Source: a virus. From it: 39,982 nt of DNA. Shown in pieces: positions 1 to 39,982 of the stretch (its first letter is position 1; each line of letters opens with the position of its first letter). The notes below the pieces were generated by a model. That model was given only the letters and a program-made list of their open reading frames with translations, ran no database searches and was not told the origin of the DNA. The stretch is from positions 1 to 39,982 of the IMG/VR virus record IMGVR_UViG_3300009551_000031; one strand, written 5' to 3'. Position numbers and translations under genes: made by a program.

Positions 1-123
1 ACTCTGACCGCATCCTGTTCGGCAACGCCCTTTCGAACTACAACGCCACCTTCTCGACTGCGGCGACCAACGTCACTGCTTCGATGAAGGCAAGTGCTGC
101 CATCTTCGGGCTCGGCAAACGTC
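1..123. repeat. Left copy of terminal direct repeat (circular overlap)
   Basis: These 123 bases are identical to 39860-39982. The reading frame of the coat gene continues without a break across the join. The repeat therefore marks a circular or circularly permuted genome of 39,859 bp cut at an arbitrary point; it is not a biological repeat inside the genome. An assembly of a headful-packaged or circularised genome would give this. A true short terminal repeat located inside a coat gene would be very unusual. Confidence 0.95.
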
Positions 124-620
124 TGGCGAAGGCGGCCAATCCCCGCATTCGTCCGTGGCGCGTGGACAGCATGGAGGGCCGCGAATTCTACGTGGCGTTC
201 CATGGCGCCCGTTCGTTCCGCGACCTGAAGGCGGACACCACCATGCAGACCGCCAACACGTCGGCTCGCGCTCGCGAGGATGACGGCTGGAAGAACAACC
301 CGATCTTCCAGGACGGCGACCTGTTCTATGATGGCGTCCTTCACCGCGAAGTCCCGGAAATCGACGATTACTGCGCGACTGCCGGTTTCAACGGCATCGG
401 TGGCTCGTCGGCTGACGTTCGTCCGGTGTTCCTGTGCGGTTCGGGTGCGGTCGGCATTGCCTGGGGCCAGGAACCGACCCCGCGCACGGACTACATCAAG
501 GATTACGGCTTCCGTCCGGGTGTCGCGATCGAAGAATTGCTGGGTGTCAAGAAGATCAATTACAATGGCGTGCAGAACGGCATTGTGACGGTCCTCGTTG
601 GCGCTGCGGCTGACTCGTAA
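1..620 (+). CDS. Major capsid (coat) protein, C-terminal part
   Basis: This is the 3' part of the coat gene that begins at 39361. The codon phase at the join matches exactly, and the joined gene encodes 372 residues. An internal ATG at 84 is not the real start. The part here includes a stretch with FYVAFHGARSFRDLKAD and the C-terminal segment ending in LVGAAADS. It resembles the N4-gp56/DUF4043 type of phage capsid protein, which builds the icosahedral shell. The position after a scaffold-like gene and before gp4/gp10-like genes agrees with this. The family assignment is from sequence memory and is less certain than the coat role. Confidence 0.85.
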   Translation, partial: SDRILFGNALSNYNATFSTAATNVTASMKASAAIFGLGKRLAKAANPRIRPWRVDSMEGREFYVAFHGARSFRDLKADTTMQTANTSARAREDDGWKNNPIFQDGDLFYDGVLHREVPEIDDYCATAGFNGIGGSSADVRPVFLCGSGAVGIAWGQEPTPRTDYIKDYGFRPGVAIEELLGVKKINYNGVQNGIVTVLVGAAADS

Positions 621-633
621 GGAGACCTGAGCA

Positions 634-1074
634 ATGGCTACTTACACCTCCACGCACATCGCGAACAAGCGTCCGACCGCATATCACGGCTTCCGCCGCA
701 ATGTGCAGACGGCTCGCGCCGTAGTCGCGTGCACCGCCGCCCCGACCACCTCGGATACGCTCAACTTCTTCGACATGCCCGCAAATGCTGTCGTGGTCGG
801 TGGCTATCTGAAGTCGGACGACATGGACACGAACGGCTCGCCTACCATCACTCTCAATATCGGTGATGCGGGCTCGGCCACGCGCTTCTTCTCGGCCTCC
901 ACCGTCGCTCAGGCGGGCACGGCGGCTGTTGAGAGCGCGGCAAACGGCCTGGGCTATCAGTTCACGTCGAAGACGCGCGTTACCGGCACGGCTCAGGCCA
1001 ACGCCGCAACTGGCGTCGCCGGCAACGTCGAACTGTGCCTGCTCTACGTGGTCGAGGACTCGCAGACCTCGTAA
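634..1074 (+). CDS. Possible head decoration or minor structural protein
   Basis: A 146-residue protein starting 13 bases after the coat stop, with a clear AAGGAGA ribosome-binding site at 619-625. It is rich in Thr, Ala and Gly, with alternating hydrophobic segments (for example NAVVVGGYLKSDD and PTITLNIGDAG) that suggest a beta-sandwich. There is no signal peptide and no membrane segment. The place directly after the coat gene, in the same orientation and tightly spaced, suggests a decoration or capsid-stabilising protein made in high amount. No specific family is recognised, so the role is an inference from position and composition. Confidence 0.6.
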   Translation: MATYTSTHIANKRPTAYHGFRRNVQTARAVVACTAAPTTSDTLNFFDMPANAVVVGGYLKSDDMDTNGSPTITLNIGDAGSATRFFSASTVAQAGTAAVESAANGLGYQFTSKTRVTGTAQANAATGVAGNVELCLLYVVEDSQTS

Positions 1075-1099
1075 CCCTCTAACGACCTCGGGAGGCTGT

Positions 1100-1687
1100 A
1101 TGGCAACCTGTCGCAAAATCGTGACCGGAGGCTTGCAGCTTCTCGGGGCCTATGCGGGTGGGGAAGACCCAAGCGATGACGATGTGCAGACTGGCATGTC
1201 CGCCCTGCAAAGCATGTTTCTTGCTTGGGTCAACTCCGGAATGTTTGGACGGCTCCGCGATATTTACGTGACCGCCGACTACACGGCAAAAGAAGGTGAG
1301 CGCGTGACCGCCGCAACCGGCGTTACCGTCACTGTCCCGACAATCATCAACAATGAATCGTCCTGGCCCTACGGCTTCTGCGGATCGGTGCCGCAGCGCA
1401 CACCGCGCGACCTCGCGTTGATCGAGGTGTCGCAAGATGGCGCCGCCACGGATTATCTCTATGACCGCAACGGATGGGTCACCATCAACAATCTTGGCCT
1501 TGACGACGAATGCCCCCTGTCTGAGCGCGGAGAGCGTGGCTTGATGGGATGCGTGGCATTCGAACTTGCGGGCGACTTCAACATGGCAGTGCAGCCTAAC
1601 GTGGCGCGCCTATCGTCTCAGTTTCGCACAATGCTTTCCCTCAAATACGGATCGACCCAAGATCCGACGCCGGTCGAGTATCTGTAG
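1100..1687 (+). CDS. P22 gp4-like head-closure / tail accessory protein
   Basis: The start is the ATG at 1100 behind GGGAGG at 1090-1095; the longer reading frame upstream overlaps the previous gene and is rejected. The product has 195 residues. The N-terminal helical part (GLQLLGAYAGGEDPSDDD, then SALQSMFLAWVNSG) has the pattern of the P22 gp4 family (Ala-Leu..Leu-Gly, a D-rich turn, then a helix ending in W). In that family the protein binds the portal after DNA packaging, seals the head and begins tail assembly. The protein is longer than P22 gp4. The next gene starts on the last base of its stop codon (TAGTG). Confidence 0.7.
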   Translation: MATCRKIVTGGLQLLGAYAGGEDPSDDDVQTGMSALQSMFLAWVNSGMFGRLRDIYVTADYTAKEGERVTAATGVTVTVPTIINNESSWPYGFCGSVPQRTPRDLALIEVSQDGAATDYLYDRNGWVTINNLGLDDECPLSERGERGLMGCVAFELAGDFNMAVQPNVARLSSQFRTMLSLKYGSTQDPTPVEYL

Positions 1688-3063
1688 TGGTCGCCATACC
1701 CTTCGGCTTCAACGCATATCGAAGGAATGTCGGCCAGTTCAGCGAGACGCGCCTGGTCAATCAATATGCCGAGATCGGTTCGGACAAGAGCTTTCGCCTG
1801 ATCGGTCGTCCGGGTCTGGCGGAGGCTTACAGTCTGGCATCGGGTCCGGTGTACGGGGTCTATGCGCAACCCGGTTCGTTCAATGGCGATCTGTTCGCCG
1901 TAGCTGGCGGTGGGCTATATCGGCAAGGATCGCTGGTAGGGCCACTTTCGACAGCCTCGCGCGTCAGCATGGCTAGTAGTGAACTAGAGTTGTTGGTTGC
2001 GACCGGCGCTTCTATGTATCGCTACGATGGAACTAATATTGCGACTGTCTCATTTCCAGATAATGCTGGCGAAAATAGCGTAGTTTATTTTGCTGGACTG
2101 TTCATTGTAGCCCGCACTGGCACAGAGAAATTCTACTGGTCAGCAGTTCTAGACGGATCAACATGGGATAGCCTGTCGTTCGCGTCAGCAGAGAGAAAGC
2201 CTGACAATCTCGTTGGTATCATCGTGGTCGGTGATGAAATATGGATGGGCGGCGAGAATAGCTGGGAGTTCTGGGTTTCGACCGGCAATGCCGACGCTCC
2301 CTTTGAGAGGGTAGAGGGTCGGGTTTATGATCGCGGTGTCATCAACCGCGATAGCATGGTCAATTTCGACAACACTGCCGCGTGGGTCGGTCAGGACAAG
2401 ATCGTCTATCGGGGTGGTCCTGTTCCCCAGCGCATTTCTGACTATGGCGTGGAGGAGCGGCTCGCAGCCTCTGCTGACAGCGAAATACATGTCTGGACCT
2501 TCAAATGGAACGGCCATGAATTTCTGGTGGTCAATACGGATCAGGGCTCCTTCGCTTATGATGTGGCTACCCAGCAGTGGGCTGAGTTCAAGAGTTGGAA
2601 TCGCGCAGGCTGGCGCGCTCATCTGGGGTGCATGGTCGGCTCTACGGTTTATGCCGGCGACGACACTAACGGTACGATTTGGACGCTCGAACAGGATCAG
2701 CTTTTAGATGGCACCGATGCCATCGAGCGCATTTCCTCGGCCATCATCCATCTGACGGGGAAGCCTCAGCTACTCAACAGCGTGCATGTGGACATCTCAC
2801 CCGGTCAAACCCCGTCCCTGACCGGGCAGGGGTCGAGCCCGGTAGTCGAACTTCGGCTGTCTCGCGATGCCGGGAAGACATTCGGAAACTGGCGCTCGGC
2901 CCCCATCGGCGGACAGGGTGATTATCGCCGGCGCTCCTTCTGGACGCGCTGCGGACTGGTTGACGAGCCGGGGCTTGTTCTGGAGTTCCGCACGACCGAC
3001 CCTGCTCCATGGACGCTTTCGGGTGTCAGGATCAACGAACTTGCGGGTGGCCGTTCGCGATGA
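1687..3063 (+). CDS. P22 gp10-like packaged-DNA stabilisation / tail hub protein
   Basis: A 458-residue protein with a GTG start that shares its G with the preceding TAG stop. The N-terminus (IPFGFNAYRRNVGQFSETRL, VNQYAE) and the repeated pattern of short beta strands with GG and W residues (YFAGLFIVARTG, GDEIWMGGENSWEFW, VYRGGPVPQRISDYGVEERL) fit the P22 gp10 family of beta-propeller tail-hub proteins. These attach below gp4, plug the channel and give tailspikes a docking surface. The length is close to that of P22 gp10 (about 470 residues). It overlaps the next gene by four bases (ATGA). Confidence 0.8.
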   Translation: MVAIPFGFNAYRRNVGQFSETRLVNQYAEIGSDKSFRLIGRPGLAEAYSLASGPVYGVYAQPGSFNGDLFAVAGGGLYRQGSLVGPLSTASRVSMASSELELLVATGASMYRYDGTNIATVSFPDNAGENSVVYFAGLFIVARTGTEKFYWSAVLDGSTWDSLSFASAERKPDNLVGIIVVGDEIWMGGENSWEFWVSTGNADAPFERVEGRVYDRGVINRDSMVNFDNTAAWVGQDKIVYRGGPVPQRISDYGVEERLAASADSEIHVWTFKWNGHEFLVVNTDQGSFAYDVATQQWAEFKSWNRAGWRAHLGCMVGSTVYAGDDTNGTIWTLEQDQLLDGTDAIERISSAIIHLTGKPQLLNSVHVDISPGQTPSLTGQGSSPVVELRLSRDAGKTFGNWRSAPIGGQGDYRRRSFWTRCGLVDEPGLVLEFRTTDPAPWTLSGVRINELAGGRSR

Positions 3064-3581
3064 CGATCCGGCTTAATAGCTCCAACCCGGTTGTGGACAG
3101 CCAGGGGCGCCCGACCAACGAGTTTCTTCGCGCACTCAACGATTTCATCACCAGCACGGTTACGGCGGCACTTGCCAAGCAGACGGCGGATCAGGCTGTG
3201 ACGGCGGCAGCGACGGCACAGGATGCTGCTGCTGCTGCTGCTGCGGATGCCGCTTCACGCCAACCTGCCAGCACGTCTCTGACCAATCTGGCGGCGCTGA
3301 GTGGTACGGGGCTTGTTGAGCAGACCGGGCCAAACGCATTCACTGATCGCGGAATAGGCGTTGGGAGCGCTTCTACAATACCGACCCGCGCCGATGCGGA
3401 TGCGCGCTACGTCAAGCAAGGGCAGGCTGCGAGACCATCCTACTCTCCATATGGAGGGCAGGCGGTCAGTGCGGCGTATGTCCAGTCAGAGGCTCAGGCG
3501 ACAGACAATGCGGTCAAGGCGCTAGCGACTGCTGTCGATGCTATCAACAACAGGCTTCACACGACCGGCACGTTCACGTGA
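3060..3581 (+). CDS. Putative tail needle-position or fibre protein
   Basis: The start is the ATG at 3060, overlapping the gp10-like stop as ATGA. The product has 173 residues. The N-terminus (NSSNPVVDSQGRPTNEFLRA) is a motif often seen at the start of small tail proteins. An Ala-rich coiled-coil-like stretch follows at about residues 38-66, then a Ser/Thr/Gly-rich segment and a second helical stretch at the C-terminus. It occupies the place of the P22 tail needle gene 26, between gp10 and gp14. A trimeric needle or plug would fit the coiled coil, but no residue-level match to gp26 is seen. The assignment rests on gene order. Confidence 0.5.
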   Translation: MTIRLNSSNPVVDSQGRPTNEFLRALNDFITSTVTAALAKQTADQAVTAAATAQDAAAAAAADAASRQPASTSLTNLAALSGTGLVEQTGPNAFTDRGIGVGSASTIPTRADADARYVKQGQAARPSYSPYGGQAVSAAYVQSEAQATDNAVKALATAVDAINNRLHTTGTFT

Positions 3582-4000
3582 TAGAACGCTCGTTCGATGC
3601 CGCCAGGATCAACGAGCTAGTCAATCACCCCACAGTCAGGCCGTTCATAGGACCTGGCGATCAGGCGCTGGACCTGACCGACAACGTAACCGACTTCAAC
3701 AATATCTTCCTGCTCGGACCTAGTGGTGGCTTTGGCTATCTCTGGACCGCTCCCCAAACATACGAAATACATACCTTCATCCTGCCCGAGGGCCGTGGAC
3801 GCAACGCCTACGGGCTTGCGCAGGAATCGCTTGCTTACATGCGCAGCCAAGGCGCGCTCCACCTCTGGACGAGAGTGCTTCCCGAGGCCGTCAACGTGCG
3901 CCGCTTCACCATTGCCGCCGGCCTAAAGCCAGCGGGTCAAAACACCGTCCAGACCACTGACGGACCGATCACGTACGACCTGTTTGATTGGAGGGCTTGA
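3578..4000 (+). CDS. P22 gp14-like (DUF2824-type) assembly protein
   Basis: A 140-residue protein with an ATG start overlapping the previous stop by four bases. It has a compact alpha/beta pattern (FDAARINELVNHPTVRPFIG, then NNIFLLGPSGGFGYLW, TYEIHTFILPEGRGRNAYGL) resembling a degenerate acetyltransferase-like fold. DUF2824 proteins such as P22 gp14 show this pattern and sit between the needle and gp7 genes. In P22, gp14 is reported to help assembly. The gene order here is the same. The exact molecular function is unknown. Confidence 0.65.
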   Translation: MIERSFDAARINELVNHPTVRPFIGPGDQALDLTDNVTDFNNIFLLGPSGGFGYLWTAPQTYEIHTFILPEGRGRNAYGLAQESLAYMRSQGALHLWTRVLPEAVNVRRFTIAAGLKPAGQNTVQTTDGPITYDLFDWRA

Positions 4001-4675
4001 ATGCCTGCTGCTCTTCCTGCTGCAATTATCGGCGGCGCAATCATTGGCGGCGGGGCGTCAATGCTCGCCGCGAAAAGCGCGGCCAATGCTGCCAAAAGCG
4101 CTGCCAATCAGAACAACGCAACCCAGCTCCAAATTTATAATTCGAACAAGGGCACGCTTCAGCCGTTCGTAAACAGCGGTACGCAGGCCCAGGGTCAGAT
4201 CAATGCCCTACTCGGGTTGGGCGGCGACAGTCAGGCGGCCAGCAACGCCTTCAACACATTCCAGAATAGCGACGGCTATCAGTTCCGCATGGATCAGGGG
4301 ATGAAGGCTCTTAACACCGGCCTCGCCTCGCGCGGTCTCATCCAGTCCGGCGCTGCGATCAAAGGTGCTGAGCAATACGGGCAAAATCTAGCATCGGGCG
4401 AATTCGGGAATTATCTCGGCTATCTCGGCAACCAACAACAGACCGGGCTTTCTGCCGCCAATGCTCTGGCGGGTGTTGGAACCAACTACGCCAATGCGAC
4501 CAGCGCCAATAACAACAGCGCTGCAACCGCCAGTGGTAACGCGTCATTGGCGACGGGCGCCAATATTAACAGCTTGATCGGCACCGGCATCAACGCCTTG
4601 GCGCTAAAACAAGGGCTCGGCAGTAGCTACGGCGGCGGCTCTGTGTATGGCGGCAATCTAGGGGGCATCTACTGA
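4001..4675 (+). CDS. P22 gp7-like DNA ejection protein
   Basis: A 224-residue protein beginning directly after the preceding stop. It opens with a small hydrophobic Gly/Ala segment (AAIIGGAIIGGGASMLAA, about residues 6-23). An Ala/Asn/Gln-rich helix follows, then the conserved-looking block DGYQFRMDQGMKALNTGLAS and a Gly/Asn-rich tail. This layout is common in gp7-type ejection proteins, which leave the virion with the DNA and help form a channel through the host envelope. The next gene (gp20 position) overlaps by one base (TGATG), which points to coordinated synthesis. Confidence 0.75.
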   Translation: MPAALPAAIIGGAIIGGGASMLAAKSAANAAKSAANQNNATQLQIYNSNKGTLQPFVNSGTQAQGQINALLGLGGDSQAASNAFNTFQNSDGYQFRMDQGMKALNTGLASRGLIQSGAAIKGAEQYGQNLASGEFGNYLGYLGNQQQTGLSAANALAGVGTNYANATSANNNSAATASGNASLATGANINSLIGTGINALALKQGLGSSYGGGSVYGGNLGGIY

Positions 4676-6651
4676 TGGGTGTCGATCTGGAATGGGGGCT
4701 TAACCAGCAGCATCCCGATATCGTCGGTGGCGTTGTGCAGTCGCTTCAGACGGGGCGTGCGCTGGGCCTCCAGAAGCAGGCCGACAATGCCTTCATGACA
4801 CTGAAGGCCAACCCGAACGACCAGCAGGCGCTAACCACGCTCGCGGCTACCGATCCGCAGCGCGCCAATGCATTCCTGATGGTGGCAAATGCCAACCGCG
4901 CCGCAGCGGCTCGTCAGGCGGCTGGTCAGGTCATCCAGGCATCTGGCGCATTTGGATCCTCGCAGGCTCCGCAAGCGGCCCCACAACCTCAATCCGCGCC
5001 GCAGGGTGCGCCGGGTGCCCCGTCTCCACAGCAAACCTCTCCCGCCTCGCTAGATGCCTCGCATCCCGCCGTACAGCAGGTTGGAGCCGCTGCCTCGTCC
5101 GGGCAAGTCAATCCGACAGACGCATGGGCTGCGCTTTACAGCGCCGATCCTCAGCTTGGCGATCAGATGATGACCGCCGTCAAGAACATGGACGATATGC
5201 GCCGTTCACGGTTGGCCGAAACTTCGTCTGCTCTCGCTAATGCCGCACAGTCCCTCAAGGCGGTCCCGGTTAATCAGCGTCAGGCTGCAGCGATGAAGCT
5301 ACTTCCCCAGCTTCAGGCGCATGGCGTTACCCCTGACATGATTCAGAGCGCCGATCTGTCGGACGCGGGCCTTAACGGCCTGATCGGGCAGAGCATCGGC
5401 GCGCTCGGCATGATGCAGGAAGCAGACAAACAGCGCGAGATCGGTATCCAGCAGCAGAACGCCGACACGCAGCGTTTCGCGGCCAATTCGACGGCGGCTT
5501 ATCAGCAGGGCGAACTCAACAAGCCAGTACCCTTGCAGTTCGGTGAAAGCCTTGTTCGCCCTCAAACGGGCCAGACGGTGGCAGGAGGCTTCGGGGCGCC
5601 ACAGCAAAACGTCGTGCCGCTCGAACAGGTCTGGGGCCAGATCGCGCCCGGCGTCAAGCCGACCAGCGGTGTTCGCACGCCCGCCGAACAGCAGGCACTG
5701 GTCAATAGGGGCGTGACGTTCGCCAGCAACAGCGCACATCTCGATGGCAATGCGATCGATGTCCCCATCGTCAAGGGCCAGACGCCGCAGTCTATCCAGC
5801 AAGCATATGCGCAGCAGGGCATCAATGTTCGCGTGATCCAGGAGAGCGGGCGGGGCGCAGGGCAGGGCACAGGACCGCATTTCCATATCCAGCGTGTGGA
5901 CGGCGGAAGCGCGCAGGGCGGCATGATGGGGGCTCTACAGGCGCAGGCCGCACAGATTGCGTCCTATCAAATGCCGCCCCCAACAGGGCGCGCGGCAACG
6001 TCGGCACAGGGCGCGGCTATCATGCAGATGGTGTCGCAACTTAACCCGCAATACGACGCGACGCAGTATCACGAAAAGAATGCTGCCGTGGTCAAGTTTG
6101 GGAGTGGCAAGCAGGGCGACCAGGTGCGTTCGCTCAATGTGGCCGTGGATCACTTGGACCAACTCGGCAACGCGGTCCAGGCGCTCGGAAACGGCAACGT
6201 TCGCCTGTTCAATGGTATCTCTCAGTCGTTCGCCGCAGCTACGGGATCCGCTATCCCGACCAACTTCGATGCGATCAAGAATTTCGTCACCGATGAAGTC
6301 ACCAAGGCCGTTATCGGTGGCGGAGGTGGTGTAGGGGATCGCGACAAGGCGGCGCAGATCATCTCTCGCGCAAATTCTCCGCAGCAGCTCACGCAGGCTA
6401 TTACTCAGGTGCAAGGCCTCATGGGTGGCCAGCTCAATGGTCTGCGCCGCCAGTACGAGGCTTCAACCGGCCTTAACGACTTCGAGAAGCGTTATGTTTC
6501 TCCGCGCGCCGCGCAGGTTTTGCAGGCTCACACTGGGGTTAACGCTGCACCTCCTGCTGCAATCGACTTCCTCAAGAAAAACCCCAACCTTCGCGCGCAA
6601 TTCGACGCCAAATATGGCGCTGGTGCGTCTGCTTCTGTGCTGGGGAGCTAG
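4675..6651 (+). CDS. Ejection protein (gp20 position) with M15-like peptidase domain
   Basis: A 658-residue protein. The N-terminal half is Gln/Ala-rich and helical, typical of ejection proteins, with a Pro/Gln/Ala linker at about residues 95-130. Residues 320-405 look like an M15-type (VanY or D-Ala-D-Ala peptidase-like) zinc domain: SGVRT, then SAHLDGNAID with H355 and D362, then HFHIQ with H402 and H404. These match the SxHxxGxAxD and HxH zinc-binding pattern. The C-terminal part is again helical. The inferred role is local cutting of peptidoglycan during genome delivery, carried within an ejected internal protein. Enzyme activity is not shown. Confidence 0.75.
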   Translation: MGVDLEWGLNQQHPDIVGGVVQSLQTGRALGLQKQADNAFMTLKANPNDQQALTTLAATDPQRANAFLMVANANRAAAARQAAGQVIQASGAFGSSQAPQAAPQPQSAPQGAPGAPSPQQTSPASLDASHPAVQQVGAAASSGQVNPTDAWAALYSADPQLGDQMMTAVKNMDDMRRSRLAETSSALANAAQSLKAVPVNQRQAAAMKLLPQLQAHGVTPDMIQSADLSDAGLNGLIGQSIGALGMMQEADKQREIGIQQQNADTQRFAANSTAAYQQGELNKPVPLQFGESLVRPQTGQTVAGGFGAPQQNVVPLEQVWGQIAPGVKPTSGVRTPAEQQALVNRGVTFASNSAHLDGNAIDVPIVKGQTPQSIQQAYAQQGINVRVIQESGRGAGQGTGPHFHIQRVDGGSAQGGMMGALQAQAAQIASYQMPPPTGRAATSAQGAAIMQMVSQLNPQYDATQYHEKNAAVVKFGSGKQGDQVRSLNVAVDHLDQLGNAVQALGNGNVRLFNGISQSFAAATGSAIPTNFDAIKNFVTDEVTKAVIGGGGGVGDRDKAAQIISRANSPQQLTQAITQVQGLMGGQLNGLRRQYEASTGLNDFEKRYVSPRAAQVLQAHTGVNAAPPAAIDFLKKNPNLRAQFDAKYGAGASASVLGS

Positions 6652-8853
6652 ATGGCAAACCCATTCGATCAGTTCGACGGACCGGCCACTCCAGCCCCGG
6701 CGGCACAATCGAACCCCTTCGATCAATTTGAGGCGAGCGCCGCGCCTGGGCCCTCATGGACATCCCAGGAAACAGCGCAGGGCTGGCGTCGTGGCGCAGA
6801 TGGGAAGGTCGAGTTTCTTCGATCCGAAACAGCGCCCGCAAGCGATGGCTATAGCGGATCATATGCCGACCCGGATGGTGTCATTAGGCAGCATGTCGCC
6901 ATATACGGCACCGGTAAGCCCGTTGTTCCAGAAAACCCTATTGACAAGCTTCCGGCGTCGAGCAGGCCCGGCCTGACCGACACAATCGTTCATGGCATGA
7001 CGCTCGGGCTAGACACGGAAGCAGATGGTCTAGCTACCGCCGCCGGCAATCTTATCGCACATCCCGTCCAGGCATGGAACAGCGGGGGGCAGTCCGTCTC
7101 TGACGCATACCATCAAGGCCGCGACGAAAATCTAGCTCGTCTCGATTATGTCAATCAGCATAATCCCATTGCCTCCAAGATAGCAGATTTCGGCGGCATG
7201 GTTCTTTCTCCGATTGGCGCTCCCAAGGCGGTAGCGACCGGTTTCGAGGGCCTAAAGACGCTCGCAAAGAGCGGCGCAATCATTGGCGGACTGTCGGGAT
7301 TTGAGGAGGGCGACGGCACTGTTGGGCAGCGCCTTGAAAGCGCGGCGGTTGGTTCCGGCGTTGGCGCGGTTGCGGCACCCCTTATTGGCCATTTCGCTGG
7401 CGGCGTCGCAGGATTGGCTGGCGACGTTGTAAACCACGTCACAGCCCGTCGCGCAGCCGTTACAGGCGCCGATCTCGTCGCTCAAAAACTTGCAGAGGAC
7501 AATATTACGCCGGCAGACGCTGCACAGGCCCTTGGAAGCGCTCAGGCCAATGGGACGCCGGCAGTTCTCGCCGACCTTGGCGAGAACACCCGCGCTTTTG
7601 GAGGGTCGGTTTCCCGCCAGCCTGGCGCCGCTCGTAACGTCGCCAAGACAGTAACTGCCGAACGTCAACTCGGTCAGGGGGAGCGTATCAAGGATGCGAT
7701 CAACCGTGATCTAGGGCATACCACGGACGTTCTGGAGGAAAGCGAACGCCTGATCGAGCAGGCCAAGGCCAAGGCATCGCCGCTTTATGAAAAGGCATAT
7801 GCACAGCCGACAAACAGCGACAAGATCCAAGGCATCCTGAAGACGCCCGCTGCCCGTGGCGCACTGAAGCGAGCCTACAATATCGCAGCCAATGAAGGTA
7901 TTGACCCGCATCGCCTCGGGATTGATCTCGACATGCAGGGCGAGCCTACTTTGACCCGCGTACCAACCACGCAGACGTTGGATTATGTAAAGCGCGGCCT
8001 TGATGACATCATCGAAAAGAACCGCAGCCCCCTCACTGGCAAGCTTATCCTGGATGAGAGCGGCAAGGCAGTTAACGGGGTCAAACAGCGCCTTCTTGCT
8101 GAAATGGACCGCCTTAACCCCGACTACAAGGCGGCAAGGGCGGCATACGCAGGACCGGCAAAACTGCGTGAAGCGATGATGGACGGGAAGGCCGCCCTCA
8201 ACAAGTCGGCTGCCGAAATCAATCAGCGCCTCAAGAACATGACGCCCGCTGAACATGAGCAATATGCCCTTGGGCTTCGTTCTGCCATCGCCGATAAACT
8301 GGAATCAGGCGCCGACAACTCGAACAAGGTTCGCCAGCTCGTCGCCAACCCCAAGAAGCGCGCAGCACTTCAGCAGGTGTTCGGCGGCCGGTCCAATCTA
8401 GACCGCTTTCTCGCCACGCTTGATAATGAGCAAAAGGCGTTCGAGACTTACGCAGCAGTGCATCGCGGATCGCCCACGGCGGAACGCAGGGGCGAGGATG
8501 CTCACAATAGCGATATCAAGCTAATCCACGGGTTTGTGAAGGATGGCGCTGAGCTTGTCGGGGGCGGTCACCTTGGATTTGCCTGTGTCGCCCTGCGTCG
8601 GGCCGGGGATGCGGTTAGGTACGGTGTAGGCAAAGCCGGACAACGCGCGCGCGAGGATGCTGCGTCTTTGCTCTTCAGCTCTAACCCTAGCGAGTTCACC
8701 AATGCCATGGCGCAACGCGACGCGAGCGTCGCTGCGCGCAACCACAGGCTGAATGTCCTCATGGAACTCGGAAACATCGGCGGGGGCAAGATAGCTGCCG
8801 CAGGTGGGGCAGCGTCGTCCAACGCTCTTCTGGGCAGCAAGCCACCGAAATAA
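6652..8853 (+). CDS. Large internal ejection protein (gp16 position)
   Basis: A 733-residue protein starting directly after the preceding stop. The N-terminus repeats the motif NPFDQF twice (about residues 3-8 and 21-26), a signature often seen in large phage injection proteins. A Gly/Ala-rich hydrophobic region at about residues 180-260 could insert into a membrane. The rest is long Ala/Lys/Glu helix with blocks such as RQPGAARNVAKTVTAERQL. By place it corresponds to P22 gp16, which is ejected with the genome and acts in membrane passage of the DNA. A strong terminator follows 30 bases downstream. Confidence 0.75.
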   Translation: MANPFDQFDGPATPAPAAQSNPFDQFEASAAPGPSWTSQETAQGWRRGADGKVEFLRSETAPASDGYSGSYADPDGVIRQHVAIYGTGKPVVPENPIDKLPASSRPGLTDTIVHGMTLGLDTEADGLATAAGNLIAHPVQAWNSGGQSVSDAYHQGRDENLARLDYVNQHNPIASKIADFGGMVLSPIGAPKAVATGFEGLKTLAKSGAIIGGLSGFEEGDGTVGQRLESAAVGSGVGAVAAPLIGHFAGGVAGLAGDVVNHVTARRAAVTGADLVAQKLAEDNITPADAAQALGSAQANGTPAVLADLGENTRAFGGSVSRQPGAARNVAKTVTAERQLGQGERIKDAINRDLGHTTDVLEESERLIEQAKAKASPLYEKAYAQPTNSDKIQGILKTPAARGALKRAYNIAANEGIDPHRLGIDLDMQGEPTLTRVPTTQTLDYVKRGLDDIIEKNRSPLTGKLILDESGKAVNGVKQRLLAEMDRLNPDYKAARAAYAGPAKLREAMMDGKAALNKSAAEINQRLKNMTPAEHEQYALGLRSAIADKLESGADNSNKVRQLVANPKKRAALQQVFGGRSNLDRFLATLDNEQKAFETYAAVHRGSPTAERRGEDAHNSDIKLIHGFVKDGAELVGGGHLGFACVALRRAGDAVRYGVGKAGQRAREDAASLLFSSNPSEFTNAMAQRDASVAARNHRLNVLMELGNIGGGKIAAAGGAASSNALLGSKPPK

Positions 8854-8882
8854 TCGCCCGATCATTACCTGAACCATAGCAC

Positions 8883-8910
8883 AGCCGCCGGGAAACCGCG
8901 CGGCTTTTTT
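8883..8910 (+). terminator. Rho-independent terminator after the ejection genes
   Basis: The inverted repeat AGCCGC (8883-8888) and GCGGCT (8900-8905) encloses an 11-base loop region that can pair further (GG with CC). It is followed directly by a run of T to 8910. The hairpin lies between the gp16-position gene and the tailspike gene, so tailspike expression probably needs read-through or a local promoter. Confidence 0.85.
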
Positions 8911-8931
8911 CGTATCTGATAGGAGCCACCA

Positions 8932-10818
8932 TTGGGCCAGCTTTTCATACCGCCGCTTGTCCCGGCGCTAGATACCAATGCAAACCCCTTGTCGGGTGCG
9001 CAATGGAGCTTCTACCAGACCCAAACGACCACGCCCGCCCCCGTATATGCGGACGCGGCGCTTACCACTTCGCTTGGCGCCGTAATTACCGCAAACAGCT
9101 CTGGCAGATTTCAGCCGGCCTATCTCGATCCCGGCGTAACCTACCGCGCTATCCTGACAAATTCCGGCGGTGCGCCCCTGCCCAATGGTGATATTGATCC
9201 GGTTAACAGTGATATATTCTCCGCTGCCTTCGATACGTTCATTCATGCAACCGATAGTGGCGCCGCGTTCAAGCAGAAGTGGGAAAGCGCGACACACGGG
9301 ATCGTGATCGAAGCAGGCACCTATAACGTCCCCGCGCTATCCACCTCCGCCAATGGCCTGACGATCCGTGCGCTAGGGGGTCAGGTCAACATCTGCAAGA
9401 CAGCCAACGGCGCGCTTTGGACGCATAGTGGCAACTATGGCGCTGTTCACGGTGTTACGTTCCATGGATCAAGTGGATCGTATAGCGGACACAATATCGT
9501 CCTGACAGGACAAGGAAACCAATTCTGGAATTGCGGCTCACTAGACGCACAGGGACGCGCTCTCAAATCTTCTGGCTATGTCAATATTTGGGGGTCTTAT
9601 CCAAGCTGGGCGACGGCAGACACGTCGTCTAGCGGCTATGATATTGAAATTGGCACGTCGGGAACCGCGACGCTTTATAGCCAGCTATTTGGGATTTACA
9701 GCAGCCTACCGACAGGAGGTATTCTGCTTATCGACAACGGCTCGCAGGTTATTTCCGGCGGTCAGTTCGGCAAGCTGAACATCTCTAGCGGAACGGGTCC
9801 GGCGGGTGTGAACGGCGGCATGATCCAGGGCTGTCGCATCCTTGGCGCCGTCACTGTTGGCCTTTCGAGCGCAACCTTCGCTTCCAATCAGTTCGGCGCG
9901 GTCGCCATCACGTTCAATGCTGGGACGAGTGGTTGCTCGATGGATTCGAGCAATGTCTATGAGACCGGCTGCACGATCACGAACAACGGCAATCTTAATA
10001 ACCTGATCGAGCGCAACACGTTGGCGAGCGGGGTTGTCCAGATCGCTTATGGCGACACGACCAACAAAAGACTGATGACCATTGCGCCTAATGACGCTTC
10101 AAACGGATGGGCTGTTGATGGGTCATTTGCCATTCCGAATGCACTTAGCTTCCGTGCAAAGAATAATGCGGGCACCGGATTCCTGAATGTTGCGGTATAT
10201 TCTGGCGCCAACGATAATCTGACGATCGGAGACAATCCAACATCTGGATCTACCACTGTCCAAGCTGGCGGGGGCGGTGTTTATTCTGCGGTTTCCGGGG
10301 CAGCCATTACGCACACGTCCGCGACAAGCTTCAACCCCCAAACGGACAATTCGATTTCATGCGGACTTTCTAGCCAGCGCTGGAATACCGTTTATGCCGC
10401 TACGGGCACAATCAATACCTCGGATGGCAATGCGAAGCGGGATGTTCGCGAAATCACTGAGGCCGAAATGGCTGCTGCTGAAACGGTAAAAACGCTTTTG
10501 CGTGCATACCGGATGAAGGATGCGGTGGCCAAGAAGGGGGACGCGGCCCGTGTCCATTTCGGCGTTATCGCACAAGACATAGAGGCGGCTTTCGCTGACC
10601 ATGGCCTTGATGCTCATCAATATGGGCTTTTCTGCTATGATGAGTGGCAGTCTGCCGAAGCGGTAATAGGACAGCGGCTGGTTCGCTTCGATACAGGGGA
10701 AGATGGCGAATATATTCCCATTTTCGAGGACTACGAAATAGCTCCCGCACGAGAGGCAGGATCGCGATATGGCATCCGCTATGAAGAGCTATTCGCCTTC
10801 ATACTTTCTTCGCTTTGA
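8932..10818 (+). CDS. Tailspike / fibre with S74 intramolecular chaperone
   Basis: The start is a TTG at 8932 with AGGAG at 8921-8925. The product has 628 residues. The N-terminal ~95 residues (LFIPPLVPALDTNANPLSGA, then YLDPGVTYRAILTNSGG) look like a virion-binding head domain. Residues ~100-470 are Gly/Ser/Asn-rich short strands typical of a right-handed beta-helix. From about 495 (TSDGNAKRDVREITEAE ... HFGVIAQDIEAAF) the sequence matches an S74 endosialidase-type chaperone. That domain trimerises the spike and then cuts itself off, using the Ser of the TSD motif (about residue 497). The likely role is receptor binding or degradation of a surface polysaccharide. Confidence 0.85.
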   Translation: MGQLFIPPLVPALDTNANPLSGAQWSFYQTQTTTPAPVYADAALTTSLGAVITANSSGRFQPAYLDPGVTYRAILTNSGGAPLPNGDIDPVNSDIFSAAFDTFIHATDSGAAFKQKWESATHGIVIEAGTYNVPALSTSANGLTIRALGGQVNICKTANGALWTHSGNYGAVHGVTFHGSSGSYSGHNIVLTGQGNQFWNCGSLDAQGRALKSSGYVNIWGSYPSWATADTSSSGYDIEIGTSGTATLYSQLFGIYSSLPTGGILLIDNGSQVISGGQFGKLNISSGTGPAGVNGGMIQGCRILGAVTVGLSSATFASNQFGAVAITFNAGTSGCSMDSSNVYETGCTITNNGNLNNLIERNTLASGVVQIAYGDTTNKRLMTIAPNDASNGWAVDGSFAIPNALSFRAKNNAGTGFLNVAVYSGANDNLTIGDNPTSGSTTVQAGGGGVYSAVSGAAITHTSATSFNPQTDNSISCGLSSQRWNTVYAATGTINTSDGNAKRDVREITEAEMAAAETVKTLLRAYRMKDAVAKKGDAARVHFGVIAQDIEAAFADHGLDAHQYGLFCYDEWQSAEAVIGQRLVRFDTGEDGEYIPIFEDYEIAPAREAGSRYGIRYEELFAFILSSL

Positions 10819-11009
10819 CGGGTAAACGACACACCACAATCCGAACAATGCATCATGCCATTATCCACAGGCGTTCTCGCCAAGCCTTCTACCTTCAGCC
10901 AGCTAGTCGCCTCAGAGCCGCATGACGGACAAGCATCCGAACCACCGGGCTTAGCTCTTCGGAATATTCCAATCACTGGTTGGCGATACCAGATTTCTGT
11001 CATCATCAA
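10779..11009 (-). CDS. Lone antisense zinc-ribbon protein
   Basis: A 76-residue reading frame on the opposite strand of the tail region. It contains CPSCGSEATSWL and, about 20 residues later, CSDCGVSF, giving a CxxC...CxxC zinc ribbon; the rest is polar. The 3' end overlaps the end of the tailspike gene by 40 bases. There is no convincing ribosome-binding site before the ATG triplet run at 11009-11001. The paired cysteines argue for a real protein. The position resembles that of a moron gene or a small Com-like zinc-ribbon regulator. Function unknown. Confidence 0.55.
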   Translation of the reverse strand: MMMTEIWYRQPVIGIFRRAKPGGSDACPSCGSEATSWLKVEGLARTPVDNGMMHCSDCGVSFTRQSEESMKANSSS

Positions 11010-11021
11010 AAGGACTAGCTG

Positions 11022-13364
11022 ATGCGCCTTGGTCTTGGCCTGGGACTATCCACTGCGCTTAGCAGCGGGACCGCCTCCTTTGTAATCGCCGGATTTGCGC
11101 CGGTCGTATCCGACGATTTCGAGGGCGCGCAGCAGTTCATTATCGACCGTGGGGGCGGCACGCTGTGGACGATGCCCGACTTCGCGGGAACGCGCGGCGA
11201 CCTGTCAGATGGCGACCCCAATTGGTTCGTGAACAACACGGCGGGAGCCTCTGGCGGCTTCCTGCACATGACCTCGAACAACAAGAATACCACGGCGCTC
11301 AATCCGCTTATTCTTGGCGCTTCGACCTTCGCCACCACCTCCGACATATCGGTGGATTTCGGCTATGACAGCAGCGGTCAGCTTTACCCCACGGGCACGA
11401 TTACATGGACCGGCGCTCCTTCACAGCGCGCTCGCTTCCGCTTCTGGGCGCTCGACAAAAACAACTACCTTGAAATCCAGATCGATGACACGAATAAGCG
11501 CCTGATCCTCGGTGGCAAGCTGAGCGGTGGCGCGATCACGTCAACCTACTGGCATGGGCCGCGCCTTGCATCGCTGTCGTGGAAACCCCAGGGTGCTATC
11601 CACGTCCAGATCAAGAGCAACGTCCTGAGGATTGCCTTGGATGGCGTGTGGCTCACCAGTGACAGCAGTTCCAACGGGTTCCCCTGCGATGCCTATACGA
11701 TCCCCAATTATGCGGCGGCGGGCAAGAATATGGGGCCGCCTGCATTCGTTGGCGTCACCTCGCAGAACGCCTTCATGGACTATATCAGCGCACAGCCGCT
11801 TGATGTCTCTATTGACTTTATCGACCAATTCGTAGGCCGGGACAGCACCACCGCAACGGGCGGAACGGCTCGGCTTGAAATCAGCTATAACGGGACGCCG
11901 GTTACATGGATCGGGCGCGTCCTCAAGAAGTCCGATGGCTCGGTCGTATCGGATTGGGCCACGCTCAAGAACGTCACCGCCAATGGTGCGGGGAAGATCA
12001 AGGGCGGCATATTCCTGCCGCTCAGTAATAACCTCTATTATTGCGAAATCGGCTATCTCGATGCTTCGGGCATCCTTCATTATAGCCGCTCGCGCGATAC
12101 CTGCTCGGGCTACAAGATCGCTGGAAACGGACAGTCCAACTCGACGGGTCGGGTAGGACGTACGTTTAGCGGGTGGGTCGGAGGTGTTACCGGGGCGCTC
12201 GATCCTTCGATCCTTGCTGCTGCGTATGTTGCCGACCTGGACACCGGCATCACGCCCCGATTTACGCCAACAACTTCAGGTGGAGCGGTTACAGGCCAGA
12301 CGCGTGAGGTGGGCGCTTATTGGTCGCCTGAAAAGGCTACCGGCATTCCTTCGACCTATAACACGGCGCGGGTACTCTCCAGCATTGTCGGCGCGCCGAT
12401 CGGGATTCAGACGCTCGGGTCGGCCAGCACCAGCATTGTCGTTATTTCCGATGCGACCACGCCCTCCACGAACTGGACCGATTTCCGCAATGCCCTGACG
12501 TGGGCTCCAGGTATCGTTGAGGCGATGATCTGGGACCAGGGCGAGGCAAATGCCGACTCCTCCTATCTCTGCTCGGGTCCTATGACGGGCAGCGGTGGCC
12601 TGAACTACTCTCAGGTGTTCGACGTAATGCGTAGCAACCTGCGCAACGCGGCGGTGTGCCCTGAAATCGGTAACCCCAATCTCCCGATTGTCATCTCGCT
12701 TGTGGGACGTTACGCCTCTACCGGCGCCGCTCCTCCCAGTGACACTATCGGAGAGCCGGGCCGCGAGGCGCTGCGCCAGCAACACTTGGCCTGCGCGGCC
12801 AATGACCCCCTCGGGAAGACGTGGATCAGTGACAGCAAGCTGGGTGTTCCCCACCCGAGCGGGAATGCCTACCACTATTCCGATGTAAGCACGAACGGCT
12901 ATGACGAGATTAACCGCCGCTGCGCCTACTCGCTTGCGAAATATGCCTTCGGGGCCAATGTCTATGACGGACGTGGACCGCTCATCACCAGCGCCGCCCG
13001 ATCCGGTGCGACGATCACGCTTGGGCTGGACCTGAACGGGTCCGCAAGTCTGGTCGAAAAGACGGCTTCGACGGGCGACGTATTCTCGCCGGCTCAGTCT
13101 AACACCGTGAAGGGCTATCAGGTCAGCGCGGACGGATTCGCGACGTTGCTGCCGATCACTTCTGTTGCTCTGGACGGGGTGACGAACACCTCCATCATCA
13201 TCACGCTTGCCAGCGCCCCGGGTGCGCCCGTTCAGGTGCGTAGCTTCTACGGCTACTCCTATGATGACAGCACGATCTTCTGGGGCACGGGTTACGCCGA
13301 TGGCCGCGCCGATCTGCCCGTATTCCCGCTGTTCCGCAACGGCACGCAGCTCACCAGCAACTAG
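11022..13364 (+). CDS. Tail protein with SASA/SGNH carbohydrate esterase domain
   Basis: A 780-residue protein with AAAGGA at 11008-11013 ahead of its ATG. Residues ~30-260 look like a jelly-roll, concanavalin-like binding domain. The segment from ~363 begins with IAGNGQSNSTG, where GQSN carries the nucleophile Ser372. Later come WDQGEAN (504-510) and a His-containing block near 610-620 (VPHPSGNAYHYSD). This is the pattern of sialate O-acetylesterase-type (PF03629) SGNH hydrolases. Residues ~650-780 form a C-terminal beta domain. The inferred role is removal of O-acetyl groups from host surface polysaccharide during adsorption. Its place after the tailspike supports a virion role. Confidence 0.8.
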   Translation: MRLGLGLGLSTALSSGTASFVIAGFAPVVSDDFEGAQQFIIDRGGGTLWTMPDFAGTRGDLSDGDPNWFVNNTAGASGGFLHMTSNNKNTTALNPLILGASTFATTSDISVDFGYDSSGQLYPTGTITWTGAPSQRARFRFWALDKNNYLEIQIDDTNKRLILGGKLSGGAITSTYWHGPRLASLSWKPQGAIHVQIKSNVLRIALDGVWLTSDSSSNGFPCDAYTIPNYAAAGKNMGPPAFVGVTSQNAFMDYISAQPLDVSIDFIDQFVGRDSTTATGGTARLEISYNGTPVTWIGRVLKKSDGSVVSDWATLKNVTANGAGKIKGGIFLPLSNNLYYCEIGYLDASGILHYSRSRDTCSGYKIAGNGQSNSTGRVGRTFSGWVGGVTGALDPSILAAAYVADLDTGITPRFTPTTSGGAVTGQTREVGAYWSPEKATGIPSTYNTARVLSSIVGAPIGIQTLGSASTSIVVISDATTPSTNWTDFRNALTWAPGIVEAMIWDQGEANADSSYLCSGPMTGSGGLNYSQVFDVMRSNLRNAAVCPEIGNPNLPIVISLVGRYASTGAAPPSDTIGEPGREALRQQHLACAANDPLGKTWISDSKLGVPHPSGNAYHYSDVSTNGYDEINRRCAYSLAKYAFGANVYDGRGPLITSAARSGATITLGLDLNGSASLVEKTASTGDVFSPAQSNTVKGYQVSADGFATLLPITSVALDGVTNTSIIITLASAPGAPVQVRSFYGYSYDDSTIFWGTGYADGRADLPVFPLFRNGTQLTSN

Positions 13365-13372
13365 GAAAAGCC

Positions 13373-13468
13373 ATGCCCCATCCCTGGACGGTCATCTTTC
13401 GATGGGCCGTAACGATCCCTATTGCCCTGGTCATTGCGGCGATAGCCTTGAGCATCGTTCTGCCATGA
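13373..13468 (+). CDS. Tiny single-span membrane protein
   Basis: A 31-residue reading frame (ATG at 13373, 8 bases after the esterase stop, with GGAAAAG ahead of it). It encodes MPHPWTVIFRWAVTIP followed by a strongly hydrophobic stretch, so nearly the whole protein is one transmembrane helix. It overlaps the next gene by four bases (ATGA), which suggests coupling. Its place at the head of the lysis block makes a pinholin-like, holin or antiholin role possible, but nothing proves it. Confidence 0.6.
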   Translation: MPHPWTVIFRWAVTIPIALVIAAIALSIVLP

Positions 13469-13722
13469 CGCGAAATGGCATGGATGAGTTGAGCCGCACA
13501 GTCGGTCGGATCGAGGAAAAGACGGACGCGGCAAGCTTAAGGCTCGATCGCATGGAAACCAAGATCGACCGCCTGGATGAGGCAATAACGCTTGATCAAA
13601 CAGACTTGGCCAAACTGAAGGCCAAAGGCGCCGGCATCCTGATCGGCGTCTCTCTCGCGTCCGGATTCGTCGGATCGAAGCTTTCCGCTCTGGCCCACCT
13701 GCTGGGTCGGGTCGCGGGGTAA
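13465..13722 (+). CDS. Coiled-coil protein with C-terminal membrane segment, holin-like
   Basis: The ATG at 13465 overlaps the previous stop. The product has 85 residues. Residues ~5-52 are heptad-like (MDELSRTVGRIEEKTDAASL, then RLDRMETKIDRLDEA), typical of XhlA or DUF1515-type small phage proteins. A hydrophobic segment (GAGILIGVSLASGFVGSKL) follows at about 57-75. The arrangement is a soluble coiled coil anchored to the inner membrane. Likely a lysis accessory protein; the exact family is not certain. Confidence 0.7.
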   Translation: MTRNGMDELSRTVGRIEEKTDAASLRLDRMETKIDRLDEAITLDQTDLAKLKAKGAGILIGVSLASGFVGSKLSALAHLLGRVAG

Positions 13723-13767
13723 TAGTAGCTTAGCGTACCTTCCCGAAATTATGTGAGGAGGTGGCAT

Positions 13768-14934
13768 TTGCCAGCCGAACCATACACCCCCGACGAGTGT
13801 CGGAGGGCGCTAGAGGCGCTTGCCCGCAATCATGGCGACAAGACCGCCGCTGCAAAGGATCTAGGTTGGACGCGGCACAGGGTTCGTCGCCTGATCCGCC
13901 ACCTCGAAAGCAAGGGTGAGGCGAGCACATTCGAGACGGGCGGGGAGGGCTACGGGCCCGCTCGCGATGGGTTTGACCCTTATGTCGTAAAGGGCGTCTC
14001 GACCTATTTCGACGCGGACGGCAACCAGCGCGGCCAATGGGTCAAGACGCGATTGGACGACCAGCAGCGCGCGGAAGCGATGCGGGAAGCGTTCGCGGCG
14101 ATGGCTGCCGATCTGCCACGGGTCGCACCAGTTGACGCGCCTGCCCTCTTCAATGATGACCTTCTTACTCTATACACGTTAACTGACGCGCATATTGGTA
14201 TGCTCGCTTGGCACCGCGAAGGCGGAGCTGACTGGGACTTGGGCATCGCAGAGCGAGTCATAACCGGCTGCTTTGCAGAGGCGATCCGTGGGGCCACAAA
14301 CTCTGGAACCGCGATCCTCAACCAGCTTGGCGACCTGCTCCACTATGATAGTCTAAGCGCCGTCACCCCGACTAGCGGTCACATTCTCGACGCCGATGGC
14401 CGCTTTACCAAGATGGTCGAAGTAGCTGTGCGGGTGCTGCGCAGGATCGTGGCAATGCTACTCGAAAAGCATGATCACGTTCACCTGATTTTGGCCGAAG
14501 GCAACCACGATATGGCTTCGTCCGTGTGGCTGCGGACGATGTTCAAGGCTCTTTACGAAAACGAGCCCCGTATCACTGTGGACGATAGTGCGCTACCTTA
14601 CTACGCGCATGAATTCGGCAACGTGATGAATGTCTTTCATCACTCGCACCTCAAGAAGTTCGAGAAGATACGCGAGTGCGTGCCGGCGCAATTCCCGGAG
14701 ATGTGGGGGCGCACTAAGAAGCGCTATTGCCACACCGGCAATCTGCATCATGAGCGCAGCAAGGACGATGCCGGAATGGTGGTCGTCCAACATCCCACCC
14801 TCGCGGCTCGTGACGCCTACGCGGCCCGAGGCATGTGGCACGCGCTCCGCGAGATGTCAGCCATAACCTACCACCGCGAAACGGGGCGCGTGGGCTGCGT
14901 CTATGTCGGGCCAGACATGCTGGAGGCCGCATGA
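13768..14934 (+). CDS. HTH plus calcineurin-like metallophosphoesterase
   Basis: The start is the TTG at 13768. The GTG at 13753 lies upstream of the strong GAGGAGG (13755-13761) and would make the ribosome-binding site coding, so it is rejected. The product has 388 residues. Residues ~8-46 form a helix-turn-helix (KTAAAKDLGWTRHRVRRLIR). From ~133 there is a metallophosphoesterase: DAH (D140, H142), GDLLHY (D189), GNHD (N246, H247) and later HTGNLHH (322-328). These are the usual metal-binding blocks. The enzyme probably cuts a phosphomonoester or phosphodiester; the substrate is unknown. It lies between tail and lysis genes and overlaps the next gene as ATGA. Confidence 0.8.
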   Translation: MPAEPYTPDECRRALEALARNHGDKTAAAKDLGWTRHRVRRLIRHLESKGEASTFETGGEGYGPARDGFDPYVVKGVSTYFDADGNQRGQWVKTRLDDQQRAEAMREAFAAMAADLPRVAPVDAPALFNDDLLTLYTLTDAHIGMLAWHREGGADWDLGIAERVITGCFAEAIRGATNSGTAILNQLGDLLHYDSLSAVTPTSGHILDADGRFTKMVEVAVRVLRRIVAMLLEKHDHVHLILAEGNHDMASSVWLRTMFKALYENEPRITVDDSALPYYAHEFGNVMNVFHHSHLKKFEKIRECVPAQFPEMWGRTKKRYCHTGNLHHERSKDDAGMVVVQHPTLAARDAYAARGMWHALREMSAITYHRETGRVGCVYVGPDMLEAA

Positions 14935-15131
14935 AGCTCCTAGAATCCCTCGCGACCGATCCGCGTTTCTCCCATCTATCCGACCGCAAGGCTGTTGGCG
15001 TCGAGCTTCTCGTGAAGCGCATAGACGCCATTCTCGACGGCGACGAACACTACCCCGCGAACTGGCTACGGTCGGCTGACATATGTCGCCAGGAAGCCGG
15101 GATCGCGCCTTTCGCCATCATCAACGACTAA
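14931..15131 (+). CDS. Small hypothetical protein before the endolysin
   Basis: A 66-residue protein whose ATG overlaps the stop of the metallophosphoesterase gene by four bases. It is charged and helical (SLATDPRFSHLSDRKAVGVE, LLVKRIDAIL) with no cysteine cluster and no membrane segment. The tight overlap suggests translational coupling with the phosphoesterase, and possibly a partner role. No family recognised. Confidence 0.7.
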   Translation: MKLLESLATDPRFSHLSDRKAVGVELLVKRIDAILDGDEHYPANWLRSADICRQEAGIAPFAIIND

Positions 15132-15142
15132 GGAGATAGCAC

Positions 15143-15556
15143 ATGGAGGCTCTTGGCCCGGTGCAATTCCTGACCGTGCATTGCGCCGCGACCCCGGAGG
15201 GACGTGACGTAAAGGCCACGCAGATCAGCCAATGGGACATCGCCCGCTTCGGACAGGTCAGCTACCATTGGGTAGTCGAGCTCGATGGCTCCAAACATAA
15301 CACGCTGCCCGATACGCAGCTCGGCGCGCACGTCGGCGGCCACAATCACGGCAATATCGGGATTTGTTATATCGGCGGCGTCTGCGCTGACAACGCTACG
15401 CCGAAAGACACGCGCACCCCTGCACAAAAGCAGGCGATCCGCGAACTGGTGGCCGAATATCGGGCGAAGCATCCCGGAATTGTCGTTCGGGGGCATCGAG
15501 ATTGGCCCGGCGTGGCGAAGGCGTGCCCATCGTTCGACGTGAGGACTGCACTATGA
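15143..15556 (+). CDS. Endolysin: N-acetylmuramoyl-L-alanine amidase (T7-lysozyme type)
   Basis: A 137-residue Amidase_2 protein, preceded by AAGGAG at 15130-15135. It cuts the bond between MurNAc and L-alanine in peptidoglycan. The expected zinc ligands are present: H13 (FLTVHCAAT), H118 (GHRDWPG) and C128 (ACPSFD). The catalytic candidates are Y41 (SYHWVVE) and K126, two residues before the cysteine as in T7 lysozyme. There is no signal peptide or SAR helix, so release depends on a holin. It is followed by a putative holin (ATGA overlap) and by spanins, a complete lysis cassette. Confidence 0.9.
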   Translation: MEALGPVQFLTVHCAATPEGRDVKATQISQWDIARFGQVSYHWVVELDGSKHNTLPDTQLGAHVGGHNHGNIGICYIGGVCADNATPKDTRTPAQKQAIRELVAEYRAKHPGIVVRGHRDWPGVAKACPSFDVRTAL

Positions 15557-15765
15557 TCCGGCACTATATCGACATCATCGCCAAGGTTGGCGGCTACCTC
15601 AAGGCTCGCCTGGGCGAACGCTCGACCTATATGTTCATCACGTCGAGCATGATCCCTCTGGCTGTCGTTCCGCCCCCGCTTTCGTACTTCGGCACGGGCA
15701 TCCTCATTATCGCGGCGCTGTGCCCGAACCCTAAGAAGGATGACTGCGATGCTGGGAATCCCTAA
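15553..15765 (+). CDS. Putative holin
   Basis: A 70-residue protein overlapping the amidase stop as ATGA. It has an amphipathic N-terminus with KVGGYLKARLGERS, then hydrophobic stretches (YMFITSSMIPLAVV and YFGTGILIIAALC) broken by a proline-rich turn, giving one or two membrane spans. It ends in a charged tail (PNPKKDDCD). Small size, membrane spans and the place between endolysin and spanin genes argue for a holin that times lysis. It is not assigned to a known holin family. Confidence 0.65.
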   Translation: MIRHYIDIIAKVGGYLKARLGERSTYMFITSSMIPLAVVPPPLSYFGTGILIIAALCPNPKKDDCDAGNP

Positions 15766-16147
15766 TCCCTACGCCATAGCTGGCGGCGTGATCCTTGGCG
15801 TTGCCGCTCTAGGCGGGGCATATGTCGAAGGCCGCATGGACGGTGCGCATATTGAACAGTCCGCACAAGCCAGAGCCGATAAAGCAGCCCAAAGGGTCCG
15901 CGACGAGCTTCAGGGCCAGATCGACCAATCTGCCGGCCAACATCAGGCCGATGAAAACCAACGCCAGCAAAGCGTTCGGGAGATAGACCATGAGAAAGAA
16001 ACTATCGTGGAGCGCCCGGTGTACTCCAATGTTTGCGTTGATGCTGATGGCTTGTCACTCCTTCAGCGCGCCGCCGCAAATGCCAACGGTCAGTCAAGCG
16101 CTCCTGGTGCCACCCCCGTTGCTACCGTCCCCGCCGTCAAACCCTAA
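15740..16147 (+). CDS. Inner-membrane spanin (Rz-like)
   Basis: A 135-residue protein (a second in-frame ATG lies at 15749). It has one N-terminal transmembrane helix (AIAGGVILGVAALGGAYVEG, about residues 12-31). A long periplasmic coiled coil rich in Gln, Ala and charged residues follows, then a short Ala/Pro tail. This is the i-spanin layout. The o-spanin gene starts inside it in another frame at 15990. Together the two span the periplasm and fuse the inner and outer membranes in the last step of lysis. The gene overlaps the putative holin by 26 bases. Confidence 0.85.
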   Translation: MTAMLGIPNPYAIAGGVILGVAALGGAYVEGRMDGAHIEQSAQARADKAAQRVRDELQGQIDQSAGQHQADENQRQQSVREIDHEKETIVERPVYSNVCVDADGLSLLQRAAANANGQSSAPGATPVATVPAVKP

Positions 16148-16280
16148 GGGGATCGACGGTAAGGCTGTAATGGATACGTTCACCGAACTATACGATGTCT
16201 CGGGCGGCATCCGAGGAACGCTGATCGAACTTCAAAAGGAAGTGCAGATCGCGCAGTCCGCCAAGCCCAAGAAGCGCTAG
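15990..16280 (+). CDS. Outer-membrane spanin lipoprotein (Rz1-like), overlapping Rz
   Basis: A 96-residue reading frame starting inside the Rz-like gene in a different frame and running 133 bases past its stop. It has a basic N-terminus (MRKKLSWSAR), a hydrophobic stretch and the lipobox LMAC with the acyl-accepting Cys22. A proline-rich mature part (PPPLLPSPPSNP) follows. These are the hallmarks of an o-spanin lipoprotein. The C-terminal ~45 residues (TFTELYDVSGGIRGTLIELQ) are helical and make it longer than lambda Rz1. Its TAG stop is interlocked with the stop of the convergent gene. Confidence 0.85.
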   Translation: MRKKLSWSARCTPMFALMLMACHSFSAPPQMPTVSQALLVPPPLLPSPPSNPKGIDGKAVMDTFTELYDVSGGIRGTLIELQKEVQIAQSAKPKKR

Positions 16281-16726
16281 GGCTTCAACACCTCTCCGGT
16301 GCGTATGTCGGTCATTGTCTCTACGCGCTTCTCAACGCCATCCTCTTTGGTGACATGGATCGTTGTGTGGACTCCGGTACGGTGATTGAAGTTCGATTGG
16401 CCGTGCGTCTCGATCTTGTGGCCGGCGATCGTCTTCATGCTATCGGCTAACCGTTCGGCATAGGTTGGGTCTTCGAGCTGTGCCTTCTCCTCATCGGTAA
16501 GGCCGCGTAGGTCGCTTTCACCGATGCTCCAGATTGAGCCGCCGCCCCCCATGGGCTCGACGGTACCGCCGCGCTCCTCGATCATCTTGAGGAAGCCGGG
16601 CCCATCTACCAACCGTTCGGGCGGGCACTCGACAATGTGCGCAGATGTTTTGTCTCTCCCAGAGCAGATGTCGCAGCTATGGCGCGGATCGCCGTGGTAG
16701 ATCATTTCTTCCGGTTCGTCTGTCAT
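16277..16726 (-). CDS. Hypothetical protein, last gene of the leftward block
   Basis: 149 residues if the ATG at 16726 is used; a GTG at 16759 would add 11 residues, and neither has a strong ribosome-binding site. The N-terminal part contains CDICSGRDKTSAHIVEC, which could hold a metal. The middle is acidic (LTDEEKAQLEDPTYAERLAD) and the C-terminal half is a beta-rich stretch ending in GEVLKP. No membrane segment. It ends tail-to-tail against the spanin gene. No family recognised. Confidence 0.65.
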   Translation of the reverse strand: MTDEPEEMIYHGDPRHSCDICSGRDKTSAHIVECPPERLVDGPGFLKMIEERGGTVEPMGGGGSIWSIGESDLRGLTDEEKAQLEDPTYAERLADSMKTIAGHKIETHGQSNFNHRTGVHTTIHVTKEDGVEKRVETMTDIRTGEVLKP

Positions 16727-16778
16727 AGCCGATCCGTACAATAAAAACTTGAAACCCACCAGCTAAAGTGCTACGCCA

Positions 16779-17066
16779 CTATGGCTGTGGCGGTGAAAGC
16801 CGGATCAGGTCCAAATAATCCTTTTCATCAGCTATTCCAATAGTTCCAATCCCTTTAGTAGGATTAGGATCTAGGGATGTTTTGTAGATGGGGATATCCA
16901 TGGGCGCGTTTTGTTTGCCGGCCAGCTCGGCGCGCAATACCTCTATCTCGTTCCATAATCGCCGGAATCGCTGGGTAGAAAGCTCATGAAGGCGGTACTC
17001 GCATTCATTGGCGCGGATGCTATCCAGAGGCTCATCGGAAACAAAGTCTACGTATCTTGTCATCAT
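16779..17066 (-). CDS. Small hypothetical protein
   Basis: A 95-residue protein that starts inside the stop region of the upstream gene (overlap of about four bases). It has a helical stretch (RLHELSTQRFRRLWNEIEVL) suggesting a short coiled coil and a Pro-rich C-terminus. No family recognised. The overlaps on its upstream side place it in a polycistronic leftward unit. Confidence 0.65.
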   Translation of the reverse strand: MMTRYVDFVSDEPLDSIRANECEYRLHELSTQRFRRLWNEIEVLRAELAGKQNAPMDIPIYKTSLDPNPTKGIGTIGIADEKDYLDLIRLSPPQP

Positions 17067-17359
17067 TCTACCTTCCCATCCCCCGATAGCTTAGAGAGCA
17101 TGGCTTGCCAGATATGGATGGCATACATCGCATCAATGGTTTGCTGAGCCGCCGCGCCAATGTCATCGCTGAATTGTATCGGAGCGCCTACCGCAGCGTC
17201 GATCATCTCATCGCTGGGCTGAGAAAGTCTCCCAAGGAGATAATCTAGGGCGGCTGTGGACGCTCTGTCGAATACGTCTTTCCCGATAGCATAGGAGCGG
17301 CCTGCCCGTTCAGCCATCGCTCGCGCCATCCCCTCTATCAGTTCATCACGCAGTGTCAT
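17063..17359 (-). CDS. Small hypothetical phage protein
   Basis: A 98-residue protein beginning MTLRDELIEGMARAMAE, an opening common in small phage proteins of this class, followed by further amphipathic helices. No membrane segment and no metal motif. It overlaps the next gene by four bases (ATGA). Function unknown. Confidence 0.7.
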   Translation of the reverse strand: MTLRDELIEGMARAMAERAGRSYAIGKDVFDRASTAALDYLLGRLSQPSDEMIDAAVGAPIQFSDDIGAAAQQTIDAMYAIHIWQAMLSKLSGDGKVE

Positions 17360-17368
17360 GCTGGTACC

Positions 17369-17623
17369 TCAGTAGTTGAAAGCGCGATGCTGTTTGAGCT
17401 GCGCGTCCCAATCTTGATCGAGGCGATAGACCTCCATCACCTTTTGCATGCTGTTCACGACCGGATAGCTTGCGACCTCCTTGCGAAGTTTCTCGGGGTC
17501 CGCATTCGCCCGATAGACGGGATAATCGTCCCAATCGAAGGTATCACACACGACCAGCATGTGAGATGCGCCCTGTTCCTTGCCGCGCTCCAGCCAGCCA
17601 CGAATTTCAGATTGCGTAGTCAT
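17369..17623 (-). CDS. Small hypothetical phage protein
   Basis: An 84-residue protein with GAGGTTG ahead of its ATG. The pattern (EIRGWLERGKEQGASHMLVV, CDTFDWDDYPVYR, then MQKVMEVYRLDQDWDAQL) belongs to a small protein often seen in the early regions of proteobacterial phages. Its function is not known to me. It has an alpha/beta layout, no membrane segment and one Cys. Confidence 0.75.
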   Translation of the reverse strand: MTTQSEIRGWLERGKEQGASHMLVVCDTFDWDDYPVYRANADPEKLRKEVASYPVVNSMQKVMEVYRLDQDWDAQLKQHRAFNY

Positions 17624-17653
17624 ACACCCAACCTCTCTATCTCTGCTAAAATA

Positions 17654-17827
17654 TCAGACCTTATCTTGGGCGCGAGGGTCGGTCAGCGAAATGGCCGTAT
17701 AGAGGCCCTCGAAGCGACTCCAGTACCATTCCAGCCAAACCAGTGTGCGCTCTGGCCCGTCATCCAGCACAAATGGGATCAGCGCGAAACGCCTCCGCCA
17801 GCCATCGTCATGCCACTTACGGATCAT
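17654..17827 (-). CDS. Small hypothetical protein
   Basis: 57 residues from the ATG at 17827, which has AGAAGG at a good distance. The longer reading frame from 17896 would overlap the upstream gene and lacks such a site. The sequence is Trp- and Arg-rich (WHDDGWRRRFALIPFVLDDG, then LVWLEWYWSRFEGLY). No known family. Confidence 0.65.
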   Translation of the reverse strand: MIRKWHDDGWRRRFALIPFVLDDGPERTLVWLEWYWSRFEGLYTAISLTDPRAQDKV

Positions 17828-17858
17828 GCCTTCTGTCCCTCTACAGGGGTATGGTTGG

Positions 17859-18209
17859 TCATGCTGGCCTCGATTGGCGAGGCGCGAACGACACATCGAG
17901 GAAGGCCATATCGCTGGGATTCCAGCACGGCTTCACAGCATCGACCTGATAGCGGGTCGTGTCGCCCTTGTTCGGCATCAGGAGATAGTCGCCTTCGCCG
18001 GGAAATTCAGGCATCCAGACAGCAAGCTTTAGTCGCTGGCCCCCGTCTTCAATCTGCACGACATTGAAGTTGTGGCCCCAGCCGCGTCGAGTAAGATCGA
18101 ATGTTCTCGGCTGCATCACTCTCTCCCTAGCCGTGATCGAAGTGGCGAAGCCATCGATCCGCGCAGCGGTTCTACCGAAGGCGAAAGCGAGATAAGCTCC
18201 TGAAAACAT
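17859..18209 (-). CDS. Hypothetical protein (two possible starts)
   Basis: 116 residues from 18209, where the ATG shares a base with the previous TAA stop and follows AGGAAAG; or 85 residues from the ATG at 18116, which follows GGGAGAG. Both starts are plausible. The conserved-looking core is beta-rich (GWGHNFNVVQIEDGGQRLKL, then GDYLLMPNKGDTTRYQVDAV). It reads as a small soluble beta-barrel protein. Function unknown. Confidence 0.65.
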   Translation of the reverse strand: MFSGAYLAFAFGRTAARIDGFATSITARERVMQPRTFDLTRRGWGHNFNVVQIEDGGQRLKLAVWMPEFPGEGDYLLMPNKGDTTRYQVDAVKPCWNPSDMAFLDVSFAPRQSRPA

Positions 18210-18925
18210 TATCCTACTTTCCTTTGTGAGTTGAGGTGGTCGATCTCCGCGAGAATATCAGGATGGCGCTCGAACCATTCGCCGTGGAGACGGTGGGAGG
18301 CGAACATCTGATGATATGCGTGCTCTTGGGCATGGCCGCCGTCACACGTTGCCAAGATCGTTAGCTTGGCCGGGTGCGACGTTTGGAGGCCGCGCAGACG
18401 CTTCTCTGGGTTAAGCGCCATTCCGATCTTTATCTGCCCCATTTCAGAACCGATGAAATAAACCTTTTCGGCGCCAGTGCGATTGGCCATTTCTAGCTGG
18501 GCCGTTGCTGTAGCCATCCGCATATCGTGGTCTTCCCACTCTTTGCGCATATCCTCTTTACCGGCCCAATAGGCGCGTCGAATGGCTGCTTCTGCCTCTT
18601 GATATACGTTGATCTGGCGGCGCGGTTCTCGGTGGAGAACAGCGATGAAATAGTCCATCCCAAGCTTTAAAAGCTCCATTACCGTTTCGGATGCTCGTTG
18701 ATACTGAGCGCCGGGTAGCCCGTGGGGTGGCGGCGGGAGCTCGCCGAACGAGCAATAGGCATCATATAATTGGTCCGCCGCTTCATGGTCGGACAGCTGT
18801 GACGCCGGCCCCTTGTAATGACGGTCGCGGGGCATTCTCTGTTCGTCATAGCGTACCTGGCGTTTTTTCAGCTCAGGGCAGAACGCCGTTATTGCTTCGT
18901 AAGACATATGCTCTATATAAGACAT
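18209..18925 (-). CDS. T5orf172 / GIY-YIG-like DNA-binding or nuclease protein
   Basis: 238 residues from the ATG at 18925 (or 232 from 18907). A much longer open frame upstream crosses attP and the integrase on the other strand and is not real. The C-terminal ~80 residues show VYFIGSEMGQIKIGMA, then RLRGLQT, then E/H..F and GEWF. This is the pattern of the T5orf172 (PF10544) branch of the GIY-YIG superfamily, found alone or fused to other domains in phages. The N-terminal part is helical. The gene is divergent from an RHH-like gene across a region with CATATG repeats. Confidence 0.75.
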   Translation of the reverse strand: MSYIEHMSYEAITAFCPELKKRQVRYDEQRMPRDRHYKGPASQLSDHEAADQLYDAYCSFGELPPPPHGLPGAQYQRASETVMELLKLGMDYFIAVLHREPRRQINVYQEAEAAIRRAYWAGKEDMRKEWEDHDMRMATATAQLEMANRTGAEKVYFIGSEMGQIKIGMALNPEKRLRGLQTSHPAKLTILATCDGGHAQEHAYHQMFASHRLHGEWFERHPDILAEIDHLNSQRKVG

Positions 18926-18955
18926 ATGCTTTTCGGAGGCAATAGGGCATATGCC
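18892..18955. promoter_or_regulatory. Divergent control region with CATATGC repeats
   Basis: A 13-bp direct repeat (TAAGACATATGCT) occurs at 18900-18912 and 18918-18930. A perfect palindrome GGCATATGCC lies at 18946-18955, over the start codon of the RHH-like gene. A rightward promoter is plausible: TTGCTT (18892-18897), 17 bases, ATATAA (18915-18920), with GGAGG at 18935-18939. The three CATATGC sites are good candidates for operators of the neighbouring RHH-like protein (inference). Confidence 0.5.
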
Positions 18956-19160
18956 AAATAATGCAGGGTTGGCCGTGAAAGGCACATGCGATACCGCGTC
19001 GCGCGTGGGCAGGCGCATGGAATACCCCGATAAGCGGGAGGCGGCGTTCAAGCCGGGGACGCTGGATCGTATCCAAGCCGCGCTGCGTGACGATGAAACG
19101 CAAGTCGGCTTCATCCGAGAGGCTGTTGAGCGCGAGCTAGAACGGCGCTCAAAGGGCTGA
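18951..19160 (+). CDS. Ribbon-helix-helix-like small DNA-binding protein
   Basis: A 69-residue protein. The C-terminal half (FKPGTLDRIQAALRDDETQV, then GFIREAVERELERRS) has a strand-helix-helix pattern typical of Arc/CopG/MetJ-type repressors. A later ATG at 19018 would give the core alone. GGAGG lies 11 bases upstream of the chosen start. It is encoded between the T5orf172 gene and attP. It might control integration or excision, itself, or the divergent gene; a recombination directionality factor is also possible. Confidence 0.65.
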   Translation: MPNNAGLAVKGTCDTASRVGRRMEYPDKREAAFKPGTLDRIQAALRDDETQVGFIREAVERELERRSKG

Positions 19161-19174
19161 CGATCCCGCGCAAA

Positions 19175-19663
19175 GTGGGCAAAATAGTGGGCAGTAACCC
19201 GTTCTACTGAGGAGGGTTCGAATCCCACCCTCTCCGCCAACACTCTTTCGCCGGGGTTCGCTGGCGACCGCAATTCCCTCCCGTAAATCAATTTTCGTTC
19301 CACTGGCGTTCGCTTGCGTTCGCTGGCTTGCGCGGTCCATACGTGGGCAAACAGTGGGCAGAGAATCGCACAGTGGGCAGATTGACCGCTCGGAAGGTGG
19401 AAACGACCACAGCGCCAGGGCGATATTCTGATGGTGATGGCTCTGGTTTTCACCTGCGAGTCACCTCGGATGGAGGCAAATACTTCGTCCTGCGTACGAC
19501 GGTTGAGGGCACGCGGAAGGACTTCACGCTCGGCTCGGCAAAGCGCGTTACCCTCGCAGTGGCGCGACAGAAGGCCGCGAAAATCCAAGAACAGATCGAC
19601 ACCAATGGCACAGTTTTGCCCACGGAGATGCCCACTTTCGCTGAGGCTGCTCGTTCTGCCCAC
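19175..19663. repeat. Cluster of GTGGGCA heptamers around attP (candidate integrase arm sites)
   Basis: GTGGGCA occurs at 19175-19181, 19187-19193, 19343-19349, 19354-19360 and 19373-19379. The inverted form occurs at 19617-19623, 19629-19635 and 19657-19663. Another forward copy lies at 19005-19011. The paired sites are 11-12 bp apart, about one helical turn. They flank the core on both sides and run into the integrase gene. Such clusters are expected for arm-type sites bound by the integrase N-terminal domain (inference). Confidence 0.6.
19211..19239 (+). other. attP core: copy of a tRNA-Ser 3' end
   Basis: The 29 bases contain a T-arm (GGGTTCGAATCCC) and acceptor half ending CTCTCCGCCA, the normal 3' end of an alphaproteobacterial tRNA-Ser. 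No 5' half is present, so this is not a tRNA gene. Tyrosine integrases of temperate phages commonly use tRNA 3' ends, and the phage copy restores the gene after integration. The integrase begins about 90 bases downstream. The exact left edge of the identity block cannot be set without the host sequence. Confidence 0.85.
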
Positions 19664-20542
19664 AAGGCGCTGACCACTGGGTTGAAGAACAATAAACACA
19701 AGGCGCAATGGCTCTCCACCTTGGAAACCTACGCTTTCCCGATTGTGGGCGATAAGCTGGTCAACCAGGTCGAGCGGGCGCATGTCGTCCAGATCCTTTC
19801 GCCGATATGGCTCGACAAGCGAGAAACGGCCGACCGGACATTGCAGCGCATTGATCGCGTGATGAGTTGGGCCGTAGGCAACGACTATCGCAACAGCCGC
19901 GTGGACATGAGACTGGTCCGCGATGCACTCCCGCGAAGAAGCAGGCGCAAGCGCTCCGAGATACGTCGTATGCCAGCGGTGCCGTGGGCTGAAGCGCCAG
20001 CCTTTTACACCGCGATCTCGACAAGTCGTAGCGTGGTCGAAGTCCGTCTGGCGATGGCGTTCTACATCCTCACGATCCCAAGGCCGGGGAATATCTATCT
20101 CGCCAAGCGCGGCCAGATCGACTTGGACGACGCTGTGTGGAACATTCCTGGCGAGGAAATGAAAAGCGGAGAGCCGCATCGCATCCCGCTTTCGCCGGCT
20201 GCCGTGGAAGTCGCTCGATCCGTCATGGGTATGCACGATCGCGAACTGCTGTTCGGGGTTTCGGATAAGCCTATGTCGAATGACACGCTCCGAATGATGA
20301 TGCGGCGGATGGGGCGAACCGAAGTGCCGCATGGGTTCCGCTCGACCTTCAAGGATTGGGCGCGCGCGTCCGGCTATCCCGACGATCTCAGCGAGGTTGC
20401 GCTTGCCCATGCCGATCCTAACGAAGTGCGTGCCGCCTATGCCAGAGATGACCTACTCGAAGAGCGGCGCCCTATGATGCTTGCTTGGTCCGAATACTTG
20501 GCAGGGAAGCCGCATAAGCGCGTAGTGACTCCACAGGGATAA
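19328..20542 (+). CDS. int: Tyrosine site-specific integrase
   Basis: 404 residues if the TTG at 19328 is the start; GTG at 19373 or TTG at 19382 would better match the usual opening (LTARKVETTTAPGRYSDGDG). It has the N-terminal DUF4102-like arm-binding domain of P4-type integrases. The catalytic set is R252 (IPRPGN), K279, H335/R338 (HGFRSTFKDWA), H361 (LAHADPN) and Y371 (AAYAR). It catalyses integration at, and with an excisionase excision from, the tRNA-Ser site just upstream. Its 3' end overlaps the convergent excisionase-like gene by 71 bases. Confidence 0.9.
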   Translation: MRGPYVGKQWAENRTVGRLTARKVETTTAPGRYSDGDGSGFHLRVTSDGGKYFVLRTTVEGTRKDFTLGSAKRVTLAVARQKAAKIQEQIDTNGTVLPTEMPTFAEAARSAHKALTTGLKNNKHKAQWLSTLETYAFPIVGDKLVNQVERAHVVQILSPIWLDKRETADRTLQRIDRVMSWAVGNDYRNSRVDMRLVRDALPRRSRRKRSEIRRMPAVPWAEAPAFYTAISTSRSVVEVRLAMAFYILTIPRPGNIYLAKRGQIDLDDAVWNIPGEEMKSGEPHRIPLSPAAVEVARSVMGMHDRELLFGVSDKPMSNDTLRMMMRRMGRTEVPHGFRSTFKDWARASGYPDDLSEVALAHADPNEVRAAYARDDLLEERRPMMLAWSEYLAGKPHKRVVTPQG

Positions 20543-20672
20543 CCGTGGATCGGCCCTGCTTCTTCGCCTCAATCTTGCCGGCGTTGATCAGTTCGTAGAG
20601 AAACGTCTTGCCGCATCGGATCATGCCACAGGCGTCCTCGGGGCTGACAAGGATTACCTCGTTGTCGTTCAT
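20472..20672 (-). CDS. AlpA/MerR-type small DNA-binding protein, candidate excisionase
   Basis: A 66-residue protein with a winged-helix pattern of the excisionase/AlpA class (LVSPEDACGMIRCGKTFLYE, then LINAGKIEAKKQGRSTVIPV). Such proteins bend attachment-site DNA and switch the integrase to excision. Its place next to int supports this. It lies on the opposite strand and its 3' end is antisense to the last 71 bases of int. The start overlaps the upstream gene as ATGA, so it belongs to the leftward early unit and would be made on induction. Confidence 0.7.
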   Translation of the reverse strand: MNDNEVILVSPEDACGMIRCGKTFLYELINAGKIEAKKQGRSTVIPVESLRAYAASLPSIRTKQAS

Positions 20673-20956
20673 TGCCCCTCCCCATAATGATCTCCAGACC
20701 GTATTGCTGAGGCGATGAACTGGCGTGCTTCACGGAACCACGTGCCGGGCTTATCCCCGAAACAAGCTTCGGCGATCTGCGCACAACGCTCAGCCTCTGC
20801 GGCACGATGGCGGGCGAAGGCTTGGACCACATTCGCATCGTCATACTTGCCCGCGAAAAATCCCTCTTGATCCTGACCGGCAATCGAGTTGCGGCTGACA
20901 AAGGGCCAAGCCTCTTTGCGATCACGTCGCGTCACCCGCGCTTCCTTGGTGGTCAT
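20669..20956 (-). CDS. Small hypothetical phage protein
   Basis: A 95-residue protein with a charged N-terminus (KEARVTRRDRKEAW) and a helical C-terminal part (FARHRAAEAERCAQIAEACF, then FREARQFIASAIRS). No membrane segment. It overlaps both neighbours by four bases. Function unknown. Confidence 0.7.
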   Translation of the reverse strand: MTTKEARVTRRDRKEAWPFVSRNSIAGQDQEGFFAGKYDDANVVQAFARHRAAEAERCAQIAEACFGDKPGTWFREARQFIASAIRSGDHYGEGQ

Positions 20957-21225
20957 GCGACGGGCTCCAACTGGAAAACGACGAAGCCGGGCTTGATCCC
21001 AAATTCTTCGCCGCGCAGCATCCAGCCGATGCGAAAGGTCAGGTCGCGCGTCTTGAACCGCGAGCCGTCAGCGATCGAATATGTGCCGTCAGCGTCTGTG
21101 CGCTTAAGGACCACAATGTCGTCGCGCTGGAAGAAGCGATCATCTCGGCGAGCTTCGAAGCGCTTTTCACCGCGCTCGATGGCATCCCAGCACGTCGCGT
21201 GGCATTTCAGCTCGTGCGTGATCAC
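20953..21225 (-). CDS. DUF3850 (ASCH/PUA-like) protein
   Basis: A 90-residue protein matching the DUF3850 pattern: THELKC at the start, then GEKRFEARRDDRFFQRDDIV, VLKR, and a C-terminal FGIKPGFVVFQL. This family has a PUA/ASCH-like beta-barrel fold and is thought to bind RNA or modified nucleic acid. No enzyme role is known to me. It overlaps its neighbours by four bases on each side in the leftward unit. Confidence 0.8.
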   Translation of the reverse strand: MITHELKCHATCWDAIERGEKRFEARRDDRFFQRDDIVVLKRTDADGTYSIADGSRFKTRDLTFRIGWMLRGEEFGIKPGFVVFQLEPVA

Positions 21226-21398
21226 GACCGCCCATCCCCCTCTACTACCCTTGCGCGGAGAGCGGCTGCGCGAAGTCGGTCGATTGCCGTGTAGAAGCCC
21301 ATGCCGCCGTGCTCGTCGGCCATATCGATGGCGTGTTCGGCGGCCTCGATCAGGCCTTTCATCCTTACCGCAAGCTCTTCCAAGCTGTGATCAGCCAT
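21222..21398 (-). CDS. Small hypothetical protein
   Basis: 58 residues from the ATG at 21398, which overlaps the previous stop as ATGGCTGA; a longer frame to 21545 is rejected. It is helical (SLEELAVRMKGLIEAAEHAI, then YTAIDRLRAAALRAR). It shares the LEELAVR opening with the gene just upstream, which suggests an old duplication of the N-terminus. Function unknown. Confidence 0.6.
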   Translation of the reverse strand: MADHSLEELAVRMKGLIEAAEHAIDMADEHGGMGFYTAIDRLRAAALRARVVEGDGRS

Positions 21399-21645
21399 TG
21401 CGGTTCTCCAGGTGATTGCGGAGGGCGAGCCCAAGGACATTCGGCACGACGACGAGGCGATCATATGTGAATGGCTGCCGACCCAGGCCAACGGCGACGA
21501 TTTGATCGGCAACGCGCTCAGAAGAGGCGTACCACTCGCTATCATCGCCGGCTTCGATCACACGCCGCGCGCTCGCGCTTAGTGACTTGGCCAGATCGTC
21601 CAGATCGAATCGCCGCACCGCAAGCTCTTCTAGGTTAGTGGTCAT
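21391..21645 (-). CDS. Small hypothetical protein
   Basis: 84 residues from the ATG at 21645, which overlaps the preceding stop by four bases; the longer frame to 21708 is rejected. It begins MTTNLEELAVRRFDLDDLA and is helical, with a middle part SSERVADQIVAVGLG. No membrane segment. It shares a short N-terminal motif with the downstream gene. Function unknown. Confidence 0.6.
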   Translation of the reverse strand: MTTNLEELAVRRFDLDDLAKSLSASARRVIEAGDDSEWYASSERVADQIVAVGLGRQPFTYDRLVVVPNVLGLALRNHLENRNG

Positions 21646-21830
21646 GGGCGACCGTCCTTGTAGAAAATGCGGAAGGTGAGTGCGCCCCACACAAAGCCGA
21701 ACAAGCACGCGAACACCCGATAGCCGACCGTGTAGGGCTGTCCGTCAATGATCGCAGTGACAGCGAAAAGCCCAAGGCAGACGAATGCGCCGATAGAGCC
21801 GCCCGCGAAGTAAACGATGAACCGGCTCAT
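21642..21830 (-). CDS. Small membrane protein with two spans
   Basis: A 62-residue protein with two hydrophobic helices (FAGGSIGAFVCLGLFAVTAI, about residues 8-27, and VFACLFGFVWGALTF, about 39-53). A short polar loop separates them, and the tail is basic and acidic (RIFYKDGRP). It overlaps the genes on both sides by four bases. Function unknown; it could act on the host membrane, for example in exclusion, but there is no direct evidence. Confidence 0.65.
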   Translation of the reverse strand: MSRFIVYFAGGSIGAFVCLGLFAVTAIIDGQPYTVGYRVFACLFGFVWGALTFRIFYKDGRP

Positions 21831-22429
21831 TGGCCCGCCCTCCTCTCGGGGGATTTCGCGGGCAGTGCGCGGCGAAGGGCCTCGATAAGGTCGCTATGGA
21901 CGATCCAACATTTCTCGCCGTCTTCGGCCTCGATGCCCTTGTCACGGCCATTGCGGGCCTTGAACGTGCCCGACATGCCCGCCAGCAAATCTGTCGCGGC
22001 GGCTTCAAGCTCAACCCCTCGGGTGGATGAGGGAGAGGTGAATAGGGCGAGCAAGCTATCGACGGCGCCAGAAACGTGGTCTGTTCCTTCAATCGCACCT
22101 TTGACTATCGCGGATATCGTCTCCCTATCCGGACACGCGTGGGGCATCCCCGAAATAAGCGCTTCACGAGCGGCCTCGATATTGCCGGCGTCTAGGAAAA
22201 AAAGTACGCGGCGTACGTGGTCTGTATCAACGGCTTGGGTGGCTGACAGGGCGGCTTTGGCAAATTCAGCGATGCAATTTCCGCACGTCTCGTACATCCA
22301 GACGCCGTGCGTGCACCGGTCGTGCTTGCTAACGCGGTTGTCGGGCCACCAGTGTTTACCGACTGTGCGAGGCTCGTCTCCGCTCGCGATCCGCTCCAGC
22401 GCATCACGCAAAGTCTGTGAGCTATCCAT
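21827..22429 (-). CDS. Hypothetical protein with possible Cys/His metal site
   Basis: A 200-residue soluble protein. The N-terminal third has HDRCTHGVWMYETCGNCIAE, a cluster of Cys and His that could bind zinc. The rest is helical (AALSATQAVDTDHVRRVLFF) and ends in a basic tail. No family recognised. It begins on the last base of the upstream gene. Confidence 0.65.
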   Translation of the reverse strand: MDSSQTLRDALERIASGDEPRTVGKHWWPDNRVSKHDRCTHGVWMYETCGNCIAEFAKAALSATQAVDTDHVRRVLFFLDAGNIEAAREALISGMPHACPDRETISAIVKGAIEGTDHVSGAVDSLLALFTSPSSTRGVELEAAATDLLAGMSGTFKARNGRDKGIEAEDGEKCWIVHSDLIEALRRALPAKSPERRAGQ

Positions 22430-23034
22430 TATGCTGCTCCAGGGGTGTTTTGGGCGTCTGCCTGCGGCACCGCGCTCTCAGCCTTCGGCCCGATCCCTGC
22501 GGTCTCGGCGGTTCCCGTTTCGATCGCTGACGCGGCTTCCCAACGCTCGCGATTTATGGTTTCGGTCCAGCGGCGCAAATGCTGCGTGTGGCGACCGCAC
22601 CAAAGGCATTCGCGCGTGTCACCCGTGGTAGACCAGCGGGTTTCTTCGCCGATGAAATACATCTCATGCTTGGCGTCGATTGCGCAGCGCCCCTCGACTT
22701 CGTAACGACGCCAGAAGTCGGGCTCCTCCTCGAAACTGGACGCGCCCGGGACGGCCCAGACCGTGGCCCGGGCGCCGTCGCACAGCACCCGAGATAGCTT
22801 CGATCCGTGGAAGAAATATTCGTCGTCGTTCCAACCGATCCAGCGACGCCCTTCGCCGTCGAAAAAGATTCCCGGCAAACCTATGCGCCGATTGCGGCGC
22901 AACCACTTCGCAAGGTTGGGACTGTATCGGTTGCCCTGCACGCGCCAGGAATCGAAGCCCGATAGGGCCGAGACCTTGGGCTCGGCTTGCGAGAGCCCGG
23001 TGCCGTTAGGCACGCGTCCAACTTCCTGCTCCAT
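22429..23034 (-). CDS. Hypothetical protein
   Basis: A 201-residue protein. The middle is rich in aromatic residues (FFDGEGRRWIGWNDDEYFFH, then FEEEPDFWRRYEVEG). A single CxxC (CLWCGRHTQHLRRW) suggests a small metal-binding site near residue 150. The last ~30 residues are low-complexity Ala/Thr/Glu. No family recognised. Confidence 0.65.
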   Translation of the reverse strand: MEQEVGRVPNGTGLSQAEPKVSALSGFDSWRVQGNRYSPNLAKWLRRNRRIGLPGIFFDGEGRRWIGWNDDEYFFHGSKLSRVLCDGARATVWAVPGASSFEEEPDFWRRYEVEGRCAIDAKHEMYFIGEETRWSTTGDTRECLWCGRHTQHLRRWTETINRERWEAASAIETGTAETAGIGPKAESAVPQADAQNTPGAA

Positions 23035-23250
23035 TCAGAATGCCTTTCCTTGGGCGCGGGCGATGCGTTCGTCGTATGCTGGCGCGATGAAGTAAGCATT
23101 CTCGCCGACGCATATGTACCCCGGCGTGGTCTTGCCCATCAGGAGGCGGTCACGCGTCTCCCAATAGCTTGCGTCCCTCTCGCAACGCGGAATGACATCC
23201 ATCTGCCCGACGGTTGCGTGAAACTCTTCCTTGCTGACCTGGCGCATCAC
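23035..23250 (-). CDS. Small hypothetical phage protein
   Basis: A 71-residue protein opening MMRQVSKEEFHATVGQMDV, an N-terminus that recurs in small proteins of alphaproteobacterial phages. The remainder is beta-rich (TPGYICVGENAYFIAP). It overlaps the upstream gene by four bases. Function unknown. Confidence 0.7.
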   Translation of the reverse strand: MMRQVSKEEFHATVGQMDVIPRCERDASYWETRDRLLMGKTTPGYICVGENAYFIAPAYDERIARAQGKAF

Positions 23251-23663
23251 CCTCTCTCCTCTTGCTCGGGGAGGTGGGTCTTGAGGGGTGGTGCGGGCAG
23301 AGGGTGCCAGTGGGTTGGGCTGTTACCAAATCCCAGGCCCCAAGACCCTGCGATCCACTCACTGGCTACGTGATCGAAGGATGCTTCAATCGTTGCGCAG
23401 TCCACCCAGACAAGGACCCGCGCCCCATCCTTCGGCGCAGTCTCTATCGGCTGCCATCCCGCCTCCGATAATATGGGGCGGGGTGTTGTGAGGGCGGCAA
23501 CAAGGGCTTCCAACCGGATTGCCGTTCCCCATCGGCCAAAGTCGATAGATGCCAACTGCCCGTCATCGCTGATTTGCCAGCCGACGCTCAGAAAGAACTT
23601 CTTTAGCCTCGCTATCTCTTCCCGCCCTGTATTGGCTGTGTTATCAATAGCTTGGCGCGTCAT
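23247..23663 (-). CDS. DUF551-containing protein
   Basis: A 138-residue protein. The C-terminal half carries the DUF551 signature: WQPIETAPKDGARVLVWV, and at the end PTHWHPLPAPP. The N-terminal half is a different helical segment (REEIARLKKFFLSVGW). DUF551 is widespread in phages and prophages and its function is unknown. It overlaps the upstream gene by four bases. Confidence 0.8.
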   Translation of the reverse strand: MTRQAIDNTANTGREEIARLKKFFLSVGWQISDDGQLASIDFGRWGTAIRLEALVAALTTPRPILSEAGWQPIETAPKDGARVLVWVDCATIEASFDHVASEWIAGSWGLGFGNSPTHWHPLPAPPLKTHLPEQEERG

Positions 23664-24094
23664 GCCGCAAACTCCTCAATTGCTTCCCGAAGGTCGTCAT
23701 TGGAAACGGGCAGCCACCACCGTTGAACGGCGGCAATCGCCAGCTCGTAGAAGGCTTCAAATTCGTCCTGACCCATGTTCTCAAAGGCGATGCTGGACGG
23801 CACGAACACTTCCCGTTCGGCCTTGGGGTGAAGCTTCTTCCATTCCCCGTATCCAAGGACCGCCTTGAGCCCGAGAAGAGCATCGTCCGTGCTGGCGAAC
23901 TCTTCCCGATTGTCGGCAAGCAATCCCAACAGCGCGAACAGCTTGCGATGGTGTGCCGGGTTGCGGGGACGGCGCCCGCGTAGATCCACCGTCTGACCAA
24001 GCTTGGTCTTGGCGTGGAACTCGCGTGCCGCTTGGCTGACCGGGATGAAGCCGGCAGCCGTCTTGCGGAAGTGATGCGGGGCGACGTTAGACAT
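23660..24094 (-). CDS. DUF1367-like protein
   Basis: A 144-residue protein resembling DUF1367: an N-terminal FRKTAAGFIPVSQAAREFHA, a basic RGRRPRNPAHHRKLFALLGL, and a C-terminal FEAFYELAIAAVQRWWLPV. The family is found in phage early regions, close to recombination and single-strand-binding genes as here. The function is not established. The 5' end overlaps the upstream gene by eight bases. Confidence 0.75.
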   Translation of the reverse strand: MSNVAPHHFRKTAAGFIPVSQAAREFHAKTKLGQTVDLRGRRPRNPAHHRKLFALLGLLADNREEFASTDDALLGLKAVLGYGEWKKLHPKAEREVFVPSSIAFENMGQDEFEAFYELAIAAVQRWWLPVSNDDLREAIEEFAA

Positions 24095-24467
24095 GCTCCG
24101 CTTCCCACTTCTTGCCCTTCGGTGTGGTCAGGAACTCAGTCCAATAGGCCGTCACAACATCGCGACCGTCGAACCCGTACTTCGTCTGGAATTTCGGCCA
24201 GCCTAGGCGGTTCGTTTGCTCATCATGTGCGGCCCAGCACATTGGCATGGACGCGCAATCGCTAACCTTAGTTGACGTGCCCTTGTCGCCCCAAGGATCG
24301 AAATGGCAGGCCATGACGACGCCCTCGCAAACATGCGTGGGGCAATGGATCGACAGGAAGCACGGAAGGTCACGCTGCCACCGGATGTACGGCGGACAGC
24401 GCTTCGGGTCTGGGGCTTTCACCCGTGCCCGCTTGACCTTCTTGAAGGCGGCCCGCGCGATGAACAT
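24087..24467 (-). CDS. Possible HNH/Ref-like nuclease
   Basis: A 126-residue basic protein. The pattern PYIRWQRDLPCFLSIHC, then HVCEGVVMACHFDPWGDKG, then SMPMCWAAHDEQTNRLGW contains spaced Cys and His residues. They resemble the zinc and active-site layout of HNH nucleases such as DUF968 or RecA-dependent Ref proteins. It lies between SSB and DUF1367 genes in a recombination context. The start shares a base with the ssb stop (TGATG). The nuclease call is tentative. Confidence 0.55.
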   Translation of the reverse strand: MFIARAAFKKVKRARVKAPDPKRCPPYIRWQRDLPCFLSIHCPTHVCEGVVMACHFDPWGDKGTSTKVSDCASMPMCWAAHDEQTNRLGWPKFQTKYGFDGRDVVTAYWTEFLTTPKGKKWEAEHV

Positions 24468-24943
24468 CAGCTAACCCGATGCTCGAATGCGGGGCTGGCC
24501 GTGATAAACGGCACGGAATCGTCGATATCGTCATCAACACGCGGCTCTGGAGCCCCGCGCGAGCCGCCACCATGTTCATCGCCGCCATCTCCCCTACCGT
24601 CGAGAAGCACCAGCACGGCGTTGAAGCCCTGCAGCACGATTTCGGTCGAATAGCGATCGGCGCCCGACTGGTCCTGCCACTTGCGGGTCGTCAGTGCGCC
24701 TTCGAGATAGACCTTGCTACCCTTGCGCAGATAGCGCTCGGCGACGTTGGCGAGGCCTTCGCTGAACACCTTGACCGTATGCCACTCGGTCTTTTCCTTG
24801 CGCTCGCCACTATTGCGGTCCTTCCAGCTTTCGGACGTGGCGATGCGGAGCTCGACCACCTTGCCGCCGTTCTGGAAGCTGCGCGATTCGGGATCCCGCC
24901 CGAGATTGCCGACGAGGATCACCTTGTTGACCGAACCTGACAT
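24467..24943 (-). CDS. ssb: Single-stranded DNA-binding protein
   Basis: A 158-residue SSB. The N-terminal OB-fold (residues 1-110) is typical: [50 protein letters not shown] Gly-rich linker follows, then the acidic [10 protein letters not shown] that normally ends an SSB. Here it is not terminal, since 12 more residues ([12 protein letters not shown]) follow. SSB protects single strands during phage replication and feeds the ERF-type annealing protein encoded two genes upstream. Confidence 0.92.
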
Positions 24944-25131
24944 TATGCCGCTTCCTTCTCGGGCTTTGGGTTGAGCGTGAGGATGAAGTCGCCCGTGTCG
25001 GCATTCTGTTCGACATCGGTCACTTGCAGGTCAGCGAGCGCGCTGTAGCTGCAAATGTTCTCACTCAGGATCGCGGCTACATCGGCGCGGTCGAGAGTTA
25101 GGGTGGTTTCACCCCTGATTTTGACGGTCAT
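24943..25131 (-). CDS. Small hypothetical protein between SSB and ERF
   Basis: A 62-residue acidic protein ([20 protein letters not shown], then [18 protein letters not shown]). The overlaps with both neighbours are one and four bases. Its place inside the recombination pair suggests a helper role, but no family is recognised. Confidence 0.65.
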
Positions 25132-25982
25132 CCTGCATTCCTTCTGCCAAGAGCGGTCAGCCCGCTTTCAAAAGCATCGCGCTCCTTTTCGAAGCGGCGG
25201 CGATCAATGTCGTTTAGCCCGTCGATCAGGGCTTCGTTGGTGGCGTTCCAGGCAGTGAAGGATTTGAGCGTCTCGTTTTCCTTCATGGAGCGGATCAGCG
25301 CGCCAAACATGCCTTCGTCGGCTTGGGTCAGCGCTTCCTTGGCATCCGCGATCTGACCTTTGACACCGCGCTTGTCGGCGCCATCACCATTCCACCAGAC
25401 GGGCAGGTAGCGTTCGCACTGGGCCAGTTCGGCGGCGTGCCGAGATTCCAGAGCCTCGATTTCCGATACGGACTGCGCAGCCAGCAGCTTGTTGACGAAA
25501 GCGCGCATTCCGCCTTGGAGCGCGGACTTGCTAGCGAACGGGCCTTCCAGCTTTTCGCGCTGCGCCGGTTCCTCTGCTGTGTCATTGCCCTGCCTGTCGT
25601 TCACAGGGGCTCGCACAGCCGCGTTTCCGTCGTCATCCTCCGGGCACACCCCGAAAGCCGTCATGAGGCTGTAGCGGCGCGCATAGGTTAGCGCAGAGCC
25701 GTATCCCTGCGCATCCTGCTTGCTTGCCGGGACAAATAGCTTGCCGAACGAGAATTGTTCGCCGCTCTCATGCCCGACGATGGTTTCGACGCAGACGCCG
25801 CCTTCCTGTTCGTGCGTCATCTGCGCGTAGAACAGGGCATGCTTGCACAGCGCGGGCTTGATAGCATCTACCACGCTAGACAGGTCCGCATACTTCGATT
25901 TGAAGTGCGGGTTGTTGCTATCCTTGGTCGCCCCCTCGATTTCAGGGAACGCCTTGGCCATGGCTGCGAACAGCTTATTCAT
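25128..25982 (-). CDS. erf: ERF-family single-strand annealing recombinase
   Basis: 284 residues from the ATG at 25982, which has TGAGG just upstream and overlaps the previous stop (ATGAATAA); a longer frame to 26033 is rejected. The ERF signature is clear in the first ~140 residues: MAKAFPEIEGATKDSNNPHF, KSKYADLSSVVDAI, and GYGSALTYARRYSLMTAFGV. The C-terminal half is helical. ERF proteins (as in P22) anneal complementary single strands and help circularise or recombine phage DNA. SSB follows two genes downstream. Confidence 0.9.
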   Translation of the reverse strand: MNKLFAAMAKAFPEIEGATKDSNNPHFKSKYADLSSVVDAIKPALCKHALFYAQMTHEQEGGVCVETIVGHESGEQFSFGKLFVPASKQDAQGYGSALTYARRYSLMTAFGVCPEDDDGNAAVRAPVNDRQGNDTAEEPAQREKLEGPFASKSALQGGMRAFVNKLLAAQSVSEIEALESRHAAELAQCERYLPVWWNGDGADKRGVKGQIADAKEALTQADEGMFGALIRSMKENETLKSFTAWNATNEALIDGLNDIDRRRFEKERDAFESGLTALGRRNAG

Positions 25983-26184
25983 GGTGAGCCTCATGGAGCG
26001 TACCGGCTTCGACGGTAGAGGCTCGCTTGCCATGCTCGGGGTGAGCCGAAGCGGCGGGGGGACGGGTTACGTATGCCCAGAGGCTCACAGGGAGCAGGCC
26101 AATCCAGATCGCGATGGTGAGCCGCTTAGTGACGCGGTTCATCGTGCGAGGAATGAACACACCCAAGGCATAGTCGGGGGTCAT
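25975..26184 (-). CDS. Small protein with one membrane span
   Basis: 69 residues from 26184, with an internal ATG at 26142 as an alternative start. One hydrophobic helix (LTIAIWIGLLPVSLWAYV, about residues 22-39) is followed by a polar His-rich tail. The stop overlaps the erf start. Function unknown. Confidence 0.55.
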   Translation of the reverse strand: MTPDYALGVFIPRTMNRVTKRLTIAIWIGLLPVSLWAYVTRPPAASAHPEHGKRASTVEAGTLHEAHHE

Positions 26185-26540
26185 GCCAACCCTCCGACAT
26201 TAAGCTTGCGACGAAGCTTTTCTTCTTCGCTGTTGAGCCAGGGTCGATATTCAGAACTCAGAAGGTCCGGTACGTCTTCCTTTATGGGACGTAGGGAGCG
26301 CATCTGTTCTATGAATGTATCGTCTGCTTTGGGGATGTGGCGGAACCGATTAGGGCTCCAACCAAAGCCATCATGTTCCCACGCAGCTTTAACGCCCGAT
26401 AAAATTGGAGAATTTGTGCGCGCTGACAGACATTCGACGCGGTAAAGCTTTCCCTTGATAAGGGGGCACGTGGTCCGCAAGGTCGGTCGCGCGTCAACGC
26501 ACACCACCACATCACCAATCTTGAAAGGTCCAGCACTCAT
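26181..26540 (-). CDS. Small SH3-like hypothetical phage protein
   Basis: A 119-residue protein. The N-terminal part (FKIGDVVVCVDARPTLR, then LIKGKLYRVECLSA) has the short-strand pattern of an SH3-like barrel seen in many small phage proteins. The C-terminal part is charged and helical. It overlaps both neighbours by four bases. Function unknown. Confidence 0.7.
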   Translation of the reverse strand: MSAGPFKIGDVVVCVDARPTLRTTCPLIKGKLYRVECLSARTNSPILSGVKAAWEHDGFGWSPNRFRHIPKADDTFIEQMRSLRPIKEDVPDLLSSEYRPWLNSEEEKLRRKLNVGGLA

Positions 26541-26953
26541 GCTTCACCTCTATGGGGAGTAGGGTTGCTACTGGTTTTAGGCGAATCCTTCGGCCCGCGC
26601 TTTCGTGCTGCGCACGGAGCCGCAAGCGTCTCCGCCGTTCCGGCTTCAATCGCTTTCGCTAGCTGGTCGCGCGCTTCAGACCGCAGCCATATCGAATGGT
26701 GATATGTGCGTGTGTCAGGAACGTATTCCTGCTTGGCGTATCTAGACCCACCGATGGCAGAAAGAATGGCGTTGTCGAGGCTAAGGCGCGTCTGCCGCTT
26801 TAGGCCTGGATTCCTATTCCTCTCGTTCCAGCCTGCCTTAAAGGCCTGTGCGAGCATCTTTTCGATGCGCGAGGGATCGTTACCCGACAGGGCCGCGACT
26901 ACAGGCGCGGTCGCCGAAGGCGATAGAGCCCGGTCTGAAGGACGCGCCATCAC
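26537..26953 (-). CDS. Hypothetical protein
   Basis: A 138-residue basic protein with PSRIEKMLAQAFKAGWNER in the middle and a Lys/Pro/Ser-rich tail. No membrane segment and no clear motif. It overlaps the neighbouring genes by four bases. No family recognised. Confidence 0.65.
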   Translation of the reverse strand: MMARPSDRALSPSATAPVVAALSGNDPSRIEKMLAQAFKAGWNERNRNPGLKRQTRLSLDNAILSAIGGSRYAKQEYVPDTRTYHHSIWLRSEARDQLAKAIEAGTAETLAAPCAARKRGPKDSPKTSSNPTPHRGEA

Positions 26954-27171
26954 GCAATCCCCCGCATCGGATCACCCAAGGTCTCAGTAAAACTAACCCT
27001 AGGTACAGACCCAACTATCCTCCCAGAGTTAGCAAGGGCGAGAAGCTCAAACTCCTCACGCTCTGAGGGCTCGTAGAGATAGCTGTCCGTGGCTTCCCCA
27101 CAGCTCGCACAAAAGGCGCGCTCAGTATCCCGGAGAGCATCGCAGCCGACGCAAAGGTGGAAGCCGGTCAT
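26950..27171 (-). CDS. Zinc-ribbon protein
   Basis: A 73-residue protein with LCVGCDALRD and FCASCGEATD, giving a CxxC...CxxC zinc ribbon at residues ~7-25. An acidic helical part (REEFELLALANSGRIVG) follows. Such small ribbons may bind nucleic acid or a host protein. It overlaps the next upstream gene by four bases. Confidence 0.7.
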   Translation of the reverse strand: MTGFHLCVGCDALRDTERAFCASCGEATDSYLYEPSEREEFELLALANSGRIVGSVPRVSFTETLGDPMRGIA

Positions 27172-27392
27172 GCTGACACCTTGAAGCGCTCAAGGAAAGC
27201 TCCCGTAGAAATGCGGAGAGTGTTGAAGTGGTCTTTGCCGTTTTCGTGCCAACGGACGCGGTAGAGCGAACTACCGTCATGCTCGCCAAGCAACATGGCA
27301 TCCAGATTGTCCGAGCGGCGTCGATGCGTGCGAACGAATTTCTGGGTGACTGGCCGTGCAGTCTGCGCCGGGGATACAGGGGTGACAGACAT
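27168..27392 (-). CDS. Small hypothetical protein
   Basis: A 74-residue basic protein with FVRTHRRRSDNLDAMLLGEH and a beta-rich end (SLYRVRWHENGKDHFNTLRI). It starts on the last base of the hexapeptide-repeat gene's stop. No family recognised. Confidence 0.65.
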   Translation of the reverse strand: MSVTPVSPAQTARPVTQKFVRTHRRRSDNLDAMLLGEHDGSSLYRVRWHENGKDHFNTLRISTGAFLERFKVSA

Positions 27393-28129
27393 TATGCTGC
27401 CTCCGTCTCACGCGACTGAGAAACCATAGGGCGCCCTGTCGCGGTGCAGATCGCCTGCAAATAAGGCTTGTGAAGCGCCCAGAAGTCTAGCGCCTGGGTC
27501 GTATCCATCCGCTCGATGGCGCGATCATCGAAGGCCCACCATTCGACCAGAGAATGCGATTGGCAGCCAATGGTCATCTGATCGTCGGCGATGGTGACGT
27601 GCCACGTCAGGCCCGAAATGCAGATCGGAGAGACCCGCGCATCGCCGTAGACCCACGCATTGCCGGAGACCCACGCATTGCCGTAGACCTGCGCATTGCC
27701 GGAGACCCGCGCATTGCCGTAGACCCGCGCATCGCCGTAGACCTGCGCATTGCCGTAGACCCGCGCATCGCCGTAGACCTGCGCATTGCCGTAGACCTGC
27801 GCATTGCCGTAGACCTGCGCATTGCCGGAGACCCGCGCATCGCCGTAGACCCACGCATTGCCGGAGACCCGCGCATCGCCGTAGACCCACGCATTGCCGG
27901 AGACCCACGCATTGCCGTAGACCTGCGCAAGGTTCTCTTCTTTCTCGACGTAGCCGCCAAGATCGCCAACCGCGACATGAAGACCGATTGCAACCAGAGC
28001 GCGAATGCGGAAGAGCTTTATGCCGCGCCAATCGAGGATGAAGTCATCCTTTACCAGCTCGTACTTTTTGCCCTCGACCGGCTTATCGGCCTTCTTGGTG
28101 CGTGGCTTCTTTGCAGCGGCTTCAGCCAT
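27392..28129 (-). CDS. Hexapeptide-repeat (beta-helix) phage protein
   Basis: A 245-residue protein, the first gene after the proposed PL, with GGGAGG ahead of its ATG. The N-terminal domain (KLFRIRALVAIGLHVAVGDL, GGYVEKEENLAQ) is typical of a family common in phages. Then come about 16.7 six-residue repeats of the form A-[QWR]-V-[YS]-G-[ND] (about residues 68-167), which predict a beta-helix. The C-terminal part (ISGLTWHVTIADDQMTIGC, HSLVEWW) completes the family pattern. The function of this family is unknown. The repeats are encoded by near-identical 18-bp units, so copy number may change. Confidence 0.8.
   Translation of the reverse strand: MAEAAAKKPRTKKADKPVEGKKYELVKDDFILDWRGIKLFRIRALVAIGLHVAVGDLGGYVEKEENLAQVYGNAWVSGNAWVYGDARVSGNAWVYGDARVSGNAQVYGNAQVYGNAQVYGDARVYGNAQVYGDARVYGNARVSGNAQVYGNAWVSGNAWVYGDARVSPICISGLTWHVTIADDQMTIGCQSHSLVEWWAFDDRAIERMDTTQALDFWALHKPYLQAICTATGRPMVSQSRETEAA
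27629..27928 (-). repeat. Tandem 18-bp repeat array in the hexapeptide gene
   Basis: About 16.7 copies of an 18-bp unit, with only a few variable bases (the alternatives encode Q/W/R, Y/S and N/D). The array has no spacers and no palindromic unit, so it is not CRISPR. Slippage or unequal recombination could change its length in steps of six residues without breaking the frame. Confidence 0.95.
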
Positions 28130-28201
28130 TACGACCTCCCTGTGGATGTCCCCACCGTGTCTTCGGCCCTAAGGCGATCAACGGTGGAGACAGGGAGATA
28201 C

Positions 28202-28228
28202 TTACACCCGATGTAACTCAGGCGTCAA
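28202..28228 (-). promoter_or_regulatory. Proposed leftward early promoter PL with operator O1
   Basis: On the minus strand TTGACG (28228-28223) is followed after 16 bases by TGTAAG (28212-28207). A perfect 15-bp palindrome, TTACA-N5-TGTAA (28202-28216), covers the spacer and the -10 region. The same geometry appears at the proposed PR. The promoter would serve the leftward recombination block beginning with the gene at 28129. Confidence 0.65.
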
Positions 28229-28235
28229 CAGGTTT

Positions 28236-28250
28236 TTACGCTGCGTGTAA
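28236..28250. promoter_or_regulatory. Repressor operator candidate O2
   Basis: TTACG-CTGCG-TGTAA, the same 15-bp pattern as O1, O3 and O4. It lies just downstream of the repressor stop codon and 20 bases from O1. It is probably an auxiliary site for the XRE repressor (inference). Confidence 0.6.
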
Positions 28251-28255
28251 TTTAT

Positions 28256-28582
28256 TTATGACGATCGGCGCGAGTTACGGATCGCCTCGAACACGGCGAC
28301 GGCTTCCGTAACCTCTGCGTCGGTGTAATCGTCTAGGTGGATAACCTGTCCGGCTTTTAGGGGATTTCGCACAAATAGCTGATCGACTTCGGTCTGATAG
28401 ACCTCGGCCAAGGCGTTCAGGACGGGTTCGCTGTAAGGCTGCTTTCCAGCCTCGATCCTGGAGATAGAGGCGGCTGTCGTCGGAAGCTTGGGATCGTCCA
28501 TATAATCCAGCGCGCCAGCCACGTATGCCAAGGTATAACCCTTCGATTCACGCCATTCGCGCAAATATGGTCGCTTTGCCAT
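28256..28582 (-). CDS. XRE-family phage repressor (CI-like)
   Basis: 108 residues from the ATG at 28582; the longer frame to 28675 runs through the operator region and is rejected. The N-terminal ~65 residues form an XRE helix-turn-helix (REWRESKGYTLAYVAGALDY, then AASISRIEAGKQPYSEPVLN, ALAEVY). The C-terminal part is short, with no LexA-type autocleavage domain, so induction must differ from that of lambda CI. It lies back to back with a Cro-like gene and is flanked by four copies of a candidate operator. The likely role is maintenance of lysogeny. Confidence 0.85.
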   Translation of the reverse strand: MAKRPYLREWRESKGYTLAYVAGALDYMDDPKLPTTAASISRIEAGKQPYSEPVLNALAEVYQTEVDQLFVRNPLKAGQVIHLDDYTDAEVTEAVAVFEAIRNSRRSS

Positions 28583-28595
28583 GCCATCGATTCCC

Positions 28596-28610
28596 TTACA
28601 GCGAGCGTAA
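28596..28610. promoter_or_regulatory. Repressor operator candidate O3
   Basis: TTACA-GCGAG-CGTAA, the third copy of the 15-bp pattern. It ends 14 bases before the repressor start codon and could mediate control of the repressor's own gene. Confidence 0.55.
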
Positions 28611-28614
28611 GGGA

Positions 28615-28645
28615 TTATCCCACGGCGTTCCCGGCCATGGGATAA
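28615..28645. promoter_or_regulatory. Second inverted repeat in the immunity region
   Basis: TTATCCCACGG (28615-28625) and CCATGGGATAA (28635-28645) are 10/11 complementary with a 9-base spacer. The element lies between O3 and the proposed PR and differs from the TTACR operators. It may bind another regulator, for example the Cro-like protein, or form an RNA hairpin in the repressor leader. Confidence 0.5.
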
Positions 28646-28664
28646 GGCTGCATGTAAATTGCAG

Positions 28665-28693
28665 TTGACTGTCATGTTACGTCCGGTGTAACA
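28665..28693 (+). promoter_or_regulatory. Proposed rightward early promoter PR with operator O4
   Basis: TTGACT (28665-28670), 16 bases, TGTAAC (28687-28692). The operator TTACG-TCCGG-TGTAA (28677-28691), extended to TGTTAC...GTAACA, covers the spacer and -10 region. The layout mirrors the proposed PL. The cro-like start lies 10 bases beyond the -10, so the message would be leaderless or nearly so. Confidence 0.65.
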
Positions 28694-28702
28694 TCCGGTT
28701 CT

Positions 28703-28891
28703 ATGACGCTAGACGAATACCTCATTGAGCGCTCGCCTAGGCAGCTTTCCGAAGCAACCGGCATCAGCATGGCATCGCTTTCCCGCATTCGCCACCGCAA
28801 GCAGAAGCCGTCAGCTTCAAGCATGGAGCTGATCTGCCTGCATACGGGCGGGAAGGTGACGCCGAACGATCTCCTCGGGATCGCCTGCTAA
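28703..28891 (+). CDS. Cro-like helix-turn-helix protein
   Basis: A 62-residue protein, divergent from the XRE repressor. The helix-turn-helix is clear (RQLSEATGISMASLSRIRHR) and is followed by SMELICLHTGGKVTPNDLLG. Size and place match Cro, which turns off the repressor during lytic growth. There is no good ribosome-binding site, and the start lies close to the proposed transcription start, as in a leaderless message. Its 3' end meets a convergent gene with a four-base overlap. Confidence 0.8.
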   Translation: MTLDEYLIERSPRQLSEATGISMASLSRIRHRKQKPSASSMELICLHTGGKVTPNDLLGIAC

Positions 28892-29103
28892 TGCTGTCGC
28901 TGGGGGAACGAAACGACCTCTGCGTCAACATCATTCCATGCTCGGATGAAGCGCCTAAGGTTGCGCATCGTCTTGATAAGATCGCACCTAGACATACTGC
29001 CGGAAATTTCTCTCTGGCCGCTTTTGATCGTGACCAAACCATGGTCGCCGTGCGGTCCAAACTCAAGCGGCCCAGTAAATGCCGCCACAAACCCATCAAG
29101 CAT
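28888..29103 (-). CDS. Small protein antisense to the rightward early transcript
   Basis: A 71-residue protein with GGAGG at a good distance before the ATG at 29103. The sequence looks natural (GPHGDHGLVTIKSGQREISG, then DLIKTMRNLRRFIRAWND), while the opposite-strand frame looks random. No membrane segment and no known family. It faces the cro-like gene tail to tail, so it may be expressed in the lysogen or may interfere with rightward transcription. Confidence 0.6.
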   Translation of the reverse strand: MLDGFVAAFTGPLEFGPHGDHGLVTIKSGQREISGSMSRCDLIKTMRNLRRFIRAWNDVDAEVVSFPQRQH

Positions 29104-29143
29104 ACTAGCACCCTCCCTAACTCGGGATGCTGCTTGCTAACAG

Positions 29144-29199
29144 GTTGCTTTGCAACTGATTTATGTTCGATGCGTCCAGTTTGGGTAAAGTTTACCCAA
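29144..29199. promoter_or_regulatory. Intergenic control region with perfect palindrome
   Basis: TTGGGTAAA-G-TTTACCCAA at 29181-29199 is a perfect 9-bp inverted repeat with a one-base centre. A second inverted repeat, GTTGC-TTT-GCAAC, lies at 29144-29156. They sit between a leftward gene (start 29103) and a rightward gene (start 29301). A protein operator controlling divergent promoters is the simplest reading. The rest of 29104-29300 holds no gene that I can support. Confidence 0.6.
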
Positions 29200-29300
29200 G
29201 TTAATATCTGTTCACCATCGCGCGGCGCCGCCTCCAAGGCCGCGCGTGCCGCCGGGGCCTCCCCAATCGCCCCGGCGGCTAAGCTCTCGGGAGCATCAGC

Positions 29301-29486
29301 ATGACCATTGAACAGGCCATCGTCATTGGCTCGCTCTACTTCGCCATCATTGTTGGCGGAGTCCTTGAGTTCCGCGCGCGCCATCAGGTCCGCAACGATG
29401 CGGATGACCAGGGGGCCGATTGGGGTGGGGAGCATCTCCATGACGGCGGCGTAATTACCAACAGCGGGGACCGGGATAATGCCTGA
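29301..29486 (+). CDS. Small protein with one membrane span
   Basis: A 61-residue reading frame with CGGGAG ahead of its ATG. One N-terminal hydrophobic helix (AIVIGSLYFAIIVGGVLEF) is followed by a polar acidic tail. It overlaps the next gene by eight bases. The opposite strand is also open here, which lowers confidence. Function unknown. Confidence 0.5.
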   Translation: MTIEQAIVIGSLYFAIIVGGVLEFRARHQVRNDADDQGADWGGEHLHDGGVITNSGDRDNA

Positions 29487-29910
29487 TCTTTCCATTCCTG
29501 CACGGGATTCCGTTGCAGCGCAGCGTGAGCTTTTCAGACGTGCGGAGAGCGAAGAAGGGCTCTCAATTGCTGTGATTGCGAAAAGGTCCCCGCTGAAGGC
29601 TGGGACCATGCAGGGCTGGCGCGATGGCTCTGCAATGCCCGCATGGGCGATAGGCGCGCTGAGTTCGGCCGGCGTACCGGATCACCTGCTTTCACTTATC
29701 GTCGAGCCATTCGCTTGCTTCGTTGTGTCTGAACCTGACGGCGAAGGCGATCTAGACACAGCCGCCAATGAGGCCCTGGATTTCGCATCCGAGGTCAACA
29801 AGGCGCATCATCCGAACAGCCCCGGCGGCCTCGCCATTGTTCCACAAGAGCGGGCTCTGATCGAGCCAAAGCGGCAACGCGCCGCTGCCGCTATCCGAAA
29901 GGCAGCCTGA
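29479..29910 (+). CDS. Putative phage transcription regulator (CII position)
   Basis: A 143-residue protein. The N-terminal part (RRAESEEGLSIAVIAKRSPL, then KAGTMQGWRDGSAMPAWAIG) looks like a divergent helix-turn-helix of the kind seen in phage regulators. The C-terminal third is Ala/Lys/Arg-rich. Its place, two genes downstream of cro and before the replication genes, is that of lambda cII. The function is inferred from position and pattern only. Confidence 0.6.
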   Translation: MPDLSIPARDSVAAQRELFRRAESEEGLSIAVIAKRSPLKAGTMQGWRDGSAMPAWAIGALSSAGVPDHLLSLIVEPFACFVVSEPDGEGDLDTAANEALDFASEVNKAHHPNSPGGLAIVPQERALIEPKRQRAAAAIRKAA

Positions 29911-29911
29911 T

Positions 29912-30562
29912 ATGATCCGGGGGGATGAAATCAGGCGGCGCATCGAATGGACGCCACAGCGCATATCCGATCTGCGGGTTCTAGTCGCCGAAGGTCTGTC
30001 TGATGGCAAGATAGCGCGAATACTCAAGCTGAGCCGGAACACCGTTGTAGGGGCTCGCTGGCGCTTCAAACTGGTGAGTTGCAATGCGGAGAAGCACGCT
30101 CATCGCATCACGCCGTCCGACTTCGGCGATATAGGCCCAACGCTGACCGTCGAGCAGGCTGCAAAGCACTATAAGGCGTCTCCTACCACGATCCGCAAAT
30201 GGCACCGCGAGTTTGACTCAAAACCCGCTATAGTGGCTCGGGTATACGAGAAGAAGGTTCGCGAACCAAAGGCTACCAAAGCCCCTAAGCCGCGCAGTGT
30301 TGCCGCCAGGCAGACCATCCGCGCGTTCAGGGTACCAGAGCGCCAAGTGACGCTTGCCGCATCTGCGCAGCTATTCCTTCAGCGCTACGGTCCCGTTATC
30401 CGCGCGCGCACCATCGATCCCGCCGCAGCCAACGATCAATGGATCGTCAACGGCCGGCGCCTCTCCGAAGCCGAAATGCTCGCCGCCGCTGAGCGCAAAG
30501 GATTTATTTCAGCCAACTCTACATCATTCGACGAATATGCTCTTATTAGGTGCGGCCAATGA
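29912..30562 (+). CDS. Double-HTH regulator with GcrA-like N-terminus
   Basis: A 216-residue protein. Residues ~11-53 (WTPQRISDLRVLVAEGLSDG, KIARILKLSRNTVVGARWRF) match the pattern of the GcrA DNA-binding domain, a cell-cycle regulator of alphaproteobacteria. A second helix-turn-helix follows (TLTVEQAAKHYKASPTTIRK, WHREF). The remainder has a basic linker and a short C-terminal domain (WIVNGRRLSEAEMLAAAERK). It may control phage genes or act on GcrA/CcrM-linked host promoters (inference). It overlaps the next gene as ATGA. Confidence 0.7.
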   Translation: MIRGDEIRRRIEWTPQRISDLRVLVAEGLSDGKIARILKLSRNTVVGARWRFKLVSCNAEKHAHRITPSDFGDIGPTLTVEQAAKHYKASPTTIRKWHREFDSKPAIVARVYEKKVREPKATKAPKPRSVAARQTIRAFRVPERQVTLAASAQLFLQRYGPVIRARTIDPAAANDQWIVNGRRLSEAEMLAAAERKGFISANSTSFDEYALIRCGQ

Positions 30563-30759
30563 TCGCCGCGTCATCAGTCAACCCCAATTGGTCCCTCCTG
30601 GATCGTGTCATCACCTCGGATATGTCCGATGGTGAATATCACGGTCCCGTACCCCGGCATTTGCTTGTCGATCGCGATCCATGCCCCCGTTGTGGCGCCC
30701 GTGGGGATCTGAAATGCGGCCATAGTGCCAAGTTCATCGGTGTGGAGATGCACCTGTGA
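30559..30759 (+). CDS. Small Cys-rich hypothetical protein
   Basis: A 66-residue protein whose ATG overlaps the previous stop. DPCPRCGARGDLKCGHS contains CxxC plus C..H, a likely small zinc site. It overlaps the next gene as GTGA. Function unknown. Confidence 0.65.
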   Translation: MIAASSVNPNWSLLDRVITSDMSDGEYHGPVPRHLLVDRDPCPRCGARGDLKCGHSAKFIGVEMHL

Positions 30760-30986
30760 ACCACGCTGGTGGCGTCTGCCCTGTTCGTCCTGAAACGATG
30801 GTCATCATCCGATATGCCAATGGCATTTGTGCGGGTGCATCACCGCGTGATGGGATCAAGGCGGCGCCTATCATGGCGAGCCAGCGCAAATGGGACTGGC
30901 GCAAGGATCGCCGCCAGCCGCTGCCTTTCGACATCACAGATTATTGGCTGGCCGAAGAAGTGCCGGCGGAAAGGCTGGCAGCATAA
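30756..30986 (+). CDS. Small hypothetical protein
   Basis: A 76-residue protein with a GTG start overlapping the previous stop by four bases. It contains TMVIIRYANGICAGASPRDG and a basic WRKDRRQPLPFD stretch. The stop overlaps the next ATG by one base (TAATG). No family recognised. Confidence 0.65.
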   Translation: MNHAGGVCPVRPETMVIIRYANGICAGASPRDGIKAAPIMASQRKWDWRKDRRQPLPFDITDYWLAEEVPAERLAA

Positions 30987-31291
30987 TGGGCAAGCTCTCC
31001 CGAGATAAGGGCTATCGGTACGAAGCCGAGACGGTGAATTTCCTCAAGGAGTTTCACCTGGATGCATGGCGCGTGCCGCTCTCTGGCTCGACTAGCCATG
31101 ACAAAGGCGACATTCGGGTCCGTGTCCATTTCCGCGAAGCGCCGCTTTCGGGCGAGTGTAAGCGCCGCGCTGCGCTTCCCGCCTGGATCAAGGCTGCGCT
31201 CGGCGCCAACGACTTTCTCGCGATGCGGGCTGATCGCGACGACACGCTGATCGTCATGCGCGCCGACTTCTTTGCGGAGCTGCTTCAGTGA
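30986..31291 (+). CDS. Hjc-like Holliday-junction resolvase (PDDEXK fold)
   Basis: A 101-residue protein. The motifs [18 protein letters not shown] (Arg/Glu helix), [13 protein letters not shown] (Gly-Asp) and [14 protein letters not shown] (E-x-K) are those of archaeal Hjc-type resolvases of the PDDEXK superfamily. The length is slightly below the usual ~120. The likely role is resolving branched DNA before packaging, a task done by RusA, Rap or endonuclease VII in other phages. It overlaps the next gene by four bases. Confidence 0.8.
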
Positions 31292-31770
31292 GCGAACCAA
31301 TCACTCAGTATTGCACCAAGTGCGGGGCTGAGCCGGGGATGCCTTGCATCGGCAAGCGTGGTCATCATCGCCGCGCGTTTCATCGCGAACGCGGATCGCG
31401 ACGAGCAGGGGCGCTTGCTTACTGTCCGCACGAACACACAGTTGAGAGCTACATAGAGGATCAGCTTGCGGGCGCGGTAACCGCCTGGATTCGTCACCAC
31501 GACATCACAGGCGCGACCGTACAGACGCAGGTTCCGCTCGGGCCGTATAGGCTAGATATGTTGGTAACGGTGGCTGGCCGTCATTTGGCTGTCGAAAGCG
31601 ATGGCATGGCCTGGCATTCTTCTCCAGCGGCCATAGAGCGTGACAAGAAGCGCGATCGATTTTGCGTCACCCAAGGTTACGCGGTCATGCGCTTCACTGG
31701 TTCTGAGATTAGGCGCGATCCGCGAGGATGCGCCGCGCAAATCGGTTTGTGGATCAGGGCTCAACAGTGA
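31288..31770 (+). CDS. Zinc-finger plus DUF559/Vsr-like nuclease domain
   Basis: A 160-residue protein with two parts. Residues ~9-35 ([27 protein letters not shown]) form a small phage-type zinc finger. Residues ~75-155 ([39 protein letters not shown], then [11 protein letters not shown]) match the DUF559/Vsr-like PDDEXK pattern, with the acid pair D-x(n)-E-x-D. A DNA nick or repair role is likely. The pairing with the Hjc-like gene is notable. It overlaps the replication gene as GTGA. Confidence 0.75.
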
Positions 31771-32582
31771 GCTTTGATGCACTCTCGTGGGCGGCCAAGC
31801 AGCGCCCCGGCAACCTTGCCGCCAAGATGGTGCTGTTGGCGCTTGCCAATTGGGCGGACGATGGCGGCTGCGCGTATCCTAGCACGGCTGCAATCGCTGA
31901 ATTTGGCGATATGGACCACAAGACAGCCACCGCTGCGCTTGACCGACTAATTGCGCTTGAGCTGGTTACCGATACGGGTGAGCGCGAGGGGCGCACCCGT
32001 CAAATCAAGGTGTATCAGCTTAACCTATCAAGCCTCCCAAAAACGGAAGCCTACCAAAAACGGAAGCCTCCCGTTTCTTCCGTTAAAGCCCCCCAAAAAC
32101 GGGGTACGGATACAGTCAGGGATACAGGTTCGGAAGCTAAAGCTTCCTCACACACTGGCAAGCATTTCCTCCCAGATGATTGGGAGTTGCCAGCGATTAC
32201 GGACCTTCCTCCACAGGCGCGAGCATGTGCCGAACAATGGACCGCAGCTAGCTACGCAACGCACGGCGAAGCATTCATTGGCTACTGGCGCACGACACGC
32301 CGCAAGATGGCAGATTGGCGGCTGACCTGGGCCAACCGGATCGTTGCGCTGCACGGCCAGGTCATGCGCGATCAGAAGTTTGGCAACGCACCTACTGGCG
32401 GAAAGCCAGCATCGCCATCCGGCAAGCAATGGACGCCTGAAGAGCAGGCGGCATACCTAGCGCGGATCGCAGCCAATAGTTCGGATGAAGCGCCGCCACG
32501 ACCACCCGACGCGAAGCGCGAGTGCACCGCATTCGGAACGCCAATCGGGCAGATCGCCCAACGCATAGCAGGCCAAGCATGA
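31767..32582 (+). CDS. Replication initiator (HTH, DnaD/O-like)
   Basis: 271 residues from the GTG at 31767, which overlaps the previous stop; the reading frame upstream to 31728 is rejected. The N-terminal winged helix ([43 protein letters not shown]) is the common opening of phage replication initiators. A low-complexity linker, encoded by the iterons, follows at about residues 88-125. The C-terminal half ([39 protein letters not shown]) resembles DnaC/DnaB-loader partner domains. It presumably binds the iterons in its own gene and recruits the host helicase. Confidence 0.8.
32030..32147. other. Candidate replication origin: iterons inside the initiator gene
   Basis: The 17-bp repeat AAGCC[TC][CA]CCAAAAACGG occurs at 32030-32046, 32047-32063 and 32086-32102. 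A partial copy begins at 32064, and an inverted copy (CCGTTTcttCCGTT) lies between. A palindrome with 7-bp arms (GGAAGCT-AA-AGCTTCC) follows at 32132-32147. The layout parallels the lambda origin within gene O. Confidence 0.7.
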
Positions 32583-32764
32583 ACGATCCCCGCTTCCAAT
32601 CCATCCCGCCCAACGACAGCCCGAGTGCCAGTTATGCAGGGATGGTGAAGGTCAGGTTGGGTCAAACTGACCGGGCAATTCAAGTCTACGGTTGGGGTGC
32701 TGAAGCGGAGAAACGGGCTGAAAAGCTGGCGCGCAAGATCATGGGCGAAGGCGTCGAAGAGTAG
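32579..32764 (+). CDS. Small hypothetical protein
   Basis: A 61-residue protein whose ATG overlaps the replication gene's stop by four bases. It has a beta-rich middle (GMVKVRLGQTDRAIQVYGWG) and a helical Lys/Glu-rich end. Possibly coupled to the initiator. No family recognised. Confidence 0.6.
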   Translation: MNDPRFQSIPPNDSPSASYAGMVKVRLGQTDRAIQVYGWGAEAEKRAEKLARKIMGEGVEE

Positions 32765-32870
32765 ACGCTCCGCATGGTGGGTCCGAGGTTCGTTCGATCC
32801 TTGGCACAACCACCCAACGCATAGAAATTTAGTTAGGTTCAAACAATTACGCACACGAAAGGAACGCGAT

Positions 32871-33062
32871 ATGGAAAAATCTTCATCGAATGACGGCGTT
32901 GGCTTTTTCACGCTGTTGGCGCTTCTCTTCATCGGCCTGAAGCTTGGCGGCGTAATCGCTTGGTCCTGGTGGTGGGTGCTTTCCCCGATCTGGATTCCGT
33001 TGGCGGTTGTGGCGCTCATCATGGCGTGCGTTGCCGCTGTGGCAATTTCTCGCAAAGCCTAA
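32871..33062 (+). CDS. Small two-span membrane protein
   Basis: A 63-residue protein with GAAAGGA ahead of its ATG. Two hydrophobic stretches, about residues 11-30 (VGFFTLLALLFIGLKLGGVI) and 36-58 (WVLSPIWIPLAVVALIMACV), take up most of it. The 106-bp gap upstream is less GC-rich. It holds a weak promoter candidate (TTGGCA at 32800-32805 and TAGAAA at 32822-32827) and no gene. Function unknown; superinfection exclusion or a lysis role are possible but unsupported. Confidence 0.6.
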   Translation: MEKSSSNDGVGFFTLLALLFIGLKLGGVIAWSWWWVLSPIWIPLAVVALIMACVAAVAISRKA

Positions 33063-33085
33063 TCATTCAATCGGGGGTGGATACC

Positions 33086-33658
33086 GTGGCAAAAGGACGA
33101 CCAAAATCAAATCGTCCTTGTCGTAAGGATGGGCGGCTGGAGCCACTGATCGATAAGGGCAATGTTGTTGTCCAAGCGTGCTGGGAAGCGTTCAAAGTGT
33201 TCCAGGACGGCAAGACGGATCAGCAAGTGCACGACCCTATCGGACGCGCATGGGCTGTTGGTTTGCTCGACGGCACAACCCAGGATGCGGCAATGCTCCG
33301 CGACATTGGCCGGCGCTATGCACAGCTACACGGGATCGTTTATCGCCAAACGCAATGCGCGGTAGCCGACCATGATCGCGTTCGTGGGACAGGGGCGGGG
33401 AACGACAACGACCATACTGGCGAGCGGTTTGCAAAGCTAGATCAGCTCGCACGGGATGCAGGATCGAAGCAGCGACTGGCGATGCAGAAGCTGTGCCTAT
33501 CCGCGAACCCGGATGAAGATCCGCTGTGGTTAGGGCGACTGATCGCATGGGAGCGCATAGTCGGCGCGCTAGACGAAAAGCCAATACCACCCTTCATGCG
33601 CGATCACATGATCCTCACCCAAGCTGTTCAGGCATTGGTGGCGATGGTGGAGGGGTAA
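33086..33658 (+). CDS. Hypothetical protein in the late-regulator position
   Basis: 190 residues from the GTG at 33086 with a GGGGGTGG stretch upstream. It has a basic N-terminus (AKGRPKSNRPCRKDG), a helical middle (AAMLRDIGRRYAQLHGIVYR) and a C-terminal helical part. No family is recognised. Its place, the last sizeable gene before the untranslated region and packaging genes, is where an antiterminator or late activator would be expected, but no motif confirms this. Confidence 0.65.
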   Translation: MAKGRPKSNRPCRKDGRLEPLIDKGNVVVQACWEAFKVFQDGKTDQQVHDPIGRAWAVGLLDGTTQDAAMLRDIGRRYAQLHGIVYRQTQCAVADHDRVRGTGAGNDNDHTGERFAKLDQLARDAGSKQRLAMQKLCLSANPDEDPLWLGRLIAWERIVGALDEKPIPPFMRDHMILTQAVQALVAMVEG

Positions 33659-33659
33659 C

Positions 33660-33899
33660 GTGGGAAAATGGAATTATCGCGTCATCGACCACGGCAACCA
33701 CAAAGCGCTGCATGAGGTCTATTACGACGATGATGGCAACCCCACCGGATGGACGGAGAGCCCGGCAACCTTCGTCTGCGATCCAGATGAGGATGCGATA
33801 GAGATAGCCAAAGCCCTGTCCATGGCCCTTATTAACGCGCTGACAAAGCCGGTTCTCACGGAAGAACAAAAAAAGGTTGACACCGCGGAACAAACGTGA
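33660..33899 (+). CDS. Small conserved phage protein
   Basis: A 79-residue protein with a GTG start and GAGGGG ahead of it. The pattern KWNYRVIDHGNHKALHEVYY, then DDDGNPTGWTESPATFVCD, is one seen in many small phage and bacterial proteins. Function unknown. It overlaps the next small frame as GTGA. Confidence 0.75.
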   Translation: MGKWNYRVIDHGNHKALHEVYYDDDGNPTGWTESPATFVCDPDEDAIEIAKALSMALINALTKPVLTEEQKKVDTAEQT

Positions 33900-34003
33900 T
33901 ACGCATTGACCAATATTTGGAGGTTGGATTGCGCGATTTTTCCGCCGATACCATCATCGAGCAGCAATGGGGTGGCATCGGAGACGGCGGTGGTGGCTGT
34001 TAA
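33896..34003 (+). CDS. Very small reading frame
   Basis: A 35-residue frame from the GTG at 33896 overlapping the previous stop, or 24 residues from the TTG at 33929, which has GGAGG upstream. It encodes FSADTIIEQQWGGIGDGGGG near the end. The overlap and ribosome-binding site support translation, but the length leaves the call uncertain. Confidence 0.45.
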   Translation: MIRIDQYLEVGLRDFSADTIIEQQWGGIGDGGGGC

Positions 34004-34010
34004 TCCATAA

Positions 34011-34080
34011 AGCCCGCCACGCCTCTCAACGATGCGCACCTGGCGGGCTACTGATCCACCCAACGTCTATATGGCGTTGG
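34011..34080. other. Two RNA hairpins in an untranslated leader
   Basis: AGCCCGCCA (34011-34019) pairs perfectly with TGGCGGGCT (34041-34049). CCAACG (34060-34065) pairs with CGTTGG (34075-34080). Neither is followed by a T-run on the plus strand. The 34004-34256 stretch holds no supported gene; it contains these hairpins and then a terminator. A put-like or qut-like antitermination element is one possible reading. Confidence 0.55.
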
Positions 34081-34084
34081 ACAG

Positions 34085-34116
34085 GGCGGCTAACTTCGGT
34101 TGGCCGCCTTTTGTTT
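34085..34116 (+). terminator. Rho-independent terminator with UUCG loop
   Basis: GGCGGCTAAC (34085-34094), loop TTCG (34095-34098), GTTGGCCGCC (34099-34108), then TTTTGTTT. The 10-bp stem has one wobble pair and is capped by the very stable UUCG loop. It lies between the early rightward genes and the packaging genes, so late expression would need antitermination or a promoter beyond it. Confidence 0.85.
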
Positions 34117-34256
34117 GCGCGCTATCAGGGCCTAGCCCGTGAGGTGATCGTAGATCGCTGGCGCGCCACCCCTCCGAACCCGGCACGCCTCCGCACACTG
34201 AATGAGCACGGTGGGCAGTCCGCGAGGTATCGGAGGGGAATGTTTCAGGAGGTTGC

Positions 34257-34403
34257 ATGGAGATCATCGCCGATCTTCGCGACGACATCCTCCTTACGCT
34301 CGGGCAATCGGGAATCCGTGGTGATCGCGCCCAAGAGTTGGCCGACGATCTAATCACCACCATCAAACGCTGGTGCGCCAAGGAGCCTGCCAACGATGCG
34401 TAA
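34257..34403 (+). CDS. Small helical hypothetical protein
   Basis: A 48-residue protein with AGGAGG ahead of its ATG. The sequence (IIADLRDDILLTLGQSGIRG, DRAQELADDLITTIKRW) is helical and looks natural. It overlaps the next gene by eight bases (ATGCGTAA). Function unknown. Confidence 0.65.
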   Translation: MEIIADLRDDILLTLGQSGIRGDRAQELADDLITTIKRWCAKEPANDA

Positions 34404-34656
34404 CTGGCTCGCCCGCAAAATACTGTTCTGGGCTCTCAAGCATCTCAAGCCCCAACCCCGCATTGAAGGAAAACTAGCTGTGACCATCTTTGAAACGCTC
34501 GCCGATCTGGAAAGCCGCCTCGCCAAGGTTGAGGCTGCGCCCGGCGTAGATACCAGTGCATTCGCTACCGCATCGGATCTGACCGCCGTCTCTAGCCGCG
34601 TAACCGTGCTGGAGAGCGAAGTCGGCACGCCTCCTGCTGATCCCGCACAGGGCTAA
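34396..34656 (+). CDS. Small coiled-coil protein
   Basis: An 86-residue protein with an N-terminal amphipathic or weakly hydrophobic helix (NWLARKILFWALKHL). A heptad-like region (TIFETLADLESRLAKVEAAP, then LTAVSSRVTVLESEVG) follows, with a Pro-rich end. Possibly a small oligomeric structural protein. No family recognised. Confidence 0.6.
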   Translation: MRNWLARKILFWALKHLKPQPRIEGKLAVTIFETLADLESRLAKVEAAPGVDTSAFATASDLTAVSSRVTVLESEVGTPPADPAQG

Positions 34657-34678
34657 CAGTTTGACAGGGAGTTAAGGA

Positions 34679-34954
34679 ATGGCCCAGATCAACATATTCG
34701 AGATGGGCAGCCTCGACGGCAAGAAGCCCGTCATCAAGGTTCCCTTCAATGCGCAGCAGGCAAAGACCGCTTCGCCAAGCGATGCGTTTAAGGGCGGCAC
34801 GCGGTTCGTTCGTGTTCAGACCGATACGGCTATCTATGTGAAGTTCGGCCCGACCGGGACAACTGCAACCACGGTGACAGACTATAAGATCGCGGCCAAT
34901 TCGTATGATGATTTCGAGGTTGAACCTGGGCAGATTATGGCATGGACGACGTAA
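34679..34954 (+). CDS. Small beta-rich structural-type protein
   Basis: A 91-residue protein with TTAAGGA upstream. The short-strand pattern (FVRVQTDTAIYVKFGPTG, TTATTVTDYKIAANSYDDFE, then PGQIMAW) is that of small virion proteins such as head decorations or fibre-base proteins. It lies just before the terminase genes and overlaps the small terminase gene by 13 bases. The role is an inference. Confidence 0.6.
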   Translation: MAQINIFEMGSLDGKKPVIKVPFNAQQAKTASPSDAFKGGTRFVRVQTDTAIYVKFGPTGTTATTVTDYKIAANSYDDFEVEPGQIMAWTT

Positions 34955-35328
34955 AGCCAGCCAAAGACGAGAAGGGCCGATTCATAACCGGCAATATCGG
35001 TGGAGGCCGGCCTAAGGGCGCGCGGTCAAAGTTGGGTGAAGCATTCGTAGAGGCGCTGCAAGCCAGCTTCGAAGAACATGGACCTGAGACAATCGAAACC
35101 GTCCGCGTCGAGAAGCCTGATCAATACCTGAAGGTGATCGCGTCGCTTCTCCCGAAGGATGTGAACCTCAATCTCAACGATGAGCGAGAGCTGACGGATG
35201 AGCAGCTTGTCGAACGCATTAGAACCCTCAACGCGGCAATCGCTCCTTTCATTGCTGGCGGATCTGGAGCGGACGCAAACGCTGATCCAGCAGCGAAACG
35301 CAAAGCGCGGGCTGCAAGCGTTCACTGA
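34942..35328 (+). CDS. Terminase small subunit-like (DUF5681-like) protein
   Basis: A 128-residue protein. The N-terminus (KDEKGRFITGNIGGGRPKGA) matches the motif of DUF5681-type proteins that sit before large terminases. A helical part (LGEAFVEALQASFEEHGPET) and an acidic C-terminal half follow. The place and size fit the subunit that recognises viral DNA for packaging. Its 3' end overlaps the large terminase frame by 131 bases if that starts at 35198. Confidence 0.7.
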   Translation: MDDVKPAKDEKGRFITGNIGGGRPKGARSKLGEAFVEALQASFEEHGPETIETVRVEKPDQYLKVIASLLPKDVNLNLNDERELTDEQLVERIRTLNAAIAPFIAGGSGADANADPAAKRKARAASVH

Positions 35329-36682
35329 GTACGTAAACCCGGCCTATCAAGCGGCTGGGCATCATGCACTTATCTGTGGAGCGCTGGAGCAGGTAGAGCG
35401 TGGTGAGATTGACCGCCTGATGATTTTCATGCCGCCTCGCCACGGCAAATCGGAATTGGCGAGCCGCAAGTTTCCGGCATGGTATCTCGGCAAGAACCCG
35501 CACAAGCAGATCATCGCAGCGAGCTATAACAGCGACCTTGCAATGGATTTCGGGCGCGATGTCCGCAATCTTGTTGCATCGCCTGAGTTCAATGACGTGT
35601 TCCGCGATGTAGAGTTGCGCGAGGACAGCCGAGCCGCGAACCGCATGAACACGTCTCACGGGGGCGCTTACGTCGCTGCGGGTGTGGGTACCGCTGTTAC
35701 TGGTCGCGGCGCGCATGTGTTGCTGATCGACGATCCCTTCAAGGATCGCGAGGAAGCGGACAGCGAGCGCCGCCGGCAGATCGTGGACGATTGGTTTCGT
35801 TCCACAGCTTACACGCGGTTGATGCCGGGGGGCGCGATCGTCGTCATTCAGACGCGCTGGCATGAGGATGATTTGGCCGGTCGTCTGCTTGAACGCGAGG
35901 GCACAAAGGAAGACGGAGGCGAATGGACGGTCCTGGACCTTCCCGCGATCGACAAGGGCGGAAAAGCTCTCTGGCCTGAATGGTATGACGTTCCGGCTCT
36001 CAACCGCATCAAGGCCAGCATCGGCCCGCGCGAGTGGTCGGCGCTCTATCAGCAGAAGCCGCAGCCCGACGAAGGCACGTTCTTTCAGCGCGATTGGCTT
36101 CCCGAGTGGACAGACAAACCTAAGCATTTACGTCTGTACGGGACGAGCGACTACGCCGTCACCGATGCGGGCGGCGATTACACGGTGCACCGCATCTGGG
36201 GCATTGACGAGAACGACAAGATTTACCGTCTCGATGGCTGGCGCGGACAGACCGCAGCAGATGAATGGATCGAGCGAAAGATTGACCTGATCGCCAAGCA
36301 CAAGCCGCTCGCATGGTTTGGTGAGGCTGGAGTCATCGAAAAGGCCGTCAAGCCCATGCTATTGCGTCGGATGCGAGAGCGTCAGGTGCATTGCCGCATG
36401 GAATGGCTGCCTAGTATCCACGACAAGGCAACGCGGGCTCGCGGCTTTCAGGCGCGGGCGAGCATGGGAATGGTCTGCGTCGAGCCTGGGGCTGACATTA
36501 GCGAGTTTCTGTCATTCCCAGCCGGCAAGCATGACGACGAAGTGGACGTAGCGGGCCTGATCGGTCGCGCACTGGACCAGGTTCATCGGGCGATCGTGCC
36601 CACGACTATCAAGCCGACCAACCCCGCTGATCGGTACAGGCCACAGCAAAACGGAGGTGCAGACGGATGGAAGGTTATGTGA
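35198..36682 (+). CDS. Terminase large subunit
   Basis: A 494-residue packaging motor. The ATPase domain has Walker A at about residues 79-85 (PPRHGKSE) and Walker B (HVLLIDDPFKD), with the usual arginine and coupling segments (YNSDLAMDFGRDVRNL, QTRWHEDDLAGRLLERE). The C-terminal RNase-H-like nuclease has acidic residues at GTSDYAVTDAGGDY and HDDEVD. It cuts the concatemer and drives DNA into the prohead through the portal. The start may be later than 35198, because the N-terminal ~40 residues lie in the overlap with the small terminase gene. It overlaps the portal gene by 16 bases. Confidence 0.92.
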   Translation: MSSLSNALEPSTRQSLLSLLADLERTQTLIQQRNAKRGLQAFTEYVNPAYQAAGHHALICGALEQVERGEIDRLMIFMPPRHGKSELASRKFPAWYLGKNPHKQIIAASYNSDLAMDFGRDVRNLVASPEFNDVFRDVELREDSRAANRMNTSHGGAYVAAGVGTAVTGRGAHVLLIDDPFKDREEADSERRRQIVDDWFRSTAYTRLMPGGAIVVIQTRWHEDDLAGRLLEREGTKEDGGEWTVLDLPAIDKGGKALWPEWYDVPALNRIKASIGPREWSALYQQKPQPDEGTFFQRDWLPEWTDKPKHLRLYGTSDYAVTDAGGDYTVHRIWGIDENDKIYRLDGWRGQTAADEWIERKIDLIAKHKPLAWFGEAGVIEKAVKPMLLRRMRERQVHCRMEWLPSIHDKATRARGFQARASMGMVCVEPGADISEFLSFPAGKHDDEVDVAGLIGRALDQVHRAIVPTTIKPTNPADRYRPQQNGGADGWKVM

Positions 36683-38508
36683 CCGCTTCATCCGATCAGA
36701 CGCCCGATGGCGATCTTGCCAAGTATAAGCGCATGTTCACCGAGGCGCAGACTGTCACCGAGCAGGCACGCATCGAGAGCCAGACCGACGACGATTATTA
36801 CAACGGCTATCAGTACACCGCTGATGAGCGCCGCATACTTTCCGAGCGAAAGCAGCCTGATAACATCTTCAACCGCGTGCGTCCCGGCGTCATGGGGTGG
36901 CTTGGCGTACTCAAGCAGGGCAAGACCAGCCCACGCGCCTATGCCCGCAATCCCGATGATGAGGATTCGAGCGACGTAGTTTCCAAGGTGCTGCGCTTCA
37001 TCTCGGATGAAACGCGGTTCAATGACACCCGCATTGATGTGTCAAAGGACTATCTGGTTCAGGGCACTGGCGCTGTAATCGTCGAGCCCAACGAACAGGG
37101 GCGCGTTGAGGTCACGCACATTCGCTGGGAGGAGTTCTTCTACGATCCGCGCAGCCGGCGGCAGGATTTCCACGAAGCCCGCTACATGGGCATGGCGAAG
37201 TGGATGTATGCCGACGACGTTGAGGCCATGTACCCTGACTTCAAGGGTCAGCTTCAGTCCGGCATGGATGCCGCGATGGTCACGATGGGGACCACGTTCA
37301 ACGACAGGCCTGTCAATGGTGCGGTGACGTGGATTGACCCCAAGCGTCGCCGTGTTCTGGTGGTCGAGATCTACCACCGAGAGGGCAACAAGTGGTATCG
37401 CTGCCGCTTCTACGGCAATGGCATTCTCGAGCAGGGGCTTTCGCCATACCTGGACGAGCGGGGGAAGCCGACCAACCCGATTATAGCCCAGACGTGCTAC
37501 ATCGATCGCGAGAATAACCGCTACGGCATCGTGCGCGATATGCGCGGTCCACAGGACGAGATCAACAAGCGCCGCGCCAAGCTGTTGAACCTGATCACCA
37601 TGCGTCAGCTATTGACCACAGTGGAGGGCTTCGACGCATCGGCCGATGTCGCCCGCGTTCAGGCGGCTCGTCCCGATGGCGTTATCCCATTCGGATTCCA
37701 GCCAGCAGACCTGAATACGCAGATCACTGGGCAAATGGAACTGCTCAACCTGGCCATCCAGGAAATTGAGCGCATGTCGCCCAATCCGGCGATCCTTGGG
37801 CGTTCGGGAGAGGATCAGTCAGGGCGTGCGCAGCTGGTCCGCCAGCAAGCTGGCATGACCGAAGGCGCCGTCGTCATGGGCGGCATCGAAGAATGGGAGC
37901 TTCGCGTCTATCGGGCGTGCTGGACCCGCGCCAAGCAATTCTGGAAGGCGCAAGACTATATCCGCGTGACTGATGATCAGAAGGCGCCTGAGTATATCGG
38001 GATCAACCAGCCGGTTGTTCAGCAGGTGCCTGCGATCGTGCAGCATCCCGAGACGGGTATGCCCATGGTCGGCACGCAGAACGTTATCCTGGGCTATAAG
38101 AACGCGCTTGCCGAAATGGACGTGGACATCACGCTCGATACGGTCGCGAACACTGCCAACCTACAGCAAGAGCAATTCCAGATGCTGGCCGATCTGGCCC
38201 GCGCCGATGCGATCCAGATCCCGCTCCCGCTGCTGATCCAGATGTCGAGCCTGCCGAACAAGTCGGAATTGCTCGACCAGCTCAAGGAAATGACCAGCCA
38301 GCCGCCCACACCTGAGCAGATGCTTGAGGTGCAGCAGAAGCAGGCTGACGTTGAAAAGACCAAGAGTGAAGTTGTCCGCAACGAGGCTGAAGCTGCGTCG
38401 AAGATCGGCGCCACGGCAGTTCAGGCCGGCAACATGCACTTGAACGCGCTTACTGCTGGGATGGAGTCCGTACAACCTCCGCCCCAGCCTCAGACCGCCG
38501 CCGGGTAA
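36667..38508 (+). CDS. Portal protein (P22-like)
   Basis: A 613-residue protein with GGAGG ahead of its ATG. The pattern (YNGYQYTADERRILSERKQP, DNIFNRVRPGVMGWLGVLKQ, then MSPNPAILGRSGEDQSGRAQ, LVRQQAGMTEGAV) is that of the P22-type portal family, including the long wing and clip parts. The C-terminal ~100 residues are coiled coil and Gln/Pro-rich (barrel-like). Twelve subunits form the DNA channel at one head vertex, where terminase docks and gp4/gp10 later bind. The length is somewhat below P22 gp1 (725 residues). A 96-bp gap follows with no gene seen. Confidence 0.88.
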   Translation: MEGYVTASSDQTPDGDLAKYKRMFTEAQTVTEQARIESQTDDDYYNGYQYTADERRILSERKQPDNIFNRVRPGVMGWLGVLKQGKTSPRAYARNPDDEDSSDVVSKVLRFISDETRFNDTRIDVSKDYLVQGTGAVIVEPNEQGRVEVTHIRWEEFFYDPRSRRQDFHEARYMGMAKWMYADDVEAMYPDFKGQLQSGMDAAMVTMGTTFNDRPVNGAVTWIDPKRRRVLVVEIYHREGNKWYRCRFYGNGILEQGLSPYLDERGKPTNPIIAQTCYIDRENNRYGIVRDMRGPQDEINKRRAKLLNLITMRQLLTTVEGFDASADVARVQAARPDGVIPFGFQPADLNTQITGQMELLNLAIQEIERMSPNPAILGRSGEDQSGRAQLVRQQAGMTEGAVVMGGIEEWELRVYRACWTRAKQFWKAQDYIRVTDDQKAPEYIGINQPVVQQVPAIVQHPETGMPMVGTQNVILGYKNALAEMDVDITLDTVANTANLQQEQFQMLADLARADAIQIPLPLLIQMSSLPNKSELLDQLKEMTSQPPTPEQMLEVQQKQADVEKTKSEVVRNEAEAASKIGATAVQAGNMHLNALTAGMESVQPPPQPQTAAG

Positions 38509-38604
38509 TCGGGCGAACCGCAGCCACAGCGTATCGTGGCAACCTGCCGCCGGGGACCGGGCGCATCGTGAAGCAGCCGACGACAAAGGCTGTCAGGGGA
38601 TACA

Positions 38605-39357
38605 ATGGGAAATCTGGACTTTCTGAACGCCTCGGAAGAGGCGAATGACGACGCACATGTGGAAGAGGTGGTTGCGACCCCCGAACCCGTGGCAGCGGAA
38701 CCCGCGCCTGTAGCCGAACCGGCCCCAGCGCCCGAACCCGCGCCAGCTCCAATCGCTGAAGCCAAGCCTGACATTCCGCCTGGGCACGCGCCCATCACGG
38801 CGCTGTTGGACGAACGCGAGAAGCGCAAGGAACTGGAACGCCAAATACAGGAGCTGCAGCGCCAACAGCAGGCGCCCAAGGCTCCCGATCCTGACGAAGA
38901 TCCCGAGGCATTCAACCGCTTCCAGATCGATCAGGCGAACATGGCCGTCATGAATGCCCGTCTCGACATGTCTGAGGAATTGGCCCGTGAAAAGCACGGG
39001 AACGAGACCGTGGACGCTGCCCGAGATTGGACTCTCACTCGTTTCCAGAACAATCCCGCATTCCGGGATGAAGTCCTGTCCCAACGCAACCCCTGGGGTT
39101 ATGCAGTTCAGCAATTCCAGCGCCATAGCGCGCTCGATAAGCTGGGCGATGCAAGCCAGATTGACGCCTTCCTAGCGTGGCAAACCGCGCAAGCGACGGG
39201 CGTTCCCACGACGCAACCGGCGGCATCTGTCGCCACACCTGAACCCGCTCCCATTCCATCTCGTTCCCTCGCTTCCGCCCCGTCTGCGGGTGGTGGCGCG
39301 GCTCCGTCTGAGCCGACCGGGCCGGGTGTCGGATATGCGAGCATATTTGGACAATAA
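38605..39357 (+). CDS. Scaffolding-like protein
   Basis: A 250-residue protein just before the coat gene. It has a Pro/Ala/Glu-rich disordered region at residues ~20-60, a charged coiled coil (LLDEREKRKELERQIQELQR, QQQAP), a helical middle, and a second Pro/Ser/Ala-rich region. It ends in SIFGQ. Acidic, disordered and helical composition and the place between portal and coat fit a scaffold that directs prohead assembly and then leaves. The family is not identified at residue level. Confidence 0.75.
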   Translation: MGNLDFLNASEEANDDAHVEEVVATPEPVAAEPAPVAEPAPAPEPAPAPIAEAKPDIPPGHAPITALLDEREKRKELERQIQELQRQQQAPKAPDPDEDPEAFNRFQIDQANMAVMNARLDMSEELAREKHGNETVDAARDWTLTRFQNNPAFRDEVLSQRNPWGYAVQQFQRHSALDKLGDASQIDAFLAWQTAQATGVPTTQPAASVATPEPAPIPSRSLASAPSAGGGAAPSEPTGPGVGYASIFGQ

Positions 39358-39360
39358 GCC

Positions 39361-39982
39361 ATGTCAGAAGTCGTTCTTGCTTCTGCTAGCGTAAAGCAGA
39401 AGTGGATCGCGAAGTACTTCCAGGAGTACGTCCGCGATTCTCGTTTCATGAAGTTCATGAGCAACGCCGACCTCAACAAGGGCGGCATCATCCTTACCCG
39501 TTACGAGCTTCAGCAAGAAGCGGGCAAGACCATCAACATCCCCTTCATCGGCCGTCTCACGGGCTCGGGCGTCACCGGCTCGGAGATCCTCGACGGTGCG
39601 GAAGAGGAGTTGACAAACTACAACTTCCCCATCTCTATCGACTGGCGTCGTAACGCTGTCCGCGTTCCGAAGTCCGAGAGCTACAAGACGGAGATCAATC
39701 TCCTGAACGCAGCCAAGGACATGCTTCAGGTCTGGGAATCGGAGAAGGTCCGCGACGACATCATCAAGGCGCTTTCGGCTGTCATCACTGACACCGCAGG
39801 CACCACGGTGAATTTCGACGCGGCGACCGCCGGCAACAAGAACACTTGGACTGCGGCCAACTCTGACCGCATCCTGTTCGGCAACGCCCTTTCGAACTAC
39901 AACGCCACCTTCTCGACTGCGGCGACCAACGTCACTGCTTCGATGAAGGCAAGTGCTGCCATCTTCGGGCTCGGCAAACGTC
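39361..39982 (+). CDS. Major capsid (coat) protein, N-terminal part
   Basis: The start is the ATG at 39361, three bases after the scaffold stop. The gene runs to the end of the window and continues at base 124 of the start (1-123 is the same sequence), ending at 620; the whole protein has 372 residues. It opens with VVLASASVKQKWIAKYFQEY and includes LNKGGIILTRYELQQEAGKT, INIPFIGRL and INLLNAAKDMLQVWESEKV. These are typical of N4-gp56/DUF4043 capsid proteins. This 5' part is incomplete only because of the linear cut. Confidence 0.88.
   Translation, partial: MSEVVLASASVKQKWIAKYFQEYVRDSRFMKFMSNADLNKGGIILTRYELQQEAGKTINIPFIGRLTGSGVTGSEILDGAEEELTNYNFPISIDWRRNAVRVPKSESYKTEINLLNAAKDMLQVWESEKVRDDIIKALSAVITDTAGTTVNFDAATAGNKNTWTAANSDRILFGNALSNYNATFSTAATNVTASMKASAAIFGLGKR
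39860..39982. repeat. Right copy of terminal direct repeat (circular overlap)
   Basis: Identical to 1-123. See the left copy: it marks the closure point of a circular map, inside the coat gene. Confidence 0.95.

Follow-up and report, generated by a model that had tools for sequence, protein, structure and literature searches.

A GTGGGCA repeat array around the tRNA-Ser attP core of a phage: predicted arm-type sites of its P4-type integrase

The GTGGGCA array next to the integrase gene (int) of this phage very probably represents the arm-type binding sites of its own P4-type tyrosine integrase (Int). In the whole stretch of 39,982 bases that was analyzed (the window), five copies of the heptamer form a 2+3 array, with P1/P2 followed by a core derived from tRNA-Ser, then P′1–P′3, and int immediately downstream. 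The prediction that these five are arm-type sites is strongly supported because they keep fixed offsets from int in related phages, match the annotated layout of phage P4, and belong to a family-wide pattern of TGTGGGNA-like pairs 12 bp apart. The array adds a well-supported new case to a known type of arrangement, and its unusual part is the inverted copies inside int. The features of the region are given below in window coordinates, with offsets from the int start; "four phages" denotes the phage of the window and the related viral contigs L006, L262, and L005.

18951–19160, plus strand: 69-aa ORF left of attP, holding the heptamer at 19005; conserved in L262.
19005–19011, plus strand: outlying GTGGGCA, putative site inside the small ORF; kept in L262 with the ORF, absent in L006, which has no such ORF.
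19175–19181, plus strand: GTGGGCA, predicted arm-type site P1; offset −207; exact in L006, GTGGGTA in L262.
19187–19193, plus strand: GTGGGCA, predicted arm-type site P2, 12 bp from P1; offset −195; exact in L006 and L262.
19216–19239, plus strand: attP core GTTCGAATCCCACCCTCTCCGCCA, the 24-bp 3′ end of tRNA-Ser; identical in the four phages.
19256–19262, plus strand: first GTTCGCT repeat, between the core and the P′ sites, in a block identical in the four phages.
19308–19324, plus strand: second and third GTTCGCT repeats (at 19308 and 19318), 10 bp apart; the block CGTTCGCTTGCGTTC is identical in the four phages, and the last bases of the third copy vary.
19343–19349, plus strand: GTGGGCA, predicted arm-type site P′1; offset −39; exact in all four phages.
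19354–19360, plus strand: GTGGGCA, predicted arm-type site P′2, 11 bp from P′1; offset −28; exact in all four phages.
19373–19379, plus strand: GTGGGCA, predicted arm-type site P′3, 2 bp before the int start codon; offset −9; exact in all four phages.
19382–20542, plus strand: int, P4-type tyrosine integrase of 386 aa, TTG start; PF13356, PF22022, PF00589.
19617–19623, minus strand: inverted GTGGGCA in int; offset +235; exact in all four phages.
19629–19635, minus strand: inverted GTGGGCA in int, 12 bp from the copy at 19617; offset +247; exact in the window and L262, one mismatch in L005 and L006.
19657–19663, minus strand: inverted GTGGGCA in int, within CGTTCTGCCCACAAGG; offset +275; exact in all four phages.

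An exact search returned the nine heptamers (six forward and three inverted) that the original prediction had described in about 660 bp, with the same coordinates and orientations. The whole window contains 11 copies, against approximately 6 expected from dinucleotide-preserving shuffles (6.2 per 40 kb). Nine of the 11 fall within 19005–19663 (659 bp), for which the shuffles gave approximately 0.1, in agreement with the claim that less than one copy would occur there by chance; the only others are at 34211 and 36597. The pairs, claimed to be 11–12 bp apart, measured 12 bp (19175/19187), 11 bp (19343/19354), and 12 bp (19617/19629). Outside this region of the window, tandem repeats in coding sequence bring other 7-mers to as many as 11 local copies, and when the window was modelled by order-2 Markov copies, the top 7-mer count per 660 bp was mostly 5–6, reaching at least 9 in 4 of 60. 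Since such repeats and Markov copies attain similar local counts, the case rests on the position and conservation of the heptamer and not on its count alone.

The core GTTCGAATCCCACCCTCTCCGCCA occurs once in the window, and ARAGORN found no complete tRNA there, only the 24-bp tRNA-Ser 3′ end being present. As in P4-type (IntSXT/DUF4102) integrase systems, the core is a tRNA 3′ end located upstream of int, and direct-repeat pairs about one turn apart lie on both sides of it (12 bp on the P side and 11 bp on the P′ side). The heptamers thus flank the tRNA-like core as originally predicted, and the further claim that they run into the integrase gene holds for the three inverted copies. Homology to other integrases sets in at TTG 19382 (LTARKVE), which is therefore the most likely start of int and places the copies at 19343, 19354, and 19373 upstream of the gene; the mechanical ORF start at TTG 19328 was ruled out on the same ground. 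The evidence does not sustain the outlying copy at 19005, which lies in an ORF without a match in Pfam or PHROG, as more than a putative site. An IHF site proposed by eye, AATCAATTTT at about 19287, was rejected, since it does not fit the consensus and the relatives have not retained it. A search for a sigma-70-like promoter at int found none, which counts against the autoregulation proposed below.

The phage integrase belongs to the P4/IntSXT type, in which the DUF4102 domain has been described as the arm-binding domain (PMC8138268). Its N-terminal Arm-DNA-bind_3/DUF4102 domain was detected above the cut-off (PF13356, E 5.5e-14), and the core-binding and catalytic domains were matched by PF22022 and PF00589. 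The catalytic residues R234, K261, H317, R320, H343, and Y353 are invariant across 37 aligned sequences. An AlphaFold2 model of Int (mean pLDDT 88.7) matched lambda Int over its full length, and the modelled N-terminal domain matched the arm-binding domains of P4-like integrases 3rmp (TM 0.87 on the target, 1.7 Å) and 3ju0. Sequence profiles made with Int likewise matched 3jtz/3rmp and 3ju0. The three structures share the arm domain of Int by both profile and fold, with a sequence identity to Int of about 26–31%; the title of PDB entry 3rmp concerns attP recognition by P4-like integrases. The box around R234 (residues 231–241, about 20072–20104) reads TIPRPGNIYLA in the clade of this phage and TAxRSGEVRGA in relatives, the usual glutamate being substituted in the clade.

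The integrases of L006, L262, and L005 are 83–87% identical to that of the window. L006 and L262 retain the P pair at −207/−195 (with one mismatch in L262), and all three contigs retain the P′ triplet at −39/−28/−9. The DNA between the P pair and the core has diverged among these relatives, and the heptamers have been kept. L005 is an attL junction, in which an intact tRNA-Ser(CGA) at 140–229 runs into the shared 24-bp core and then into the P′ side. The P′ sites are retained there and the P pair is absent, with the host tRNA in the place of P2; this absence is expected if integration carried the pair to the other junction. The original prediction had named relatives that keep int and attP but lose the repeats as evidence against it; the comparison with these three phages found the repeats at the same offsets.

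The known systems were compared with this layout. The phage P4 record (NC_001609) annotates six attP arm repeats, GGGGGCA: a pair at 12-bp spacing on each side of the core, an inverted repeat at the int start, and a repeat in int. P4 resembles the window in having an Arm-DNA-bind_3 integrase, a tRNA-end core, a 12-bp arm pair left of the core, an arm pair right of the core ahead of int, a third site at the int start, and an arm copy inside int at the linker before TF. The two differ in the word (GGGGGCA in P4 and GTGGGCA in the window), in the target (tRNA-Leu in P4-like E. coli copies and tRNA-Ser in the window), in the P′ spacing (12 and 11, respectively), in the third site (inverted in P4 and direct in the window), and in the intragenic sites (one direct copy in P4 and three inverted copies in the window). 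A third site near the int start, as P′3, is also present in PBC5 and phiAP1. According to PMC11963761, ICEMlSymR7A likewise has five P/arm-type sites (P1–P5) in a 283-bp attP just upstream of int, all of which are required for efficient integration by IntS, with the site of the directionality factor RdfS directly upstream of P3; from this description we infer that its sites are also split 2+3 around the core. It differs in its consensus, TGKTGGTATC, and in being an integrative conjugative element rather than a phage. The statement that arm-type sites are rarely defined for this integrase type was therefore too strong, given the P4 annotation, the five tested sites of ICEMlSymR7A, and the 3rmp structure. 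A literature search for GTGGGCA with integrase gave no title on such sites among the matches listed.

We examined the pair spacing in 39 non-redundant P4-type loci, leaving out the clade of this phage and judging redundancy roughly on the first 90 residues. An exact direct 7-mer pair at exactly 12 bp was present in the 90 bp before int in 18 of 39 loci, against 0.15 expected from shuffles; spacings of 8–11 and 13–21 bp occurred in 0–2 loci each. In the region −330 to −150, a 12-bp pair was found in 11 of 37 loci (0.6 in the shuffle), and 0–2 were found at this spacing in the controls, which were taken from within int, from its 3′ side, and from far upstream. The pair words are TGTGGGNA-like and vary by clade around a shared consensus, (T/C)G(T/G)GGG(A/T)(A/C), which GTGGGCA fits. 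The P side of the window has the family spacing of 12 and the P′ side has 11. This departure on the P′ side, although shared with phiAP1 and L294, counts against the arm-site reading, as does the finding of exact 12-bp pairs in no more than 18 of the 39 loci. Distant relatives fetched by alignment, with integrases about 40% identical, carry words other than exact GTGGGCA. The word alone is not diagnostic, because PF13356 exceeded its curated cut-off in 1 of 50 whole viral contigs selected for GTGGGCAN4-5GTGGGCA and in 0 of 50 reversed-pattern controls; the pair was accordingly rejected as a marker of P4-type integrases. Further contigs matching the triplet pattern were not members of the clade, except for the three already known.

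In regards to the three inverted copies inside int, comparison of the four phages suggests that they are probably functional in this clade. An alternative is that the five attP sites are arm sites and the intragenic copies a coincidence of codons without a role, which we consider somewhat improbable but a serious possibility. One of the three copies is lost in two of the four phages, and most P4-type integrases have none: among 25 loci searched for their own word, only P4, besides the clade, has a copy near +280, and the P4-like relatives in E. coli keep it in four of six cases and have lost it in two. Against coincidence, all four phages carry the other two copies without mismatch, and the one at 19657 lies in CGTTCTGCCCACAAGG. 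In the 1140 nt of int, just one other stretch of 12 nt or longer is likewise unchanged among the phages; the silent positions of CGTTCTGCCCACAAGG are fixed too, a TCT serine codon among them. The four phages agree in five heptamer codons, for which the chance is approximately 0.005 at amino-acid-specific rates, a modest value from four sequences. L006 has an additional copy at +218, and the copy at 19629 coincides with the linker codons that precede TF, the place of the annotated arm repeat within the P4 int gene.

The identity of the bound protein is a further point on which readings diverge. The att DNA sites of directionality factors are direct repeats spaced by about one helical turn (PMC7498355), and some P′ sites are located where integrase promoters are usually regulated, so that GTGGGCA might be bound by an excisionase or other directionality factor instead of the integrase. 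We consider this very improbable. The word sits at the annotated arm repeats of P4 and varies by integrase clade around one family consensus, and the sites are distributed 2+3 over the two arms, in a manner similar to the Int sites described for ICEMlSymR7A. No Xis-like or AlpA/Vis-like directionality factor gene was recognized by Pfam or PHROGs among the ORFs scanned. A better candidate for the site of such a factor is the GTTCGCT repeats 10 bp apart shortly upstream of P′1, comparable to the RdfS site reported upstream of P3; the three GTTCGCT copies are candidate sites for an excisionase/directionality factor or a bending protein. It is still less credible that the cluster arose by chance or tandem duplication, or that it is a repeat of another kind, for example origin iterons or a repressor operator. 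Similar local counts are attained by tandem repeats in other coding parts of the window, and GTGGGCA clusters occur in other viral contigs with no integrase nearby, but the copies here are unevenly spaced, lie in two orientations, and stay at the same distances from int in divergent phages whose left flanks differ. We therefore retain the assignment of the 2+3 array to the integrase.

A scan for GTGGGCA pairs 11–12 bp apart brought up another group of tyrosine integrases, whose arm domain is Arm-DNA-bind_4 (PF14657). At the 11-bp loci, a tyrosine integrase lay within 500 bp in 19 of 60 cases, compared with 1 of 28 controls. Immediately 3′ of int, 26 of 34 non-redundant Arm-DNA-bind_4 relatives carry a perfect 7-mer pair at a spacing of exactly 11 bp (0.3 expected), with 0–1 at other spacings. 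The word is often, but not always, TGTGGGCA; the seeds were chosen by the GTGGGCA pattern, which biases the share of this word and affects less the spacing in relatives with other words. These integrases (e.g., L075, L353, and L412) resemble the window in often using the same word, with pairs at both attP ends, and differ in the arm domain family, in the 11-bp spacing, and in the position of the pairs 3′ of int rather than upstream. PF14657 had no match in the Int of the window, whose heptamer pairs are upstream of int and not 3′. In loci of this group, including L353, L355, L357, L406, L412, L413, L423, L424, and L430, a second pair often lies about 150–225 bp further on.

Other occurrences of the word were also recorded. 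Dense clusters of GTGGGCA in two orientations, located in AT-rich stretches with no integrase found nearby, are present in the viral contigs L079 (5036–5270), L341 (2805–3263), L343 (1183–1473), L344 (7370–7660), L345 (10411–10692), L351 (5726–6008), and L352 (5103–5401); these are perhaps origins or operators. In a set of related viral contigs, two GTGGGCA copies at a 12-bp spacing precede a third that lies 22 bp further, and the search within 2 kb found no integrase:

L022, position 3455.
L027, position 3503.
L028, position 3826.
L039, position 5501.
L042, position 7096.
L049, position 5088.
L089, position 1610.

Elsewhere in the window, about 300 bp (27631–27929) in an ORF with YdcK beta-solenoid repeats are 92% identical to Acidovorax phage AP1, with 18 matching places in the AP1 record. 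Two divergent HTH genes, one repressor-like (28256–28675, minus strand) and one Cro-like (28703–28891, plus strand), likely form a lysogeny switch.

With the array assigned to Int, we infer that the protein physically binds the heptamers. The Arm-DNA-bind_3 domain would dock on GTGGGCA and the core-binding and catalytic domains would act at the 24-bp core, so that attP would be folded into an intasome for recombination with the tRNA-Ser gene of the host. The array would be divided on integration, with P1/P2 passing to attR and P′1–P′3 remaining at attL beside int. Since P′2 and P′3 extend as far as the start codon of int, occupation of these sites by Int would probably also repress the int gene. 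Negative autoregulation is described for IntS of ICEMlSymR7A (PMC11963761), and integrase autorepression has been reported for PAI I of E. coli 536 (PMC7286903). The inverted copies in int would probably be additional docking sites for Int that strengthen this autoregulation or extend the P′ arm.

Arm sites govern the direction and control of phage integration, and few integrases have had theirs mapped; in the present case the sequence alone is enough to recognize them. The comparison suggests a rule for predicting the arm sites of P4-type integrases, namely TGTGGGNA-like pairs upstream of int at a spacing of exactly 12 bp, and predictable arm sites would be useful for designing a minimal attP in integration vectors. 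The conserved copies inside int raise the small question of whether coding sequence also serves as binding DNA. We tentatively propose, with rather more doubt than confidence, that the clade has extended the array into int as selected inverted sites about 380–450 bp from the core, making int both enzyme code and regulatory or intasome DNA, and, more broadly, that TGTGGGNA-like words with family-specific spacing (12 bp for Arm-DNA-bind_3 and 11 bp for Arm-DNA-bind_4) form a general arm-site grammar. If this is true, such a grammar of word and spacing would make arm sites predictable from sequence across integrase families.
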